The position numbers were made by a program, and so were the translations under genes. Of a stretch of 64,000 nt of DNA, positions 1 to 64,000 are shown piece by piece. A model generated the notes under the pieces. The model was given only the letters and a program-made list of their open reading frames with translations. It was not told the DNA's origin and did not search any database. The first letter of the stretch is position 1. Each line of letters opens with the position of its first letter. The stretch is from Anaerolineales bacterium (lineage in GTDB: Bacteria > Chloroflexota > Anaerolineae > Anaerolineales > UBA11858), in assembly GCA_016785015.1 (NCBI GenBank), contig JADHTJ010000008.1:1-64000 (forward strand). The letters are read 5' to 3'.

Positions 1-46
1 GAATCTGGAAAATTTTTGGTTCTATGGGAATTGCCGAGAGAGACAT

Positions 47-97
47 CACATTTGGGGGTAGGGGGCGGGCGGCGCACGCCCCCTACCCCCAAATGTG
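47..97. repeat. Nested hairpin repeat, copy 1 (perfect inner arms)
   Basis: Perfect 21-bp inverted repeat at 47-67 and 77-97 with a 9-base loop; the left arm carries two G-runs (GGGGG-TA-GGGGG) and the right arm the matching C-runs. Outside it there are weaker matching arms (about 10-45 with about 98-135), giving a hairpin within a hairpin. The same architecture recurs near 13.4, 29.5 and 44.8 kb. It lies just upstream of the FG-GAP gene at 190. Confidence 0.75.
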
Positions 98-189
98 GCC
101 CCTTACCTCGACGAATCCTAGAGACCCAAATTTCTGGGTTGGCAAGGGGATGAACTACAGTGGTAATTTTAAGAAAAGGAAGGCATCAA

Positions 190-1752
190 ATGTTGACTGT
201 AATAAAGAAAAACCTAATTCGTTGGGTCATCATAGCTATGCTTTTGTTCGTCCTGACCGCATTCACTCTCCCCTCATCAACCTCCATTCAACCAAAAATT
301 GTCTCCAATCCTGCGGAGGCTACACCTGCGCCCGAAGACACATTCATACGGGTTGCTCAAGGACACATTGTCAGCAGTGGCAAAATGTCGCGTGGTGTGG
401 CATGGGGTGACTATAATGATGATGGCAAACCTGATTTGTTTGTCGCCAATTCACAAGGGCAAACAAACTTCTTATATCGAAATGATGGTGATGGAATTTT
501 CACGCCCGTTCAAGAAAGTGAAATAATGCAAATAAGATCGTATTCGGAGAGTGGGAACTGGGTCGACTATGATAGCGATGGAGACCTTGATCTATTCATC
601 ACCAATATTCGTAACGAAGCAAACTTCCTCTTCCGCAACGACGGGGATGATTCCTTTACGCGGATCACAGACGGGGAAATCGTCTCTGAAAGACGATCGT
701 CAACGGGAAGTTGTTGGGCCGATTATGATGCTGATGGAGATCTAGACGTCTTCGTGGCAAATCGAAACGAACAGCACAATTCTTTCTTCTCCAATAATGG
801 GGATGGAAACTTTGCTAAGATGACCGATGGTGAGATTGTAAAAAATGGCGGTGATTCTCGCGCCTGCGGCTGGGCCGATGTAGACGGCGATGCCGATCTC
901 GATCTGTATGTTGGCAATGCTCACGAAGCAAATTTCTTTTACACCAACAATGGCGATGGTACCTTCACTCGAGTAACCGAGGGAAGTTTTACAAACGATA
1001 TTTCCTATACCTATGGCCTTTCATGGGCCGACGTTGATAATGATGGCGACATCGACCTGTTTGTCTCAAATGTACAGGATAAAAATATACTCTATTTGAA
1101 CAATGGCCTTGGGGAGTTCGAAAGAGTCGTCGATGAACCGTTCGCGACAGATATTGGAGCATCGAAAGGCAATACCTGGGGAGATTTTGACAATGATGGG
1201 GATGTGGATCTTTTTGTAGCCAATGGCACACCGGATATTAGCGATGTAACCAATTTCTTGTATCTCAATGATGGGGAAGGTACCTTCACTCGCTCAGCCG
1301 TTGGCGTTCTAACAGATGATAACCATATCTCTGCTGGTACAGCCTGGGTGGATTACAACAACGATGGTCGCCTTGATATTTTTGTTGCCAATTGGGGTAA
1401 TAACAATCAAGATAACGCCCTTTATACGAATGAGAATGGTGAGATAGGAAATTGGATCAAGATCTCACTTGTCGGCTACGAGTCTAATAGATCATCAATT
1501 GGTGCCACAGTCAGGCTGGAAACCATCATTGATGCAGAAACGATTTGGCAGACACATCAGGTGTTGGGGAATACTGGCTATGGGAGTCAAAATGAACAGA
1601 TCATCCATTTTGGGATTGGATCTGCGACGCAAATCAAATCGCTTGAGATACGCTGGCAATCTGGGGAGGTAGATGTTTACACAGAATTGATCGCGAACAC
1701 GCGCTACACAGCAACGGAGGCAGGCGATCTTCACTTAACTGACAGCCAGTAA
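190..1752 (+). CDS. Secreted FG-GAP/VCBS repeat protein with C-terminal ASPIC/UnbV domain
   Basis: This is a 520-residue extracellular or envelope protein. A basic N-terminus plus a hydrophobic stretch (about residues 7-28) looks like a signal peptide or anchor. It is followed by about seven repeats containing calcium-binding-like D-x-D-x-D-G-D-x-D-L motifs, each with a GDG-x-F-T turn, as in FG-GAP/VCBS beta-propellers. The last about 95 residues (GNWIKISLVG... to the end) match the ASPIC/UnbV domain found in CRTAC1-like proteins. The start at 190 is chosen because GGAAGG lies upstream and the signal sequence follows directly. It stands alone, convergent with the DUF389 gene. The family is usually secreted and its ligand is unknown; adhesion or polysaccharide binding is only a guess. 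Confidence 0.85.
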   Translation: MLTVIKKNLIRWVIIAMLLFVLTAFTLPSSTSIQPKIVSNPAEATPAPEDTFIRVAQGHIVSSGKMSRGVAWGDYNDDGKPDLFVANSQGQTNFLYRNDGDGIFTPVQESEIMQIRSYSESGNWVDYDSDGDLDLFITNIRNEANFLFRNDGDDSFTRITDGEIVSERRSSTGSCWADYDADGDLDVFVANRNEQHNSFFSNNGDGNFAKMTDGEIVKNGGDSRACGWADVDGDADLDLYVGNAHEANFFYTNNGDGTFTRVTEGSFTNDISYTYGLSWADVDNDGDIDLFVSNVQDKNILYLNNGLGEFERVVDEPFATDIGASKGNTWGDFDNDGDVDLFVANGTPDISDVTNFLYLNDGEGTFTRSAVGVLTDDNHISAGTAWVDYNNDGRLDIFVANWGNNNQDNALYTNENGEIGNWIKISLVGYESNRSSIGATVRLETIIDAETIWQTHQVLGNTGYGSQNEQIIHFGIGSATQIKSLEIRWQSGEVDVYTELIANTRYTATEAGDLHLTDSQ

Positions 1753-1809
1753 AGAACTGTCCATAGTTTTTTGATCTGTGAATATATTTTCTCGGTGGGA
1801 AAGGTTTCG

Positions 1810-3315
1810 CTAAGGCGTTGCCGTCGGCGTCAGCACATAGATTTGTGGAATCCACCCGATGCGCCCGGCTGAATCTTGCACTTCCACCCACACCAGGCCA
1901 TCAACAATTTCCTGACCGTACAGCACGATCAACGCATCGCCTTCCCGCAGGGTGGCAATTGCCGGTCCGCCGGGGCTTTGACGCAACTTCAAGCCTGGGA
2001 AAATAATCCCCGCCGCGAAACCTGGATAAGTTGTGGGAGTATGTGTAGCCGTCGGCACGAGCGTGGCTGTGTTTGTTGGCAATGCCGTTGCCGTAGATGT
2101 TGGTGTCAGAGTCGGCTCAGGGGTCACGGTCGCCGTGAAAGTGGGGCTAGGGCCCGGAGTGTAGGTATACGTGGGTGGCGGCGTATTGGTTGCCGTTGGG
2201 GGTATTTTGGGATCGAGCCTCTGTGCCTGGAATTGGTTTAGAAGCAATTGGAATTCCTGCCCTTCAGACAAGATTTCTAATTCACGAAGGCGCGCCCCAA
2301 CGGCATCACGCAATTGCAGCATCTCCGCATAACCAAAGAGCCTTGGCGTGCGAATGGTGATTTCCATGACCAATCGATTCTCTTCATCAGCAATATTCCA
2401 CTCAGTAATTTCAGCTTCGTGGAATTCATATGCTTCTTTAGATGTTATGCTGCGAATTTGTGTATTGCGTTCGACCAAATCGCGCGATGAGTTGGCTTCT
2501 CGAACAAATTGCACGCTGGTGTATGTCAGGGGGGCAAGCAAAAGTGCAGTTACAATGACCAACACAACCAAACTGCGCGGTAGTCCAGCCACCCTGCCCA
2601 CCTTTTCGACAGAGCGTGGCGTAAATCCCAGCACAAAGAATACGATCATCGCTGAGGCAGCTATGGCAACGCTATTGGTAATGAACAACAAGAACGCGCC
2701 CCCGGCCACATCCCATCGTTGATAAGCCAACCCGATGCCCACAGTCGCCAGGGGAGGCAGTAAGGCCGTAGCGATGGCAACACCTGGAAGCGCGGCTGAA
2801 ATATCGGGCATTGCCAAAGCAAATGCGGCAGCCAATCCACCGGCAATAGCAACCCCCAAATCCATGGGAGTCGGTTGGGTGCGGGACATTACTTCACTGG
2901 GCAGGTTTTCAGCCAACAAAGGGATAAAGGGGATCAGCCGATTATTCAGGGTCAATAGCGTAGCGATAAGAACTGCCAATGCTGACCCACGAAATAGCGA
3001 CGCGGCGGCCTCGCGCAGTAAGCGGTCATCACCACGGATTGAACCCAAGCCCAAACCAATAATTGGTGACATCAAAGGAGCAACCAACATCGCTCCAATG
3101 ATTGTCGCTGGGGAGTTCATCAGCAGCCCCAAGGTGGCGATCACGCTCGAAAGCAATACCAGCAAGAAATAGCTGAAATCCGGCTCGGAAGAATCCCTCA
3201 AACGAACCTGAACTTCTCCCCGTCGCTCCTGGCTGACTGGCGGCACAATGCGCCGCCAAAGATGCCAGATAGCTGTGCGCAATGAGGATGGCCTGGTGAT
3301 GGGTTTCTCATCCAT
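1810..3315 (-). CDS. DUF389 membrane protein with C-terminal SH3-like domain
   Basis: About 501 residues. Residues about 35-260 hold five or six hydrophobic segments with the DUF389 signature region (NSPATIIGAMLVAPLMSPI; later a run of ATALLPPLATVGIGLA), a family of uncharacterised integral membrane proteins. After a soluble segment comes a Pro/Thr-rich linker (about 365-430, many TPTxT units) and a C-terminal bacterial SH3-like module (LKLRQSPGGPAI...GRIGWIPQIYVL), which suggests the C-terminus faces the cell wall or exterior. The ATG at 3315 is preferred over an upstream in-frame TTG at 3348. No strong ribosome site is visible, but TACAAT sits just upstream and the mRNA may be nearly leaderless. 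Function unknown. Confidence 0.8.
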   Translation of the reverse strand: MDEKPITRPSSLRTAIWHLWRRIVPPVSQERRGEVQVRLRDSSEPDFSYFLLVLLSSVIATLGLLMNSPATIIGAMLVAPLMSPIIGLGLGSIRGDDRLLREAAASLFRGSALAVLIATLLTLNNRLIPFIPLLAENLPSEVMSRTQPTPMDLGVAIAGGLAAAFALAMPDISAALPGVAIATALLPPLATVGIGLAYQRWDVAGGAFLLFITNSVAIAASAMIVFFVLGFTPRSVEKVGRVAGLPRSLVVLVIVTALLLAPLTYTSVQFVREANSSRDLVERNTQIRSITSKEAYEFHEAEITEWNIADEENRLVMEITIRTPRLFGYAEMLQLRDAVGARLRELEILSEGQEFQLLLNQFQAQRLDPKIPPTATNTPPPTYTYTPGPSPTFTATVTPEPTLTPTSTATALPTNTATLVPTATHTPTTYPGFAAGIIFPGLKLRQSPGGPAIATLREGDALIVLYGQEIVDGLVWVEVQDSAGRIGWIPQIYVLTPTATP

Positions 3316-3418
3316 AGTGATGTTATTGTACCCCAAAGATGCAACCAAGGTTGCCGATCAGCGTAAACTTTCATCAATGGTAGAATTTGCTCCAACTCAA
3401 TGAAATCCATACTGATTT

Positions 3419-4393
3419 ATGGCTGCCATACCAACTACTCTCCTAACCAGTAAACAAAAAAATCTGCGTCCCTTCGACACGCGCCGTGACCTGATGCCCG
3501 CGGCGGATTTGATCGAGTTGTGTTTTGCGGAAACCTTATCCGTCGATGGGCGGCGGTATCTGCAAAAAATGCGCGCCACTGCCAAGGCACAGGCATCATC
3601 ACAATTTGCGGCGCTTACGGCCACACGCGCATCCTTGCCCTTAGCAGGTTACGTCTGGGAAGAAGATGGCCAACTCGTCGGCAATTTGAGCCTGATCCCC
3701 TTCTTCCATCGCGGACGGCGCATCAACTTGATTGCCAATGTTTCCGTCCACCCCGATTATCGCCAGAACGGCATTGCCAAAGCGCTAACTCAAGAAGCCT
3801 TAGATAAGTCCCGGCGGCGACGGATTTCTGAAGTCTGGCTGCAGGTAAGGGAAGACAACCCGGCTGCATGTGCGCTCTACAACTCAATGGGATTCAAAGC
3901 CCAGGGTCGCAGGAGCACCTGGACCGTCAATCCCAAATGCTTGCGGGGTGAGATTCCGCCCGGGAGGCGGGTGACCATTCGGAGCGCCCGCCATTGGGAA
4001 CAACAAACCGCGTGGCTGCTTGAGAATTATCCAGCTTCTATGCACTGGCATTTCCCGCTCAACATGCAAGCCATCCGACCCGGCCTTTTGGGGTTGACAT
4101 ATCGATTTTTCAGTGAGGTGCGGGTACGTCAATGGGTTGCGCGAGAGAAAGATAATTTGCTCGGGGTGTTAATCTGGCAGGCCTCCCACGCTCATGCGGA
4201 TTATCTGTGGTTTGCGGCATCTCCTGAAACGGAAGAGATGGCGATCTACACGATCATGCCCTTCATTAAAAGGGAGAGCTTGCTTCGCCGACCTCTATCT
4301 TTAGATTACCCCGCAGGGCGCGCCGAGGCTGCATTACTCGCAGTGGGATTTGAATTTCAGCACACTTTGATATGGATGAAAGTGAAACCATGA
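3419..4393 (+). CDS. GNAT-family N-acetyltransferase
   Basis: This 324-residue protein has a typical GNAT core at about residues 75-165: beta strands ending in NVSVHPDYRQNGIAKALTQ, where the R/Q-x-x-G-x-A motif A binds acetyl-CoA, then an NPAACALYNSMGFKAQG motif B. The second half (about 175-324) looks like a degenerate GNAT or family-specific C-terminal extension. The acceptor substrate cannot be read from sequence. It is followed after 10 bases by endonuclease V, probably as one transcript. No clear ribosome site precedes the ATG. Confidence 0.8.
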   Translation: MAAIPTTLLTSKQKNLRPFDTRRDLMPAADLIELCFAETLSVDGRRYLQKMRATAKAQASSQFAALTATRASLPLAGYVWEEDGQLVGNLSLIPFFHRGRRINLIANVSVHPDYRQNGIAKALTQEALDKSRRRRISEVWLQVREDNPAACALYNSMGFKAQGRRSTWTVNPKCLRGEIPPGRRVTIRSARHWEQQTAWLLENYPASMHWHFPLNMQAIRPGLLGLTYRFFSEVRVRQWVAREKDNLLGVLIWQASHAHADYLWFAASPETEEMAIYTIMPFIKRESLLRRPLSLDYPAGRAEAALLAVGFEFQHTLIWMKVKP

Positions 4394-4403
4394 GCGGAGC
4401 AAG

Positions 4404-5090
4404 ATGAGCGAACTTAATATTGGGTTGGCGCGCCGCACCCATGCCTGGGATTTACCTCCCAAGGATGCCATCCAACTTCAAGAACAGCTTAGAACCAGAG
4501 TAATTTCCTCATCCCTGGCAGATGAGTCAATCCAATATGTGGCTGGCATCGACGTTGGCTTTCCACGAAATAGAGAGATCGCCCATGCTGCAATTGTCTT
4601 GTTGAAATACCCCTCGATGGAATTGGTTGATCAGGGACTAGCCGAACTGCCGGTATCCATGCCCTATGTGCCAGGATTACTCTCATTTCGAGAGATACCC
4701 GTTATTTTAGCCGCATTAGAGGAAATTACGTTGACTCCCGATCTTTTGATCACCGATAGTCAGGGAATCGCCCACCCGCGCCGCTTTGGCTTAGCCTGTC
4801 ACCTGGGGGTGCTGCTCGATATGCCTGCCATAGGCTGTGCCAAATCTATCCTGGTCGGCAAACATAGCACCCTCCGTAAGATGCGCGGCAGCACGGCAGA
4901 CTTGGTTGATAATGGTGAGACGATTGGCTCAGTCGTGCGCACAAGAGATGGAGTCAAACCCGTCTATATCTCCATTGGCCACCGCGTCGACCTAACCTCA
5001 GCAGTACGCATCATCCTGAATTGCGGTAGCGGTTACCGTCTACCAGAACCTACTCGATGGGCGCACAAGTTGGCATCAAAGAAATCCTAG
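4404..5090 (+). CDS. nfi: Endonuclease V (deoxyinosine 3' endonuclease)
   Basis: 228 residues, close to the usual about 225. Endonuclease V nicks DNA (or RNA) one base 3' of inosine, so it acts in repair of deaminated adenine. Visible family motifs are GIDVG (first metal-binding Asp), the wedge-type YVPGLLSFRE motif with its catalytic Glu, and DSQGIAHPRRFGLACHLG with the second Asp and the inosine-pocket region, followed by the GCAKSILVG segment. The gene follows the GNAT gene closely, with a GCGGAGC ribosome-site-like sequence in the gap. All core residues appear intact. Confidence 0.93.
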   Translation: MSELNIGLARRTHAWDLPPKDAIQLQEQLRTRVISSSLADESIQYVAGIDVGFPRNREIAHAAIVLLKYPSMELVDQGLAELPVSMPYVPGLLSFREIPVILAALEEITLTPDLLITDSQGIAHPRRFGLACHLGVLLDMPAIGCAKSILVGKHSTLRKMRGSTADLVDNGETIGSVVRTRDGVKPVYISIGHRVDLTSAVRIILNCGSGYRLPEPTRWAHKLASKKS

Positions 5091-5282
5091 TGAAATATAT
5101 GCGTGGCCGTGATTTCCAAATCACGTAAAACCGGGGTCGCTCGGCGGGCCTTTGGCGAAGAAATCCCGGCTACATGAGATCGCATGAAACGAATTGATAA
5201 ATTATTCGTATACATTGATAACTGATCTTTTTTCTTCATTCATATCTATTCGTGATTTTTCGTTTCTAAGAAGGTAAAAACT

Positions 5283-5666
5283 ATGAACCGTTTCTTTATT
5301 CGCTGGGTGATCAATGCCATCGCCCTTTATGTTGCCATCAACGTTGTGCCAGGTATCCATGCTCAAAATACCCAATGGATGGCCATCTTCGGGTTGGCGC
5401 TGATCTTTGGTCTGCTGAATGCACTCCTACGTCCGTTGTTGAAGCTGCTGACCTGCCCGTTGATCTTCCTCACCCTAGGCTTTTTCACCCTGCTGATCAA
5501 CACCTTGCTGTTCTTCCTGGTCGGCCAGATCGGCACAAACTTCGGCATCGGCTTCGAGGTAGCCAACTTCTGGAGCGCTTTCTGGGGTGGCGTGATCACC
5601 AGTTTGGTCAGCATTGCCCTTAGCTTGGTTTTGAGAGAAGATCGCAAAAAGCATAAAACCCACTAA
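5283..5666 (+). CDS. Phage holin family IV (PF04020-type) small membrane protein
   Basis: 127 residues with about four hydrophobic helices. The conserved WMAIFGLALIFGLLNALLRP segment and the LTCPLIFLTLGFFTLLINT segment are typical of the PF04020 'mycobacterial four-TM phage holin' family. Despite the name, these proteins are widespread chromosomal membrane proteins of unknown role and no phage genes surround it. An AAGAAGG ribosome site precedes the ATG. The charged tail (REDRKKHKTH) is probably cytoplasmic. Confidence 0.85.
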   Translation: MNRFFIRWVINAIALYVAINVVPGIHAQNTQWMAIFGLALIFGLLNALLRPLLKLLTCPLIFLTLGFFTLLINTLLFFLVGQIGTNFGIGFEVANFWSAFWGGVITSLVSIALSLVLREDRKKHKTH

Positions 5667-5698
5667 AATGCCGCTCATTTTTTAGGTTGCAGGGCCTG

Positions 5699-5727
5699 TT
5701 GACTTTGGGTTCGACTCGGCGTATACT
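5699..5727 (+). promoter_or_regulatory. Sigma-70-type promoter of a tiny transcription unit
   Basis: TTGACT (5699-5704), a 17-base spacer, then TATACT (5722-5727): near-consensus -35 and -10 boxes at ideal spacing. The predicted RNA would start near 5734, immediately upstream of a strong ribosome site and a 12-codon ORF, and would end at the terminator at 5801-5830. Confidence 0.7.
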
Positions 5728-5755
5728 GAATACTATCTCCGGAGGTAACCCGCTT

Positions 5756-5794
5756 ATGCGAGTAGCAGGTAAAAAGGGAACAACTAAGTACTGA
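5756..5794 (+). CDS. Possible 12-residue peptide ORF with strong ribosome site
   Basis: ATG at 5756 opens a 12-codon frame (MRVAGKKGTTKY, then TGA). CCGGAGGT lies with nine bases between GGAGGT and ATG, an ideal Shine-Dalgarno placement. A near-consensus promoter precedes it and an intrinsic terminator follows seven bases after the stop, so the unit is only about 95 bases of RNA. The peptide is basic and matches no family I recognise. It could be a real small protein, a leader peptide attenuating the SWIM gene at 5919, or a small RNA in which the ORF is incidental. Confidence 0.45.
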   Translation: MRVAGKKGTTKY

Positions 5795-5800
5795 TATTGA

Positions 5801-5830
5801 AGCACGCGCGCGAGTTGCGTGCTTTTTTTT
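5801..5830 (+). terminator. Intrinsic terminator after the tiny ORF
   Basis: AGCACGC / GCGTGCT stem with a 9-base loop followed by eight T. It ends the short unit that starts at the 5699 promoter. Confidence 0.8.
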
Positions 5831-5833
5831 ATG

Positions 5834-5887
5834 CCAAAGTGTGAGTGAAATACACACTTTGGCCACTCCAATGCAGGAGCATTGGAG
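5834..5887 (+). repeat. Double-hairpin repeat, copy 1
   Basis: Stem 1 is CCAAAGTGTG (5834-5843) with CACACTTTGG (5853-5862). A CCACT linker leads to stem 2, CCAATGC/GCATTGG with a 4-base AGGA loop (extended to CTCCAATGC/GCATTGGAG). The same arrangement, with compensatory base changes, is present in inverse orientation at 50352-50403. Confidence 0.65.
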
Positions 5888-5918
5888 GATAAACAAACTT
5901 AGATTTAGGAGAATACAT

Positions 5919-6155
5919 ATGGACTATGGGATGATTGGTAAGATCAAAAAAGCGAAACAGTATGCCAATGAAGAACGAGAACGCATTCAAGTAAACACAT
6001 TCAAAGTCACTTTTGACGGTAAGAATAACCCCCACATCATAGAATTTGATGACAATAAATGGCAATGTGACTGTGACTTTTTCCAGACACGCGGCCGCTG
6101 CAGCCATACCATTGCTCTAGAAGAGATATTAGAAGGGGTTAATTGGGGCGATTAA
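5919..6155 (+). CDS. Small SWIM zinc-finger protein
   Basis: 78 residues. The C-terminal half carries a SWIM motif, WQCDCDFFQTRGRCSHTIAL, i.e. C-x-C then C-x-H, which chelates one zinc and in other proteins binds DNA or protein partners. The N-terminus is short, charged and helical. The start at 5919 is chosen for TTTAGGAGA upstream; an in-frame ATG at 5841 would put the double-hairpin repeat inside the protein. A terminator follows the stop. Stand-alone mini-SWIM proteins are of unknown function. Confidence 0.8.
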   Translation: MDYGMIGKIKKAKQYANEERERIQVNTFKVTFDGKNNPHIIEFDDNKWQCDCDFFQTRGRCSHTIALEEILEGVNWGD

Positions 6156-6175
6156 AACCAATTTTTCATAATAGG

Positions 6176-6214
6176 AAATGCCCCGTGGATGTGTATCGAC
6201 GGGGCATTTTTTTT
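6176..6214 (+). terminator. Intrinsic terminator of the SWIM gene
   Basis: AAATGCCCCGT pairs with ACGGGGCATTT across a 12-base loop and runs into eight or more T. Strong rho-independent terminator. Confidence 0.85.
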
Positions 6215-6289
6215 GCAAAGTTGCCCCGCTTTCCCCCCTGTGCTACAATCTCATAGCACAGGCAAATATTTCCCCAACAGCAGAATTTT

Positions 6290-6811
6290 ATGCCGAAAGA
6301 TAAGAAAAAGAGCACCAAAAAGAAACCCGCTCCGGCTCCGCTACCACCGGTTCGTAAATCCGCGGTGGTCCCATATCGATTTAAGAATGACGTCCTGCAA
6401 TTTCTGCTGATCACCCCAAAAACAAAGGATACCAAATCTACTAAAGCATCTCTCTGGATTATCCCTAAAGGGACGATCAAAGCTGATATCAGGCCAGCCG
6501 AATCAGCGCGCATTGAGGCCTTGGAGGAAGCAGGAGTACTCGGCGAGTTGCACCCGCGCATCAAGGGCTTCTATTGCTTCGAGCCGAAGAATGGTGCTAT
6601 CCAAGAGATCTTCACTTATTTTATGAAAGTCTCGTATACGATGAAGAACTGGGAAGAAAAGAACCAGCGCAAACGAATGTGGGTGGCCCTGGAGAATATC
6701 CGCGATTATATCGACGAACCAGAATTGGCCGAAATCATTGAGGGCAATGAAAACAGACTGCGCAGAAATTTGTTGTGGGAACGTGCCAGAAAAATGATCT
6801 TCCCAGGATAG
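6290..6811 (+). CDS. NUDIX hydrolase (DIPP-like)
   Basis: 173 residues. A basic KKKSTKKK tail at the N-terminus precedes a NUDIX fold: the RKSAVVPYRF strand, WIIPKGTIKAD, then the NUDIX box ending IEALEEAGVLGE. The Glu pair that holds Mg2+ is present, while the first Arg of the R-E-U-x-E-E core is Ile. The layout (PKG, a box with EEAG, then a W-V-x-L-E segment) resembles diphosphoinositol-polyphosphate/Ap(n)A hydrolases, so nucleoside or inositol polyphosphates are plausible substrates. The first 20-30 residues may be disordered. No strong ribosome site is visible. Confidence 0.82.
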   Translation: MPKDKKKSTKKKPAPAPLPPVRKSAVVPYRFKNDVLQFLLITPKTKDTKSTKASLWIIPKGTIKADIRPAESARIEALEEAGVLGELHPRIKGFYCFEPKNGAIQEIFTYFMKVSYTMKNWEEKNQRKRMWVALENIRDYIDEPELAEIIEGNENRLRRNLLWERARKMIFPG

Positions 6812-6939
6812 GATAAATTGAGTTCGGTGAATGCGGTTCTTTCAAACATCATCCAGATGAAGAAGGAGCCGCTTTTGTATTCAGTAATTTCTCATAACCT
6901 TTGAGTTCTCACAGCCCTCAAAGGCTTCGGGATAAAAAT

Positions 6940-7461
6940 ATGACCCACAAAGAAAACTGGCTCGAAAAATCATTCAGCTTTGATTTTCCAACATCCAAAT
7001 ATGTTGAGTACTTGGAATTCCTGCGTCAAACACCATCCCGTCTTTATGCGTTGGTGGAATCTCTTCCCAACGATGTGCTTATTCAACGTGAGGGTGATTC
7101 ATGGTCCATTCAGGAAAATGTTGGGCATATTCTGACGGTAGAATCTCTCTTTACAGGTCGTCTAGAGGATTATCACAATGATCTCGAAACCCTGCGTCCA
7201 GCCCGTTTCGATGATAACCCCACTGACAAAGCTGATTTCAACACCAAAGATATCGGGTGGATATTGCAAGAATTTCAAGCGCAGCGCCAGGCATATATGG
7301 ATCAACTAGGTGCGTTAGAAGCGGAAGAGTTTGGCAAAGTGTCATTGCATCCCAGATTACTAAAGCCTATGCGCATTTGTGACACGCTGCTCTTCCACGT
7401 TGAACACGACCGCCATCACTTGCGCCGGATAGAAGAGTTGAAAGACAAGTTTCATTTGTAA
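6940..7461 (+). CDS. DinB-like four-helix protein
   Basis: 173 residues of the DinB/YfiT-like four-helix-bundle superfamily. The conserved elements are WSIQENVGHILTVE (first metal-ligand His in the helix) and the late HVEHDRHHLRRIEELK segment with His ligands. Family members bind a divalent metal, and some are thiol-dependent transferases; the substrate here is unknown. ATG at 6940 is taken as start because the frame upstream has only TTG. It precedes the WD40 gene by 17 bases, probably in one operon reaching to DUF1028. Confidence 0.8.
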   Translation: MTHKENWLEKSFSFDFPTSKYVEYLEFLRQTPSRLYALVESLPNDVLIQREGDSWSIQENVGHILTVESLFTGRLEDYHNDLETLRPARFDDNPTDKADFNTKDIGWILQEFQAQRQAYMDQLGALEAEEFGKVSLHPRLLKPMRICDTLLFHVEHDRHHLRRIEELKDKFHL

Positions 7462-7478
7462 TCGCCAAGGAGAAACTG

Positions 7479-8354
7479 ATGAATACCCCACCGATAACCT
7501 TTGAAGCCCATGGAAATTATGTCATTGGGATACAATTTACCCCCGATAGTCAGACTTTGATCTCTTCAGGTATGGATAATCTGATTAAGTTATGGTCCGT
7601 GCCAGATTGGCAGCATGTAACAACTTTCAAAGGTCACGCCCACAGCGTGAATGATTTATCCCTCTCGCCAGACGGAAAAACTCTGGCCAGCAGTTCGACA
7701 GATCAGACTGTCAAACTATGGTCGTTTCCTGAAGGTCAATTACTGCATACGATGCAAGATCTCAAAAAGACCGTTTCGACGGTTACATTTTCAAATGACG
7801 GCCAATGGATTGCCAGCGGTTCTTATGGTGGGCGCGCCGTTGTCTGGAATTTGAGTGGAGAAATGGTCGTTGGCATCCGAGCCAGCAAGAAGAATCTCTC
7901 ATCAGTGGCCTTCTCGCCCGATAAAAATATCTTGGCCACCAGCGGTCTGGGTGATGAGATCAAACTCTGGTCGCTGCCAGAAGGGGAGCAAATTGGCGAA
8001 CTAAGCGGACATCAGACGGCCGTTTGGGGGCTGCGTTTTATCAAAGGGGGGGATCAATTTATCTCTTTTGGATATGAACAAACAATCAAACTTTGGGACA
8101 CACAATCTTGGGAAGTGATCTATACGATCGATACCAAAGAATATGGCATCAGAGCTATAAATTTTTCCCCCGATGAAAAGCTCCTCGTCACCGGTGCGGA
8201 GAGCAAATTGCAATTGTGGTCCACGGATTCCTGGAAGGTAGAGCGTGAGATCGATGCCGGGGCCAAAGCGCTCTACGGCATGGATTTCTCCCCCGATGGC
8301 AAATGGTTAGCAGTGGGTGCGGCAGACAAGAAGGTCCGTGTGTGGGAACTTTGA
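7479..8354 (+). CDS. WD40 beta-propeller protein
   Basis: 291 residues made almost entirely of seven WD40 repeats (units ending IKLWSVP, VKLWSFP, AVVWNLS, IKLWSLP, IKLWDTQ, LQLWSTD, VRVWEL), i.e. one complete propeller. There is no signal peptide, so it is cytoplasmic and a likely protein-interaction scaffold. AAGGAGAAA is a good ribosome site. Its stop overlaps the start region of the adenosine-deaminase-like gene, suggesting translational coupling. Confidence 0.9.
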   Translation: MNTPPITFEAHGNYVIGIQFTPDSQTLISSGMDNLIKLWSVPDWQHVTTFKGHAHSVNDLSLSPDGKTLASSSTDQTVKLWSFPEGQLLHTMQDLKKTVSTVTFSNDGQWIASGSYGGRAVVWNLSGEMVVGIRASKKNLSSVAFSPDKNILATSGLGDEIKLWSLPEGEQIGELSGHQTAVWGLRFIKGGDQFISFGYEQTIKLWDTQSWEVIYTIDTKEYGIRAINFSPDEKLLVTGAESKLQLWSTDSWKVEREIDAGAKALYGMDFSPDGKWLAVGAADKKVRVWEL

Positions 8355-9370
8355 TAGCAAATAACTGGTTCAAACGCGTCCCCAAAGTGGAACTTCATCT
8401 TCACCTTGAGGGAGCAATTCCTTATGATGCCCTCTGGGAACTGGTTAAAAAGTACGGCGGTGACTCTGAAGTGCCCACACTGGACGCATTGTTGCAAAAA
8501 TTCAAGTTCAAAGATTTTCCCCATTTCATCGACACCTGGATTTGGAAAAACCAATTCTTGAGGGAGTATGAAGACTTCACCTTCCTCGCCGAAGCTGTAG
8601 CACGCGATCTACTCGAGCAAAATATCCGCTATGTAGAAGCCTTCTACTCTCCCCCAGATTTTACCGATCGTCACGGTTTGACCACCCAAAAGTTGACCGA
8701 GGCGATCCGAGCCGGATTTGACAGCGTCCCAGAGATTGAGATCAACCTGGTCGCTGACCTGGTGCGGGATTTCGGGCCTGAGAAAGCCGCCGTGACATTG
8801 GCCGAAGTGGCTGAAGTCAAAGAGATGGGAGTCATAGGCATAGGCATTGGCGGTTCGGAGCAGGATTTCCCACCCCAGCCTTTTAAAGATGTCTATGAAC
8901 AGGCGCGCAAGTTCGGTTTCCACACCAGCGCCCATGCCGGAGAAGCCGCGGGAGCAGAATCCGTTTGGGGGGCACTGCGCAGCCTCGAGGTAGAACGCAT
9001 TGGCCATGGCACAAGAGCAGAGGAGCACCCGGCTTTGTTGGATTATCTTGCGGAGCATCAAATCCCCATCGAAATGTGCCCCATCTCCAATGTGCGCACT
9101 GGGGTGGTGGCGTCCATCAAAGAACATCCAGCCAAACGTTATTTCGACCGTGGACTGATGGTGACCATCAACAGTGATGACCCCAAAATGTTCGACAATT
9201 CTATGGCCGAGGAATACCAGCTCTTGGTGGAGCAATTGGGCTTCTCCCGTGACGAAATTCGCACATTGATTTTGAATGGTATCCAGGCATCTTGGATGAT
9301 TGATGAGCAGAAGGATCAAATGAAAGCAACATTCCAGAACGAAGCAGCTTGGGACGATTCAATAGGATAG
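8342..9370 (+). CDS. Adenosine deaminase family amidohydrolase
   Basis: About 342 residues of the adenosine/AMP deaminase TIM-barrel family. Visible metal-site motifs are VELHLHLEG (H-x-H), HAGEAAG (Zn His plus the region of the catalytic Glu), ERIGHGTRA and INSDDP (Zn Asp). It should hydrolytically deaminate adenosine or a related aminopurine; adenine deaminase is a possible alternative within the family. There is no ATG near the conserved N-terminus that avoids overlapping the WD40 gene, so GTG at 8342 (or TTG at 8351, overlapping the WD40 stop) is the probable start. The CAT-like gene begins four bases after its stop. Confidence 0.85.
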   Translation: MGTLIANNWFKRVPKVELHLHLEGAIPYDALWELVKKYGGDSEVPTLDALLQKFKFKDFPHFIDTWIWKNQFLREYEDFTFLAEAVARDLLEQNIRYVEAFYSPPDFTDRHGLTTQKLTEAIRAGFDSVPEIEINLVADLVRDFGPEKAAVTLAEVAEVKEMGVIGIGIGGSEQDFPPQPFKDVYEQARKFGFHTSAHAGEAAGAESVWGALRSLEVERIGHGTRAEEHPALLDYLAEHQIPIEMCPISNVRTGVVASIKEHPAKRYFDRGLMVTINSDDPKMFDNSMAEEYQLLVEQLGFSRDEIRTLILNGIQASWMIDEQKDQMKATFQNEAAWDDSIG

Positions 9371-9374
9371 GTCG

Positions 9375-10016
9375 ATGCGCTATATCGATATGGATTCGTG
9401 GCCCCGGCGGAAGCATTTTGAAATCTACAATGCTTTCGATTATCCCCACATCAACCTGTGTGCTGATGTGGATGTGAGCGCATTCTTTCCAGCCATGAAA
9501 ACTGCTTCGATTTCCTTTACCGTAGCAGTTACCTATCTAGTTGCCAAAGTAGCTAATGGAATGACAGAGTTTCGCTACCGCATCCGAGATGGAAAGGTAA
9601 TTGAGCACGAAGTGGTGCACCCCTCGATCACAATTCTAACTGAGGATGAGTTGTTTAGTTTCTGTACCATTCCCTTCGTGGAAAAATTTTCTGACTTTTG
9701 TGCAAGAGCCAATGAGGCCATTGCGCATTACAAAAAGAATCCCACACTAGAAGATGAACCGGGGCGAGATAACCTTCTTTTTACTACCAATCTGCCTTGG
9801 GTATCTTTCACCAGTATGATGCACCCCATCCACTTGAGCCCCGTGGACTCAGTGCCGCGCATTGCCTGGGGTAAAGTGCGAGATGAGTCTGGAGTGCTCA
9901 AGATGCCGCTGTCAGTGCAAGGCCACCATGGTTTGATGGACGGTCTGCATGTTGGTCGCTATTTCGAGGCGATGCAGGCCAGCTTATCATCTCCTGGAGA
10001 ACTGTTGCATGAATGA
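9375..10016 (+). CDS. Chloramphenicol acetyltransferase-like protein
   Basis: 213 residues, the size of type-A CAT monomers. The catalytic motif HHGLMDGLHVGRYFE (about residues 184-198) matches the H-H-x-x-x-D-G active site. Upstream, the FTTNLPWVSFTSMMHP stretch corresponds to the conserved PWxxF strand. CAT acetylates the 3-hydroxyl of chloramphenicol using acetyl-CoA, but chromosomal homologues in environmental anaerobes may use other acceptors. It sits in a housekeeping-like operon with no mobile element nearby, which argues against recent acquisition as a resistance cassette. Confidence 0.85.
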   Translation: MRYIDMDSWPRRKHFEIYNAFDYPHINLCADVDVSAFFPAMKTASISFTVAVTYLVAKVANGMTEFRYRIRDGKVIEHEVVHPSITILTEDELFSFCTIPFVEKFSDFCARANEAIAHYKKNPTLEDEPGRDNLLFTTNLPWVSFTSMMHPIHLSPVDSVPRIAWGKVRDESGVLKMPLSVQGHHGLMDGLHVGRYFEAMQASLSSPGELLHE

Positions 10017-10194
10017 ACTAAAATTTCAATTTTGGGGTTGGATTCTTTTCGTGATTTGCGCGATTCTGTTTACAGCGTCTGGGGTAAGGGCAAGAGATTT
10101 GCTGACCACGGCGGCCAGCTTGATATTTCTGATGGCCTGTATTGTGTTCATGATCCCGCTCGTAAGAGAACTCAGGAAACCGAACAAAGAGTAG
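10009..10194 (+). CDS. Small two-helix membrane protein
   Basis: 61 residues. Two hydrophobic segments (about 9-24 and 32-50) are joined by a short RARDLL loop, with a basic tail. ATG at 10009 overlaps the last 8 bases of the CAT-like gene, so it is probably translationally coupled. No family recognised. Confidence 0.55.
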   Translation: MNELKFQFWGWILFVICAILFTASGVRARDLLTTAASLIFLMACIVFMIPLVRELRKPNKE

Positions 10195-10202
10195 AAGGAA
10201 AT

Positions 10203-10676
10203 ATGATGAAAAACCCACTCGAAGTGCTTCAAATAATGGATGATATCCGGGCTAAGACCCTAATTTATTTTGAAAGTTTCTCGCAAGAGCAGCTTGACTG
10301 GCGTCCACCCCAAGGTAAAGAAGAAGGGGCCTGGTCATTGGGCGAGGTTTTCATGCACCTGGCCATTGATGAGATCTACTTACGAGAGATGATCGCTAAA
10401 CCATTATTGGAGGGTGTCAAGCCACCCGATGGCATCACCTTCTTACCGCCCCCACCGCCATATGGCACAGCCAAGAATGTGATCCAATATTGGTTCAACC
10501 GCGCTCGTTTGGGAACAAAGATCTATTTCGATAATTGGCCCAACAAGGCAAACATGGCGCTGGTCCATGAAGGCGGACTTCGAGAGATGAACGGGTTGGA
10601 ATGGTTCGAGGGCTATGCCGGGCACGAGGCCTTCCATCATCAGCAGATCGAAGCGCTCATCGCTCAATTGGGTTGA
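10203..10676 (+). CDS. DinB-like protein (second copy)
   Basis: 157 residues. DinB_2-type signatures are WSLGEVFMHLAIDE, where the His is the first metal ligand, and the C-terminal GYAGHEAFHHQQIEALI with further His ligands. A PPPPPYG loop sits mid-protein. AGAAGGAAAT is a good ribosome site for ATG 10203 (a second ATG follows directly). It is distinct from the DinB-like gene at 6940, so the putative operon holds two paralogues. Its stop is one base before the next ATG. Substrate unknown. Confidence 0.8.
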   Translation: MMKNPLEVLQIMDDIRAKTLIYFESFSQEQLDWRPPQGKEEGAWSLGEVFMHLAIDEIYLREMIAKPLLEGVKPPDGITFLPPPPPYGTAKNVIQYWFNRARLGTKIYFDNWPNKANMALVHEGGLREMNGLEWFEGYAGHEAFHHQQIEALIAQLG

Positions 10677-10677
10677 T

Positions 10678-11550
10678 ATGCGTCCAATCGCAACCTTTTC
10701 GATTGTTGCACATGATCCGCTGCGCGACGAATGGGGCGTTGCCGTACAGTCAAAATTTTTGGCTGTGGCCAGCGTTGTCTCTTGGGCACGCGCGGGGGCA
10801 GGTGCAATCGCCACGCAAGCACGCGCCAACCTGAACTACGGTCCACAGGGTTTGGATATCTTAGAAGATGGGATATCTGCAAAACAAACGATCAAAAAAC
10901 TCACATCCGAAGACGATGGCCGGGATTATCGTCAAGTGGGAATTGTCGATCAGCAAGGCAAGGCTTTCGCTTACACCGGTTCAGCGTGCAAAGCATGGGC
11001 TGGACACTTGATTGGAGAGGCCTATGCCTGCCAAGGCAATATTCTGTTCCCCGGCACGATCGAAGCGATGGCCGAGCAATTCGAGCAGGTACGCGTTGGG
11101 GAAGGTGAACTCGCTGACTGGTTGGTGGCTGCTCTGAAAGCGGGTCAAGCTGCTGGCGGTGACAGCCGGGGAAGACAATCGGCAGGAGTATTAGTCGTAC
11201 GCAAAGCCGGGGGTTATGGCGGCAATAATGACCGTTACATTGATCTGCGCGTCGACGATGACCCAGAGCCAATCAAAAAACTTCAACTTCTCTTGGATAA
11301 GCATCATCTTTATTATGGTGAAACCAACCCAGGTGACCTGATCCCATTGTCGGAGATTGCCGCTGAGATACAAGGTATTTTGCAGGCAGCTGGTCATGCC
11401 AATATTCCAACAACTGGGGCTTTCGATGAACAGACTCGTGAAGCACTGAAATTGTTGGTTGGTATAGAAAACCTGGAAGAGCGTTGGAATGGCAAGGATG
11501 AACGCATCGATAAGGTTGTTTTTATGTTTTTACAAGGTAAATACAAATAA
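10678..11550 (+). CDS. DUF1028 protein (Ntn-hydrolase-like) with C-terminal helical domain
   Basis: 290 residues. The N-terminal about 215 residues are DUF1028: MRPIATFSIVAHDPLRDEWG, AGAGAIATQARAN, YTGSACKAWAGH, and GGDSRGRQSAGVLVV followed by the DLRVDDD strand. DUF1028 resembles N-terminal-nucleophile hydrolases, but its reaction is unknown. The C-terminal about 75 residues resemble a peptidoglycan-binding-type small helical domain (EIAAEIQGILQAAG...FDEQTREALKLLVG). It is the last gene of the putative run starting at 6940. Confidence 0.85.
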   Translation: MRPIATFSIVAHDPLRDEWGVAVQSKFLAVASVVSWARAGAGAIATQARANLNYGPQGLDILEDGISAKQTIKKLTSEDDGRDYRQVGIVDQQGKAFAYTGSACKAWAGHLIGEAYACQGNILFPGTIEAMAEQFEQVRVGEGELADWLVAALKAGQAAGGDSRGRQSAGVLVVRKAGGYGGNNDRYIDLRVDDDPEPIKKLQLLLDKHHLYYGETNPGDLIPLSEIAAEIQGILQAAGHANIPTTGAFDEQTREALKLLVGIENLEERWNGKDERIDKVVFMFLQGKYK

Positions 11551-11595
11551 GTATTTATCAGAAAGTGTATTAGTCAGAAGGATGGTAAACAGTAT

Positions 11596-11751
11596 TGTCA
11601 CTCTGAGCGCAGCGAAAAATCCCTGCGGCGTTCGATACATTTAACCCGCGCAGGCATGAAATCTCGCACGGTATCAGGGATTCCCTTCGACAGGCTCAAG
11701 GCAGGCTTCGTCGCTTCAGCCGCTTCGCTTCCTGCGCTCCTCAGAATGACA
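11596..11751. repeat. MITE-like repeat, copy 1
   Basis: Begins TGTCACTCTGAGCG and ends CTCAGAATGACA, i.e. imperfect terminal inverted repeats around a variable core with internal complementary segments. Related copies are at 15795 and 29414, and a diverged one near 17055. No ORF of its own. It accounts for most of the 397-base gap between DUF1028 and the lipoprotein; I see nothing else convincing in that gap. Confidence 0.65.
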
Positions 11752-11947
11752 CAGCACGGTGTGCGCCATCCTTCTGTCCACTACTGTATTTATCAAAATT
11801 TGGCACGCAGAGCGACGCTGATCGACGCTGTTGCAATATGACTTCAAGGAAAGAACAGATGAGATCATGAAAAAAAAGCTGTTTTGACTGGCAGGGCAAA
11901 CCATAAATCAAATTGCAACTGAGAAGGGTTATGAAAGGAGTGTAATT

Positions 11948-13351
11948 ATGAAGCATCGAAATAGATTACTAATAGGCTTGTTCATTTCATTAGTGTTCCT
12001 GCTTGCTTCATGCGATCTCAGCTCGGTCACGCCATCCGTCGAGTCACCATCGCAAAACAGCATACGCGCCAAACAAACCAACAAGCTTTCACAATCCAAT
12101 CAAATCATCTACACGCACATCCACTCTCCTGAAAATGGGAACATCGCTGTGCGCGTTGACTTGCCCATCCAACCCCGTTACGGAAAGAGTGCTCCAATTG
12201 TCGTCGTTGTTTCAACCTGGTTTGTAGAGAAATATAACCAGAAAAAAGTACCGTTCCATTTGGAATATAATCCCGTCGAAGTGGGCGCTATCAGCATCAG
12301 TCACATGTGGCCAGGGAAGACCGACCAGGAAACCAAGATCAGCAGCGATGGAGAGTATGACTGGGGCGGACCGGATAGCCTGGCAGCACTGCGGGATACG
12401 ATCCGATTCGCCTTAGGTGTGATTCCCGATATCGAGGGAAAATACTTGCATGAGCTCATCTCAGTTGAGCCCCTTTATAACAATGTCGGCATGTTTGCCT
12501 CCTCCCACGCTGGAGTTGTAGCTACGAACGTCCTGGCTTATTACGGAGAAGACCTTCAGGGGTTGAAATACTTTGTCGGGCGGGAAAATCCCACCATGGC
12601 AGAGATGTATCCCTTGGAAATCGGCCACTTCGGCGAGCGTCGCCGTCCGATCTACAACCCTTATTACGATCATCAAGCATATTCACCAACCAGCATTGCG
12701 GTGGATTATGCGCATCTGAATTGGATCCAAAATGAAACCTACCCAGAGGGGCGGCCGGTCTTCGAAGTTCCTGGTGAAGAGGATTATGTGCTAGATGAAA
12801 AGGGCCCGCAAATCATGGGAAAGCGTTGGTTCTCAAATGCTCTTACCCAAGCTCTGCTGGATAATGGTATTTTCAATTTAGATACTTGGCCAACAGATGT
12901 GGCTACGCCTCAACAAACAGCTGATTTTTGGCCTTATCGCATCACGGTGTACAACTATGCCGCCATTGGTGAAAAGCTGCCTGAATTGCGCGTTCTGATT
13001 CCATTTGCCAGCTTGGATCACGTCCAAACCGCGCCTGACAAACCCCATATCCGTCAGGCTTACGATGGCTTTCAAAAAGAGGCCGGCTTGTGGACTCGCC
13101 TGAACTGTGACTTGGTTTATGTGCAATCGGAAATCCATCCCAGTGCCAGTTTATCGCTGGGCTTTCCAGACAACGGCGCCAACACCGAGCCTGAAGATTG
13201 GTATGCCGAAGCAGAATATTGGGGCTTTGAAGGAAGATTGGCGGGCGAAATGACCGCCAAATCCATCCCCCTGGCGGGAATTGCCGAGATGGCTGACCGC
13301 GTCTGGGCGGATAATTGGGAACTAAATTTAGATACTATGCTCTACCCTTAA
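11948..13351 (+). CDS. Lipoprotein, possible alpha/beta-hydrolase-like domain
   Basis: 467 residues. The N-terminus is a lipoprotein signal with lipobox LLASC (Cys about residue 22), so the protein should be membrane-tethered outside the cytoplasm. The body has a hydrophobic strand (APIVVVVSTWFV), a SSHAG motif (near residue 182) that could be a nucleophile elbow variant, and late H-containing segments, reminiscent of alpha/beta hydrolases; I cannot assign a family firmly. GAAAGGAGTG gives a good ribosome site. It stands alone between repeat elements. Confidence 0.65.
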   Translation: MKHRNRLLIGLFISLVFLLASCDLSSVTPSVESPSQNSIRAKQTNKLSQSNQIIYTHIHSPENGNIAVRVDLPIQPRYGKSAPIVVVVSTWFVEKYNQKKVPFHLEYNPVEVGAISISHMWPGKTDQETKISSDGEYDWGGPDSLAALRDTIRFALGVIPDIEGKYLHELISVEPLYNNVGMFASSHAGVVATNVLAYYGEDLQGLKYFVGRENPTMAEMYPLEIGHFGERRRPIYNPYYDHQAYSPTSIAVDYAHLNWIQNETYPEGRPVFEVPGEEDYVLDEKGPQIMGKRWFSNALTQALLDNGIFNLDTWPTDVATPQQTADFWPYRITVYNYAAIGEKLPELRVLIPFASLDHVQTAPDKPHIRQAYDGFQKEAGLWTRLNCDLVYVQSEIHPSASLSLGFPDNGANTEPEDWYAEAEYWGFEGRLAGEMTAKSIPLAGIAEMADRVWADNWELNLDTMLYP

Positions 13352-13404
13352 ACTGCAAGGTTCGTTCTGAACAAGAATGTTATGAATTTTACAAGTATCA
13401 TTCG

Positions 13405-13529
13405 TGACTCTACTGAAAACAGCCACCTAGCGAGTTTCCCGCCGGAATATATGGGGTGTGGTTGTTCCGCAACCACACCCCATATATTCCGGCGGAAGCC
13501 CTTGACTGGTAGTTTTTTCAGTGGAGTCA
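13405..13529. repeat. Nested hairpin repeat, copy 2
   Basis: Perfect 26-bp inner arms (13439-13464 and 13470-13495, 5-base loop) are enclosed by imperfect outer arms that begin TGACTC-ACTGAAAA and end TTTTCAGT-GAGTCA. TCATTCGTG occurs directly repeated at both outer edges, like a target duplication. The inner sequence (CCGCCGGAATATATGGGG) is nearly the same as copy 4 at 44.8 kb. Confidence 0.75.
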
Positions 13530-13577
13530 TTCGTGGCATTGGTGTCATTCGTCGTCATTCGTGATAAAAGGAAAGCA

Positions 13578-14555
13578 ATGTCCAATAAAACCCTTGACCC
13601 TTCAGAAGTGCGTTTCTTCAGTGGCAGTTCTCATCCCAAATTGGCAATGAACATTGCTAAACATCTTGGTGTGGAATTAGAAGAAACTCACATCAGCCGT
13701 TTCAGCAATGACAACCTTTATATTCAATTAGGGGAAAGCGTGCGCTCACGGAATGTCTACATTGTGCAGTCGCTCAATCCGCCAGTCAACGACCATTTAG
13801 TTGAGCTGTTGATGATGTTGGATATCGCCAAGGCTGCCTCGGCGCGTGAAATCCATGCCATCATCCCCTACTTCTCCTTTGCCCGTTCCGATAAAAAGGA
13901 TGCGCCGCGTATTTCTATTACAGCGCGGTTGGTCGCCGATCTGCTACAAACCGCTGGCGCGACACATGTGATGACCATGACGCTGCACTCCCCTCAAGTG
14001 CACGGCTTTTTCCCCATGCCTGCCGACCCTCTCACCAGCCGACCCGTCTTCAAGCGCCATTTCAAAGAACGCGATCTCAACAATGCGATCATCGTCGCAG
14101 GTGATATGGGACAAGCCAAATCTGCATCACGCTTTGCAGACGATCTCGGTTTACCGGTAGCCGCGGGAAATAAGGAACGTGTCTCAGATACTGAAGTGCG
14201 TTTCCGTGGCATGGTCGGTGCACAGCTCAGCGGGATGAAAAAAGCCCTGATCTATGATGATGAAATTTCCACTGGCGGCACAATCCTGGAACTCAGCAAA
14301 CACTTGATCGAAGAGGGTATCAAAGAAATTTGGGTCGCCTGCACACACGGGGTCTTTGTCAGAGATGGGTTAGAAAAACTTGTTGCCGTTCCTGAAATCA
14401 AAGAAGTGGTCACCACTGACACTGTGCCCATTCCAGAAGAAAAACGACACCCTAAATTAAAAATCCTTTCGGTGGGGCATATTTTTGGTGAAGCCATCCG
14501 CTATAACTACACTCGCCAGTCTATCGGAGATCTATTTGTGTTTGGAGACGTATAA
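13578..14555 (+). CDS. prs: Ribose-phosphate pyrophosphokinase (PRPP synthetase)
   Basis: 325 residues, about standard length. It makes PRPP from ribose 5-phosphate and ATP for nucleotide, His and Trp synthesis. Features: FFSGSSHPKLAMNIAKHLG, RSRNVYIVQSLNPPVNDHLVELL, IPYFSFARSDKK, the THVMTMTLHSPQVHGFF segment of the flexible loop, and the PRPP-binding DDEISTGGTI (D-D-x-x-S/T-G-G-T) motif. AAAGGAAAGCA supports ATG 13578. A few positions differ from classical PrsA (YFSFARSDKK versus YYGYARQDRK), so it may be a divergent class. The M24 peptidase begins 3 bases after its stop. Confidence 0.9.
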   Translation: MSNKTLDPSEVRFFSGSSHPKLAMNIAKHLGVELEETHISRFSNDNLYIQLGESVRSRNVYIVQSLNPPVNDHLVELLMMLDIAKAASAREIHAIIPYFSFARSDKKDAPRISITARLVADLLQTAGATHVMTMTLHSPQVHGFFPMPADPLTSRPVFKRHFKERDLNNAIIVAGDMGQAKSASRFADDLGLPVAAGNKERVSDTEVRFRGMVGAQLSGMKKALIYDDEISTGGTILELSKHLIEEGIKEIWVACTHGVFVRDGLEKLVAVPEIKEVVTTDTVPIPEEKRHPKLKILSVGHIFGEAIRYNYTRQSIGDLFVFGDV

Positions 14556-14558
14556 TTT

Positions 14559-15749
14559 ATGAGCATCATTCAGGAAAAAACTAATCAAGCCATCGGCATT
14601 CTAAAAGAACTGAATATCGACCTGTGGTTGACCTTTGTACGCGAAACTTCGGGCGTTCGTGACCCAATTTTAAATTTCATCTTCGGCCCCGAAGACCTGA
14701 CCTGGCCCAGCGCTTTGATTTTCACTCAAAGCGGAGAACGCATCGCCATCGTCGGGCGCTTCGAAGCCGAGGCTGTGAAACGCCTGGGAGTATATGATCC
14801 CGTTTTGTTCTACGACCAATCTATTCAGCCAACTCTGATCAAGACATTGGAACAACTAGACCCTCAACAGATCGCCATCAACACTTCCAAGAATAACGTG
14901 CATGCCGACGGGCTAACTCATGGCCTGTATGAGATTTTGTCGGGATACTTGGAAGAAACTTCTTTTGCAGATCGATTGACTTCTGCCGAGAGGATCATCA
15001 ATGCTCTACGCGGCCGCAAGACTCCCTCGGAGGTGGCGCGCATCGGTCAGGCCATTACTGTTACCGAGGAGATCTACCAACGCGCTTTTGACTTCTTACG
15101 CCCCGGCATGACTGAGAAACAGGTTGGCGAGTTCATGCACAGCCTGTTAGATGAATACAACGTAGACACCGCCTGGAGCTACGATCACTGTCCTGCCTTC
15201 AACACCGGCCCGGACTCTCCTGTCGGTCACGGCGGCCCCACGGATTTGGTCATCGAACCTGGGCATTTGCTGCACTTTGACTTTGGTGTCAAGCAAGACG
15301 ATTACTGCTCCGACATCCAGCGCATGGGATACGTGCTGCGTCCTGGCGAAACTGAACCCGCTGCTGAAGTTCAGCGCGGCTTCGAGACCGTACTAAAGGC
15401 CATCGATGCGGCTGTCGAGGTTCTCAAGCCTAGCGTTTCGGGACAAGAAGTCGATGCAGCTGCTCGGGGTGTGGTCACTGGCGCAGGATACCCTGAATAT
15501 AAATACGCCACCGGCCACCAACTTGGCCGCGTGGCGCACGATGGTGGCACACTATTAGGTCCAGCCTGGGAACGTTATGGGGATACACCCTTCCAGAAAG
15601 TTGAAGCGGGCCATGTTTACACCATCGAGCCTGGCCTGATGGTAGAAAACTACGGCTATATCGGACTGGAAGAAGATGTACTTGTGACAGAAAACGGTGT
15701 GGAATACCTTTCTGTCCCACAGCGTGAATTAATCCTGATCCAACCCTAA
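14559..15749 (+). CDS. M24 family metallopeptidase (Xaa-Pro aminopeptidase-like)
   Basis: 396 residues. An N-terminal creatinase-type domain (about 1-150) precedes the pita-bread catalytic domain. Metal ligands are visible in HFDFGVKQDDYCSDI (two Asp), GHQLG (His), TIEPGL (Glu) and GLEEDVLVTENG (Glu). It likely removes N-terminal residues preceding proline or cleaves dipeptides. It follows prs closely and is probably co-transcribed. Confidence 0.88.
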   Translation: MSIIQEKTNQAIGILKELNIDLWLTFVRETSGVRDPILNFIFGPEDLTWPSALIFTQSGERIAIVGRFEAEAVKRLGVYDPVLFYDQSIQPTLIKTLEQLDPQQIAINTSKNNVHADGLTHGLYEILSGYLEETSFADRLTSAERIINALRGRKTPSEVARIGQAITVTEEIYQRAFDFLRPGMTEKQVGEFMHSLLDEYNVDTAWSYDHCPAFNTGPDSPVGHGGPTDLVIEPGHLLHFDFGVKQDDYCSDIQRMGYVLRPGETEPAAEVQRGFETVLKAIDAAVEVLKPSVSGQEVDAAARGVVTGAGYPEYKYATGHQLGRVAHDGGTLLGPAWERYGDTPFQKVEAGHVYTIEPGLMVENYGYIGLEEDVLVTENGVEYLSVPQRELILIQP

Positions 15750-15794
15750 GTAAGTAATTGTATGAACCTTATTTTCAAATATTTCTTCTTCATC

Positions 15795-15941
15795 TGTCAC
15801 TCTGAGCGAAGCGAAGAGTCTCCCGCCCTCACCAAGGGCGCACCTTCAATGGGACAAAGATTCTCACCTGCACTTGCGGCGCAGGTGCAAATATCACCCC
15901 TTGCCAAAGGCACGCCTACGGCGACGGGGTTCAGAATGACA
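15795..15941. repeat. MITE-like repeat, copy 2
   Basis: Starts TGTCACTCTGAGCGAAGCG and ends TTCAGAATGACA. Contains an internal hairpin (CACCTGCACTTGCGGCGCAGGTG). It occupies most of the M24 peptidase - aldo/keto reductase gap. Confidence 0.65.
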
Positions 15942-16030
15942 AATCGTGATCGATTCAATATTTCTTCTTCATGGAGTAAATTACTAAAAAACTCACAGAT
16001 ATGGAAAGTAGTTTCTAAAGGAGAAAACAG

Positions 16031-17029
16031 ATGTTAACACGTATATTGGGAAAAAGCGGTCTAGAAGTCAGCGCCCTGGGTATGGGTTGTTGGGCCATCG
16101 GCGGTCCGTGGACTTGGACTCAACCTGGACATGATCCTTTCCCTGCTGGTTGGGGAGTCATTGATGATCAAGAATCGATCCGCGCCATCCAAACAAGTTT
16201 AGATTTGGGGATCAATTTCTTCGATACCGCCGCGAATTACGGCGCAGGTCATAGTGAAATTGTCCTGGGCAAAGCGTTAACGGGTCACCGCACCAATGTG
16301 GTCATCGCTACCAAATTTGGGCATATGGTCAACGAAGCTGAGAAAGCGGTCTACGCCGACAACGATCAGATTCTCAAGAACGTGCGCCAGGATGTAGAAA
16401 ACAGCCTGCGCCGCTTAGATAGCGACTATATCGACATCTACCAACTCCACGAAGCACAATACGAGCCCGAGCGGACCCTGGAGTTGCGCGGTGTGTTGGA
16501 AGAACTCGTGAGTGAAGGGAAAATCCGCTGGTACGGCTGGAGCACTGATTTGGTCGATCGTGCACGTCTCTTTGCCGACGGTGAACATTGCACCGCCATC
16601 CAATTCCAACTCAACGCCCTATTCGACAACCCCGAGATGCGTCAGCTTTGTGCCGATTTTAATATGGCAGGCATCAACAAGGACCCTCTGCACCGCGGTA
16701 TTCTCACTGGTAAGTTCACCTTCAAAACCAACTTCCCAGATGACGATATCCGTAGCAGGATAAACTTCGAAGATGCACGTTTGGCCTGGCGGCTCAAGGC
16801 TGTCGATGCCCTTAGAGATGTGTTCACTTCGAGTGGACGCACAATGCCTCAGGGCGCACTGGCCTATATCTGGGCATTAGACGAGCGCATGGTGCCCATA
16901 CCCGGTTTCAAAACCATCCAACAAGTTAAAGATAACGCCGGAGCGATGGCTTATGGCCCTCTCACATCTGCTGAGATGAACCAAATCGATCAAATCGTAG
17001 CTGAGTTTAGACCGCCTGAAACTGAATAG
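16031..17029 (+). CDS. Aldo/keto reductase
   Basis: 332-residue (alpha/beta)8 oxidoreductase. Catalytic tetrad elements are visible: FFDTAANYGAGHSE (Asp, Tyr), ATKFGH (Lys) and YQLHEAQ (His). C-terminal NADP-binding region: PIPGFKTIQQVKDNAGA. It probably reduces an aldehyde or ketone with NAD(P)H; substrate unknown. AAAGGAGAAAACAG is the ribosome site. Isolated between two repeat-bearing gaps. Confidence 0.9.
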   Translation: MLTRILGKSGLEVSALGMGCWAIGGPWTWTQPGHDPFPAGWGVIDDQESIRAIQTSLDLGINFFDTAANYGAGHSEIVLGKALTGHRTNVVIATKFGHMVNEAEKAVYADNDQILKNVRQDVENSLRRLDSDYIDIYQLHEAQYEPERTLELRGVLEELVSEGKIRWYGWSTDLVDRARLFADGEHCTAIQFQLNALFDNPEMRQLCADFNMAGINKDPLHRGILTGKFTFKTNFPDDDIRSRINFEDARLAWRLKAVDALRDVFTSSGRTMPQGALAYIWALDERMVPIPGFKTIQQVKDNAGAMAYGPLTSAEMNQIDQIVAEFRPPETE

Positions 17030-17054
17030 AAGTTTCTCAAAATTACTCTTTTAT

Positions 17055-17180
17055 CACACTGAGGGAGCCGCCCAAGGCGCGCCTGTGGCGAGCGACCGAA
17101 GTGTCTCTCGAAATCAGCTTTTCAGATTCTCCGCTCCGCTCACGCCAATGGCGGGCCTGCGGCCTGACGTTTTTAAATAG
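17055..17180. repeat. Diverged MITE-like repeat
   Basis: A CACTGAGGGAGCCG... to ...CGAAGTGTCTC segment and following GC-rich inverted pieces resemble the TGTCACTCTGAG repeats but are degraded. Fills the 187-base gap before the fusion gene. Confidence 0.35.
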
Positions 17181-17216
17181 CACCTAGTTTTCGTTTCTGA
17201 ATCCGAAAAAAATATC

Positions 17217-20200
17217 ATGAACATCCTCGACCAGACTCCGCGCTTTAATACCGACGAAGCACTTTCAATCTGCAAACGCAAATATGGTATACCTGGATCC
17301 CTGACCTCCTTGCCCAGCGAACGTGATCAGAACTTTTTGCTGCATACTGATACCAGTGACAAGTTCGTTCTAAAGATCGCCAACGCAGCCGAAGATATCG
17401 CCCTAATCGAAGCGCAGAACCTGGCCATGGCGCATCTCAACCAGCATGGGATTATTTGTCCACAGGTTATCCACAACAAATCCGAAAAGAGTATCAGCGA
17501 AATTCAATCTGCGACCGGGGAAACTCACGCAGTGCGTTTGGTAAGTTATCTGCCTGGAAAACCTTATGGCGAGGTACGGCGCCATTCTCCTGAACTTTTT
17601 TCCAACCTGGGTAAATATCTGGGGCAAATGGATCGAACATTGACCAGCTTTGACCATGCCGCCATCCAGCGTGATTTCCATTGGGATCTGGCCAACGCCC
17701 TGGATGTCGTAAACGAACACCAATCATTAATCATAAATCATGAATTACGAGATCTGATCAACAAATTCACCAACGACTTCCAGAAAAATGCGCTCCCCCT
17801 GCTGCCCAAATTGAGAAAAAGCGCCATCCATAACGATGCCAACGATTACAATGTCATTGTTGGGAGTGGAGTCGATCTCTATTCACGCAATCAACAAATC
17901 GTGGGAGTGATCGACTTTGGCGATATGGTACACAGCTATACCATCGCTGAACTGGCCGTTGCCACTGCTTATGCCGTTCTGGATAAACCGAACCCCTTAG
18001 AAATCGCAGCATTCTTGGTAAAGGGCTATCATCAGGAAAATCCCCTTATCGAAGATGAAATTTCAGTCCTCTTCGGCCTCATGACCATGCGGCTATGCAT
18101 GAGCGTCTGTCTGGCCGCCCACCAAACCCAGCAGCGTCCCGATGATGAATATCTTTCGATCAGTCAAACAGCCGTTCACAATACCCTTCCAAAGCTGGCC
18201 GAAATTCATCCACGTTTTGCTGAAGCCACTTTCCGCCAGGCCTGCGGGTTGACGCCGCTCCCCCAAACCGAGAAAGTGGTCCAATGGCTCGGTACAAAGG
18301 CACAAGTTGCACCGATATTAGAACCTATCCGAAAGTTGCGTCGAGGGCTGAGGTTCTCGAAGCCCGGCGCTGGTTTCGAGAGCCTCAACCGGCTCATCTT
18401 AGATTTAAGCATTGGCAGCCCCCTCTTCGATGGCGCAGATGAAGCCTCACTGGCAGAGACCAACCTGACCCCACTTCTGTTCAACGAGCTTGAAGAGGCG
18501 GGAATCCAAGTTGCTATCGGCCTATATGATGAAGCGCGATTATTCTATACCACACCAACCTTCGCCACTGGCGATAAGCTGACCGATGAACACCGTACTA
18601 TTCACCTGGGCATCGATCTTTTTGCTGTTCCAGGCACGGCGGTTTACGCTCCGCTCGAAGGATTAGTGTATGTCTTCCACGATAACAATGCGCCTCAGGA
18701 TTATGGCCCGGTGATCATCCTGGAGCACCAAACGACTGACTCCACGCCGTTTTACACCCTGTACGGCCATCTCAATCGGGCTTCTCTGGCTGGAATAAAG
18801 AGGGGACAATTATTCAAGGCTGGGGATACGCTCGGTGAAATCGGCACCAACCAAGTCAATGGCGGTTGGACGCCCCACCTGCACTTCCAGGTCATCACCG
18901 ACCTGCTCGACCTCGATTGTGAATTCCCCGGCGTTTGCCAGGCCAGTCAGCGTGAAATTTGGAAAGCTTTCTCGCCTGATCCCAACTTGGTCCTGCGCAT
19001 CCCTGAAGGGAAGCTTCCCAAACATCCACTGAGCAAATCCGAAACATTAGCTGCTCGGCAAAAACTGATCGGCCGCAACTTGAGTGTCGGATACAACGAG
19101 CCGCTCAAGATCGTGCGCGGCTGGAAGCAATATCTCTTCGATGAAACCGGCCGGCGCTATGTCGATGCCTACAACAATGTACCCCATGTTGGGCACTGCC
19201 ATCCACGCGTCGTGGCGGCTGGTCGCACGCAGTTGGGCGTTCTCAACACCAACACCCGCTACCTGCATGACAATCTGCATCGATATGCCCAGAAAATTAT
19301 CGCCACGCTGCCTGAACCCTTGAGCGTGTGCTTCTTCGTTAACTCAGGCAGCGAGGCCAATGAATTGGCCATGCGACTTGCCCGCGCCTACACGGGGACG
19401 AAGGATATGCTCGTCATGGAAAGCGCCTATCACGGCCATACTACTTCATTGATCGATATCAGCCCCTACAAACACGATGGCCCTGGGGGTAGCGGCGCTC
19501 CGCATTGGGTGCACGCTGTCCCCATCCCAGACATCTATCGCGGCCAATACAAAGCCGATGATCCCCAAGCTGCTGAAAAATATGCCATCCATGTTCAGGA
19601 AGCGATTGAGAAACTGGAACAGAATGGGGGGAAGTTGAGGGGCATAATCGCCGAAACTTGTCCCAGCGTGGGCGGCCAGATCTTCTTGCCTGAGGGGTAT
19701 CTGAGTAAAGTTTATGAGCATGTGCGATATGCCGGCGGTCTGTGCATTGCTGACGAAGTACAGACCGGCTACGGTCGCACCGGCACACATTTCTACGCCT
19801 TCGAGGCACACGGCGTCGTGCCCGATATCGTCGTGTTAGGCAAACCGATTGGCAACGGCCATCCCATCGGCGTGGTGATCACCCACCCGGAAATCGCCGC
19901 GGCCTTCGATAATGGCATGGAATTCTTCAGTACCTTTGGCGGAAACACGGTTTCGTGTGCCATCGGCATGGCGGTGTTGGATGTAGTTCTGGAGGAGAAT
20001 TTACAGAATCATGCCCTGCATGTGGGGAATTACTTACTTGAAGGATTACGGCGCTTTGAGGCTGACCATGCCCTCGTGGGAGATGTACGGGGGTCTGGGT
20101 TGTTCCTGGGCGTGGAGTTGGTCCAGCATCCAGAGACACTCGAACCAGCCACCGCAGAAGCCGCCTTCATCGCCAACCGTATGCGCGAGATGGGCGTGCT

Positions 20201-20327
20201 GCTGGGCACCGACGGACACTATCACAATGTAATCAAGATCCGCCCGCCGATGCCCTTCTCCATCGAAGATGCAGATTTGTTATTAGGGGCGATGGAGCAG
20301 ATTCTCTGGGAAGATTTTGGGGATTAG
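17217..20327 (+). CDS. Three-domain fusion: APH-type kinase, M23 peptidase-like domain, class III aminotransferase-type phospho-lyase
   Basis: 1036 residues. Domain 1 (about 1-330) is an aminoglycoside-phosphotransferase/choline-kinase fold with catalytic HNDANDYN and metal-binding GVIDFGD. Domain 2 (about 440-590) is M23/LytM-like with HLGID and PHLHF, i.e. H-x3-D plus H-x-H zinc ligands all present. Domain 3 (about 600-1036) is a class III PLP fold with the lysine in [14 protein letters not shown]. The kinase and PLP domains resemble hydroxylysine kinase and AGXT2L-type ammoniophospholyase (phosphohydroxylysine or phosphoethanolamine), so the enzyme may phosphorylate an amino alcohol and then eliminate phosphate and ammonia. 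Such kinase-M23-lyase fusions are known in bacteria; the purpose of the M23 module is unclear. No signal peptide is seen. Confidence 0.85.
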
Positions 20328-20337
20328 CTTATCCCGC

Positions 20338-20703
20338 TTATTCTCCCTGGCACTTTTCCAAAAGGGCTTGAGCCACACAATCTAGATTTTCAAACACATC
20401 GCGGTTCTCAAATCGAATAATTGTGTAACCCTGATCTTCCAACCATTTGGTCCGAATTTCATCGTACTCGGCTTGGAAAGCATGTATATCGCCATCTATC
20501 TCGATCACCAATTTGGCAGCGGCACAGTAGAAATCCACAATGAAACGGCCAATCGGATGTTGACGGCGAAATTTGAAACCCCCGAGATTGCGATTGCGTA
20601 TTGCCTGCCACAATTTTTCTTCAGCGGGTGTTTGAGGTTGGCGCAGGCGCTTGGCTTGCTTCAATTTTATTGGATGTATTCGGTGGCGTTTTTCGCTTGT
20701 CAT
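20338..20703 (-). CDS. DUF559-type small endonuclease-like protein
   Basis: 121 residues. KRLRQPQTPAEEKLWQAIRNRNLGGFKFRRQHPIG, then the FIVDFYCAAAKLVIEIDGDIH core, is the DUF559/very-short-patch-repair-like fold, a PD-(D/E)xK-related nuclease family, with D and E-x-D positions present. ATG at 20703 is preferred; GAGGGGAAGA is upstream, and a TTG 12 bases earlier is also possible. Often found as stray genes near repeats, as here. DNA target unknown. Confidence 0.8.
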   Translation of the reverse strand: MTSEKRHRIHPIKLKQAKRLRQPQTPAEEKLWQAIRNRNLGGFKFRRQHPIGRFIVDFYCAAAKLVIEIDGDIHAFQAEYDEIRTKWLEDQGYTIIRFENRDVFENLDCVAQALLEKCQGE

Positions 20704-20720
20704 TTTAAACCCCAATTCTT

Positions 20721-20797
20721 CCCCTCACCTAACCTCTCCCCTTAGGGGAGAGGAACTTAACACCCTCTCCTTGTTAGGGAGAGGGCTGGGGTGAGGG
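20721..20797. repeat. CCCTCACC/GGGTGAGGG palindromic repeat
   Basis: Nested palindrome: outer CCCCTCACC pairs with GGGTGAGGG, and inside are CCTCTCCCC/GGGGAGAGG and CCCTCTCC/GGAGAGGG hairpins. Related to the element embedded in the GH36 gene (57997-58062) and one near 28793. It separates the DUF559 and mttB-family genes and could act as a processing or termination hairpin. Confidence 0.7.
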
Positions 20798-20805
20798 TCG
20801 GCTTT

Positions 20806-22254
20806 CTACTTCTCTCGCTCTTCAGCCTTCTCAATCACCGCATCCAACTGCTTCATAACCCCCTCATCCAGCGGAGCAGGCTGGTAATTCTCAAAAATCT
20901 CGCGCACCTTGGCGTTGGCGCGGTCGCCCAGCGTCAGAGAACCCGCTTGCTCCCAGTCATCACGTGAAGAACGGTCCAATAGTTTGGGCCGCCAATTATG
21001 GCGGAAGTGTTTGAAAGTATGCTCTTCTCCCACATAATGACCGCCAGGACCAACCTGGTCGATCACATCCAGGGCAATAGTTTCTTCGTTAATCTCAACC
21101 CCACCCATAAATCGTTTGACCAACCCGGCAACTTCATCCATGGCAACGATCTGATCGTAGGAGGCCGTGATACCCGATTCAACATAACCCACATCATGGA
21201 TCAAGTTGCCCCCTCCCAAGGCAGTCAGCATCATCCACATGGCCCCCTCAGCAGCGGCCTGCTGATCGAAGACTTTGGCATCGCTGCATCCCGAAAATGC
21301 AAAGATTGGGATCTCATAAAAATGGCACATTTCCGCGAAAGCCGTATTGCCCAACATAAACTCTGGTGCTGCGTAGGAAATCAAACCCTGACTCATATCC
21401 ATGAAAAGGATGCCACCCGCCCCAATCATTGGCGCACCCTCGCGGATCAATTGGGTGATCAACAAACCGCTGAGCTGCTCGGCGTTGGCCTGTACCAATG
21501 CCCCAGCCAGCGTGACTGGCGCCGTCGCCCCGACCATCATGCCAGGGGTATAAACCACGGGCAAACCCTTCTTGGCCAGGAAGAGCAATTTCTCGCAGCT
21601 CTCCTCGGCGTGGGTTAATGGAGAAATTGGCTCGCTGTATAAGGCGCAGAACGGGCTGCGCTGCAGAGCATCAGCGCCCCCGGCAATAGCTTCAGCCATC
21701 TCAATGATCGCTTCAAGATTCGGCCGACTCCAGGCAGTATAAATGATCGGCTTGGATGTGTTTGAGACCATCGTTCGGAAATGATACAGATCCGAGAGAT
21801 TCTCAGTCACATCCGAGGCTATGCCCATGCACATCAAGAAATCCAGATTGGGCAAAGCATCGATGAGTTTGGCTACATTGGCAATGTCTTCCAAAACAGC
21901 CTCACGCCGCTCGCCGGTATACGCATCTAATACAAAGGGGGTATCGGAGCCGGTGCCGTAATACCCTTTGCGGCCTTCCAGTTCCATGGCTGGGTTGCCA
22001 TCGCGATCACAAAGTACTATTCGCGTCGGCGCGGTGCGGACGGCCCACTCGATTAAATGCGAGGGGATGCGTACCCTCTCTCCATCCAGCCAACAGCCCG
22101 CCTTCTTCAATAAGTCGCGAACCTCTGGAACCAATACCTCCACTCCAGTGCGCCTCAGCAACTCTAAGGTCGCGCTGTGAATCTCCTGTATTTGATCATC
22201 ACTAAGCAGCCTCATACCTGGTGAAATTTGAGCGTTGAAATCACTGTTGATCAT
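20806..22254 (-). CDS. MttB-family (trimethylamine/betaine-type) corrinoid methyltransferase
   Basis: 482 residues, the usual length. MttB-superfamily hallmarks run throughout: LRRTGVEVL near the N-terminus, GTGSDTPFVLDAYTGERR, CMGIASDVTENLSDLY, the TYTPGMMVGAT-like GMMVGATAPVT stretch, and QVGPGGHYVGEEHTFKHFR near the C-terminus. There is no in-frame amber codon, so it belongs to the non-pyrrolysine branch that includes glycine betaine methyltransferase MtgB. It would transfer a methyl group from a quaternary amine to a corrinoid protein. No corrinoid protein gene is adjacent. AAAGGAGA supports ATG 22254. Confidence 0.9.
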   Translation of the reverse strand: MINSDFNAQISPGMRLLSDDQIQEIHSATLELLRRTGVEVLVPEVRDLLKKAGCWLDGERVRIPSHLIEWAVRTAPTRIVLCDRDGNPAMELEGRKGYYGTGSDTPFVLDAYTGERREAVLEDIANVAKLIDALPNLDFLMCMGIASDVTENLSDLYHFRTMVSNTSKPIIYTAWSRPNLEAIIEMAEAIAGGADALQRSPFCALYSEPISPLTHAEESCEKLLFLAKKGLPVVYTPGMMVGATAPVTLAGALVQANAEQLSGLLITQLIREGAPMIGAGGILFMDMSQGLISYAAPEFMLGNTAFAEMCHFYEIPIFAFSGCSDAKVFDQQAAAEGAMWMMLTALGGGNLIHDVGYVESGITASYDQIVAMDEVAGLVKRFMGGVEINEETIALDVIDQVGPGGHYVGEEHTFKHFRHNWRPKLLDRSSRDDWEQAGSLTLGDRANAKVREIFENYQPAPLDEGVMKQLDAVIEKAEEREK

Positions 22255-22417
22255 CTGCACTCTCCTTTGAAATCTGAATGATTGAGAACCCCCGCCCTCT
22301 ATTTGGCTTATTGGTAAATTGATTATAGCATAGGGAAAATGAGCAATTTCCTATCAAAAAAGGCGCTGCAAACCATCTGCATCGCCCAAATCGGACTGGA
22401 AAATTTCTGTCTCTAGT

Positions 22418-22783
22418 TTACATTTGCATGGCGAAAAACATGGGGCTGAAGTAGGGAATCAGCCAAATAATCCAAACAACAACACTGAATTTGTGGAAAT
22501 TGTTGATCGCATTTTCATCTTTTCTGACCAATACCACCAAAGCCCAAACTGCGTGAACGAGCATCAACAAAATCGCGATCAGGCCTGTAATACCATGCAC
22601 ATCAAATTGCATACCCCCAGCCATTTCAAACATCATCCCCGTTCCCCAAGTATCACATATCAAACCCAAAACAAAAAATATTAAATGCCAGGGTTTCAAT
22701 TTTCCTTGAATCCGTTCGCTCCATACACCAATAGAGTAAAAAACCAGGGCTAAGGTGATGATTATAGTTGCTGATGAATCCAT
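22418..22783 (-). CDS. HsmA-like four-helix membrane protein
   Basis: 121 residues with four hydrophobic helices. The order (IIITLALVFYSIGVWSER, HLIFFVLGLICDTWGT, HGITGLIAILLMLVHAVWAL, FHKFSVVVWIIWLIPY) with conserved His and Trp resembles the HsmA/TIGR03987 family of small membrane proteins. AAAGGAGAATAG precedes ATG 22783. It is downstream of a small membrane protein and the padR gene on the same strand. Function unknown. Confidence 0.65.
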   Translation of the reverse strand: MDSSATIIITLALVFYSIGVWSERIQGKLKPWHLIFFVLGLICDTWGTGMMFEMAGGMQFDVHGITGLIAILLMLVHAVWALVVLVRKDENAINNFHKFSVVVWIIWLIPYFSPMFFAMQM

Positions 22784-22869
22784 TCTATTCTCCTTTGCGC
22801 GAACGAGTGCTTCGATTTCACTCGCTCGCCATCCCAGCACTCATGTGCTGGGGATAATTTTGCGTGAAA

Positions 22870-23085
22870 TTAGTTTTCTTCTTCGTTGGCGGAACTTTTC
22901 GATTCGCTTCGTTTCATTCTGATTGTATTGAGAACAATAATCAACACCATAAGAATGATTCGATATACTGGCTTTACAGGCAGATAGAACCCTATCGCCA
23001 GGATCAATAACCCCATAAAGGTATGCGCTAAGATGTTTTTCCAATCTTTCAGGTAAGTCCAGATAAAATCAAGAGTTTTTTTCAT
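22870..23085 (-). CDS. Small two-helix membrane protein in padR operon
   Basis: 71 residues. The hydrophobic part (about 20-55) likely forms two helices split at LPVKPVYR; the tail is charged (KRSESKSSANEEEN). It begins 37 bases after the padR gene ends. The ribosome site is weak. No family recognised. Confidence 0.6.
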   Translation of the reverse strand: MKKTLDFIWTYLKDWKNILAHTFMGLLILAIGFYLPVKPVYRIILMVLIIVLNTIRMKRSESKSSANEEEN

Positions 23086-23121
23086 GGTTATAGTGGGCAG
23101 CCTTGTTGGGGTTTGGATTTG

Positions 23122-23637
23122 TTATCCAAGAGATTCCGCCTGAACTCGAGCGATCATATCTTCCGTCCACGTGAGTTCGGTTTCAAAATGTTGGCGTTGG
23201 TGTTCGAATAGCAAATGAAAATCTCCTTGGTGTTGTTCGCCTTCGCCTAGTTTTCGAAGCAACTCCTGCACCAGTCGGCGGCGTTCTGTCAGTAAAGGCA
23301 GTAATTCATCGGCAGGCAAAGTGCGTAAAAATGCCAAACTAACTGCACTGGATTGCTGACTGGGACTGTAATTTACCAAGCTTTGACGAAGGATTTTTTG
23401 AAAAGCATCTTCCCCTTTTGGCGTAATTGAGAATACTTTTCGTGGAGGGCGATTGCCAATTTGCTCTTCTCGAAACGAAATCCAGCCATCAGCAGTCATT
23501 TTGTTTAGCAAGCGATAAGCCGTTGGCCTGGTTATACTTACAATGATGTCAAAATGTGAATCGAGCAATTCATTGATCTGATATCCATACATATCAGCAT
23601 TTCGAATCAAACCTAAGAGAAAGAGTATTTTGTCCAT
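23122..23637 (-). CDS. PadR-family transcriptional regulator
   Basis: 171 residues. The N-terminal winged helix (ILFLLGLIRNADMYGYQINELLDSHF... RPTAYRLLNKMTADGWISFRE... PPRKVFSITPKGEDAF) is classical PadR, and the C-terminal helices form the dimerisation arm. PadR proteins usually repress their own operon and neighbouring membrane or transporter genes. A perfect palindrome stands just upstream (23665-23688). The following two small membrane protein genes are its likely operon partners. Confidence 0.9.
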   Translation of the reverse strand: MDKILFLLGLIRNADMYGYQINELLDSHFDIIVSITRPTAYRLLNKMTADGWISFREEQIGNRPPRKVFSITPKGEDAFQKILRQSLVNYSPSQQSSAVSLAFLRTLPADELLPLLTERRRLVQELLRKLGEGEQHQGDFHLLFEHQRQHFETELTWTEDMIARVQAESLG

Positions 23638-23664
23638 TTGATTCAGCCTAATAGTCTCATCGTT

Positions 23665-23688
23665 GATTAGTCTCAGGTGAGACTAATC
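23665..23688. promoter_or_regulatory. Probable PadR operator
   Basis: GATTAGTCTCA-GG-TGAGACTAATC, 11-bp perfect arms, 27 bases upstream of the padR start. An additional half-site (TAGTCTCAT) lies at about 23652-23660. This fits autoregulation of the padR operon. Confidence 0.65.
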
Positions 23689-23849
23689 GAATTGGAATTT
23701 TACCCGGCTTTGGAAATTAATCAAGGGTGTAGTGCAACAAGGATCAGTGCGATGGTGGGCAATTGTTAGCCAACTTTCAGGCAGGCCAGCGACAATAGAA
23801 GTACAATTAGTGCATCTTCGCCCAGATAAGGGCGTCCATAGGAGATTTC

Positions 23850-24500
23850 ATGCGCTATAAAACAGATTCCATCGCAAAATCATTTTCACTTGGCGAGGTA
23901 ATTGCCAATAGCGTCACCCATGCCATTGGGATTGGTCTGAGCATCGCAGGTTTAGTTATCCTAATCATCCGTGCTGCCAATCGTGGAGATGCCTGGCATA
24001 TGGCCAGCTTCATTGTTTTTGGGGTTTCGTTGATCTTACTATATCTGGCATCGACGATCTACCACAGCACGCCCCGCTTTTCGTGGAATGCCATATTGCA
24101 GCGCTTGGATCATGCTGCGATTTTCTTCCTGATTGCAGGCACTTACACCCCCTTCTTGTTGACTAAACTTCGCGGCCCCTTTGGGTGGAGTATCTTTGGG
24201 ATTATCTGGGGATTGGCAATACTCGGATTGATACTCAAAGTTGGCTTTACCAAACGCTTTGTGAAACCCTCTGTCTGGTTATATATCGCCATGGGCTGGT
24301 TCGCCATCGTCATGTTCAACCAGATGATGCAGCAAGTCGGCAGCTTGAGCCTGAAATTCCTGGTAATTGGTGGTGTCTGCTACACGGCTGGTGTGATCTT
24401 CTATCGCTGGCGCAAACTACCCTATAGCCACGCCATCTGGCACCTATTTGTCATGGGCGGCAGCACATTCCATTTCTTCTCAGTTTTACAGTTGGCTTAG
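23850..24500 (+). CDS. trhA: Hemolysin III/TrhA family seven-helix membrane protein
   Basis: 216 residues, seven predicted helices. PAQR-superfamily landmarks: SVTHAIGIGLSIAG (first His), the Ser and His of LASTIYHSTPR, the Asp and His of LDHAAIFFLIAGTYTPF, and the C-terminal HAIWHLFVMGGSTFHFF with two or three His. Together these form the zinc site of PAQR hydrolases. Family members affect membrane fluidity; the 'hemolysin' label is historical. AGGAGATTTC is the ribosome site. Monocistronic. Confidence 0.9.
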   Translation: MRYKTDSIAKSFSLGEVIANSVTHAIGIGLSIAGLVILIIRAANRGDAWHMASFIVFGVSLILLYLASTIYHSTPRFSWNAILQRLDHAAIFFLIAGTYTPFLLTKLRGPFGWSIFGIIWGLAILGLILKVGFTKRFVKPSVWLYIAMGWFAIVMFNQMMQQVGSLSLKFLVIGGVCYTAGVIFYRWRKLPYSHAIWHLFVMGGSTFHFFSVLQLA

Positions 24501-24524
24501 CAACAGAGATCAAGCAATTGAATG

Positions 24525-25034
24525 TCAAGCATTTGCCACATTGATGGGGGTCTGAACAAATTCCACATTTGGTGTATGCGGTCCTGTTTGATCCCAACAA
24601 AGTGGCCGCCCCGCGTTATGTTTGAACTCTTTCAGCAAATGTGCGAAAATTCGCCGCTCAAACACATACGCTTCTGCCTCTAAAGTGATCTCTTCACTGT
24701 AACCGTGTTTTCGATACTCTGAAAAATAATTGGAATAAAACTGCCTCGCACCCTCACGCTCAAATTGCTCCACATGCTTGAGTTCATGCGCTAACAATGC
24801 CAACCCTTTTAAAGTGTGGGGATTATATAACTCTAATTTGCGAAAATATATCGTATGCCCCAGCGTGATCGCAGCAATCTCAGTTCCCGCAAAACGGTGA
24901 CTGCTCAGGAAGCGCGGTAACCATCCGGCGACCGCCAGGCGCGCCCGGCTGACCACACCTGGATCTGCAAACCAGTTGGGGCGAGCTAACATATGAATTG
25001 CACATGGGGGAAGCTTCTTTGGAATTCGAGACAT
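24525..25034 (-). CDS. DUF4157-like zincin-type protein
   Basis: 169 residues. A single HELKH (H-E-x-x-H) motif with a downstream EAEAYVFERR helix resembles DUF4157-type minimal metallopeptidase domains. There is no signal peptide. Its ATG overlaps the stop of the upstream lipoprotein gene, so the two are co-translated. Whether it is catalytic cannot be told; the third ligand may be the Glu in EAEAY. Confidence 0.65.
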   Translation of the reverse strand: MSRIPKKLPPCAIHMLARPNWFADPGVVSRARLAVAGWLPRFLSSHRFAGTEIAAITLGHTIYFRKLELYNPHTLKGLALLAHELKHVEQFEREGARQFYSNYFSEYRKHGYSEEITLEAEAYVFERRIFAHLLKEFKHNAGRPLCWDQTGPHTPNVEFVQTPINVANA

Positions 25035-25585
25035 CAGTCTTCTTCGTGCTCGCGAACATAATCATCATGCAGCGTATTCAATTTTTCCCAGATTTCTTGG
25101 GAAACTAGCCCCTCGATATATTCAAATAATACGCGGGCTGCTTGGGCCTGTTCCTCGTCGGCAACATAACTGGGAATTGAAAAATCTTGCCCATAGGCGG
25201 TTACCGAGAGCTTATTTGCGCTTCCCCCGTCAGGAATATCATCAGTCTGCTGCCAACTTTCTTCAACTAGACTCATGTCAAATATCCGCACATAGAGATC
25301 ATCAAGCTCTGCATCTGAAATGGCTATTTTCTCTACCCAAATAGGTGGTCCTTCATCTTTATAATCGGCGACAAATATAATTTCCCCCAGTGCGCCAGGG
25401 CCAATGGTAATGGTATACGAGTAGAAGTACGGTGGTGGCAGAGCTCCCGTTTCCCAATAATACTCAACCTGAAAATCATCGGGTCTAATCTTTGAAAATG
25501 GGGTTTCTGTCAGTACTGGAAGAGGGTCTGAAACTGTGCATCCAGTCAAAAACAAGATCGCAATCAGCAATATGGTTATTCTCAT
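25034..25585 (-). CDS. Small lipoprotein of unknown function
   Basis: 183 residues. Signal peptide ITILLIAILFLTGC with a lipobox at about residue 16. The mature part is acidic, with no recognised domain. TTTGGAGATATCG supports the start at 25585. It is coupled to the DUF4157-like gene by a 1-base overlap. Confidence 0.7.
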   Translation of the reverse strand: MRITILLIAILFLTGCTVSDPLPVLTETPFSKIRPDDFQVEYYWETGALPPPYFYSYTITIGPGALGEIIFVADYKDEGPPIWVEKIAISDAELDDLYVRIFDMSLVEESWQQTDDIPDGGSANKLSVTAYGQDFSIPSYVADEEQAQAARVLFEYIEGLVSQEIWEKLNTLHDDYVREHEED

Positions 25586-25654
25586 CGATATCTCCAAAAT
25601 CAAGATTTCTATTCCTGAGCAAAATTTTGAGCCGCGACAGGCTGATTAACTGAT

Positions 25655-25698
25655 GTTACGCAACCTTAACAGAATCTCCCTCGCTACGTGTGCGTAAC
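25655..25698. repeat. 'Empty' form of the 29.5-kb hairpin repeat
   Basis: GTTACGCAACCTTAAC...CTACGTGTGCGTAAC, 44 bases ended by inverted GTTACGCA/TGCGTAAC. The same sequence in inverse orientation occurs at 29532-29625, where a perfect palindrome of about 50 bases interrupts it. Confidence 0.7.
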
Positions 25699-25730
25699 AA
25701 GAGCGATTAACTCTCTCTGCGTTGATTCTG

Positions 25731-27134
25731 CTACCCAACCTGACGCTGTTCCCGAACAAAAGTCGCTCGCATCACAATCCCTCGCAGTGAAGCCTGTGCA
25801 GCCATCGACCGCCTTGCAGATACTTCATCCTGCACGTTGGTGGATTCCCTTTGGACGCGTTTAGGCTCCTTCAGCAGGATCAACCCCAATAGAAAGCTCA
25901 ACCCTACCAACCAAAAGGCAATCCAGAACACGCCTCGGGGCGTAGTCCACCTCGCGACAATGGCAACCGACAACGGCCCCAGTACACCGCCCAACGCCAG
26001 GGATGACTCCTTAAGTCCCATCACCCGCGAGCGATGATCATCCGTAGTGATATCCAAAACAAAGGCGCTCAAAGCGGGAGAATACAGCGCCTGTCCCAAA
26101 CCAGAGATCGCCGCAATCACTGCCATCCCAACAAAACTGTTCAACATGGCCATGCCCACATAAAGTGACATGCTCACAACCAGGCCGATCATCACCAACG
26201 GTTTGCGTCCCCAACGGTCGCTCAATTGTCCCAAAACCAACTGACCAAAAACCATCGCAATGCCATAGGCTCCCACAACGATACCAAACTGAACGGTCGT
26301 CCAGGCCAGTTCGTCGTACATAAAGAAGATCATCTGCGGCTCTACAAAAGCGAAGGCAAAGGAACCGACGAAATCGATGAACAGCAGCGTGCCAAAAATG
26401 GTCAGCGGGCGCGGTAAAGAGCTCCACAAAGATTCTTCTGCTTGAACTTCTGCCCGCACCGTGCGTTTCGCTCGCAGCGCTTCACGCCTGCGCACCTGGG
26501 GTGGACGCGTTTCTGGGACTAAGAAAATCGCTGCAATCAGCGCAGAAAATGCCACAATTGCAGAAAGCGTGAACGGCGCTGCATATCCCCAGCCGTCGTA
26601 TAGGAATCCACCCAAGGCGGGGCCAAAGATCATCCCCACAGCATAGCTGCCCATGATCACACCCACCCAGCGAGCACGCCGATCTTCGGGTACCACATCT
26701 GCAACTACGCCCATAGCGGCGGGGAATAGGCCCGCTGTCATACCCCCGGCAATGCCGCGAATGGCGATGAAAACCGTGGTGTTCGGGGCGAAGATATAGC
26801 CAATATAAGAGGCTGTGACAGCCACCAAGGCCAACAAGATGATCGGTCGTCGTCCATAACGGTCTGCCATCCCACCCAAAACCGGCGCGAAGATTAATTG
26901 AGATAAGGCGAAGACCATGGTCATCATGCCCAAGGCGCCCACGCCATCGCCGAATTCGCCCAGACGGCGTGCGAATATGGGCATAATGATGCCAAAGCCG
27001 GTCATCAATAAAGCCACGCTGCCTGCTAACAAAAGTATGATCGTGCGAATGCGTTGCGGGGAATATGTCGTCGCATCACTGATATGCGTGGCGACGACCA
27101 ACTCACCCAAAACTGGATGTCGCTTCGGGATCAC
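25731..27134 (-). CDS. Major facilitator superfamily transporter
   Basis: 467 residues with about 12 hydrophobic helices. MFS motif A is present in the first loop (GGMADRYGRRPIIL) and as a half-repeat in the second half (LGQLSDRWGRKPLVM). A central cytoplasmic loop separates the halves. Probably a proton-coupled drug or metabolite exporter. The start codon is GTG at 27134, overlapping the previous stop by four bases (GTGA), so translation is coupled to the SnoaL-like gene. Substrate unknown. Confidence 0.88.
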   Translation of the reverse strand: MIPKRHPVLGELVVATHISDATTYSPQRIRTIILLLAGSVALLMTGFGIIMPIFARRLGEFGDGVGALGMMTMVFALSQLIFAPVLGGMADRYGRRPIILLALVAVTASYIGYIFAPNTTVFIAIRGIAGGMTAGLFPAAMGVVADVVPEDRRARWVGVIMGSYAVGMIFGPALGGFLYDGWGYAAPFTLSAIVAFSALIAAIFLVPETRPPQVRRREALRAKRTVRAEVQAEESLWSSLPRPLTIFGTLLFIDFVGSFAFAFVEPQMIFFMYDELAWTTVQFGIVVGAYGIAMVFGQLVLGQLSDRWGRKPLVMIGLVVSMSLYVGMAMLNSFVGMAVIAAISGLGQALYSPALSAFVLDITTDDHRSRVMGLKESSLALGGVLGPLSVAIVARWTTPRGVFWIAFWLVGLSFLLGLILLKEPKRVQRESTNVQDEVSARRSMAAQASLRGIVMRATFVREQRQVG

Positions 27135-27589
27135 GGAGTCACCCCTAACTCAACCCACAGTGTGGCTAAGTCAATGTACATGGTCTCGCGCTGGATCGAG
27201 TTTTCAGCAACATCATAGACAGAAATGCCGCGCAAACAAATCGTTTTGCCAGAAGGTTCTAATGAGGGTTCAAAGACTGGCGGGCCTAAGGGTCCATCTT
27301 GAGTTCCAGTGAAAGCCCACTGCACAACCACCACACTCTCGCCCGCAATCGTGCGCGTGACTTCGTAGTCAATCTCCGAAAACGCCCCCAACCAGACCGG
27401 CCAGAACTGATTGGTCTCTTCATGAGATAAAGGGGAGTCGGCAAAGGCATCGGCGTGCACCCAGTCGAGCACGAAATCGGCATGGCGCAGGCCCTGCATG
27501 GCCGCGTAATCGCCGCTCTCTAAAGCCGTCAGGTATTGTGAAATCACATCCAGTGAAACTGGTGCGTCATTAAGATCATTTTCCGTCAT
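27131..27589 (-). CDS. SnoaL-like/NTF2-fold protein
   Basis: 152 residues with the cone-shaped NTF2-like pattern: a helix (ISQYLTALESGDYAAMQGL), then strands ending ETMYIDLATLWVELGV, as in SnoaL-type polyketide cyclases. Such domains bind small hydrophobic ligands and are often enzymes; the role here is unknown. GGAGGATCG precedes ATG 27589. First gene of a two-gene operon with the MFS exporter. Confidence 0.75.
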   Translation of the reverse strand: MTENDLNDAPVSLDVISQYLTALESGDYAAMQGLRHADFVLDWVHADAFADSPLSHEETNQFWPVWLGAFSEIDYEVTRTIAGESVVVVQWAFTGTQDGPLGPPVFEPSLEPSGKTICLRGISVYDVAENSIQRETMYIDLATLWVELGVTP

Positions 27590-27717
27590 AAATCGATCCT
27601 CCAAACGAGGCACGATTCTAACATGGGTAAGACAACACAAACCCACACTTTCAGGGTAAAGTCTCCCAAACCTAAATGTTTGGTAAACTTGTCACAAACT
27701 TTCAATCACAACTTATC

Positions 27718-28635
27718 ATGGAACAACCAATGCCCAAAGAAAAATGGGCCACCGCTAACATCCCTGACATGCAAGGCAAAACCATCATCATCACCGGCGC
27801 CAACAGCGGCATCGGCTACGAAGCGGCGCGGGCGCTGGCCGCAAAGCGTGCCACGCTGATCATGGCCTGCCGCAGTTTGGATAAAGGCCACCAGGCCATA
27901 CAGCAAATCCTGGCCGAATCCCCCGAGGCCGATCTTAAGCTGATGACGCTCAATTTAGCGGATTTGTCTTCAGTGCGTCAATTTGCCCAGAACTTCCGCT
28001 CGAATTATGACAAGCTTGATGTGCTGGTCAACAACGCTGGCGTTATGGCCATCCCCTACCAGAAAACCATCGATGGCTTCGAGATGCAGTTCGGCGTTAA
28101 CCATCTAGGGCACTTCGCCCTGACCGGCCTATTGTTGGATCTACTCTTAAAAACCGAAGGATCGCGTGTGGTGACCATCAGCAGCTACGCCCATCGCTAC
28201 GGCTGGATCAACTTCAACGACTTGAACGGCGAGAGATTCCATTATCGCTGGATCGCCTACTGCCAGAGCAAGCTGGCCAATTTGCTTTTCGCTTACGAAC
28301 TACAGCGCAGACTCTCCCAAAGTGGTGCCAAAACGGTCAGCCTTGGTGCGCATCCCGGCTATACTGAAACCAATCTACAGCAACATTCCTGGTTTTACGG
28401 CCAATTACTGAATCCCTTGATCGCCCAAAGCCAGGAAATGGGCGCGCTACCAACTCTGTACGCCGCCACAGCAGATGATATTGTTGGGGATGAGTACATC
28501 GGGCCGGACGGATTCTTAGGTCAGCGCGGCTACCCCCACAAGATCAACTCCGGACGCTTGACGCGCAATAAGAATCTGGGCAAACGTTTATGGGAAGTTT
28601 CTGAAGAAATGACAGGGGTGAAATACGATTTTTGA
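27718..28635 (+). CDS. Short-chain dehydrogenase/reductase (retinol-dehydrogenase-like)
   Basis: About 305 residues. TGANSGIG (nucleotide-binding TGxxxGIG), NNAGVMA, the Ser of VVTISSYAHRYG and the YCQSKLAN (Y-x-x-x-K) catalytic motif are intact. The AAHPGY-like GAHPGYTETNLQ segment is typical of the WW-domain oxidoreductase/retinol dehydrogenase subgroup. Uses NAD(P)(H); substrate unknown. No ribosome site is clear; ATG 27718 is chosen, with 27730 as an alternative. Confidence 0.88.
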   Translation: MEQPMPKEKWATANIPDMQGKTIIITGANSGIGYEAARALAAKRATLIMACRSLDKGHQAIQQILAESPEADLKLMTLNLADLSSVRQFAQNFRSNYDKLDVLVNNAGVMAIPYQKTIDGFEMQFGVNHLGHFALTGLLLDLLLKTEGSRVVTISSYAHRYGWINFNDLNGERFHYRWIAYCQSKLANLLFAYELQRRLSQSGAKTVSLGAHPGYTETNLQQHSWFYGQLLNPLIAQSQEMGALPTLYAATADDIVGDEYIGPDGFLGQRGYPHKINSGRLTRNKNLGKRLWEVSEEMTGVKYDF

Positions 28636-28684
28636 AGCTGCATAACACATCCCAAATTTAATGATTAGTGATATTTTCGCCTTC

Positions 28685-28840
28685 ACTCCCCATCCCCCCT
28701 TTATCCCCCCTTCCCCACTGGAAGGGGGGTTTTGTGAAAAAACAGGTGCATACTGGCACAAAGCGCCGCATGCACCTGTTTTTTCACTATTGCCCCTCAC
28801 CCGATTGTCGGGGGAGGGGTCAGGGGTGGGGGCCAGATTT
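28685..28840. repeat. Composite palindromic repeat block
   Basis: CCCCCCTTCC/GGAAGGGGGG hairpin, then a perfect 18-bp inverted repeat (28734-28751 with 28770-28787, arms beginning GTGAAAAAACAGG), then a CCCCTCACCCG...GGGGTCAGGGGTGG element. It fills the gap between the SDR and VOC genes and may serve as a bidirectional terminator for these convergent genes. Confidence 0.6.
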
Positions 28841-28886
28841 AGTTTCTAATTGCATTATCCTTTTCTCAGATTGAAATCAAGGCGAT

Positions 28887-29282
28887 TCATGTTTCTGACA
28901 CAATCTCAATGATATTGCCATCGGGGTCGATGACGGCGCACTCGTAAAAACCATCTCCAGTCTGACGCGGCGCTTTTTCGATTGCACAGCCAATATCCTT
29001 TAATCTTTGGAACATTGCATCTACATCACTACGAGTGGGAACGGCAATCGTCATATGAGTCAAACCGACCACGCGATCATGGCGGTCATAAGGGCGAGTA
29101 CTGACATCGGGGGCCTGCATGATCTCAATCTGGCCGCCCTCAGGAAAGGTTAGGAAATAGGAAGCAAAGCTGCTGTCTGGGCGCTCGTATTTTTCATTAG
29201 CGCTGGCCGAGAAATGCTCAACATAGAATTCTTTGAGCACCTCAAGTTTAGTTGTCCAAACGGCGATATGAGCAATCTTCAG
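28887..29282 (-). CDS. VOC-family protein (glyoxalase-like), apparent CTG start
   Basis: About 131 residues. The paired beta-alpha-beta-beta-beta modules are visible: an N-terminal IAHIAVWTTKLEVLKEFY strand-helix, GLTHMTIAVPTRSDVDAMF, and FYECAVIDPDGNIIEIV, with metal-ligand-type His/Glu positions, as in glyoxalase I-like proteins. The first strand would be lost if translation began at the GTG at 29240. The frame extends to a TAA at about 29300 without ATG, GTG or TTG, while AAGGAATA stands nine bases before CTG (29282-29280), which I take as the start. A damaged start codon is the alternative. Confidence 0.65.
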   Translation of the reverse strand: MKIAHIAVWTTKLEVLKEFYVEHFSASANEKYERPDSSFASYFLTFPEGGQIEIMQAPDVSTRPYDRHDRVVGLTHMTIAVPTRSDVDAMFQRLKDIGCAIEKAPRQTGDGFYECAVIDPDGNIIEIVSET

Positions 29283-29413
29283 AGTATTTATTCCTTACAC
29301 AATAAATCAAAAAATCTTGCGATGAAACTAACTGGCACTCTCTCTAAGTTTTATAATAACCTGCGGGAGGTTCAATTATTTAGCGAGAAAATCACTATGT
29401 ATTTACCGGAAAG

Positions 29414-29478
29414 TGTCACTCTGAGCGAAGAGTCTCCTGCTCTCGCCAAGGGCGCGCCTTCGGCGGGGCAGAGAATAG
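29414..29478. repeat. MITE-like repeat, truncated copy 3
   Basis: TGTCACTCTGAGCGAAGAG followed by the same GCCAAGGGCG core as copy 2; the right end is missing. Part of the 468-base gap between the VOC and CNMP genes. Confidence 0.5.
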
Positions 29479-29531
29479 AATATCAAAATCATATAAATCA
29501 GCGTGAATCTGCATCCAGATTATTAACTCAT

Positions 29532-29625
29532 GTTACGCACACGTAGCGAGGTTTCCCTGGAAATAGGGGGTGGGGGCGAAGACCCCACCCCCTATTTCCA
29601 GGGAGATTCTGTTAAGGTTGCGTAC
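29532..29625. repeat. Nested hairpin repeat, copy 3 ('filled')
   Basis: Perfect 22-bp inner arms (29554-29575 and 29583-29604) with a G-rich left arm sit inside outer sequence ending GTTACGCAC / TTGCGTAC. The outer sequence is the inverse of 25655-25698, which lacks the inner palindrome. Confidence 0.75.
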
Positions 29626-29654
29626 ATCAGTTATTAATTGTGTGGCATTTCAAC

Positions 29655-29686
29655 AAAAAAGAACCCAATAGTTGAATACTATTGGG
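29655..29686 (-). terminator. Intrinsic terminator of the CNMP gene
   Basis: On the minus strand CCCAATAGT pairs with ACTATTGGG, followed by a TTCTTTTTTG tract. It is about 65 bases downstream of the CNMP-gene stop. Confidence 0.7.
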
Positions 29687-29750
29687 CTCTCATCTCGAAA
29701 TATCAACAACCCTCACCAAGTCGAGGGCACCAAACGTACAATCAATCTCT

Positions 29751-30203
29751 TTACAAGGTTCGCAGCATCACGGTTCGGCTATCACGCAGGCGGCTGCTGA
29801 TCAATTCAGTGAGTCGCTTCATCACCGTATAAGCGGTTGGAGGATCTTGCTGCAGTATATCTAAAATCTTTTCGCCAGGAATAGCCAGCACTTTGGTATC
29901 CTCATCACACTGGGCAAAGGCAGTGAAACGATATGGCGTCACAATTGAAGACCAACCAAAGATTGTGTTGGGTGCATTGACAACAGAAACTGTTACATTT
30001 GTGGGTTGGGATGTCAAACTGACGCCCATACTAATTTTTCCATTTAAGAGAATGTATAAATACTCTGCCTCTTCTGCTTCATCGAAAATCAAATCACCTC
30101 TGGAAAAATCCACCTCTTTGGCCACTTTGGCCATTGAAGTGAGAATATCATCGGAGACAAATTCAAACAGGTGGGTTTCGCGAATTACTTTTTTGTGATC
30201 CAT
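29751..30203 (-). CDS. Stand-alone cyclic-nucleotide-binding-domain protein
   Basis: 150 residues consisting of one CNMP/Crp-type beta-barrel: FEFVSDDILTSMAKVAKEVDF, the RGDLIFDEAEEAEYLYILLNGKISM core, NTIFGWSSI where the phosphate-binding cassette would be, and C-terminal helices. No helix-turn-helix follows, so it is not itself a typical Crp/Fnr regulator. The phosphate-cassette Arg is not obvious, so cAMP binding is uncertain. AGAGGTAGATC is the ribosome site. It lies immediately downstream of the NAD-linked formate dehydrogenase operon but has its own gap and terminators. Confidence 0.8.
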   Translation of the reverse strand: MDHKKVIRETHLFEFVSDDILTSMAKVAKEVDFSRGDLIFDEAEEAEYLYILLNGKISMGVSLTSQPTNVTVSVVNAPNTIFGWSSIVTPYRFTAFAQCDEDTKVLAIPGEKILDILQQDPPTAYTVMKRLTELISSRLRDSRTVMLRTL

Positions 30204-30282
30204 GATCTACCTCTTTCTCAAAACTCCTAAATTTTCATAGGTATCTGCTGCCAATAACAATTTGATTATACCGAATTTACAC

Positions 30283-30330
30283 AAAAAATGGAGCTACAGT
30301 TTCCAAGAATGGTTGCTGTAACTCCATTTT
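30283..30330 (-). terminator. Intrinsic terminator of the nuoE-nuoF-fdhA operon
   Basis: AAAATGGAG-TACAG pairs with CTGTA-CTCCATTTT (30285-30299 with 30316-30330) and on the minus strand runs into a T-tract. About 35 bases past the fdhA stop. Confidence 0.75.
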
Positions 30331-30363
30331 GCGATGATATTCGAATTACCGTCTAGCTACGAA

Positions 30364-33039
30364 TTATATCTTTTCCACTCGAACGGCGGTGACTTTTGTT
30401 TCAGGGATTTTGGCCACCGGATCCAAAGCCGGGTTGGTGATCTCGTTAGTGGGGCTCTCGTGGAAGTGAAAGGTCATCGAGCAAACACCCGTGGGACAGA
30501 TGTCTGTGACCTGGGCGCGCACTTTGATCTTCCCGCGCCGTGAATATACTTCGACCCATTCACCATCTTCGATGCCGAACTGCGCTGCATCGTCGGGGCT
30601 GAGTTTAAGCCACTCGTTGCTGTCCAGTTCTTCCAGACCGGCCACGCGCCGGGTCATGGTAGCAGAGTGATAATGGTACAGACTTCGATCTGTAGTGAGA
30701 ATCAAGGGGTATTCATCATCTGCAATTTCGGCCGATTTCTTGTATTCAAGCGGGACGAATTGACCCTTACCGTTGGGGCGGGCAAATTTACCCTTGTGCA
30801 GATACTGCGTCCCAGGGTCGTCCGCGTCGCGGCAAGGCCATTGCAAGCCGACCTCTTCGATGCGCTCGTAAGAAATCCCGCCATAAATGGGGGTTAACGA
30901 GGCAATCTCTTCCATGATCTCTGAAGGTTGAGAGAAATCAAAGCCGGGTTCGCCCATCTTCTGGGCGATCTGGCTGGTGATCCACCAGTCTGGTTTGGAT
31001 TCGCCTTGGGGGCTAAGCGCAGCTCGAACACGCTGAACCCGCCTCTCGGTATTGGTGAACGTCCCGTTCTTCTCGGCAAATGACGCCGCCGGGAGTATCA
31101 CATCTGCATATTGAGCGGTCTCCGAAATAAACAAATCCTGAACTACGAAGAAATCTAACTTCTCCAAGGCTTCACGCACATGTTTGGCGTTGGCCTCGGT
31201 GAGCAGTGGATTCTCACCAACCAGGTAAAGGGCCGTGATTTCGCCATCGTAAATAGCATCGAAGATCTCGGTGTGGGTCAGGCCAATCTCAGCGGAAAGT
31301 TCGCCACCCCAGATCTTTTCAAATTTGGCTTTGTTTTCAGGGATCGTTACATTCTGGTAGCCCGGATAGACATTGGGCAGACCGCCCATATCGCAGGCAC
31401 CTTGAACGTTGTTCTGACCACGCAGAGGGTTGACTCCTGTAGATGGCTTCCCAATTTGTCCCGTAATCAACGCCAGGTTAGCCACGGCCATGACGTTATC
31501 CGTGCCGTGAGTGTGCTGGGTGATACCCATGGCGTAGAAGATCGCCGAGGGCTTGTTGGTAGCGAATGTGCGCGCCACGATAGCAACCTGCTCCCAGGGG
31601 ACACCGGTGATCTCTTCGACAAATTCAGGAGTATAAGCATCCAGAGATTCTTGGAAATCTTCGAAGTTCTCACAATGATCAGCGATGAATTCCTGGTCGT
31701 GCAGGCCTTCTTCGATGATGTAGCGGCACATGCCCATCAGCAGCACTGTGTCGCTTCCCGGACGATGTTGAATAAAATAATCCGCTGCCCGCACGAGGTC
31801 GATCTCTTTGGGATTGGCGACGATCAATTTGGCCCCATTCTGAGAGGCACGCCGCATGCGCTGCCCAATGACAGGGTGAGCGTTAGTAGTGTTGGCACCA
31901 ATCACGAACAGCGTGCCAGCGTTGTCGATTTCCGCAATGGAGTTGGTCATTGCGCCAGAGCCGAAGGAAGTGACCAGACCGGCCACAGTAGGGCTGTGTC
32001 AGAGCCGGGCGCAGTGGTCGACGGTATTTGTCTCCATCACTGCGCGCGTAAACTTTTGGATAAGGTAGTTTTCTTCGTTTGTGCATTTGGCGCTGGCCAG
32101 GGCAGCGAACTTATCGCCCTTACTCTGGACGAATTTGCTGGCAATTAATTCCAGGGCTTCATCCCACTCGGCTTCGACGAATTCACCATCTTTCTTAATC
32201 AGCGGTTTGGTCAGCCGGTCGGGGTGGTTGATGAAGTTGAAACCGTAGCGACCTTTGACACATAAGCTACCTTCATTGGTTGGGCGCTCTCGGTCGGCGC
32301 GCACGTTAACAATCTTGTCACCCGCCACGCCTAAATAGATGCCGCAGCCCACGCCGCAGTAGACGCAAGTGGTCTGTACTTCTCGGGCAGCGAATTTGGG
32401 TGTCTTTGGAGCCAGGGCACCCACCGGGCAACGAACGACACACTCGCCACAAGATTCACAAATCGACTCCGTAAAGGGCTTGTTGCCAAAAGTCCCGATG
32501 ACGGTCTTGAAGCCGCGGTTGATGAAACCTAAAGCACCCAAACCAACGATCTCATTACAGGTGCGCACACATATTCCACAAACTACGCACTTGTTGGGAT
32601 CAAACTGGAAGAAGGGATTAGATTCATCGATGGGCAAGCCTTTATCTGAAGGCCGCAACCTCTCCAAACGATCTGGTTGGATGCCCAAATATGCCGATAT
32701 ATCCAATAAGGCACAATCGTTAGCCGCCGCGCAGGCCAAACAATCCATGTGATGATCGGCGATCAACAATTCCATGGCAATCGTGCGTGCCTGGCGAATC
32801 TCGGAGCTGTCGGTTTTGACGTCGATCCCCTCACCCACTGTGCTCAGACAGGACATGACCATACGGCCACCATCAATTTCCACCCCGCACAAACGGCATG
32901 CTCCCTCGGGTTTCAAGTCTGGATGGTGACAGAGATGCGGAATAAAGATGTCATTCTCCAGAGCAGCATCGAGTATCGATGTGCCCTCTTGGGCAATGAT
33001 CTTTTGTCCGTCAATAGTTAGGTTGTATTCTTTGGTCAT
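30364..33039 (-). CDS. fdhA: Selenocysteine NAD-linked formate dehydrogenase catalytic subunit
   Basis: 891 residues if UGA at 32001-31999 is read as selenocysteine 347. The N-terminal about 240 residues are NuoG-like: a [2Fe-2S] domain (HLCHHPDLKPEGACRLCG), a His-Cys3 cluster region (DHHMDCLACAAANDC) and two 4Fe-4S motifs (CVVCGICVRTC, CESCGECVVRCP). The molybdopterin part follows with CVYCGVGC and HCARL-U-HSPTVAGL, where Sec is the Mo/W ligand. Frame, similarity and context are continuous across the UGA and a GGUCU-loop hairpin follows it, so this is not a pseudogene. It oxidises formate or reduces CO2. Its ATG overlaps the nuoF stop by four bases, so it forms one complex with the NuoE/F-like partners and links to NAD(H) and possibly ferredoxin. 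Confidence 0.93.
31970..31986 (-). promoter_or_regulatory. SECIS-like hairpin of first fdhA
   Basis: GTGGCC-GGTCT-GGTCAC: six-bp stem with a GGUCU loop, beginning 12 bases after the UGA. Loop sequence and distance match the E. coli fdhF SECIS layout. Confidence 0.75.
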
Positions 33040-34919
33040 GCTGGTTCTTCCTTTAACTCACCAGTGCGGATCTCCACCGAGAAGAACTTCGGTGGGCAGA
33101 CTTCGTAGCACACACCGCATTTATGGCAAAGTTCCTGTTCAATCCAATGAAGTTTTTTCGGTTCACCAATGATGGCATTGGATGAGCAGTTGCGTAAGCA
33201 CAACCCACAGCCAATGCAGCTATCCAGGATATGGTAAGTTATGAATTCTTTGCATTGTTTTGCAGGGCATTTGCCCTCATAGATATGCGCTTCGTACTCG
33301 TCTCTGAAATAGCGTAGGGTGGTCAGAACTGGATTTGGTGCTGTTTGCCCCAACCCGCACAGGGATCCCGCCATGACGGCTTCGCCTAGTTCTTCCAGTA
33401 AATCAATATCTTCAGGTTTGCCGCGCCCTTCAACAATATCCTCCAGGATGGTGAGCATCTGCTTGGTACCCAAACGGCAGGGAACACATTTCCCACAGGA
33501 TTCTTTTTCAGCAAAATCTAAAAAGTAGCGGGCGAAATCCACCATACAGGTTGACTCATCCATGACAACCACACCACCTGAGCCCATGATGGTACCCACT
33601 TCGTTCAGTGAGTCATAATCCACAGGGATATCGAGCAACTCCTCTGGGACGCAGCCGCCAGAGGGGCCGCCAGTCTGTACAGCTTTGAATTTCTTGCCAT
33701 CGGGCACACCACCACCAATATCGAAAATCAACTCCCGCAGCGAAATACCCATAGGAACTTCCACCAAACCAGAATTTACTACCTTCCCTACAAGGGCAAT
33801 GGTCTTGGTACCTTTACTTTTCTCTGTGCCATATTCAGCAAACCACTCAGCACCATTTTGCATGATCAGTCCAACACAAGCCAAAGATTCAACATTGTTG
33901 ATGATCGTCGGTTTGCCCCACAATCCCGAAACTGCCGGAAATGGAGGCCGTGGTGTCGGCATGCCGCGCTCCCCTTCAATGGACTGGATCAGGGCGGTCT
34001 CTTCGCCGCAGACAAAGGCTCCGGCACCTTCTTTGATCTTGATCTTGAAATCGAAACTCGATCCAAGGATATTCACCCCCAACAAACCATTTTCTTCAGC
34101 CTGTTGGATTGCCAAACGCAGACGTTCCAAAGCCAAAGGATACTCTGCGCGGCAATAGATATAGCCTACCGATGCCCCCAGAGCATAACCCGTAATAATC
34201 ATGCCCTCGATAAGCGCGTGAGGATCCCCTTCGATCAGAGAGCGGTTCATAAACGCCCCGGGGTCACCCTCATCGGCGTTGCAGATCAAATACTTCTGAT
34301 CGCTTTCGGCTTCTCGGCAAAAAGTCCACTTTCGCCAGGCAGGGAACCCGGCACCACCGCGACCTCGCAGACCAGCCAGCTTGACTTCTTCAACTATACG
34401 CTCTGGACCAACATCAAAAGCGCGCGTAAGGCCACTGTACCCGCTATTTGCCAGATAATGTTCTAAACTGGTAGGGTCGATGAAGCCGCAGCGTTTGAGC
34501 GCCCGGCGTACCTGCGGTTTCAAAACAGGCAGTTCAAATAGTTTAGGTACATCACCAATTTTTTCTTCCCCAATTGTTCCTATAACCAGCTTCGGGGGTA
34601 TCTGATCGTTGACCAAATAATCTGCGACCAGCTTCTTAACTTGTTTGAGCGTGACATTGCCAAAAACTACCATTGGTTGGCCTTGTTTCTGGATGCTGAC
34701 GATTGGCTCCAGATAGCATAGACCAATGCACCCCACTTCGATGACATTACAGTCGATCCCAATTTCGGCAGTTTCAGCCTGGATGGCTTCCACCACATCA
34801 ATAGAACCGGCGGAGCGCCCGCAGGTGGCATTCCCAACCGTGATAAGAGGCATGTCATTGGAATTGAGTTCTTCCCAGACAGAAGCAGCTTCCTGCTGAT
34901 AGGCGATAAGATCATTCAT
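33036..34919 (-). CDS. NuoF/HydB-type NADH-binding flavoprotein subunit
   Basis: 627 residues. An N-terminal thioredoxin-like [2Fe-2S] domain (about 1-110; CGRS... and EVGCIGLCYLEP) comes first. The NuoF core has NADH/FMN motifs GLRGRGGAGFPAWRKW, NADEGDPGAFMNR and GAGAFVCGEETALI, the Cys cluster SCGKCVPCRLGT...SLCGLGQ, and a C-terminal two-[4Fe-4S] ferredoxin domain (CIGCGLCLRNC, CHKCGVCYEVCP). This four-part layout is that of NADP/NAD-dependent bifurcating hydrogenase HydB and FDH beta subunits. It carries the NAD(H) site and is the probable electron-bifurcating flavoprotein for fdhA. It overlaps nuoE by eight bases and fdhA by four. Confidence 0.92.
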   Translation of the reverse strand: MNDLIAYQQEAASVWEELNSNDMPLITVGNATCGRSAGSIDVVEAIQAETAEIGIDCNVIEVGCIGLCYLEPIVSIQKQGQPMVVFGNVTLKQVKKLVADYLVNDQIPPKLVIGTIGEEKIGDVPKLFELPVLKPQVRRALKRCGFIDPTSLEHYLANSGYSGLTRAFDVGPERIVEEVKLAGLRGRGGAGFPAWRKWTFCREAESDQKYLICNADEGDPGAFMNRSLIEGDPHALIEGMIITGYALGASVGYIYCRAEYPLALERLRLAIQQAEENGLLGVNILGSSFDFKIKIKEGAGAFVCGEETALIQSIEGERGMPTPRPPFPAVSGLWGKPTIINNVESLACVGLIMQNGAEWFAEYGTEKSKGTKTIALVGKVVNSGLVEVPMGISLRELIFDIGGGVPDGKKFKAVQTGGPSGGCVPEELLDIPVDYDSLNEVGTIMGSGGVVVMDESTCMVDFARYFLDFAEKESCGKCVPCRLGTKQMLTILEDIVEGRGKPEDIDLLEELGEAVMAGSLCGLGQTAPNPVLTTLRYFRDEYEAHIYEGKCPAKQCKEFITYHILDSCIGCGLCLRNCSSNAIIGEPKKLHWIEQELCHKCGVCYEVCPPKFFSVEIRTGELKEEPA

Positions 34920-35370
34920 TTGCCACCACCCGACCGAAAAGCTTGCGCACTTTTTTAGGATCCAGTTTGGCTTCGACAGTATCGTTTACCATAATTGCGG
35001 GTGCCAAACTGCATGCTCCTATACATGCCACAGTTTCTAGCGAATACTCCAGATCTTCACTGGTTTCACCTTGTTTTATGCCCAGAGCTTCCTCCATCTC
35101 CTCGAGAATTCTCGGGGCGCCATTGACATGGCAAGCCGTCCCGCGGCACACCATACAATGTTTCTTGCCACGTGGGGTAAAACGGAACTGCGCATAGAAC
35201 GTCGCCACTCCATATACCTGGCTTTCAGGGACACCAGTGAAAAGGGCGATATCGGTCATAGAACGCTCTGGAATATAACTATATGCATCCTGCACATTTT
35301 GAAGAATCGGAATGATTTCCTCTTTTTTACCTTCAAAAGTTTGCAAGATGACTTGCAGAGATTTATCCAT
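34912..35370 (-). CDS. NuoE/HydC-type [2Fe-2S] subunit
   Basis: 152 residues. A helical N-terminus (LQNVQDAYSYIPERSMTDIALFTGVPESQVYGVATFYAQF) precedes a thioredoxin-like [2Fe-2S] fold with CRGTACHVNGA and ETVACIGACSLAP, i.e. the four cluster cysteines. First gene of the three-gene operon, with AAGGAGCGATC as ribosome site. It passes electrons between the flavin subunit and the FDH Fe-S chain. Confidence 0.92.
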   Translation of the reverse strand: MDKSLQVILQTFEGKKEEIIPILQNVQDAYSYIPERSMTDIALFTGVPESQVYGVATFYAQFRFTPRGKKHCMVCRGTACHVNGAPRILEEMEEALGIKQGETSEDLEYSLETVACIGACSLAPAIMVNDTVEAKLDPKKVRKLFGRVVANE

Positions 35371-35608
35371 GATCGCTCCTTAAAACTGGGGAATTTTTCA
35401 TAAGCATGAAGGGATAGTGCACTATTAAAACCAAATACCAACCCCGATGTACATTTTCAGTGGTTTGGTATGAGAGAGTAATTTCTGCAACGATTATTAA
35501 GGAAGACACCTTTACAAATAATTATAGTGATTATATCGTAGTTATCCACTTAGTTTTTTGACTAGTACGATCGTTACTCAAATTTAAGAGCAATGTTACT
35601 GCCGGTTA

Positions 35609-35653
35609 TTTGTGAAATATCATACTATCACGATTAGTAATATATTTCACAAA
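35609..35653. promoter_or_regulatory. Inverted repeats in the divergent nuoE/hdrA control region
   Basis: TTTGTGAAATAT (35609-35620) is inverted as ATATTTCACAAA (35642-35653), with TATCACGATTAG between and CACAAAGTGATCA at the right edge, so several GTGA/TCAC half-sites occur within 50 bases. The whole 370-base gap (35371-35740) is AT-rich and has no gene; it must hold the promoters of both redox operons. Binding by a Crp/Fnr- or Rex-like factor is only a guess. Confidence 0.45.
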
Positions 35654-35740
35654 GTGATCATTATTGGTTATCAGCCCTTACTGGTATCACATCAAAATAA
35701 CTGTTTTTATTCAGTCAGCTTTTGAACATAAAGGTGAACA

Positions 35741-37747
35741 ATGGACAAAGCGAAGATTGGTGTTTATATATGTGCATGTGGTATCAACATCGCCTCCAAG
35801 GTGGATATAGATGAGGTGACTAATTTTGCGGCAACATTACCCCATGTAGCTGTCTCCCGACAATCAGAATATACATGTTCCGAACCTGGTCAGGATGTCA
35901 TCCAAGAAGACATCCGCAATGGACTCGTCAACAGGGTAGTGGTCGCTTCCTGTACACCCCGCATGCACGAACCCACTTTCCAACGAGCATTGGCCGCCGA
36001 AGGACTGAACCCCTATTTCTTCGAAATGGCCAATATCCGCGAGCACGTCTCCTGGATCACTGACGACCCAAGGGAAGCTACGGAAAAAGCCAAACGGCTG
36101 GTGCGATCAGCTGTGTTGCGTGTGGCCCATCATGTAGCCCTAGAGCCACGTCAGGAACCGGTCAACAAGGCCGCCTTGGTAGTTGGAGGTGGTATCGCTG
36201 GCATTCAAGCCGCGCTCAACATCGCCGACTCAGGTTATCCCGTCTACCTGGTGGAGAAGGAGCCAACGATTGGGGGCAAGATGGCCCAGTTGGACAAGAC
36301 CTTCCCCACGCTCGACTGTAGTATATGAATTCTCGGGCCTAAAATGATGGATGCCGGTCGGCATCCCAACATCGAATTGCTCGACTACAGTGAAGTAGTC
36401 AACGTACAAGGGTACGTCGGGAATTTCAAAGTTCAAGTAAAACGCAAGTCACGCTACATCCACACTGATCTGTGCACCGGCTGCGGCCTGTGTGCGGAGG
36501 CCTGCGTGATGCATGGTGGAAAAGGTCGCTTATTGGTGCCGTCAGAGTTCGACGAAGGCTTGGGGGTGCGCGCCGGGGTTTATATCCCCTTCGCCCAGGC
36601 CATTCCGCTCAAAGCCAATATCGACGCCAACAGCTGTCTGTGGCTGGTCAAAGGCAAGTGTTCTCAGAAGTGTGTGGATGTTTGCGGTACTGGTGCCATC
36701 GATTTTGAGTTAGAAGATACGTATATGGAGATCGAAGTGGGTTCCATCGTGGTGGCGACTGGCTACCAAATGTGGGATGCTACCAAGATCCCCGATTACG
36801 GTTATGGCACCTCGCCCAATATCCTTACCGGTCTGGAATTCGAACGGCTGACCAATGCCGGTGGTCCGACTGCCGGAGAGATCACTACCGCCGAGGGTGT
36901 GACTCCCAAAAAAGTGGCTATCATCCATTGTGTGGGCAGCCGCGACGAACGGGCGCACGCATATTGCTCGCGTTTTTGCTGCATGTACTCGCTCAAGCAG
37001 GCCCATCAGATCAAAGAAAAAACCGGGGCCGAAGTTTACAACATCTATATGGACATGCGCACCTTCGGCAAGGATTACGAAGAATTCTACCGCCGCAACC
37101 GTGAAGAAGGCATCCAGTTCATCCAAGGGCGCCCATCCCAAGTTACGGTTGATCCTGATTCCGGAAAGCTGTTTATTGACGTTGAGGACATTCAACTCGG
37201 CCAAGTCATGGAATTAGATAACCTAGACATGGTGGTGTTGGCCACAGCCATCGAACCCCCCGAAGATGCCGACCAGATCGCTTCTACCTTTGGGTTGGGT
37301 CGCACGCCCGATGGCTGGTTTGCCGAAGCGCATCCCAAGCTGCGCCCTGTAGAGACTGCTACAGCAGGCGTCTTCCTGGCTGGCTGCGCTCAAGCGCCGC
37401 GCGATGTACCCGACACTGTTGCCCATGCTGGCGCTGCGGCCTCGGAAGTTGTACGCATCTTTAACCAGGGCGAAGTGACTATCTCACCGACCATCGCCGA
37501 AGTGATGCAAGATAAATGCGTGGGTTGCGGTGAGTGTATCTTGAGTTGTCCTTACACAGCCATATGGCTAAACAATGAAGACAAAGCCGAAGTCAACCCG
37601 GCGCTGTGCCAGGGTTGTGGAACCTGTGCAGCTGCCTGTCCCTCAGGGGCCATCACGGCGCTGCACTTCACCGACGAAGAGATCGTAGCCCAAATCGACG
37701 GACTGCTGGAGCAAATTTTGGAGCCCGTCGAAGGAGTGGCGGTTTAA
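35741..37747 (+). CDS. hdrA: Selenocysteine HdrA-type electron-bifurcating flavoprotein
   Basis: 668 residues if UGA at 36326-36328 is selenocysteine 196. Order: N-terminal HdrA domain with ASCTPRMHEPTFQ, FAD-binding ALVVGGGIAGIQAAL (about 146-160), then PTLDCSI-U-ILGPKM where other HdrAs have a Cys (DCxxCIL-PKM) that ligates a 4Fe-4S cluster. After it come CTGCGLCAEAC, KGKCSQKCVDVC, HCVGSRDERAHAYCSRFCC, and a C-terminal two-cluster ferredoxin (CVGCGECILSCP, CQGCGTCAAACP). Similarity is unbroken over the UGA. HdrA FAD splits an electron pair between a high- and a low-potential acceptor (ferredoxin). First gene of a seven-gene operon; no HdrB follows. AAAGGTGAAC is the ribosome site. Confidence 0.92.
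36349..36366 (+). promoter_or_regulatory. SECIS-like hairpin of hdrA
   Basis: GGATGCC-GGTC-GGCATCC: seven perfect pairs closed by a GGUC loop, 20 bases after the UGA. The loop resembles the two fdhA hairpins, though the spacing is longer. Confidence 0.6.
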
Positions 37748-37748
37748 C

Positions 37749-38243
37749 ATGGAACTCATTCAAATTCAAGAAGATTTCGAACCCAAAGTTGTTGCTTTTC
37801 TTTGCAATTGGTGCTCCTACGCCGGTGCGGACAACGCCGGCATCTCGCGCTTGCAATCTCCCGCCAACATTCTGCCCATCCGGGTGATGTGCTCGGGGCG
37901 CGTCTCCCCGGAGATGATTTTCCGGGCTTTCCGTTCGGGCGCGGACGGGGTGATGGTGCTAGGTTGCCACATCGGCGACTGCCACTACATCAACGCCAAC
38001 CATCGCACAGTAAAGCGAATGCCTCTGTTGAAAAACTTACTCGGTTACGTAGGTATCAATCCCGAACGCTTCACCCTGGATTGGGTATCATCGGCTGAAG
38101 CACCAAAATTCGCCCGAGTAACCAAGAGTTTCGTGAATACTGTTCGAGAGCTTGGCCCCATCGCTGCTGAGATGAGCGTTGAACCGATCTTTGTGACAGA
38201 TGAGTTGGTGAACTTGGCCGCAGAAGAATTGGTGGGGGTTTGA
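37749..38243 (+). CDS. mvhD: MvhD-type [2Fe-2S] electron-transfer subunit
   Basis: 164 residues. MvhD signature: FLCNWCSYAGADNAG, VMCSGRVSPEMIF, GADGVMVLGCHIGDCHY, giving the cysteines of one [2Fe-2S] cluster. MvhD links [NiFe]-hydrogenase or FDH to HdrA in methanogens and related bacterial complexes. It starts one base after hdrA stops, so it is tightly coupled. A second MvhD module is fused into the gene at 41317. Confidence 0.92.
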   Translation: MELIQIQEDFEPKVVAFLCNWCSYAGADNAGISRLQSPANILPIRVMCSGRVSPEMIFRAFRSGADGVMVLGCHIGDCHYINANHRTVKRMPLLKNLLGYVGINPERFTLDWVSSAEAPKFARVTKSFVNTVRELGPIAAEMSVEPIFVTDELVNLAAEELVGV

Positions 38244-38244
38244 G

Positions 38245-39060
38245 ATGATTACTGAGATTCGCGATAAAGTCGCCGAACAACTTGAAAAACTAGATGGCAT
38301 CGTTGCCTTGCGATCAACCGAAGATGGCGCAGCCCCTTATCTCTTCCAGCAGGGAGATAACCTGGAAGAATTGGTGATGAACCCGCGTTATCCACTATCG
38401 AAAACGGCATCCAAACTACAGAAGCGCTTCAAAGATGCCAAGCTTGGCGTGGTGGCGCGCGGCTGCGATGTGCGCGCTTTGGTCGAAATGGCCAAACGAA
38501 ATCAGATTGATCCTGATCGCCTGGTGGTGATTGGTGTAACTTGTACATCTGAGGAAGCAGAATTCTGTTTTTGTGCAGAACCAGCCCCAAACCTCGACCA
38601 ATGGTCAGGATCAACTTTGATTGGCGAACCCGTCCCAGGGGCGCCGCCCAATCCCATAGTGGCGGAATACGCCCAAATACCCTATGCCGAACGCTGGGCT
38701 TTCTGGAAAGCGCAATTCACTAAATGTCACAAGTGCTTCGGCTGTCGGGATATTTGTCCAGTGTGCTTCTGTGAGGCTTGCGCATTGGAAGACCCGTTGT
38801 GGGTCGAGCCAGGTTTATTGGCTCCAGATTTCCCCATGTATCACCTGATCAAGGCGCAACACATGACCACGCGCTGTGTTGGTTGTCGCCAGTGTGAGAT
38901 GGCCTGTCCCGCAGACATCCCGTTGACGGTGCTTTACGATCTTGTGCGCCAGGATGTGGCTGAATTGATCGGATATGTGCCTGGAGCCGACATTAATGAA
39001 ATGCCGCCCTTCACGCTGACGTTGGCTGATGCAGCCATTGAATCGGACTTGGTGTATTGA
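38245..39060 (+). CDS. FrhB/FdhB-like or FlxB-like 4Fe-4S protein
   Basis: 271 residues. The N-terminal half is an FrhB-like region (KLGVVARGCDVRALVEMAKR, CTSEEAEFCFC). The C-terminal half is Cys-rich: KCHKCFGCRDICPVCFCEAC and CVGCRQCEMACP bind two, possibly three, Fe-S clusters. It resembles the beta subunits that bind flavin and exchange electrons with F420 or NAD(P) in Frh, F420-FDH and Flx systems; the acceptor here is unknown. It lies between mvhD and the second fdhA with overlapping or near-touching ends, so it probably joins FdhA to the HdrA complex. Confidence 0.75.
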   Translation: MITEIRDKVAEQLEKLDGIVALRSTEDGAAPYLFQQGDNLEELVMNPRYPLSKTASKLQKRFKDAKLGVVARGCDVRALVEMAKRNQIDPDRLVVIGVTCTSEEAEFCFCAEPAPNLDQWSGSTLIGEPVPGAPPNPIVAEYAQIPYAERWAFWKAQFTKCHKCFGCRDICPVCFCEACALEDPLWVEPGLLAPDFPMYHLIKAQHMTTRCVGCRQCEMACPADIPLTVLYDLVRQDVAELIGYVPGADINEMPPFTLTLADAAIESDLVY

Positions 39061-39080
39061 TATGGAATGGAAACATTTTT

Positions 39081-39163
39081 ATCCACGAAGAACACCAAGT
39101 TACACAAAGGGCCCAAGGATTAGTGAGTTTATTAGTGGTTCTTCGTGCACTTCGTGGGTAAGT
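39081..39163. repeat. CCACGAAG...CTTCGTGG type inverted repeat in operon gap
   Basis: CCACGAAGAACACC at left and GTTCTTCGTGCACTTCGTGG at right can form an imperfect hairpin. It occupies the only sizeable gap (140 bases) inside the hdrA operon, before the second fdhA. A similar short repeat (AAAGTCACGA/TCGTGACTTT) sits at 52750-52790. Confidence 0.5.
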
Positions 39164-39200
39164 TTTATGGTTTCCGGCTTGACCGGGATAGTGAGTAAAT

Positions 39201-41342
39201 ATGGATTATAAAAACATACAAACAATTTGCCCGTATTGCGGATGTGGCTGTGCCCTGAATTTGGAAGTAATCGATGGAGAGATCGTGGGCGTTCTACCAG
39301 CCAATGATCATCCTGTCAGCCAGGGCAGCCTGTGCATCAAGGGCTGGAACGCGCATGCCTTTGTGGGGCATGAAGATCGCTTGAAGAAACCATTGATCCG
39401 TAAAAATGGTCAATTAGAAGAAGTGAGTTGGAACGAAGCCCTAAAGTTGGTTGCAAAAAACTTAGGCAGTATCCAGAAGAAACACGGCGCTGACAGTATT
39501 GGCGTGCTAACTTCGGCCAAGTGCACCAATGAAGAAAATTATCTGTTACAAAAGTTTGCCCGCGCCGTAATCGGGACCAATAACGTCGATCACTGCGCCC
39601 GTCTCTGACACAGTCCCACGGTGGCCGGTCTGGTCGCCTCCTTCGGAAGTGGTGCGATGACGAACTCGATCCCCGAGTTCGAAGACGCCGACTGTGTCTT
39701 GATCACCGGCTCAAATACCAGCGAGGCTCATCCCTTGATCTCTACCAGGATCATGCGTGCCAAAGCTAAGGGCGCCAAGATCGTTGTGGTCGATCCACGG
39801 ACAACCCAGATGAGCCTGTTGGCAAATCTGCACTTGAAACAACAACCCGGCAGCGATGTGGCCTGGATCAACGGCATGATGAATGTGATCATCAACGAGG
39901 GTCTGGCTGATGATGTCTTCATCGAAAAACGCACGGAAGGTTTCGATGAACTCAAAGCTGCGGTGGCTGAATTTACGCCTGAATATGTCGAAGAGATTTC
40001 CGGAATTCCCGCCTATGATTTAGTCGCAGCCGCCAAAATGTACGCGGAGGCCGATGCTGCCAGCATTGTCTACTCGATGGGCATCACCCAGCACATCACC
40101 GGTGTGGACAACGTGCTTTCTTGCGCCAACCTGGCTATGCTGACCGGCAATATGGGCCGACCATCTACTGGAGTCAATCCGCTTCGTGGTCAGAACAATG
40201 TTCAAGGTGCCTGTGATATGGGCGGCTTGCCGAATGTGTACCCAGGTTATCAGAAGGTTTCCGATCCAGATATCCAAGCCAAATTTGAGAAAGCGTGGGG
40301 CATAAGGACGGAAAACGGAGGACGGAAGACCGGATCCGGTCTACTGTCCCCAGTCACCGGTCTGTCCGACAAAGTCGGACTAACGGTGACCGAAATGGTC
40401 GAGTTGGCCGGAAGCGGAGAAGTCAAAACCTTGTACATCATGGGCGAGAACCCCCTTATGGCCGATGCAGACATCAACCACGCCAAGAAATGCCTGAAAA
40501 ATTTGGATTTCTTGGTCGTGCAAGATATCTTCCTAACAGAAACAGCCGAGATTGCCGACGTAGTGCTCCCAGGGGCATCTTTCGCTGAGAAAGACGGCAC
40601 CTTCACAGCCACCGACCGGCGCGTGCAGTTGGTCAACCAGGCTATCGAACCCGTTGGTGAAAGCAAAGCTGACTGGGAGATCATCAACATGCTGGCCAAA
40701 GAAATGGGAGCCTCGGGTTTTGATTTTTCTTCACCTGAGGAGATCATGGCTGAGATCGCCGCACTGACCCCGATTTACGGCGGTTATTCCTATGAACGCT
40801 TGAAGAACGGCAACGTATTGCAATGGCCATGCCCTGACGCAGAGCATCCTGGTACACCGTACCTGCACAAGGACAAATTCTCACGCGGCCTGGGCAAGTT
40901 CCATGGTATTGAATATAAAGCTCCAGCCGAAAGCGCTGACGATGATTATCCCCTGACATTGACCACTGGCCGCATCATGTTCCACTTCCACACCGGCACC
41001 ATGTCCCGTCGGGCCGAGAAGCTGAACAAAGAGGTTCCCGAGGCCTATGTGGAGATCCACCCCGAAGATGCTATTAAAGTCGGCATAAATGGCCACAAAC
41101 GTGTCACGGTCAGCAGCCGGCGCGGCGAGATCGAACTTGCCACCCGGGTCACCGATCGTATCAAACCTGGCGTAGTTTTTATTCCCTTTCACTTCGCCGA
41201 AGCGGCAGCCAACGCCCTAACCAACAGTGCCTTCGACCCAGTCGCCAAGATTCCTGAATACAAGGTCTGTGCTGTCAAAATTCAAACAACAGCTGATCCT
41301 GTATTGGAGGTGTGTAATGAGTCATACAAAAGTAAAAACTAA
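39201..41342 (+). CDS. fdhA: Second selenocysteine formate dehydrogenase catalytic subunit
   Basis: 713 residues if UGA 39606-39608 is selenocysteine 136 (DHCARL-U-HSPTVAGL). Unlike the first FdhA it has no NuoG-like front end and starts directly at the 4Fe-4S motif (CPYCGCGCALNLE), as in F420- or Hdr-linked FDHs. The molybdopterin core is closely related to the first copy (shared PSTGVNPLRGQNNVQGACDM). Around residues 367-391 it carries about 20 extra residues encoded by a GC-rich palindromic sequence (40302-40372) that the other copy lacks. It lies inside the hdrA-mvh operon, so electrons from formate should enter the HdrA/MvhD complex. The following gene overlaps its end by 26 bases. Confidence 0.92.
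39620..39638 (+). promoter_or_regulatory. SECIS-like hairpin of second fdhA
   Basis: GGTGGCC-GGTCT-GGTCGCC: seven-pair stem (two G-U) with the same GGUCU loop, placed 11 bases after the UGA. Confidence 0.75.
40302..40372. repeat. Palindromic element embedded in the second fdhA
   Basis: GGACGGAAAACGGAGGACGG... contains a perfect 16-base palindrome AGACCGGATCCGGTCT (40327-40342) and a further CCGGTCTGTCCG. It is read in frame and supplies the extra segment after FEKAWG. The gap hairpin at 57030-57074 shares the CGGAGAACGGACCGCGGTCTG style. Confidence 0.6.
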
Positions 41343-42279
41343 TTCGTTCGCTGATCAAGTACGCCTGATCCCTGGTGGCGAACACCTGGATGTATGTTTC
41401 GCCTGCGGAACCTGCGTCAGCAAATGCATGATCCAACAGAAGGCTGAGCCTGAATACAACCCACGTAGGTTGATTCGCCAGGTGATGATGGGTAGAGAAG
41501 AAGCTGCATTTACCAACCCCACAACCTGGATGTGTTCCGGCTGCGATCTGTGCTTCCCCGCTTGTCCACAAGAAATTCACATCTCCGAAGTGATTGGCGC
41601 TGTCAAACACCTTGCGATTGAAGCTGGATATTCTAGTCCCTTGGAAACTGTTTCAGTGGACGAAGGGCTCTGTGCTGGGTGCGGCATTTGTGGTATGGCC
41701 TGCCCCTATGAAGCGCCAGAATTAATCATTAAAGAAATTAATGGGAGTATGGACCGAGTTGCCGAGGTAGATTCCAATAAATGTTTGGGCTGTGGAACCT
41801 GTGTGAGCGCCTGTTTGACGGGCGCCATCTCACGCCCAGGGGTGAGCAATTCTGAGATGAAAGAGCGGATTTTGGTCGCTGAAGCTGACAATGGCCAACC
41901 GAATTTGATGACCTTCGTCTGCGACTGGTGCTTGAGAGCGAGTGCTGATGTCGAACTTTTGGAAAGCTATCCAGAAAATGTACATGTGATCCACATCCCT
42001 TGTTCTGGCCGCATCGACCCAGAAATTGCGTTGCTGGCTTTGCGCTCTGGTATCGATGGCGTATTGATCTGCGGCTGCCAGCCAGGGGAGTGCCATTACC
42101 AACGCGGCACCCTGGTTAGCGCTTGCAAAATAACGCTCTTGAACCTAATGCTTGGCCGCATGGATATGGCCGGCGGACGAGTGCGGTTTGTTCAAATTGG
42201 CACGCGCGACCGTGGGCGCATCAAGAAGGAGATCGACGGTATGCTAGAACTGCTTTCTCCTCAACCGGAGGTGCACTAA
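41317..42279 (+). CDS. HdrC-ferredoxin-MvhD fusion
   Basis: 320 residues. Part 1 (about 1-100) is HdrC-like with CFACGTCVSKC and CSGCDLCFPACP. Part 2 (about 105-175) is a two-cluster ferredoxin (CAGCGICGMACP, CLGCGTCVSAC). Part 3 (about 195-310) is a complete MvhD module (FVCDWCLRASAD, IPCSGRIDPEIALLALRSG, ICGCQPGECHY). It would wire [NiFe]-hydrogenase or FDH to HdrA through five Fe-S clusters in one chain. ATTGGAGGTG supports ATG 41317, which lies inside the end of fdhA; the hydrogenase small subunit starts at its final base. HdrC is normally paired with HdrB, which is absent. Confidence 0.9.
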   Translation: MSHTKVKTNSFADQVRLIPGGEHLDVCFACGTCVSKCMIQQKAEPEYNPRRLIRQVMMGREEAAFTNPTTWMCSGCDLCFPACPQEIHISEVIGAVKHLAIEAGYSSPLETVSVDEGLCAGCGICGMACPYEAPELIIKEINGSMDRVAEVDSNKCLGCGTCVSACLTGAISRPGVSNSEMKERILVAEADNGQPNLMTFVCDWCLRASADVELLESYPENVHVIHIPCSGRIDPEIALLALRSGIDGVLICGCQPGECHYQRGTLVSACKITLLNLMLGRMDMAGGRVRFVQIGTRDRGRIKKEIDGMLELLSPQPEVH

Positions 42280-43265
42280 TGGCGAAGCCCAAAGTTGCTT
42301 TTTATTGGGCTGCCAGTTGCGGTGGCTGTGAGATCACCGTCACTGAACTGGGCATGAAGCTTGTAGAAGTCGGCGATCTGGTCGATATCGTGCTGTGGCC
42401 CTGCCTTATGGACTTCAAATACAGCGATGTCGAAGCCATGGCCGACAAAGAGATCGACGTGTGCTTCTTCAACGGCGCCATACGCACCAGTGAGAATGAG
42501 CACCTGGCCAAAATGCTGCGGGCCAAATCCAAAACCATGGTAGCCTTCGGGGCTTGCTCCCACATGGGTGGCATCCCTGGCCTGGCCAACAATTATGATA
42601 AAGAATCGATCTTCGAAAGAGTTTACGATACATCGCCATCTCTGGATAACTCCGCGGGAACACGTCCTGGCATCTCTACCAAGATGCCCGAGGGCGAGAT
42701 CGTCCTGCCGAGTTTCTACGAACAGGTCAAAACCTTAGATCAGACCGTGGAAGTCGATTATTACCTCCCCGGCTGCCCGCCTGTGGCCGAACAGGTCGGC
42801 GCGGTCTTAGGCGTAATCCTGGAAGGCAAACTGCCCGAACCGGGAGCCGTAATAGGAGTAGGTAAAAAAACGAATTGCGATGAATGCGAACGAACGAAGA
42901 GATCTAATGGACACGTACGCATTAAAGCATTCAAACGCCCCCACGAGATTCTCGCCGATCCGGAAGTCTGCTTCCTAGAACAAGGTCTGATCTGTGCTGG
43001 CCCGGCAACACGCGCCGGTTGTGGACTGCCCTGCATCCAGGGCAATATGCCCTGTAGGGGCTGCTACGGTCCGCCTGAAGGTGTGGAAGATCAGGGTGCA
43101 AAAATGCTCGGTGCTATTGCCGCAGTCATCGACGCCAAAACGACTGAAGATGTCGAGCGCGTTATGGATACCATCGTAGATCCTCTGGGCACTTATTACC
43201 GGTTCAATCTGCCCGACTCTATTTTGAGTGAGTTGAAATATGGGAACGGGAATGGAAAACAATGA
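42279..43265 (+). CDS. mvhG: Mvh-type [NiFe]-hydrogenase small subunit
   Basis: 328 residues. FYWAASCGGCEITVTELG holds the proximal-cluster C-x-x-C, then GACSHMGGIPG, YYLPGCPPVAEQV, and a Cys-rich C-terminal part (NCDECERTK, CFLEQGLICAGPATRAGCGLPCIQGNMPCRGCYGP) for medial and distal 4Fe-4S clusters. This is the group 3c/Mvh pattern, cytoplasmic and without a Tat signal. ACCGGAGGTGC is the ribosome site. It overlaps mvhA by four bases. Confidence 0.92.
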   Translation: MAKPKVAFYWAASCGGCEITVTELGMKLVEVGDLVDIVLWPCLMDFKYSDVEAMADKEIDVCFFNGAIRTSENEHLAKMLRAKSKTMVAFGACSHMGGIPGLANNYDKESIFERVYDTSPSLDNSAGTRPGISTKMPEGEIVLPSFYEQVKTLDQTVEVDYYLPGCPPVAEQVGAVLGVILEGKLPEPGAVIGVGKKTNCDECERTKRSNGHVRIKAFKRPHEILADPEVCFLEQGLICAGPATRAGCGLPCIQGNMPCRGCYGPPEGVEDQGAKMLGAIAAVIDAKTTEDVERVMDTIVDPLGTYYRFNLPDSILSELKYGNGNGKQ

Positions 43266-44725
43266 CAAAAATTAGCATCGACCCAATTACCCGCCTGGAA
43301 GGGCACGGACGTGTAGACCTGTTCCTTGATGATAAGGGGGCATTAGAAAATGCCTATATGGTCATCCCCGAGCTGCGCGGCTTTGAGAAGTTCTGTGAAG
43401 GCCGCCCGGTAGAGGAGATGCCGCGCATCACCCAGCGCATCTGTGGCGTGTGCCCCTTGGCACACCACATGGCCGCAGCAAAGGCTGGAGATGCAGTCTA
43501 CAACGTTGACCCACCCCCCACGGCCAAGAAGATCCGCGAGCTGATGTATTCGCACTTCTATGTCGCTGACCACGCCACACATTTCTACGCCCTGGCCGGA
43601 CCAGACTTCGTCGTAGGTCCTGATGCGCCCAAAGAAGAACGTAATATTTTGGGTGTGATCCGTAAAGTTGGCAAAGAGATCGGTGCCACGGCGTTGAACC
43701 TGATCATGGAGAATCACAAAGCTGCCGGTATCATCGGCGGCCGCTATATCCACTCGGTGAACGCATTGGTGGGCGGTGTCAGCAAAGCCATTACCGAAGA
43801 AGAACGTGAGCAATTGGCGGAGATAGCCACAAAATCCATTGAAACAGCTAAATTCACGCTGCAACTCTTCGATGATGTGGTGCTCAAGAACCAGGATTAC
43901 CTGGATTTGGTGTTGAGCGACGCTTTCACGCACCAGACTTATTACATGGGCATGGTTGACGAAAACAATCACGTCAACTTCTACGATGGGAAGATTCGCG
44001 TCGTCGACCCCGAAGGGGCAGAGTTCGTCAAGTACTCTCCCAATGAATACCTGGATGTGGTCGCCGAGCACGTCGAGCCCTGGACCTATCTTAAATTCCC
44101 CTTCCTGAAAGAGATTGGTTGGAAAGGGTTCAAGGATGGCAAAGATTCTGGCGTATACCGCGCCACCCCGCTCAGCCGCTTGAATGCTGCGGACGGCATG
44201 GCCACCCCACTGGCACAAGCTGAATACGAGCGTTTCTACGAAACCTTGGGCGGCAAGCCGGTGCACCAGACTCTCGCTACACACTGGGCACGTTTAATCG
44301 AGCTGCTCTACGCCGCCGAGCGCGCCTTGGAATTAGCTGAAGATCCTGAGATCACTGGCACAGACATCCGCACCCTACCGACAGAAACCCCCACTGAGGG
44401 TGTCGGCATTGTCGAAGCGCCGCGCGGCACTCTGACCCATCATTACACCACCGATGAGCGCGGCATCCTCACCAAGGTCAACCTGATTGTGGGCACAACC
44501 AATAACTACGCCGCCATCGATATGTCGATCAAAAAAGCGGCTGAGGCGCTAATCAAGCCCGGTGTAAAAGTTGATGATCCCATCCTCAACCAGATTGAGA
44601 TGGCTTTCCGGGCCTATGATCCCTGCTTTGGATGCGCCACTCACGCCTTACCCGGCCAACAGCCGTTCCAGGTGCGCGTGTTCAATCATGATCGCGAGAT
44701 TGTACAAGAGGTGATGAGAGAGTAA
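43262..44725 (+). CDS. mvhA: Mvh-type [NiFe]-hydrogenase large subunit
   Basis: 487 residues. Ni-binding motifs are [11 protein letters not shown] (L1, about residues 59-69) and [11 protein letters not shown] (L2, about 453-463); all four cysteines are ordinary Cys. H2 is split at this NiFe(CN)2CO site and electrons pass to mvhG. The about 25 residues after L2 remain attached in the translated sequence, and no maturation protease or hyp gene lies in the window. It ends the hdrA operon, with a terminator at 44745. The group 3c affiliation is by motif and context. Confidence 0.93.
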
Positions 44726-44744
44726 ACCAATAGCCGATAATTTT

Positions 44745-44781
44745 AAAATCCCCCGTCGATTTAGATCAGCGGGGGATTTTT
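44745..44781 (+). terminator. Intrinsic terminator of the hdrA-mvhA operon
   Basis: AAAATCCCCCG...CGGGGGATTTTT stem with a 14-base loop and a T-tract, 20 bases after the mvhA stop. Confidence 0.85.
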
Positions 44782-44811
44782 GTTGGACACGGATGCCTCT
44801 TCTGCAAAAAG

Positions 44812-44902
44812 CCACCAAGCAAGTTTCCCGCCAGAATATATGGGGTTGGATGCGGAGCAACCAACCCCATATATTCTGGCGGAAGCCTTAGTCTGGTAGT
44901 TT
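44812..44902. repeat. Nested hairpin repeat, copy 4
   Basis: Perfect 22-bp inner arms (44828-44849 and 44861-44882) starting CCGCCAGAATATATGGGG, framed by CCACCAAGCAAGTTTCC and GGAAGCCTTAGTCTGGTAG. Nearly identical in frame and inner arm to copy 2 at 13.4 kb, with paired G/A and C/T changes that keep the stem intact. Confidence 0.75.
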
Positions 44903-44930
44903 TATCACACAAGGGTATTCAATTAGAACA

Positions 44931-45647
44931 CTAGCCTGCAGAATTGTGCGACTTCTTCTTCTTCCCCTTCAACCTCGTAAATTCCATCACCTTCTCCGGC
45001 GCAACGCCCTGCTCAATAAGATGTTCGCGTTTGGCTTTCAACGCTCCTGTAGGACACACGCCAATACAGTTTCCGCAAAAGACACAGGTGGTTTCAGGGA
45101 GTGGTTTGTCGAAGAAGGTGGCAATCTGTGTATCGAAGCCGCGCCCGCTAAAATTGAGCGCGTAAGAAAATTGAGCATCGTCAGCGCAGACTTGCACACA
45201 GCGCCAACACATCACACACTGGGAGTAATCGCGCAAATATACCGGGTTGTCATCGATGATCGCTGGCTGGCGCTTTTTCCCGCCTTCAAAGCGTTCGGGA
45301 TAACATTCGTAATCCACCACCAATTCTTGTAACTCAGGACTTTCAGAGATATCCACCGTCGATACCAACATCTCTAAAATGGTGCGGCGGGCGCGCTCCA
45401 CTTTGGGTGAGCGCGTGTGCACAACAGAATCTTCCTGAACCGTCGTTACACAAGCGGCCTGCAGCATGCGGGCGCCTTCGACTTCGACCACGCATAAACG
45501 ACACAAACCATTAGCCGTAGTATGAGCAAAATAACAAATTACCGGGACATCAACATCGACATCTTTGGCAGCATCCAATAGCGTTGTCCCTGTCGGAACA
45601 CTGATAGGCGTGCCATCGATGGTAAGTTGCACGTATTCTTCAGACAT
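44931..45647 (-). CDS. HoxU/NuoG-type Fe-S subunit (FDH N-terminal domain without catalytic part)
   Basis: 238 residues. A [2Fe-2S] domain ([19 protein letters not shown]), then an Fe-S region ending [11 protein letters not shown] and [12 protein letters not shown] (two 4Fe-4S clusters), then a lysine-rich tail (KGKKKKSHN). This equals the N-terminal about 220 residues of NAD-linked FdhA or NuoG, cut before the molybdopterin domain, as in HoxU. It follows fdhD by 11 bases and the NuoE-NuoF fusion on the same strand, giving a diaphorase module. It could serve the second FdhA, which lacks this domain, or the Mvh hydrogenase. Confidence 0.85.
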
Positions 45648-45658
45648 ATGATTCTTCT

Positions 45659-46477
45659 CTATTCTGTGATACCAATATCAATTAATTCAACCATCTCCAA
45701 GGATTGGACGCGTTCTGGACAACTGTATACTCGCATCCGCCCAGCCCGAACATAACCGATCAGGGTGATATTCCAGGCTTGCGCCATCTCTACGGAAATT
45801 GAAGTCGGAGATGTGCGCGAAGCGATTATCGGGCAGCCCATTACCGCAGCTTTGCGCAACATTTCGGAGGAGATGCGCCCAGTGACCAATAGAATGCTCC
45901 CATTGGGATCAATATCTTCCTTCAAACAGATTCCTGAAATCTTATCAATAGTATTATGGCGGCCAACATCTTCGACAATGGCAAGCAATTCATCTGTCAA
46001 CGGGTCATACAATCCGGCAGCATGCACCCCGCGCGAGCGAGCGTACAGGCTATTGGGCGGTTGAAGTCGACGAAATGCTTCTCGAAGTCGACTTGGCTCT
46101 AAACGCGTATCACTCTCAACGGGATCGATGCCCACTCTGGGGTCATCAAACGTCACGCCGCCGCCGCACCCGCTGGTAATAATTACGCGCTCGGGTTTCT
46201 CGAATTCCCTGTTGAGCCAGACATCTACACAGCAACCCAGTTCACTTACAAAGAGGATCTCGACTTCGGATAGATCATCGATCAAGCCTTCATTTTTCAT
46301 AAATCCAAGGGCAAAGACATCCTGCTGGAGAGGAGAAGCCATAATGGTAGCTAATTCTGCTCCGTTGACATAGATGGTGATCAAGGCTTCTTCGATGACC
46401 TCACCGTCGGCCAGATGCCAACCATCTTTATATTCGTGCCAGGCTGCAGGGACAGCCCCAGGGTTATTTTTGTCCAT
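45659..46477 (-). CDS. fdhD: FdhD sulfur-carrier/formate dehydrogenase accessory protein
   Basis: 272 residues. FdhD delivers sulfur from a cysteine desulfurase to the Mo/W-bis-MGD of formate dehydrogenase and is needed for FDH activity. Family features are the substrate-binding-like ALITIYVNGAEL start, FALGFMKNEGLI, SGCGGG (here TSGCGGGVTFDD, a modified version of the loop Cys motif), HAAGLYD and VEDVGRHNTIDKI, ILLVTGRISSEM. ATG 46477 lies 14 bases inside the end of the NuoE-NuoF gene, so it is translationally coupled. It presumably matures both FdhA proteins nearby. Confidence 0.93.
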   Translation of the reverse strand: MDKNNPGAVPAAWHEYKDGWHLADGEVIEEALITIYVNGAELATIMASPLQQDVFALGFMKNEGLIDDLSEVEILFVSELGCCVDVWLNREFEKPERVIITSGCGGGVTFDDPRVGIDPVESDTRLEPSRLREAFRRLQPPNSLYARSRGVHAAGLYDPLTDELLAIVEDVGRHNTIDKISGICLKEDIDPNGSILLVTGRISSEMLRKAAVMGCPIIASRTSPTSISVEMAQAWNITLIGYVRAGRMRVYSCPERVQSLEMVELIDIGITE

Positions 46478-48203
46478 TGAAACTTTCTTCCAAGCCGAAG
46501 ACATCGGGACATTTTTCCCAAGCGGAGAGAATGGCCGTGGAAGCCATTTGCCCAACGCCGCAGATCGATGTCTCGGCCATGGCAAAGCCAACGTCTTCCA
46601 GGGCAACCAGATCGGCATTGGTGAGCTGCCCCTGGACAGATTTTTCCATGATCTCTAGTTGGCGCTGGGTGCCCAATTGGCAAGGGAAGCACTTTCCGCA
46701 GGACTCGTGGGCAAAGAAATGAGCCAGGCTGTACAAAATCTGCTTCATATCCCGGTCAGTGTTGATCACATTGACCACGCCGGAGCCCAGGAAGTATTTG
46801 TTTTCTGCCAGGCCTTCGAAGCTCATCACCAAATCCAGATCATCGGGTCCGGCGAAGGTGCCCGCAGCGCCACCGATCAATACGCCGCGCAATTCACCCA
46901 GTACGCCGCCGGCTTTTTGGATGATCTCACCCAAGGTGATGCCCAAGGGTAATTCATAAACTCCGGGTTTGGCAATATCTCCTGATAGACAATAAACCTT
47001 TGTGCCCGCAGACCCCTCGGTGCCCAGTGAACGAAAAGCAGCCGCTCCATTGGCCATGATCCAGGTTGCGGCACACAAAGTTTCGACGTTGTTGATATCG
47101 GTAGGTTTTCCAAACAATCCCTGATCTGTGGGGTAGGGTGGTTTCAACCTAGGGAAGCCGCGCTTGCCCTCAATGGATTCGAATAAAGCCGTTTCTTCGC
47201 CGCAAACGTAAGCCCCCGCGCCTGAACGCACATCGATATCAAAGTCAAAGCCTGTATCCAATATATTCTTTCCTAAGTATCCTGTTGCCCGGGCATTTGC
47301 CAAAGCCTTTTGCATGATGCTCTGCGCCCGCATATATTCACCGCGGATATAGAGATATCCATAATGACTGCCCACAGCATAGGCAGCGATAGCCATGCCC
47401 TCAATAATCGATAAGGGATACCCCTCCATAAGTACGCGATCTTTGAAGGTGCCCGGCTCGGATTCATCGGCATTGCAAACTATATACTTAGGTTGACCCT
47501 CTGCCTGTGAGGCAAACTTCCATTTCATGCCTGTGGGAAAAGCAGCCCCACCACGGCCTAACAAGCCAGACTCGGTTATCTCTTCGATGACAAACTCAGG
47601 GGGGTTTTGTAAAGTTCTTTTCAGGCCCATGAAACCGCCACAGCCTTCGTAATCCTTAACCTCTGCGGGATCAACTTCACCACAACTGCCCAACAACCAA
47701 CAGGGGTCGCCTTCCAAATGACCTAAGGGAGCCGGGTCTGGAGACTGGATCCAGCTTTGGGGCGTAGCACCAGCACTAATTGAGACGGGCACTTCTCCCA
47801 CAAGGGCCGAGGGCGCGAAATCGCATAACCCCAAACATTCCACAGCCTCTACCATGTACTTGCCATCAGTTGTAGTTTCTCCGGGTTGGATATCGAAATG
47901 TTCACAGACGCTATTGAGAATCTCACGACTTCCACGTTGAGTACAAATCGGGCTGACACAAATTCGTACAATGGTTTCCCCCACGGGTTCTTTATAGAAC
48001 ATGGTATAGAATTCGATGACCCCGTAAATATCGGCCAGAGGAACTTTGAGAGCCTTGCCAATGGCAACCACAACGGGTTCGGACAAATAACCATAGCAGT
48101 TTTGGGCTGCCCAAAGAGCCGGGAGTAATTGGTTTCGTCCACCGGGGGCATATTTCTCCAAAATTGATTTTAATTCCCCTAAGTCTAGCTGCTGTGAGAC
48201 CAT
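46464..48203 (-). CDS. NuoE-NuoF fusion (NADH:acceptor diaphorase subunit)
   Basis: 579 residues. The N-terminal about 150 residues are NuoE-like (CYGYLSEPVVVAIGKAL, CVSPICTQRGS, VECLGLCDFAPSALV: [2Fe-2S] Cys set). The rest is NuoF: GLLGRGGAAFPTGMKW, NADESEPGTFKDR, GAGAYVCGEETALFESIEG, and the SCGKCFPCQLGTQ...SICGVGQ cluster. It lacks the C-terminal ferredoxin domain seen in the other NuoF of this window. GGAGCTTTG supports ATG 48203. Together with the HoxU-like protein it forms a HoxEFU-type NAD(H) module that has no own catalytic partner on this strand. Confidence 0.9.
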   Translation of the reverse strand: MVSQQLDLGELKSILEKYAPGGRNQLLPALWAAQNCYGYLSEPVVVAIGKALKVPLADIYGVIEFYTMFYKEPVGETIVRICVSPICTQRGSREILNSVCEHFDIQPGETTTDGKYMVEAVECLGLCDFAPSALVGEVPVSISAGATPQSWIQSPDPAPLGHLEGDPCWLLGSCGEVDPAEVKDYEGCGGFMGLKRTLQNPPEFVIEEITESGLLGRGGAAFPTGMKWKFASQAEGQPKYIVCNADESEPGTFKDRVLMEGYPLSIIEGMAIAAYAVGSHYGYLYIRGEYMRAQSIMQKALANARATGYLGKNILDTGFDFDIDVRSGAGAYVCGEETALFESIEGKRGFPRLKPPYPTDQGLFGKPTDINNVETLCAATWIMANGAAAFRSLGTEGSAGTKVYCLSGDIAKPGVYELPLGITLGEIIQKAGGVLGELRGVLIGGAAGTFAGPDDLDLVMSFEGLAENKYFLGSGVVNVINTDRDMKQILYSLAHFFAHESCGKCFPCQLGTQRQLEIMEKSVQGQLTNADLVALEDVGFAMAETSICGVGQMASTAILSAWEKCPDVFGLEESFNGQK

Positions 48204-48284
48204 CAAAGCTCCATATCTACCATGAGGGTTGGATTTAATCAATTCCTACAAAACGTGTCTCATTATAATCGATTTGGAAAACAA

Positions 48285-48346
48285 AAACCCTAAAGGTCTT
48301 TGCTCCTGCGCTTCGCTTGAAGTGCCGCGCAAGACCTTTAGGGTTT
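48285..48346. terminator. Strong hairpin between fhs and the NuoE-NuoF operon
   Basis: Perfect 16-bp arms (48285-48300 with 48331-48346, AAACCCTAAAGGTCTT and its inverse) with a 30-base GC-rich loop. It lies 21 bases after the fhs stop on the minus strand, and the T-tract (AAAAA on the plus strand at 48283-48287) fits termination of fhs. Confidence 0.75.
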
Positions 48347-48366
48347 CATTTTAGATATTCAGAAAC

Positions 48367-50295
48367 TTAGAACAAGCCAACTACGCGGCCGGTCTCCAGA
48401 TCTAGGTCTACATCATAGTAAACCGGGCGAGTGGGTAGGCCGGGCATCGTGGACATCTGGCCAACCAGGGGATACAGGAAACCAGCACCTACCGATGCGC
48501 GGATATCGCGGATCGGGACGATGAAGCCTGTGGGACGTCCCTTGAGCAGCGGATCGTGACTGATGCTCAAGTGAGTCTTTGCCATGCACATGGGCAATTC
48601 ATCGAAGCCTAACTTTGTGTAAAGCTCGATGAGTTTCTCGGCTTCTTCAGAGTATTCGACACCATCAGCGCCGTAGATCTCTCGGCAAATGGTCTCGATC
48701 TTCTCTTTGATGGTCGTGCCCTTGAGCGGGTAAAGGAACTTGAAGTCGCTAGGTTTCTCACAGGCTGCAACGACAGCCTCAGCCAGCGCAACCGAACCTT
48801 TGCCGCCCTCCATCCAATGGCGGGAGACAACGGCGTCTTCGGCACCAGCATCGATAGCCATTTTTCGAACCAGTTCAACCTCGGCAGGGGTGTCGTCTTT
48901 GAAGCTATTGACGGCCACAACAACGGGGATACCAAAGCTCATGGCGTTTTCAATGTGGGCTTGCAAGTTGGAACCACCGGCTTCGAGTAGTTCGAGATTT
49001 TCTTCGGTATATTCAGGGGCCAGGGGAGCGCCTGCCTTTACAGCGGGGCCGCCGCCGTGCATCTTGAGAGCACGTACAGTCGCCACCAGAACGACGCAGC
49101 TGGGGATCAAGCCAGAATAGCGGCATTTGATGTTGAAGAATTTCTCCATGCCGATGTCGGCGCCAAAGCCAGACTCCGTGACCACATAATCGGCCAGTTT
49201 GAGGGCAATGCGGTCAGCGATGATGGAGCTGTTGCCGTGAGCGATGTTGGCAAATGGGCCAGCATGGACGAAGGCAGGTGTGCCTTCAAGGGTCTGCATC
49301 AGTGTGGGCATGATGGCGTCCTTCATCAGGACTGTCATGGCACCAGCACAGCCGATATCCTCGGCAGTGACAGCTTCACCCGCTTTGCTGGTAGCAACAA
49401 CGATGTCGCCAAATTTCTTGCGCATATCGGCCAAGTCAGTGGTCAGGGCCAGGATGGCCATAATCTCACTGGCGACGGTAATATCGTAGCCAGTTTCTCG
49501 GGTGAAGCCAGTTTCCTTGGGTCCTTGCCCGATGGTGATGCCGCGCAGCATACGGTCGTTGATGTCGACCACACGACGCCAGGTCAGCGTTTCGGGATCG
49601 ATGTCCAGGCGCACAAAACGGGAGATTTCTTCTTCAGTGAGGTCATTAGGATCGGTCTTATCGATACCCAGTTTCTTGAGACGCTTAATCATCGGGAGGG
49701 CAAACTTGCGGCTGCCGTCCTTAGCAGGCGGGCACAGTCGACGGAAGAGGGCTTCGTCACTCTGACGAGATTCGTGATACATGCGGGTATCGATAGCTGC
49801 GGCCAGCAGGTTATTGGCGGCAGTGATAGCATGGATATCACCAGTCAGGTGCAGGTTGAAGTCTTCCATGGGCACAACCTGGCTGTAGCCACCACCGGCA
49901 GCGCCACCCTTGATGCCAAAGGTCGGGCCCTGAGATGGCTGGCGAATGGCTGTAAACACATTCTTACCCAGGTGCGCCCCCAAGGCTTCACTGAGACCAA
50001 CCATGGTGGTGCTTTTGCCCTCACCCAAGGGTGTGGGGGTAATAGCGGTCACATCGATGTATTTTCCATCGGGTACGTCCTTGAGACGATCAATAATTTC
50101 CAGGCGGACTTTAGCCTTGAAATTGCCGTACATTTCGAGTTCTTCGGGCAGAATACCAACCTCATCAGCGATGGTGGTGACTGTTTTTAGGAGTGGCTGC
50201 TGTGCCTGAGCAATCTCGATGTCCGAGGGGACAGGATGCTTTAACTCGAGCGGAATGGGGGTGAAATCAATTTTTGCGTTTCTATACTTGGACAT
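48367..50295 (-). CDS. fhs: Formate-tetrahydrofolate ligase
   Basis: 642 residues. It makes 10-formyl-THF from formate, ATP and THF, the entry of formate into the methyl branch of the Wood-Ljungdahl pathway (or into purine and serine synthesis). The phosphate-binding [12 protein letters not shown] loop and [53 protein letters not shown] and [10 protein letters not shown] segments are all typical. ATG 50295 is chosen because AAAGGGATC lies just upstream. It follows folD on the same strand and faces the fdh/hydrogenase genes, a natural pairing of formate production and use. Confidence 0.96.
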
Positions 50296-50351
50296 GACAG
50301 ATCCCTTTCTCAAAAATAGTTTTTATACTTCTTGGTGATCCTCACTAAACT

Positions 50352-50403
50352 CCAATGTGCTTACATTGGGGTGGCCAAAGAGCAATTGGACTACACTCTT
50401 TGG
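50352..50403 (-). repeat. Double-hairpin repeat, copy 2
   Basis: On the minus strand: CCAAAGAG/CTCTTTGG stem, a CCACC linker, then CCAATGT-AAGC-ACATTGG stem. Same order, linker and stem 2 loop size as 5834-5887, with compensatory changes. It begins directly after the folD stop, in the folD-fhs gap. Confidence 0.65.
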
Positions 50404-50404
50404 C

Positions 50405-51295
50405 TCATACTTCTACCAATCCATGGGCAATCTGCGCGGCGCGGACGGTGTTGCGCATCAGCATGGCAATGGTCATGGGGCCTACGCCACCGGGGGAGGG
50501 CGAAATCCAGCCAGCAACCTCGCTCACCTCATCAAAGGCTACATCACCAGTCAGGTAGTAACCTTTCTCTTTGGTATCATCATCTATACGGTGTGTACCA
50601 ACATCGATGACCGCGGCACCGGGCTTGACCCAATCTTTTTTGACCATTTCAACGCGGCCAACTGCAGCAATAAGAATATCAGCGTTGGCGCAAATCTCTG
50701 GGAGATTCTTTGTGCGGGAGTGGCAAATCGTCACAGTGGCATTGCGTTTGACCAGCAGCAAAGCCGCGGGCATACCTACAATGTTAGAGCGTCCTAACAC
50801 AACCGCATTTGCCCCTTCTAACTCAACCCCAACTTCATCCAACAGATAGATGCAGCCATCCGGGGTGCAAGGCACAAAGAGGGGCTCGCGACCCTTCTGG
50901 GCAAGACGGCCCATATTGAGCGGGTGAAAACCGTCAATATCTTTTTCGGGGCTGATGGCCTTCAATACCGCTTCATCGTCCAGGTGCCCAGGAAGAGGCA
51001 ATTGCACCAAAATACCATTCACCTTGGGGTTATCATTCAGTTCTTGAACCATTTTCTCAACTTCTTCTTGAGAAGAATCGGGTGACAATGTGAAGCTAAA
51101 AGATTCCATCCCCAGCTTTTTGCACATTCTTTGCTTCATGCCTACATAAACTTCGGAAGCAGGATCTGAACCTACGAGAACTGTAGCCAGCCCTGGAGGG
51201 GCAAATCCCTGTGCCACCAGTTCGGCGGTATCTTCAGCAGCCTTTGCACGCACTTTTGCGGCAATAGCTTTGCCATCAATGAGTTTAGCTGTCAT
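50405..51295 (-). CDS. folD: Bifunctional methylene-THF dehydrogenase/methenyl-THF cyclohydrolase
   Basis: 296 residues, standard length. It interconverts 10-formyl-, methenyl- and methylene-THF. Signatures: PPGLATVLVGSDPASEVYVGMKQRMCKKLG (catalytic Lys), GILVQLPLPGHLD, DIDGFHPLNMGRL, VVLGRSNIVGMPAALLL (NAD(P)-binding) and PSPGGVGPMTIAML. AGGAGTAAATT is the ribosome site. Co-directional with fhs about 110 bases downstream; both acts are consecutive steps from formate to methylene-THF. Confidence 0.96.
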   Translation of the reverse strand: MTAKLIDGKAIAAKVRAKAAEDTAELVAQGFAPPGLATVLVGSDPASEVYVGMKQRMCKKLGMESFSFTLSPDSSQEEVEKMVQELNDNPKVNGILVQLPLPGHLDDEAVLKAISPEKDIDGFHPLNMGRLAQKGREPLFVPCTPDGCIYLLDEVGVELEGANAVVLGRSNIVGMPAALLLVKRNATVTICHSRTKNLPEICANADILIAAVGRVEMVKKDWVKPGAAVIDVGTHRIDDDTKEKGYYLTGDVAFDEVSEVAGWISPSPGGVGPMTIAMLMRNTVRAAQIAHGLVEV

Positions 51296-51602
51296 AATTT
51301 ACTCCTATGAAATGAATTTGATTTTTATATCACCTTGGAGAGTCTCGCAGCCTAAAGTTCTGCGAACACTACCCCACTGCGTTGTTACCAAACCAAGTCC
51401 TACATAATTTAGAAGCGGGCACAATGTGAATTTTCCCGCCCCAAAACTTTAATAAAATAACGCGCCAAATTGAACTTCGGTAGAGCTACGCCAAGCACCA
51501 TTATCACCAAATCCTGTACAGATTACAAGTTATTTTTGTCACGAGATTAACGAAGAACACAATATCTGATCTATCTCTGGTAAACCTATGACTTCCCATA
51601 TA

Positions 51603-51631
51603 TTGCACTTCAACCCACTTTCACGTAAAAT
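51603..51631 (+). promoter_or_regulatory. Promoter upstream of the panB leader
   Basis: TTGCAC (51603-51608), 17 bases, TAAAAT (51626-51631). A transcript from about 51638 would carry the leader ORF(s) and the terminator before panB. The region 51296-51600 otherwise shows only the folD ribosome site and no gene. Confidence 0.6.
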
Positions 51632-51696
51632 AAATTCACAATGAGCATTTCCATCTTAAAAGAACAAGCCGCTAAACATTTTTCACGGAGGCTGGA

Positions 51697-51765
51697 ATGT
51701 TTGTGCAATTCATTTGGGATGTTGATGTCAAATACATTTCCATAACCTTACCGTCAGGTCGTTGA
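51697..51765 (+). CDS. Possible 22-residue leader peptide ending inside a terminator
   Basis: ATG 51697 with CACGGAGG five bases upstream opens MFVQFIWDVDVKYISITLPS and two more codons to TGA 51763-51765. The stop codon lies in the loop of the intrinsic terminator 51751-51779, so a ribosome finishing the peptide would cover the left arm of the stem. An overlapping 34-codon frame starts at ATG 51641 without a good ribosome site. The peptide is rich in Val and Ile. This may be a translation-sensitive attenuator for the panB operon, or a coincidental short frame. Confidence 0.4.
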   Translation: MFVQFIWDVDVKYISITLPSGR

Positions 51766-51779
51766 ACCTGGCGGTTTTT
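51751..51779 (+). terminator. Leader terminator before panB
   Basis: CCGTCAGGT pairs with ACCTGGCGG (nine pairs, one G-U) over a 6-base loop, then TTTTT. It stands about 100 bases before the panB start and 115 bases after the predicted transcription start, the layout of an attenuator. Confidence 0.7.
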
Positions 51780-51877
51780 GGTTTAGAACCTATCCAAAAA
51801 TTGTTGGTGGATATTGCCCTTCTTCAATGGTGCTTCGCGAAAATCCGCCCTACGCATTCAACCCATGGAGGCAAAGA

Positions 51878-52732
51878 ATGTCTGAACGAAAGAAAGTTAC
51901 CATCCGCACGTTATTCGATAAAGTTGTCAAGCAAAAGCCCATTTCCTGGCTGACTTGCTATGACTATCCCACAGCCTATTTCCAGGAGAAAGCAGGGATC
52001 GATATGATCCTGGTCGGCGACAGCTTGGGAATGACCATGCTGGGATATGACTCGACGCTGCCCGTCACAATGAACGATATGATTCGTCACACCCAGGCGG
52101 TGCGGCGCGGTGCGCCCATGGTTTTTTTGGTGGGTGACATGCCCTATATGAGCTACCAGCCCAGTGTGGAGACCGCCATCCGCAACGCAGGCCGTTTCAT
52201 GGCTGAAGCATTTTGTGACTCGATCAAGCTCGAGGGGGGCGCCGAAATGGCTGACCGTATCGAGGGCATTGTCAGTGCGGGTATCCCAGCCATGGGACAC
52301 CTGGGACTGACCCCACAGAGCGCGGCCGCTTTGGGCGGATTCCGCGTCCAGGGACGTGGAGCAGCACAGGCCAAGAAAATCATCGATGATGCCAAAGCGC
52401 TGGAAAACGCTGGAGCATTCGCCATTCTCTTGGAGATGGTACCCGATCGTGTCACGAAGATCATCACCGAGCGCGCCGAAGATTGCATCATCTTGAGCCT
52501 GGGTTCTGGCCCCGACGCGCACGGCCAACTTTTGATCTATCATGACATGTTCGGTCTGTACCCCAAATTCAAGCCCCGCATGGCAAAGGTATTCGGCAAC
52601 GCCGGTGAGGTCATTCTCAACGGGTTGACGCAATACGCCAAAGAAGTGTCTGATAAAACCTTCCCTGCTCCAGAAAATTGGTTCACCATCAAGGATGAAG
52701 AGTACGAAGAACTGCTTGATCTGCTGAAATAG
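51878..52732 (+). CDS. panB: 3-methyl-2-oxobutanoate hydroxymethyltransferase
   Basis: 284 residues. It transfers a hydroxymethyl group from methylene-THF to alpha-ketoisovalerate, giving ketopantoate for pantothenate/CoA synthesis. Motifs: LTCYDYPTAYFQEKAGID, LVGDSLGMTMLGYDSTLPVTMNDM (Mg and substrate site), GDMPYMSYQ, KLEGG, MGHLGLTPQS, FAILLEMVPD with the catalytic Glu. GGAGGCAAAG supports ATG 51878. The next genes (unknown, GDH-CBS, MetE-like) are not pantothenate genes, so a wider C1 or amino-acid role for the operon is possible. Confidence 0.95.
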   Translation: MSERKKVTIRTLFDKVVKQKPISWLTCYDYPTAYFQEKAGIDMILVGDSLGMTMLGYDSTLPVTMNDMIRHTQAVRRGAPMVFLVGDMPYMSYQPSVETAIRNAGRFMAEAFCDSIKLEGGAEMADRIEGIVSAGIPAMGHLGLTPQSAAALGGFRVQGRGAAQAKKIIDDAKALENAGAFAILLEMVPDRVTKIITERAEDCIILSLGSGPDAHGQLLIYHDMFGLYPKFKPRMAKVFGNAGEVILNGLTQYAKEVSDKTFPAPENWFTIKDEEYEELLDLLK

Positions 52733-52816
52733 TTTTCACCACAAAGTCACGAAGGCACAAATCAAGAAAAATCGTGACTTTGTGTCTTCGTGTTAAAAAG
52801 ATTATAGGAGACACCC

Positions 52817-54079
52817 ATGAGTGACTTACTCGAAAGATTGAAAATCCCCGCATCTCGATTAGAAGATATTAACGCTGTTCTACTCAATCCCGATTCACGT
52901 GTGATGAAAGATTTCCTCGACGTGGTTGCCAAATACGGCACACCCGAAGAGATCAATGCCAAACACCGTGAAGCCCGCAAGCTTGATAACTTGCTTAAGA
53001 AAGTCGAAGCTGTGCAACCCGAACATCTCAAAGATCTACATTGGCTGATCGAGCAGCGCGATCAGGGCGCATTCGCCACTGTAGATGAATATCGTCAGAA
53101 AATCCTTGGGGATAAAGCCGACGCAATGTCCTTCCAGGATGATTTCGCCGTCACGCTGGAAGTTTCGGCCTTGCAGTACTTCCCCTGGGTGCGAAAGATG
53201 GCCGAAAGCGCTATCAAAGATCGCACCCTAATCCCAGGTCGATTCATTGCCGTGCGCAAGATGAAAGAGTCCGAAGAAGATGGTGATCTGCCAGCCATCA
53301 TTGCTGCGTTGGATATCATGGGTTGTTCTTTCGTGGAAACCCTGGACACCAAGGGCACCGATGGCTCCAACATTCATCTGGGTGGTCCGGCGACCATAGC
53401 TGGTTATTTCGGCGGCGTTGGCCAGCCCAATGCCCATGCGCTAAAGTGGTTAGATGAATTCCTGTACTATTACACCGAATATGGCTTGCGCGAGGTACTC
53501 AATATCAACCCGGGCACCGTGCTGGTCGGTTATTTGCTCTATCGTTTGGGTGTAGACATCAACTTCAAGATCTCTGTCTTTATGGGCAACGACAATCCCT
53601 ATGCTGCCTTCTGGACCCTGATAGGCGCCCAACTCTTCAGCCGCGATGATGGTACATCCCCATTGATTGGCTTCAACTGGTCCAACTCGGTCAACAACGA
53701 AAGTATGGAGATCACCGCAGAATTTCGCAAGGCTTTGGGCTTCGAAGATGTTGTGCGATTTGAGCATCACATCACTGAAACTTGGAAGTCCATTGTCATC
53801 CAACCCTACGACCGCCGCGAAGAACTGGTTGATCTCGCTGACCACGTCCCCAACATTTCTGCTAAACACGAGGGCGGATTGCCCGAAACGGAGCAGCAGC
53901 GAGAGCACCAATCGGACATCCTGGATTATTTCCGTGACAAGAGCGAAGTCATCGAAACGGGCGATTGGGATGCCATGGAACGCAACTTCCTCGACAAAGT
54001 CGATGCTTGCAATTCCTCGGCCCAGATGCTCACGGAGAAGGGATTGTCGTTCCTCGCCGCACAGAATTTGCATAAGTAA
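52817..54079 (+). CDS. Unrecognised conserved-looking 420-residue protein
   Basis: I do not recognise the family. The protein has no signal peptide or membrane helix, is acidic, and reads as a soluble enzyme. It has an N-terminal helical part (about 1-105), then an alternating strand-helix part with Gly-rich turns (VETLDTKGTDGSNIHLGGPA, GYFGGVGQPNAHALKWLDEF, VFMGNDNPYAAFW, IGFNWSNSVNNES), a FEHHITETWKS segment with two His, and a charged C-terminus. Repeated T-D-G/N-x-x-H and H-H clusters could bind metal or substrate, and a TIM-barrel-type fold is plausible. ATAGGAGACACCC is the ribosome site. It sits between panB and GDH-CBS in one operon. Confidence 0.8.
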   Translation: MSDLLERLKIPASRLEDINAVLLNPDSRVMKDFLDVVAKYGTPEEINAKHREARKLDNLLKKVEAVQPEHLKDLHWLIEQRDQGAFATVDEYRQKILGDKADAMSFQDDFAVTLEVSALQYFPWVRKMAESAIKDRTLIPGRFIAVRKMKESEEDGDLPAIIAALDIMGCSFVETLDTKGTDGSNIHLGGPATIAGYFGGVGQPNAHALKWLDEFLYYYTEYGLREVLNINPGTVLVGYLLYRLGVDINFKISVFMGNDNPYAAFWTLIGAQLFSRDDGTSPLIGFNWSNSVNNESMEITAEFRKALGFEDVVRFEHHITETWKSIVIQPYDRREELVDLADHVPNISAKHEGGLPETEQQREHQSDILDYFRDKSEVIETGDWDAMERNFLDKVDACNSSAQMLTEKGLSFLAAQNLHK

Positions 54080-54106
54080 ATAGAATATAGTTAACTGGAG
54101 GAATAT

Positions 54107-55972
54107 ATGATTCCACGACAAATGGAATCCTTCCTAAAAGAGCACCTTCATGATCAGACGTTCGAAAACCGTCTCATCAAAGAGGGTAACAAGTGCTTCA
54201 TCGAGTTTGGCCCCTTGGATGTGGATCGATTGGCGCGACTGAATATCGAGGTAGATGTACTAGGGCCGCGGCTGGTGGTCTGCATGTGGGATGAAGAGTC
54301 GCCTCTGGAGATTGGCGGCTATCTGGTGGTAGATAACTTAGCTATGGGACAACCCTCCATGGGCGGAATCCGCATGCTGCCCGATGTCACCCCCGCGGCG
54401 ATCCACAATTTAGCCCGGGGCATGACCCTCAAAAACGCGGCTGCCAACCTTCCCTATGGAGGCGGAAAATCTGGAATTGTAGCTGATCGGCTTCTCCCCG
54501 AGGAGCATACTGAAGTAGTGCGCGGTTTCGCACGGCTGATCTATCGCTACCGAGATATCTATCTTCCTGGTCCCGATGTAGGCACAAACGATGCCGACAT
54601 GAAAACCATCGCCATCGAAAATGGGCTCGATCACGCCCTTTCCAAACCGGTAGATATGGGCGGCAACCGCATTGACGAATTGGGTGCTGCGGCTGGAAGC
54701 TGCATCATTGCTTTACAAGCCCTGCTGGAAGAGATGCCGCGCTTGCGGGCGATTCCCCAATTCGCCAACTTCAAGTTGCCGCCATCCAATCAACTCACAG
54801 TCCTAATTCAAGGGTTTGGCGCAGTAGGCGCGCATGCAGCGCGCATCTTGAAAGAACGCATCCCCGCTGCGCGGGTGATCGGCGTCAGTGACTACTTGGG
54901 GTATCTCTACACTCCTGAAGGATTAGACACCGAAAAACTCTTTGCCATGTGGGGAGAGCACGGTCTGGTCACCCGTCGCTACTACAACGAAATGATCACG
55001 TCCGAAACTTCCGGGAATCTGCCAGTCAAATATTCTACTGACCCCAATGACCTGCTGCGCGAGTCTGCATTTTGTTTGATCCCCGCGGCGCCTATCGCGC
55101 ATTATCTCGACACTGATCCATCCACTAATCCATCCATGACGGTTGACCGTATGGGGCAGTGGGCGGTCAGCATCGAGGGTGCTAACACCTACTCGCCCCT
55201 GGCAGCACGCAAGGCTGCGCGTGCGCGCATGGAGCGCGCCGTCTACCGCGAGCGCGGCGTGCTGATCGCCACGGACTACCTGGTCAATTCCGGCGGGGTT
55301 ATTTTCGCCGCGCAAGAACATCTCATCAAAACACCAGAACAACTTCGAATTCCAGATGCGATGCTCGGTGATGCTGAAGCTGTCGAAGGTTGGCTCACAG
55401 AACACGCTGGCGAATTATCCGAACTGGCAGAAAAACGCCTGGTCGCTGCTGAAGTCTATCGCGAAGAAGTCATCCGCAATAATATGGTCGAGTTGATCGA
55501 CCTGTTGTCTTCCGATGCGGACATGTTGCCTTACGAAGCTGCCGAGGCGATCAGCGTGCGCCGCATTGCTGCCAGCGAGAGTGATCGTACTGCTGCTGAT
55601 ATCATGGCTCCGATGCCTACAATTCAGGTAGATAGCACTGCCCAACAAGCCGCCTCGCAAATGATCGAAGAAGCTAGTTCAATTTTGGCGGTGGTGGGAA
55701 AAGATGAAACTTTAGAGGGCGTACTGACGCGTTGGGACATTACTCGCGCCACAGCGCTCGGTCACCCTGACGATCAACCGTTAGCCGAGATCATGACTCG
55801 CGAGGTCATTACTGCCAACCTGTCAGATACCATCCTGGAATTAGTGCGCAAGTTGGAGCATTATGAGATATCTGCCATGCCTGTGGTGCAAGGAAAAACT
55901 GTATTGGGTATGATCAACACCGATTTACTGGCACGGCAGTCATTGTTGCGGCTGTTGCAATCGCAGGGGTAA
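54107..55972 (+). CDS. Glutamate/leucine-type dehydrogenase fused to a CBS pair
   Basis: 621 residues. Residues about 1-440 are an amino-acid dehydrogenase: GGIRMLPDVT, LKNAAANLPYGGGKSGI (substrate-binding Lys region), PGPDVGTNDADM (catalytic Asp), and the nucleotide-binding IQGFGAVGAHAARIL. Residues about 500-621 hold two CBS motifs (ADIMAPMPTIQVDSTAQQA; AEIMTREVITANLSDTILELVRK), which usually bind adenine nucleotides. It should oxidatively deaminate Glu (or a branched-chain amino acid), with allosteric control by ATP/AMP or SAM through the CBS pair; which is unknown. CTGGAGGAATAT is the ribosome site. The MetE-like gene starts 3 bases after its stop. Confidence 0.88.
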   Translation: MIPRQMESFLKEHLHDQTFENRLIKEGNKCFIEFGPLDVDRLARLNIEVDVLGPRLVVCMWDEESPLEIGGYLVVDNLAMGQPSMGGIRMLPDVTPAAIHNLARGMTLKNAAANLPYGGGKSGIVADRLLPEEHTEVVRGFARLIYRYRDIYLPGPDVGTNDADMKTIAIENGLDHALSKPVDMGGNRIDELGAAAGSCIIALQALLEEMPRLRAIPQFANFKLPPSNQLTVLIQGFGAVGAHAARILKERIPAARVIGVSDYLGYLYTPEGLDTEKLFAMWGEHGLVTRRYYNEMITSETSGNLPVKYSTDPNDLLRESAFCLIPAAPIAHYLDTDPSTNPSMTVDRMGQWAVSIEGANTYSPLAARKAARARMERAVYRERGVLIATDYLVNSGGVIFAAQEHLIKTPEQLRIPDAMLGDAEAVEGWLTEHAGELSELAEKRLVAAEVYREEVIRNNMVELIDLLSSDADMLPYEAAEAISVRRIAASESDRTAADIMAPMPTIQVDSTAQQAASQMIEEASSILAVVGKDETLEGVLTRWDITRATALGHPDDQPLAEIMTREVITANLSDTILELVRKLEHYEISAMPVVQGKTVLGMINTDLLARQSLLRLLQSQG

Positions 55973-55975
55973 GGC

Positions 55976-57028
55976 ATGGATTTCACCCCCAATTTCTGGA
56001 CTACACTCAACGGTAGTATGCCACACACCGATGCAACCGATATCTGCCAGCGCATCGTTGACTGTCTCGATGTTCCCGTTTGGCCACAACTCTCCAAACT
56101 AAACTTTGGCGAAAATATGTATACTCAATTCAGCGCGGTACTGCCATCCCTGGTTCTGGATGAAAAAAACCAGAAGATTTCCTTCGATACTTCTCGAGAT
56201 ATCACCCCAGATTTGGAGAGATTCTATGCCCCATACCTGGAAGAAGATCTCGATTACTTCGGTTTGCCACGCGACCACGCTGCCGGTTTCTATTCGATGT
56301 TGAAACAACTGAGTGAAATATCAGGGACATCTGCTGGTTGGGTGAAGGGGCAAGTTACCGGACCAATCAGTATGGGCTTGACCGTCTCCGATCAGAATTT
56401 GCGTGCCGCTCTCTACGATGAATTGCTGGCCGATGCCCTAATAAAAAATACCGCCATGAGCGCCCGCTGGCAGATACAGCAACTCAAATCCGTCCGCCCC
56501 AATGTAATCATATTTGTTGACGAACCTTATATGGCCTCTTTCGGTTCAGCCTATATCAGTCTCGGGCGCGATCAGGTTGTCACCATTCTTGATGAAGTTT
56601 TCGAAGCCATCCACGTCGCGGGAGCACTGGCCGGTGTGCACTGCTGCGCCAACACGGATTGGTCTGTGTTGCTCGAAACGCAGGTGGATATTCTCAATTT
56701 GGATGCTTATGGTTATATCGAAAACCTAGCGCTCTACCCTGAGGAGCTGCGTAAGTTTTTGGATCGCGGCGGTGTGATCGCCTGGGGCATCATACCCAAC
56801 ACCGAAGAGATCTATTCCGTGTCCCCACAAGGCTTAGCTGATCAGCTACGAAGCGGCATTGAACTGATCTGCAACAAAGCCTCTGCCCGGGGTATTACCA
56901 TCTATGCCGACGAATTCAACACTCGCAGCCTGATTACTCCCGCCTGCGGACTCGGACCAACCACCGTCGAAGTGGCAAACAAAGTTCTACCTATTCTCGT
57001 CGAAACTGGACAAATCTTACGCCAATGA
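55976..57028 (+). CDS. MetE-like core (folate-independent type) methyltransferase
   Basis: 350 residues, corresponding only to the C-terminal catalytic half of cobalamin-independent methionine synthase. The TTLNGSMPHTDA start, KGQVTGPISMGL, IFVDEPYMASFG, zinc ligands in GVHCCANTDW (His, Cys) and TPACGLGPTT (Cys), and WGIIPNTEEI fit the UROD/MetE superfamily. Short 'core' MetE proteins take methyl groups from corrinoid proteins rather than methyl-folate. In a C1 anaerobe this one could make methionine from a methyl-corrinoid (e.g. of the MttB or Wood-Ljungdahl system) or move methyl groups to another thiol. Substrate is inferred, not shown. Confidence 0.75.
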   Translation: MDFTPNFWTTLNGSMPHTDATDICQRIVDCLDVPVWPQLSKLNFGENMYTQFSAVLPSLVLDEKNQKISFDTSRDITPDLERFYAPYLEEDLDYFGLPRDHAAGFYSMLKQLSEISGTSAGWVKGQVTGPISMGLTVSDQNLRAALYDELLADALIKNTAMSARWQIQQLKSVRPNVIIFVDEPYMASFGSAYISLGRDQVVTILDEVFEAIHVAGALAGVHCCANTDWSVLLETQVDILNLDAYGYIENLALYPEELRKFLDRGGVIAWGIIPNTEEIYSVSPQGLADQLRSGIELICNKASARGITIYADEFNTRSLITPACGLGPTTVEVANKVLPILVETGQILRQ

Positions 57029-57029
57029 C

Positions 57030-57074
57030 GACAGCTGACCACGGAGAACGGACCGCGGTCTGCCGTCAGCTGTC
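57030..57074. repeat. GACAGCTGAC...GTCAGCTGTC hairpin in gap
   Basis: Perfect 10-bp arms with an inner CGGACCGCGGTCTG palindrome, filling the gap between the MetE-like and GH36 genes. Its style matches the palindrome inside the second fdhA. Confidence 0.6.
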
Positions 57075-57089
57075 ACAATTTCTTAAACA

Positions 57090-59552
57090 ATGACTTACAT
57101 CATAAAAAACTCACATCTCCAATTCACTCTCAACCCCAAAACCGCATCCTGGAGTCTATACAGCTCTGAAAAAGATGGAGCTTTCTTGGATGGTGTATCG
57201 CAGCAAATACGTTATCGCCGCGGACTCAAAAAATTTACCGCGCTGAATAGGTGGCGGAATGCCCAAGTCTCACCTATTGAGCAGGTTTCATCTCTTCATG
57301 GAGATATGCAACAACTTCAGGTTGAGATCGGACCTGATCAAAATGGGTTAGTTTATACCTTAACTTTCGCCCTCCCAGAGCAACATCCATTGATGCTTTG
57401 GAAGGTAGAGATCAACAACCAGGGAGAAAAACCTGTTCGCATAGAAGAGATTGAAATGCTTTCGGCAGGATTCTTCCCCAAAAAACGAATACTTCCCCAG
57501 GCTGGTCCAGTGATGGTGCGGCCTTCGCTGCCACCCAGCGACCATGGTGTTATCCGTCCGCACCCTGACCCCGGAGAGCTGGCCTTCTTCTCCAACGGCT
57601 GGCAGTCCTGGTCGCATACAGGTGCGTTTGGAGCACGCGATTACTATCAACAGACACGGCTTGGATTTCTGACCGCACCGATGTGGCACAACGCGGGGAC
57701 TCCTCGCCCAAAGAAACGCGGCTACTTTGCCAGTGACATGTTCGGCATCCTCGGCGACCGAAAATATCGTACTGGCATTCTGGCCGGGTTTCTTTCACAA
57801 AAACAGCATTTCGGCTCCATCTTAGCACGCATCGATAAACCGCTTTATCCCGCGCTGCGCATGTGGGCTAACGGCGACATGACCTTACTCAACCCCGGTT
57901 CGTCAATTACCACCGATTGGGCATGCATCCAGTTCGTAAATATCGATGATCCAGATCCCTTGGCTCCGTATCTTGATGCCGTAGCCCTCGAACATTCCCT
58001 CACCCCGTCCTCTCTACGTTCGGACTCCCCTCTCCCACAGGGAGAGGGGCAGGGGGTGAGGGCCGGTTGGTGTTCCTGGTACCACTTCTATCAGGACATC
58101 TCTGAAGAAAAAATCCGCGCTAACCTAAAAGCTGCAACCGAAACCAAGGAATCTATGCCCCTCGATCTGATCCAAATCGACGATGGCTTTGAAGCCCAAA
58201 TCGGCGATTGGTTCGAGTTCGATCCTGAATTCCCTAACGGGGTTGCGCCGCTGGCTCGAGAAATAAAAGAAGCAGGCTTTACCCCAGGTTTATGGCTGGC
58301 ACCCTTTATTACGCACTCAAAATCCAGGTTGGCAAAAAATCATCGCAGCTGGCTGCTGCGCAACCGTTGGGGATTACCTGTCAATGCCGGGTTCGTTTGG
58401 AATAATTTTAATAAAGCCCTCGATCTAACCAACCCTGATGCACTCGAATATGCTTGTGATGTCTTGCGGGTTGCTACGCAAGAATGGGGCTACCCTTATC
58501 TGAAACTGGATTTCCTCTATGCCGCGGCTCTCAAAGGTCGCTACCGCGATCGCACCAAAACCCGCGCCCAGGTACTGCGCATGGGCTTGGAAGCGCTGCG
58601 CGAGGCAGTCGGTCCAGATGTGGAATTGCTAGGCTGCGGCGCGCCGATTGGCACATCGGTGGGTATTTTCGACGCTTTGCGCATCGGCGCCGATGTAGCC
58701 CCTCGCTGGATGCCCAAGGAGATGAGTTTCGAGGCACCTGTCCGAGATGAAACCCCGTTGCCATCCACCCGCAACGCCCTGCAGAACACGCTCACTCGCG
58801 CCCCAATGCATAACCGCTGGTGGGTCAACGATCCCGATTGCCTGCTCATCCGGCCCGATTCGGAGCTTACTCTTCCCGAAGTGCAATCTCTGGCCACGGC
58901 CATCGCCCTGACCGGCGGCGCGCTGCTGCTCTCCGATGATCTTCCCAAGTTGCCCGCTGACCGCCTGCTCATCGTTGAACAGCTACTCCCCCTGATCGGC
59001 AAAACAGCGCGCGTGCTGGATTGGTTCGACGCGCCAATGCCAAAACTGCTGCGCTTAGATTTAGAAAATTGCACCGGCTCCTGGCATTTGCTGGCGATCT
59101 TCAATTGGGAAGATAAGCCACAAGACTTCAGTTTGTCCTTAGAGAAATTCGATCTTGATCCCAAACAAGCATATCTCTCACACTCTTTTTGGCAGGGCGA
59201 CTCGGGCCTAATTTCAGATGGTTCGCTGGTGTTGAGCGGAATCCCGCCCCATGGGGTTCGGCTGTTATCCCTGAGACCCAAACCCAAAGATAGTCCTGTC
59301 TATCTGGGGAGCAATCTGCATATCTCTCAGGGGGCAGAAGTGACTCAATGGTCAGCGACCAACACCGAGGGAGTCCGCTTGCAGCTTGATCGGCCAGGGA
59401 AATCTCAGGGCGAGATCGAGCTCTACTTGCCAAATATCCCCCAAAGAGCAACCCTTAACCAGCAAGAAATAGCTTGGCAAAAAAGTGGGAAGGATTGCTG
59501 CTATACGTTCTCGGTTATCTTTGAGCAGACCGCAGAGCTAGAAATCGAATGA
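57090..59552 (+). CDS. GH36 alpha-galactosidase-like glycosidase with embedded palindromic repeat
   Basis: 820 residues. An N-terminal beta-sandwich (about 1-300) precedes the TIM barrel starting AGWCSWYHFYQDI. LIQIDDGFEAQIGDW and FTPGLWLAPFI follow, then YPYLKLDFLY with nucleophile Asp at about 474 and LSDDL with the acid/base Asp at about 616. Retaining hydrolysis of alpha-galactosides such as melibiose or raffinose is expected. No signal peptide, so it is cytoplasmic. About 20 residues immediately before GWCSWYHF (LTPSSLRSDSPLPQGEGQG) are encoded by a CCCTCACCCC...GGGGTGAGGG palindrome of the kind found elsewhere between genes. The following gene is a lipoprotein; no transporter is linked. 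Confidence 0.9.
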   Translation: MTYIIKNSHLQFTLNPKTASWSLYSSEKDGAFLDGVSQQIRYRRGLKKFTALNRWRNAQVSPIEQVSSLHGDMQQLQVEIGPDQNGLVYTLTFALPEQHPLMLWKVEINNQGEKPVRIEEIEMLSAGFFPKKRILPQAGPVMVRPSLPPSDHGVIRPHPDPGELAFFSNGWQSWSHTGAFGARDYYQQTRLGFLTAPMWHNAGTPRPKKRGYFASDMFGILGDRKYRTGILAGFLSQKQHFGSILARIDKPLYPALRMWANGDMTLLNPGSSITTDWACIQFVNIDDPDPLAPYLDAVALEHSLTPSSLRSDSPLPQGEGQGVRAGWCSWYHFYQDISEEKIRANLKAATETKESMPLDLIQIDDGFEAQIGDWFEFDPEFPNGVAPLAREIKEAGFTPGLWLAPFITHSKSRLAKNHRSWLLRNRWGLPVNAGFVWNNFNKALDLTNPDALEYACDVLRVATQEWGYPYLKLDFLYAAALKGRYRDRTKTRAQVLRMGLEALREAVGPDVELLGCGAPIGTSVGIFDALRIGADVAPRWMPKEMSFEAPVRDETPLPSTRNALQNTLTRAPMHNRWWVNDPDCLLIRPDSELTLPEVQSLATAIALTGGALLLSDDLPKLPADRLLIVEQLLPLIGKTARVLDWFDAPMPKLLRLDLENCTGSWHLLAIFNWEDKPQDFSLSLEKFDLDPKQAYLSHSFWQGDSGLISDGSLVLSGIPPHGVRLLSLRPKPKDSPVYLGSNLHISQGAEVTQWSATNTEGVRLQLDRPGKSQGEIELYLPNIPQRATLNQQEIAWQKSGKDCCYTFSVIFEQTAELEIE
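57997..58062. repeat. CCCTCACCCC palindromic repeat inside GH36 gene
   Basis: Outer arms CCCTCACCCC/GGGGTGAGGG (10 bp) and inner arms CCCCTCTCCC/GGGAGAGGGG (58027-58036 with 58040-58049). It is 66 bases, a multiple of three, so it keeps the frame, and it encodes a low-complexity segment at a domain boundary. Confidence 0.75.
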
Positions 59553-59603
59553 TAAAATAGTTTCGGCACGGTTGACGATAGGTTTTCTTAGAGGAGGCCC
59601 ACC

Positions 59604-60917
59604 ATGAAGCGATCATACTGGCTTGTCATCCTGGCTGTGCTCTTGTTAGCAAGCACGGCGTGCAATTTGGCTACTCGCATGGCCCAACCGACGGAACCGG
59701 CAGCGCCACCCGTCCAACCCCAAGAACCTGAACCTGTTAATCCCGTTGAAGAACAACCTGTAGAACCTGCACCGACGAATTCCCCCTCAATTCAACCCAC
59801 CAATACGATCCCGCCGCCAACACCGACTACTGAAGTAAACCCATTCGCTCCCAGCGGTTTCCTGACTATGGCTGGAGATTTCAGCAGCCTGACCGTGTAC
59901 GATGCACAGGGTCAACCTGTGGGGCTCATTCAAACCCCAGGACTAAACCCTGGCGGTTATGCAGGGGGAATTGTGCACGTGGCTGGCGGCGCTCCGAATG
60001 GAAATATCAATGTGCCTGTGATTTATCACGCCTTTGATGACTCAACCAAAATCAAACAGAACAATAATGGTCAGATCAGTGATTTGATCACTGGGGTGGA
60101 AGTCACCTACATGCGCGGCGCGCCCGGGCAGTCTGCTTTCGCCTATGTAACCACAGATTGGATCAACGATGCCTTGGTCAGCAAAGTGTATATTCGAACA
60201 GTCCAAGGTGGGGGTGCAGCCCCCTTCTGGGAACGTAATGATCCTCAGATTTATGCCATCATTCCCCTGGCTGTCCAGGCCGCCAATGATGAACCCCAGG
60301 GCGTATGGTATTCCCTGATGCCCTTTGGGATTGGTGGCGATATCGTCTTTCCGCCTCACAAAGGTTTGTATTATCTAAACCTTGTCGGAGGGGGTTCAGA
60401 GAACCTTTATTTGACAGATGACTTCAACCCGGTTGGCATCTCGCCTGATCTGACCTGGGTCGCATATGCCGCGGCTGACAACGGCTTTGTGGATGGTGAA
60501 AACTCCAGGTTGACTCTCTACAATCTCTACACCACCGTGGGGATCGACATCCCCATCAATCCGGCTAGCAATCGTGGCGCAGGCTATGCCGTCTTCTCTC
60601 CGGATAATCAGCATGTAGCCTGGATGGAAGGCGCTGGCTGGCTGATGGCAGAGGTGCCAGATTTCCACTCCAAGGTTGTCATCGCCAATATTGATGGGGT
60701 TATCATCACTGGTATCAGAGACGATATTCTGGCAGGCTTCACTGGCGATCCCAGTGCTTATATGATTCAGCCCATGGGCTGGCTGGACAACGAAACTTTG
60801 ATCGTTGAGGTACGCGGCGACGATTGGGGCAACACATCGCTGGTGAAGGTGCGTTTCGATGGCAGCGGGATTGAATATCTGGCGCCAGGAAGGTTTGCGG
60901 GATTCATTTATCCCTGA
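59604..60917 (+). CDS. Lipoprotein with Pro/Glu-rich linker, possible beta-propeller
   Basis: 437 residues. Lipoprotein signal LVILAVLLLASTACN (Cys near residue 20), then a Pro/Glu/Thr-rich linker (about 25-80), then a repetitive beta-strand-rich domain (units such as DLTWVAYAAADN, YAVFSPDNQHVAWMEGAGW) like TolB/WD40-type propellers. An exported, tethered protein of unknown role. GAGGAGGCCCACC is an excellent ribosome site. Confidence 0.7.
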   Translation: MKRSYWLVILAVLLLASTACNLATRMAQPTEPAAPPVQPQEPEPVNPVEEQPVEPAPTNSPSIQPTNTIPPPTPTTEVNPFAPSGFLTMAGDFSSLTVYDAQGQPVGLIQTPGLNPGGYAGGIVHVAGGAPNGNINVPVIYHAFDDSTKIKQNNNGQISDLITGVEVTYMRGAPGQSAFAYVTTDWINDALVSKVYIRTVQGGGAAPFWERNDPQIYAIIPLAVQAANDEPQGVWYSLMPFGIGGDIVFPPHKGLYYLNLVGGGSENLYLTDDFNPVGISPDLTWVAYAAADNGFVDGENSRLTLYNLYTTVGIDIPINPASNRGAGYAVFSPDNQHVAWMEGAGWLMAEVPDFHSKVVIANIDGVIITGIRDDILAGFTGDPSAYMIQPMGWLDNETLIVEVRGDDWGNTSLVKVRFDGSGIEYLAPGRFAGFIYP

Positions 60918-60973
60918 TTAATTGTGAATGGTTAATGGAAATAGCTCTAATATGCCTTATCTCACTTACCAAC

Positions 60974-61047
60974 GGGTAGCAAGCCAACCGCGTTGGCTGC
61001 AATATATTATTGCACTACAGACGCCCAACACGGTTGGGCTACTACCC
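60974..61047. repeat. GGGTAG...CTACCC imperfect inverted repeat
   Basis: GGGTAGCAAGCCAACCGCGTTGG faces CCCAACACGGTTGGGCTACTACCC with a loop of about 25 bases. Main content of the 231-base gap before the CoA-transferase genes, together with the terminator at 61077. Confidence 0.6.
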
Positions 61048-61076
61048 TTTAATGCAATTTTTCATTTCATTAAGGC

Positions 61077-61109
61077 GCCAAGTCAATAAGTCATTGACTT
61101 GGCGTTTTT
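61077..61109 (+). terminator. Intrinsic terminator
   Basis: GCCAAGTCAAT-AAGTC-ATTGACTTGGC followed by GTTTTT. Ends transcription from the lipoprotein side, 40 bases before the CoA-transferase start. Confidence 0.8.
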
Positions 61110-61148
61110 CAACTATGTATAGATAAACAGATACCAAAGGAGAATTGC

Positions 61149-62123
61149 ATGAAGATACTTCAAGAAGGCATCGGCGAACTTCTTCAGCCACCTGATGTGA
61201 ATGGCTTTAGGGAGTGGAATCGCAAAAAGTCCAAGAGCCTGATTGACAAACGTATGAACGATGCAGAGGTGGTCAGACGGTTCATTCATGAAGGGGATTT
61301 CATCGGCACCGAGCTTTATGGCTCAGTACGTTGCCCGATGAGTATTGTCAACGAGATCATTCGACAAGATATCAAGAATTTGCGACTGGTTGGTCAGGGG
61401 GTGTATGAATCTGATGTCTTGTTGGCCGCGGGGTTGATCAAAGAGATAGATTACACCTATATTGGATTGGAACTGTACGGCATATCACATGTCATCCGTC
61501 GTGAGATCGATGCCGGGCGGGTAGAGAAAATTGTAGAATGGAGCAACGGCGCCCTGGTGTGGCGCTTCAAAGCGGCTGCCATGGGAGTGCCCTTCATTCC
61601 GGTTCGCTCTATGCTGGGGACCGACACTTTCAAGTACAGCGCGGCAAAATTAGTCGAATGCCCCTATACCGGTGATCCCATCGCCCTCGTTCCAGCCCTG
61701 ATCCTCGATGTGGGTATCATCCATGTGCACCGCGCAGACAAGTACGGCAACTGCCAGATTGATGGCATCACGGGCTTCGCCTACGAAATGTCACGCGCCT
61801 GCAAAACCTTGATCATCAGCGCTGAGGAAATTGTCTCAACAGATGTGATCCGCCGCCAACCAGATCGCACCATCATCCCCTACTACCTGGTAGATGCAGT
61901 GGTGCATGCGCCTTTCGGGTCGCATCCCGGCGAAATGTGTTATCACTACGAACGAGATGAAGAGCACATTCAACTCTGGGCGGAGGTATCCAAGAAACCT
62001 GAAACCACCCAGGAATACTTGGAAAAATATATCTATAATCTCAAAGATCACCAGGAATATTTGGATTTGATCGGTGAAGAACGTCTCCAGTATCTTCAAG
62101 ATATTGTGCCGAGCCGAGGATAA
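61149..62123 (+). CDS. CoA-transferase subunit A (glutaconate CoA-transferase-like)
   Basis: 324 residues, family I CoA-transferase alpha subunit. MNDAEVVRRFIHEGDFIGTELYGSVRCPMSIVNEI, LRLVGQGVYESDVLLAAGLIKEIDYTYIGLELYG and DVGIIHVHRADKYGNCQIDG are typical of GctA-type subunits (length fits Gct rather than about 230-residue succinyl- or acetyl-CoA types). It swaps CoA between carboxylic acids; with subunit B it forms the active site. AAAGGAGAATTGC is the ribosome site. The acid pair is unknown; glutamate or aromatic/branched fermentation acids are possible. Confidence 0.88.
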   Translation: MKILQEGIGELLQPPDVNGFREWNRKKSKSLIDKRMNDAEVVRRFIHEGDFIGTELYGSVRCPMSIVNEIIRQDIKNLRLVGQGVYESDVLLAAGLIKEIDYTYIGLELYGISHVIRREIDAGRVEKIVEWSNGALVWRFKAAAMGVPFIPVRSMLGTDTFKYSAAKLVECPYTGDPIALVPALILDVGIIHVHRADKYGNCQIDGITGFAYEMSRACKTLIISAEEIVSTDVIRRQPDRTIIPYYLVDAVVHAPFGSHPGEMCYHYERDEEHIQLWAEVSKKPETTQEYLEKYIYNLKDHQEYLDLIGEERLQYLQDIVPSRG

Positions 62124-62127
62124 TGCT

Positions 62128-62895
62128 ATGACAGAGAAAAACTACAATCCTAATGAAATGTTGATTTGCACTGCCTCGCGCCTGATGACCGATGATTCAA
62201 CAGCCTTCATCGGTACCGGCATCCCAATGCTGGCGGCTTCCTTAGCCCAAAAGATGCACGCCCCTAACTTAACAACCATCTTCGAGTTCGGCGGTATGGG
62301 GGCTATCCTGGATGATTTGCCTGTTGCCGTGGGTGGGCGACGCTCCTTCCACAGAGCCCTCTCAGCGCTCGGGATTTTAGATGTTATCGAGGCTGCTGGG
62401 CGCGGCCTTATCGAATATGGCTTCATCGGCGGCGCGCAGATCGATCCCTATGGCAATCTCAACAGCACGGTGATCGGAGATTTTTACAAACCCAAAGTGC
62501 GCCTGCCGGGCAGCGGCGGAGGCAACGACGTTGGCTCTCACTGCTGGCAGACGATTGCCATCATGCGCCACGATAAGCGCCGCTTCATCCCCAAGGTGGA
62601 TTTCATTACAACACCTGGGTACCTGACCGGGCCTGGGTCACGCGAAGCCGCCGGGCTACCGCCCAACACCGGACCGTACCGCGTGGTCACGAACCTGGCA
62701 CTGCTGGGCTTCCATCCAGAGTCCAAACGCATGATGCTGCTGGCCACCCAACCGGGTGTCACTGTAGAAGAAGTGTTGGAATGCACGGGTTTTGAGTTGT
62801 TGCTCGCTGATGAAGTCGAGGAGAATCCACCACCCAGCGAAGAAGAGTTGAAAATTCTCAGGGAAGATGTAGATAAAGAGAAGTTTTATATTTGA
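62128..62895 (+). CDS. CoA-transferase subunit B (glutaconate CoA-transferase-like)
   Basis: 255 residues, beta subunit. IGTGIPMLAASLAQKMHAPNLTTIFEFGGMGA contains the Glu (FEFGG) that would carry the CoA thioester, and GGAQIDPYGNLNST and LPGSGGGNDVGSHC are family motifs. ATG 62128 (GCCGAGGATAATGCT upstream) is preferred because the ATG at 62074 would overlap subunit A by 50 bases. Partner of the preceding gene; a 12-bp hairpin follows. Confidence 0.88.
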   Translation: MTEKNYNPNEMLICTASRLMTDDSTAFIGTGIPMLAASLAQKMHAPNLTTIFEFGGMGAILDDLPVAVGGRRSFHRALSALGILDVIEAAGRGLIEYGFIGGAQIDPYGNLNSTVIGDFYKPKVRLPGSGGGNDVGSHCWQTIAIMRHDKRRFIPKVDFITTPGYLTGPGSREAAGLPPNTGPYRVVTNLALLGFHPESKRMMLLATQPGVTVEEVLECTGFELLLADEVEENPPPSEEELKILREDVDKEKFYI

Positions 62896-62901
62896 TAGAT
62901 T

Positions 62902-62930
62902 GCGGAGTCAGCTCAAATAGCTGACTCCGC
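62902..62930. terminator. Hairpin after the CoA-transferase genes
   Basis: GCGGAGTCAGCT-CAAAT-AGCTGACTCCGC: 12 perfect pairs, seven bases after the stop, no T-tract, so a terminator or 3' stability element. Confidence 0.5.
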
Positions 62931-62970
62931 ATATTGCAAATACAATATTGCAATATTATTTGCAATATGC
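62929..62970. promoter_or_regulatory. Operator/promoter of the RelE-XRE module
   Basis: GCATATTGCAAATA and TATTTGCAATATGC (14-bp arms) enclose CAATATTGCAATAT, i.e. three TTGCAA-centred sites. TTGCAA (62948-62953) and TAACAT (62971-62976) at 17-base spacing could be the promoter, so toxin-antitoxin binding would block it. Confidence 0.55.
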
Positions 62971-62986
62971 TAACATAGGGGTGAGT

Positions 62987-63244
62987 ATGTATAAGGTTGT
63001 ATACACTAAACAAGCCTCAAAGAAATTTTATAAATTACCTCGCAATATTCAGCGAGTAATCAAAGATAAGTTAGAACAATTAGCTACTAACCCACATTAC
63101 CAGCACCCAAACGTTACAAAGCTCCAAAAACGGGCAGGGTATCGGTTGCGAATTGGTAATTGGCGTGTAATATATGAAATCAAAGACGATAGGCTGATAA
63201 TTTTAGTTTTGAAGATTGGTTCTCGTGGAGACGTATACCGATGA
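62987..63244 (+). CDS. RelE/ParE-superfamily toxin
   Basis: 85 residues. YKVVYTKQASKKFYKLPRNIQRVIKDKL... GYRLRIGNWRVIYEI...VLKIGSRGDVYR is the RelE fold, with the basic residues (R of YRLR, R of WRVIY, R near the end) of mRNA-cleaving members. ATG 62987 is chosen (an in-frame ATG 39 bases upstream lies within the operator). Toxin-first order; the antitoxin overlaps by four bases. Confidence 0.88.
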   Translation: MYKVVYTKQASKKFYKLPRNIQRVIKDKLEQLATNPHYQHPNVTKLQKRAGYRLRIGNWRVIYEIKDDRLIILVLKIGSRGDVYR

Positions 63245-63627
63245 GCGTACAAATTATCGAACGAGATGGACAACCCGAGTGGGCTATTCTGCCGTATGAA
63301 ACTTATTTGCGTTTAGTTGAAGAAGCAGAAATGTTACAAGATATTCGTGACTACGATGCCGCAATAGCTGCTCTAGAACGCGACGAGGACGAACTCATTC
63401 CAAGTGAGTTGGTATATGCCATCGCGGATGGAGCAAACCCTATCAAAGTGTGGCGTGAGTATCGCGGTCTCTCCCAAAATCAACTAGCTCAAATTTCCGA
63501 AATCAGCCCACCCTATCTTTCTCAGATCGAGACGGGAAAGCGAACTGGGACAACTGATGTGTTGGGTGCAATTGCAAAAGCGTTGAATTTATCCTTAGAT
63601 GATATTGTGATCAAGCGAGAAGAATAG
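63241..63627 (+). CDS. XRE-family antitoxin
   Basis: 128 residues. The N-terminal about 60 residues form a toxin-binding region (VQIIERDGQPEWAILPYETYLRLVEEAE). The C-terminal helix-turn-helix (WREYRGLSQNQLAQISEISPPYLSQIETGKR) should bind the TTGCAA operator. It neutralises the overlapping RelE-like toxin and represses the pair. Confidence 0.88.
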   Translation: MSVQIIERDGQPEWAILPYETYLRLVEEAEMLQDIRDYDAAIAALERDEDELIPSELVYAIADGANPIKVWREYRGLSQNQLAQISEISPPYLSQIETGKRTGTTDVLGAIAKALNLSLDDIVIKREE

Positions 63628-63647
63628 GTAACCATGCTAGCATTTTC

Positions 63648-63689
63648 TTGATATAAAACACATTTTGGTATATACTATAAATATATACC
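63648..63689 (+). promoter_or_regulatory. VapBC promoter and overlapping operator
   Basis: TTGATA (63648-63653), 17 bases, TATACT (63671-63676). GGTATATA...TATATACC (63667-63689) is an inverted repeat over the -10 box, the usual site of VapBC autorepression. AAGGAGGA follows. Confidence 0.65.
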
Positions 63690-63708
63690 CGCCAAGGAGG
63701 ATTACCTT

Positions 63709-63936
63709 ATGACCACAGCAAAACTCTTTATGAACGGGCGCAGTCAGGCGGTCCGACTACCAAAAGCCTATCGGTTTGATGGTAAGGAAGTTTATATCAA
63801 AAAAATTGGTAACGCTGTAATTCTCATACCCTTAAATAATCCTTGGCAGACGCTTAGCGATAGTTTGAATTTGTTTTCGAGCGATTTCATGGAATCCCGG
63901 GAGCAACCAGAAATCCAAACCCGCGAGGATTTTTAA
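63709..63936 (+). CDS. vapB: VapB-type (SpoVT/AbrB fold) antitoxin
   Basis: 75 residues. AKLFMNGRSQAVRLPKAYRFDGKEVYIKKIGNAVILIP is the swapped-hairpin AbrB DNA-binding domain of VapB/VagC. The C-terminal tail (NLFSSDFMESREQPEIQ) is the toxin-wrapping part. CAAGGAGGATTACC is the ribosome site. Its stop overlaps the next ATG by one base (TAATG). Confidence 0.9.
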   Translation: MTTAKLFMNGRSQAVRLPKAYRFDGKEVYIKKIGNAVILIPLNNPWQTLSDSLNLFSSDFMESREQPEIQTREDF

Positions 63937-64000
63937 TGAAATATTTGTTGGATACGAATATATGCATTTATCTAATAAAACATAAACCTCCGCAGGTATT
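63936..64000 (+). CDS. vapC: VapC-type PIN-domain toxin, N-terminal fragment
   Basis: The frame opens at 63936 and runs off the window: MKYLLDTNICIYLIKHKPPQ. The LLDTNICIYL start with its first active-site Asp is the standard PIN/VapC N-terminus, and the tight overlap with vapB confirms it. Only about 21 residues are inside the window, so integrity cannot be judged. Confidence 0.85.
   Translation, partial: MKYLLDTNICIYLIKHKPPQV

Follow-up and report, generated by a model that had tools for sequence, protein, structure and literature searches.

Prokaryotic MITEs derived from insertion sequences (IS), such as the QMITEs of Coxiella, are intergenic stem-loop elements of 100-130 bp that carry terminal inverted repeats (TIRs), are flanked by target-site duplications (TSDs), and reach high copy number; the review describing them (PMC10969869) mentions neither template switching nor hairpins. 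Dispersed hairpin-forming elements with compensatory changes are also known from REPIN/RAYT systems (PMC3116915). Polymerase template switching, in turn, yields homogenised arms and an inverted spacer or loop as its products (PMC8604942, PMC8794818), and switching between inverted-repeat arms has also been recorded in E. coli reporters (PMC7202029). At short palindromes, studies of this process have usually relied on individual reporters or on reconstruction from sparse phylogenies. The hairpins described here are ordinary MITEs that carry what is probably an unusual record of this known replication error process.

The window (the whole 64,000-nt stretch that was analysed) comes from a fragmented MAG of 4.95 Mb in 243 contigs that is 81% complete (hereafter G000). 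An earlier note had placed four hairpins in it, and inspection of the sequence confirms that all four exist at or near the coordinates given. They do not form the single family proposed there; rather, they belong to three families of MITEs (A, B, and C), which are non-autonomous mini-transposons with TIRs, TSDs, and a central palindromic core, and which have unrelated ends and three types of TIR and TSD. Family A, with TGACTC ends (TIR TGACTCTACTG) and 4-bp duplications, is represented by a full copy on the forward strand at 13405-13529 (TGACTCTACTG.. / ..CAGTGGAGTCA) that was aligned with 25 other near-full copies from the same genome and is flanked by TTCG at 13401-13404 and 13530-13533, duplications identified from the sequence and the TSD statistics. 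Its inner hairpin core (13439-13495) has perfect 26-bp arms and a 5-nt loop. A second family A copy (44795-44907, forward strand), placed by the family alignment, is truncated at its right end; in the core of its inner hairpin (44821-44889), changes are paired at positions t=7 and t=20, and a single mismatch lies 3 bp away from the loop. Family B (ACTCATGTTACGCA ends, duplications of about 6 bp) is represented by a forward-strand copy at 29526-29630 (ACTCATGTTACGCA.. / ..GTACATCAG) between TTATTA duplications at 29520-29525 and 29631-29636, with its hairpin at 29534-29624. Family C (GGTTCTATGGGAAT/GGTCTCTAGGAAT ends, 8-9-bp duplications) is represented by a forward-strand copy at 18-127 (GGTTCTATGGGAATTG.. 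/ ..CCTAGAGACCC), with its core at 47-97. In the hairpins at 29534-29624, 44821-44889, and 47-97, arms of about 20-22 bp are perfect and mismatches are confined to positions adjoining the loop. Single-stranded DNA folding energies of the four hairpins are 7-11 standard deviations below those of shuffled sequences.

All four hairpins have G+C-rich stems and occupy gaps between the main open reading frames. One protein encoded in the window, of 1,036 amino acids (17217-20327), joins a phosphotransferase (APH) domain, a peptidase M23 domain, and a class-III aminotransferase. For the NiFe-hydrogenase gene, the closest named relatives lie in Chloroflexota MAGs, Anaerolineae-like. Intergenic position and G+C-rich stems would also suit unrelated intrinsic terminators or chance palindromes. 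That explanation is refuted by copy number and TSDs, there being dozens of homologous dispersed copies with duplications, and no consistent T-run follows the stem (the family C core has ATTT to its left and AAAT to its right); we regard it as extremely improbable. A scan of the window with Rfam covariance models at the gathering threshold gave no match.

Genome searches with each hairpin returned at least 40 dispersed matches for each of the three families, numbers that are lower bounds; further candidates were left unscored. From about 0.9 Mb of G000, 26 copies of family A, 42 of family B, and 45 of family C were aligned end to end, and TIRs are present in all three alignments. The elements are 105-125 bp long and have no coding capacity. 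Relative to shuffled flanks, duplications of at least 4 bp occurred in 25 of 28 family A copies (3.0 expected), of at least 8 bp in 30 of 45 family C copies (0.7 expected), and of at least 5 bp in 14 of 38 family B copies (2.4 expected); a constant size is thus clear for A (4 bp) and C (8 bp) and weaker for B (about 6 bp). An exact-pattern scan of the genome contigs found nothing. At orthologous sites in congeners, which are about 75-80% identical to G000, the flanks were located and the window site had no MITE. Family B also includes copies with a different or shortened core (L138 8033-8084, GGTTGGGGGGCTAGATCCCCCCAACC; L149 9061-9097, GGGGGGAAGCCCCCC). Further long, near-perfect hairpins that lack the G-run core (L040 1420-1482 and L170 2764-2820; CAGATAC.., CAGATGCGAGC..) are possibly additional repeat families.

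The MITEs were most likely moved by DDE-type IS transposases, in the case of family B by an IS701-family element. Two 1,151-bp elements in G000 bear the family B end sequence together with matching duplications (TTAAGTA, TTACTTA) and encode an IS701-family DDE transposase (NF049921, 358 bits). Among the rve and DDE_Tnp_1 loci examined for the ends of A, B, and C, a complete element was found only for B, and searches with PF01610, PF00665, PF01609, PF00872, and PF13610 found no partner for A or C. Transposases of the ISL3 (PF01610), IS256 (PF00872), and IS240 (PF13610) types, considered as partners of family C, are absent from G000. Isolated C and B ends occur in the approximately 0.9 Mb of G000, with no transposase element found between paired ends. 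The earlier note had also raised a transposase acting on hairpins, to be sought among RAYT-like and IS200/IS605-type enzymes; under this rival, single-strand transposition would renew the hairpin. Y1 transposases are indeed encoded in all seven genomes of the genus (six matches in G000), and REPIN hairpins likewise show compensatory changes (PMC3116915). Yet no complete A or B element turned up next to the Y1 genes at the loci examined across the genus. The sole MITE adjoining a Y1 gene among these loci belongs to family C and comes from the congener G004 (L182, G004:C447); it is separated by about 200 bp from a Y1 gene that is IS200-like and has an in-frame stop, which is probably a coincidence. 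TIRs, duplications of 4, 6, and 8-9 bp, and the ends that family B has in common with an IS701-family element fit DDE transposition and argue against RAYT or IS200/IS605. The TSDs largely refute single-strand transposition as the source of hairpin renewal, which we therefore consider very improbable.

The earlier note had further proposed that perfect inner arms beside decayed outer arms reflect renewal of the inner part, and had named the lack of a compensatory pattern beyond chance as a refutation. Paired changes, here complementary changes on both arms relative to each family's consensus, are far more frequent in the inner stems than independence would predict: 9 versus 0.3 expected in A (Fisher p 5e-8), 29 versus 2.9 in B (p 1e-13), and 12 versus 0.56 in C (p 2e-8), or 50 against about 4 across the three families. 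Homogenisation of the inner stem is thus well supported against chance. At outer positions that are paired in the consensus, the observed and expected numbers were 3 and 0.6 (A), 8 and 2.0 (B), and 2 and 0.7 (C), a weak excess that is not significant by family, and the outer arms may be slightly homogenised too. Kinship among copies inflates these counts; hence, variants were also collapsed across G000 and the congener G004, whereupon 39 of 160 distinct inner variants and 14 of 170 outer variants were paired (p=8e-5). Among single-copy variants only, 22 of 104 inner and 13 of 103 outer variants were paired, a difference that is not significant (p=0.14). The refuting condition of the earlier note thus does not apply, whereas the sharp contrast that it drew between inner and outer arms is weaker at the level of events. 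No paired change fell among 29 variant classes within 4 bp of the loop, as compared to 25 further out, a gradient that is not relied on given that family B is hard to align near the loop; copies compared between species do have paired changes 2 bp from it.

The paired difference reported between the 13405 and 44812 hairpins (GCCGG/CCGGC versus GCCAG/CTGGC) is borne out, and at this pair (t=20 in family A) all four states, G-C, A/C, G/T, and A-T, occur across copies, such that one-sided intermediates of both kinds are present in other family A copies. In the 13405 copy, each arm has a one-base insertion that the other aligned family A copies lack, and a paired one-base indel on both arms is likewise present in L138_5465. 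Paired substitutions could also be inherited compensatory evolution, if selection kept the core foldable in transposition-competent sources, for instance where a cruciform or an RNA hairpin promoted mobility or protected the host. Several paired variants are indeed common to subfamilies (in B, t=16 and t=17, each present in 6-8 copies; in C, T/A in the GATC-ended copies) and, since such variants may predate transposition, selection for a foldable core could contribute. One-sided changes are also fewer in inner than in outer arms in A and C, in keeping with selection. Against it, each of the nine paired variants in family A is confined to one copy, private paired indels are not predicted, and subfamilies with mismatched cores have multiplied (C GGGAG/CCGCC, several copies). 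On balance, we consider selection a rather unlikely primary cause.

Inversion of the loop separates the two explanations further. The loop reads GGA in families A and C and GAA in family B and in family A of G004, and every family contains copies with either orientation of it, judged against the asymmetric outer arms. On trees of the outer arms, which rest on roughly 55-70 columns, at least 33 switches of orientation are required (minima of 4, 11, 12, and 6). In family C, the core sequence of L156_7628, CGTGCTCCGCACA, is the reverse complement of TGTGCGGAGCACG, found in the sister type L148_8651, and the cores of L079 and L085 are the inverse of the L091/L097 type with the stem mismatch carried along. 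Since both inverted cores carry a stem mismatch with them, the inversion reaches up to at least 7 bp on each side of the loop and is not explained by mutation of the loop. Paired substitutions can be accounted for by selection on hairpin folding; these inversions cannot. Four family C copies (L148_8651, L149_8654, L150_6338, and L156_7628) also have a short duplication in the right outer arm (CCTTACCAAGGGC), and both core orientations occur among them.

Apparent flips could, in principle, stem from mis-resolution of palindromic cores during assembly or amplification. Contigs often end inside hairpins in these fragmented, probably short-read MAGs, such that the orientation of a single copy may be mis-assigned, and in family A of G004 orientation looks random even among copies with identical outer arms (39 pairs in the same and 43 in the opposite orientation). 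In families A and B of G000, however, orientation tracks outer-arm similarity, unlike random mis-assembly: copies whose outer arms differ little mostly share an orientation, and beyond four or five differences the orientation becomes about random. Moreover, flips that carry mismatches recur in the sister copies L079 and L085, and the copies with paired substitutions and indels are distinguishable by further mutations of their own. An artefact is accordingly an improbable source of the pattern.

Cores are also lost. In family A, the core is partly or wholly missing from about eleven copies, the deletions having about ten different junctions; the persistence of these copies is a further point against selection for foldability. 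A comparison of flanks identified one probable common insertion (L028, L165, and L169), in which L169 is without its core. L169 thus appears to share an insertion with full copies, indicating that at least this loss came after insertion; no paired change was found at this presumed common insertion. No insertion common to different species was found among these congeners, so a post-insertion origin of the paired changes is presumptive.

Together, the excess of inner paired changes, loop inversion, paired indels, and core deletions favour the proposal of the earlier note that the inner part is renewed by template-switch copying. Since arm homogenisation and spacer inversion, the features by which quasipalindrome hotspots are recognised, are both found in the MITE cores and constitute the published signature of template switching, we consider it likely that switching between arms during replication renews and flips these cores. 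Under such a mechanism, the core would fold, or the fork would stall, during replication, and the polymerase would switch to the opposite arm, or to the opposite strand, and then return. Copying of one arm onto the other would generate paired substitutions, paired indels, or restored perfection; a switch between strands would invert the loop; and failed passage would delete the core.

The cores of A, B, C, and congeneric elements have a G-run on the 5' arm and mostly C-GNA-G triloops (GGA, GAA) on one strand. Tips of the d(GCGNAGC) type form unusually stable DNA mini-hairpins. A fourth MITE-like family in G006 (L096, L102, L106, and L112) has GTGTGCGCGCA ends and a core (GGGGTGTGGGGCGTGC-GGA) nearly identical to that of family C in congeners (L094 and L100 in G002; L098 in G005), and its outer arms are unrelated. 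To judge from this sequence identity, cores may be exchanged between MITE families. A more far-reaching reading, which we offer only tentatively and think unlikely, is that the core is a hairpin module, with a G-first arm and a C-GNA-G tip, common throughout the genus to MITE families whose ends are unrelated, its orientation brought close to random by frequent flipping, possibly through an unusually stable single-strand tip that would make template switching part of every cycle of replication or transposition.

Many near-identical palindromes, each with asymmetric outer arms, amount to a natural replicate experiment in which rates of flipping, homogenisation, and deletion are comparable with point mutation in the same copies. 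They also caution against taking 'compensatory' changes in mobile hairpins as a sure sign of selection on RNA structure. Intrastrand triplex repeats (PMC4666352), considered as a further comparison, need a third strand, which the MITE cores do not have. No description of invertible MITE cores was found in the open-access papers searched; the mechanism is already known, and its record in so many MITE copies appears to be new.

Compared to described systems, the present families resemble IS-derived MITEs (PMC10969869) in length, TIRs, TSDs, copy number, intergenic position, and stem-loop form, and family B, as in such MITEs, shares its ends with a resident IS; unlike them, they have an additional, nearly perfect, G-first core, which undergoes homogenisation and inversion from copy to copy. 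With REPIN/RAYT systems (PMC3116915) they share dispersal, hairpin formation, and compensatory changes, but they differ in having TIRs and TSDs and in the DDE IS partner of family B, and a RAYT link was not found. In process, they resemble quasipalindrome template-switch hotspots (E. coli, PMC7202029; yeast, PMC8604942; RNA hairpins, PMC8794818), where homogenisation and spacer inversion likewise occur at short inverted repeats; unlike those hotspots, the MITE cores hold a many-fold record in dispersed copies, in which the outer arms serve as an internal control.
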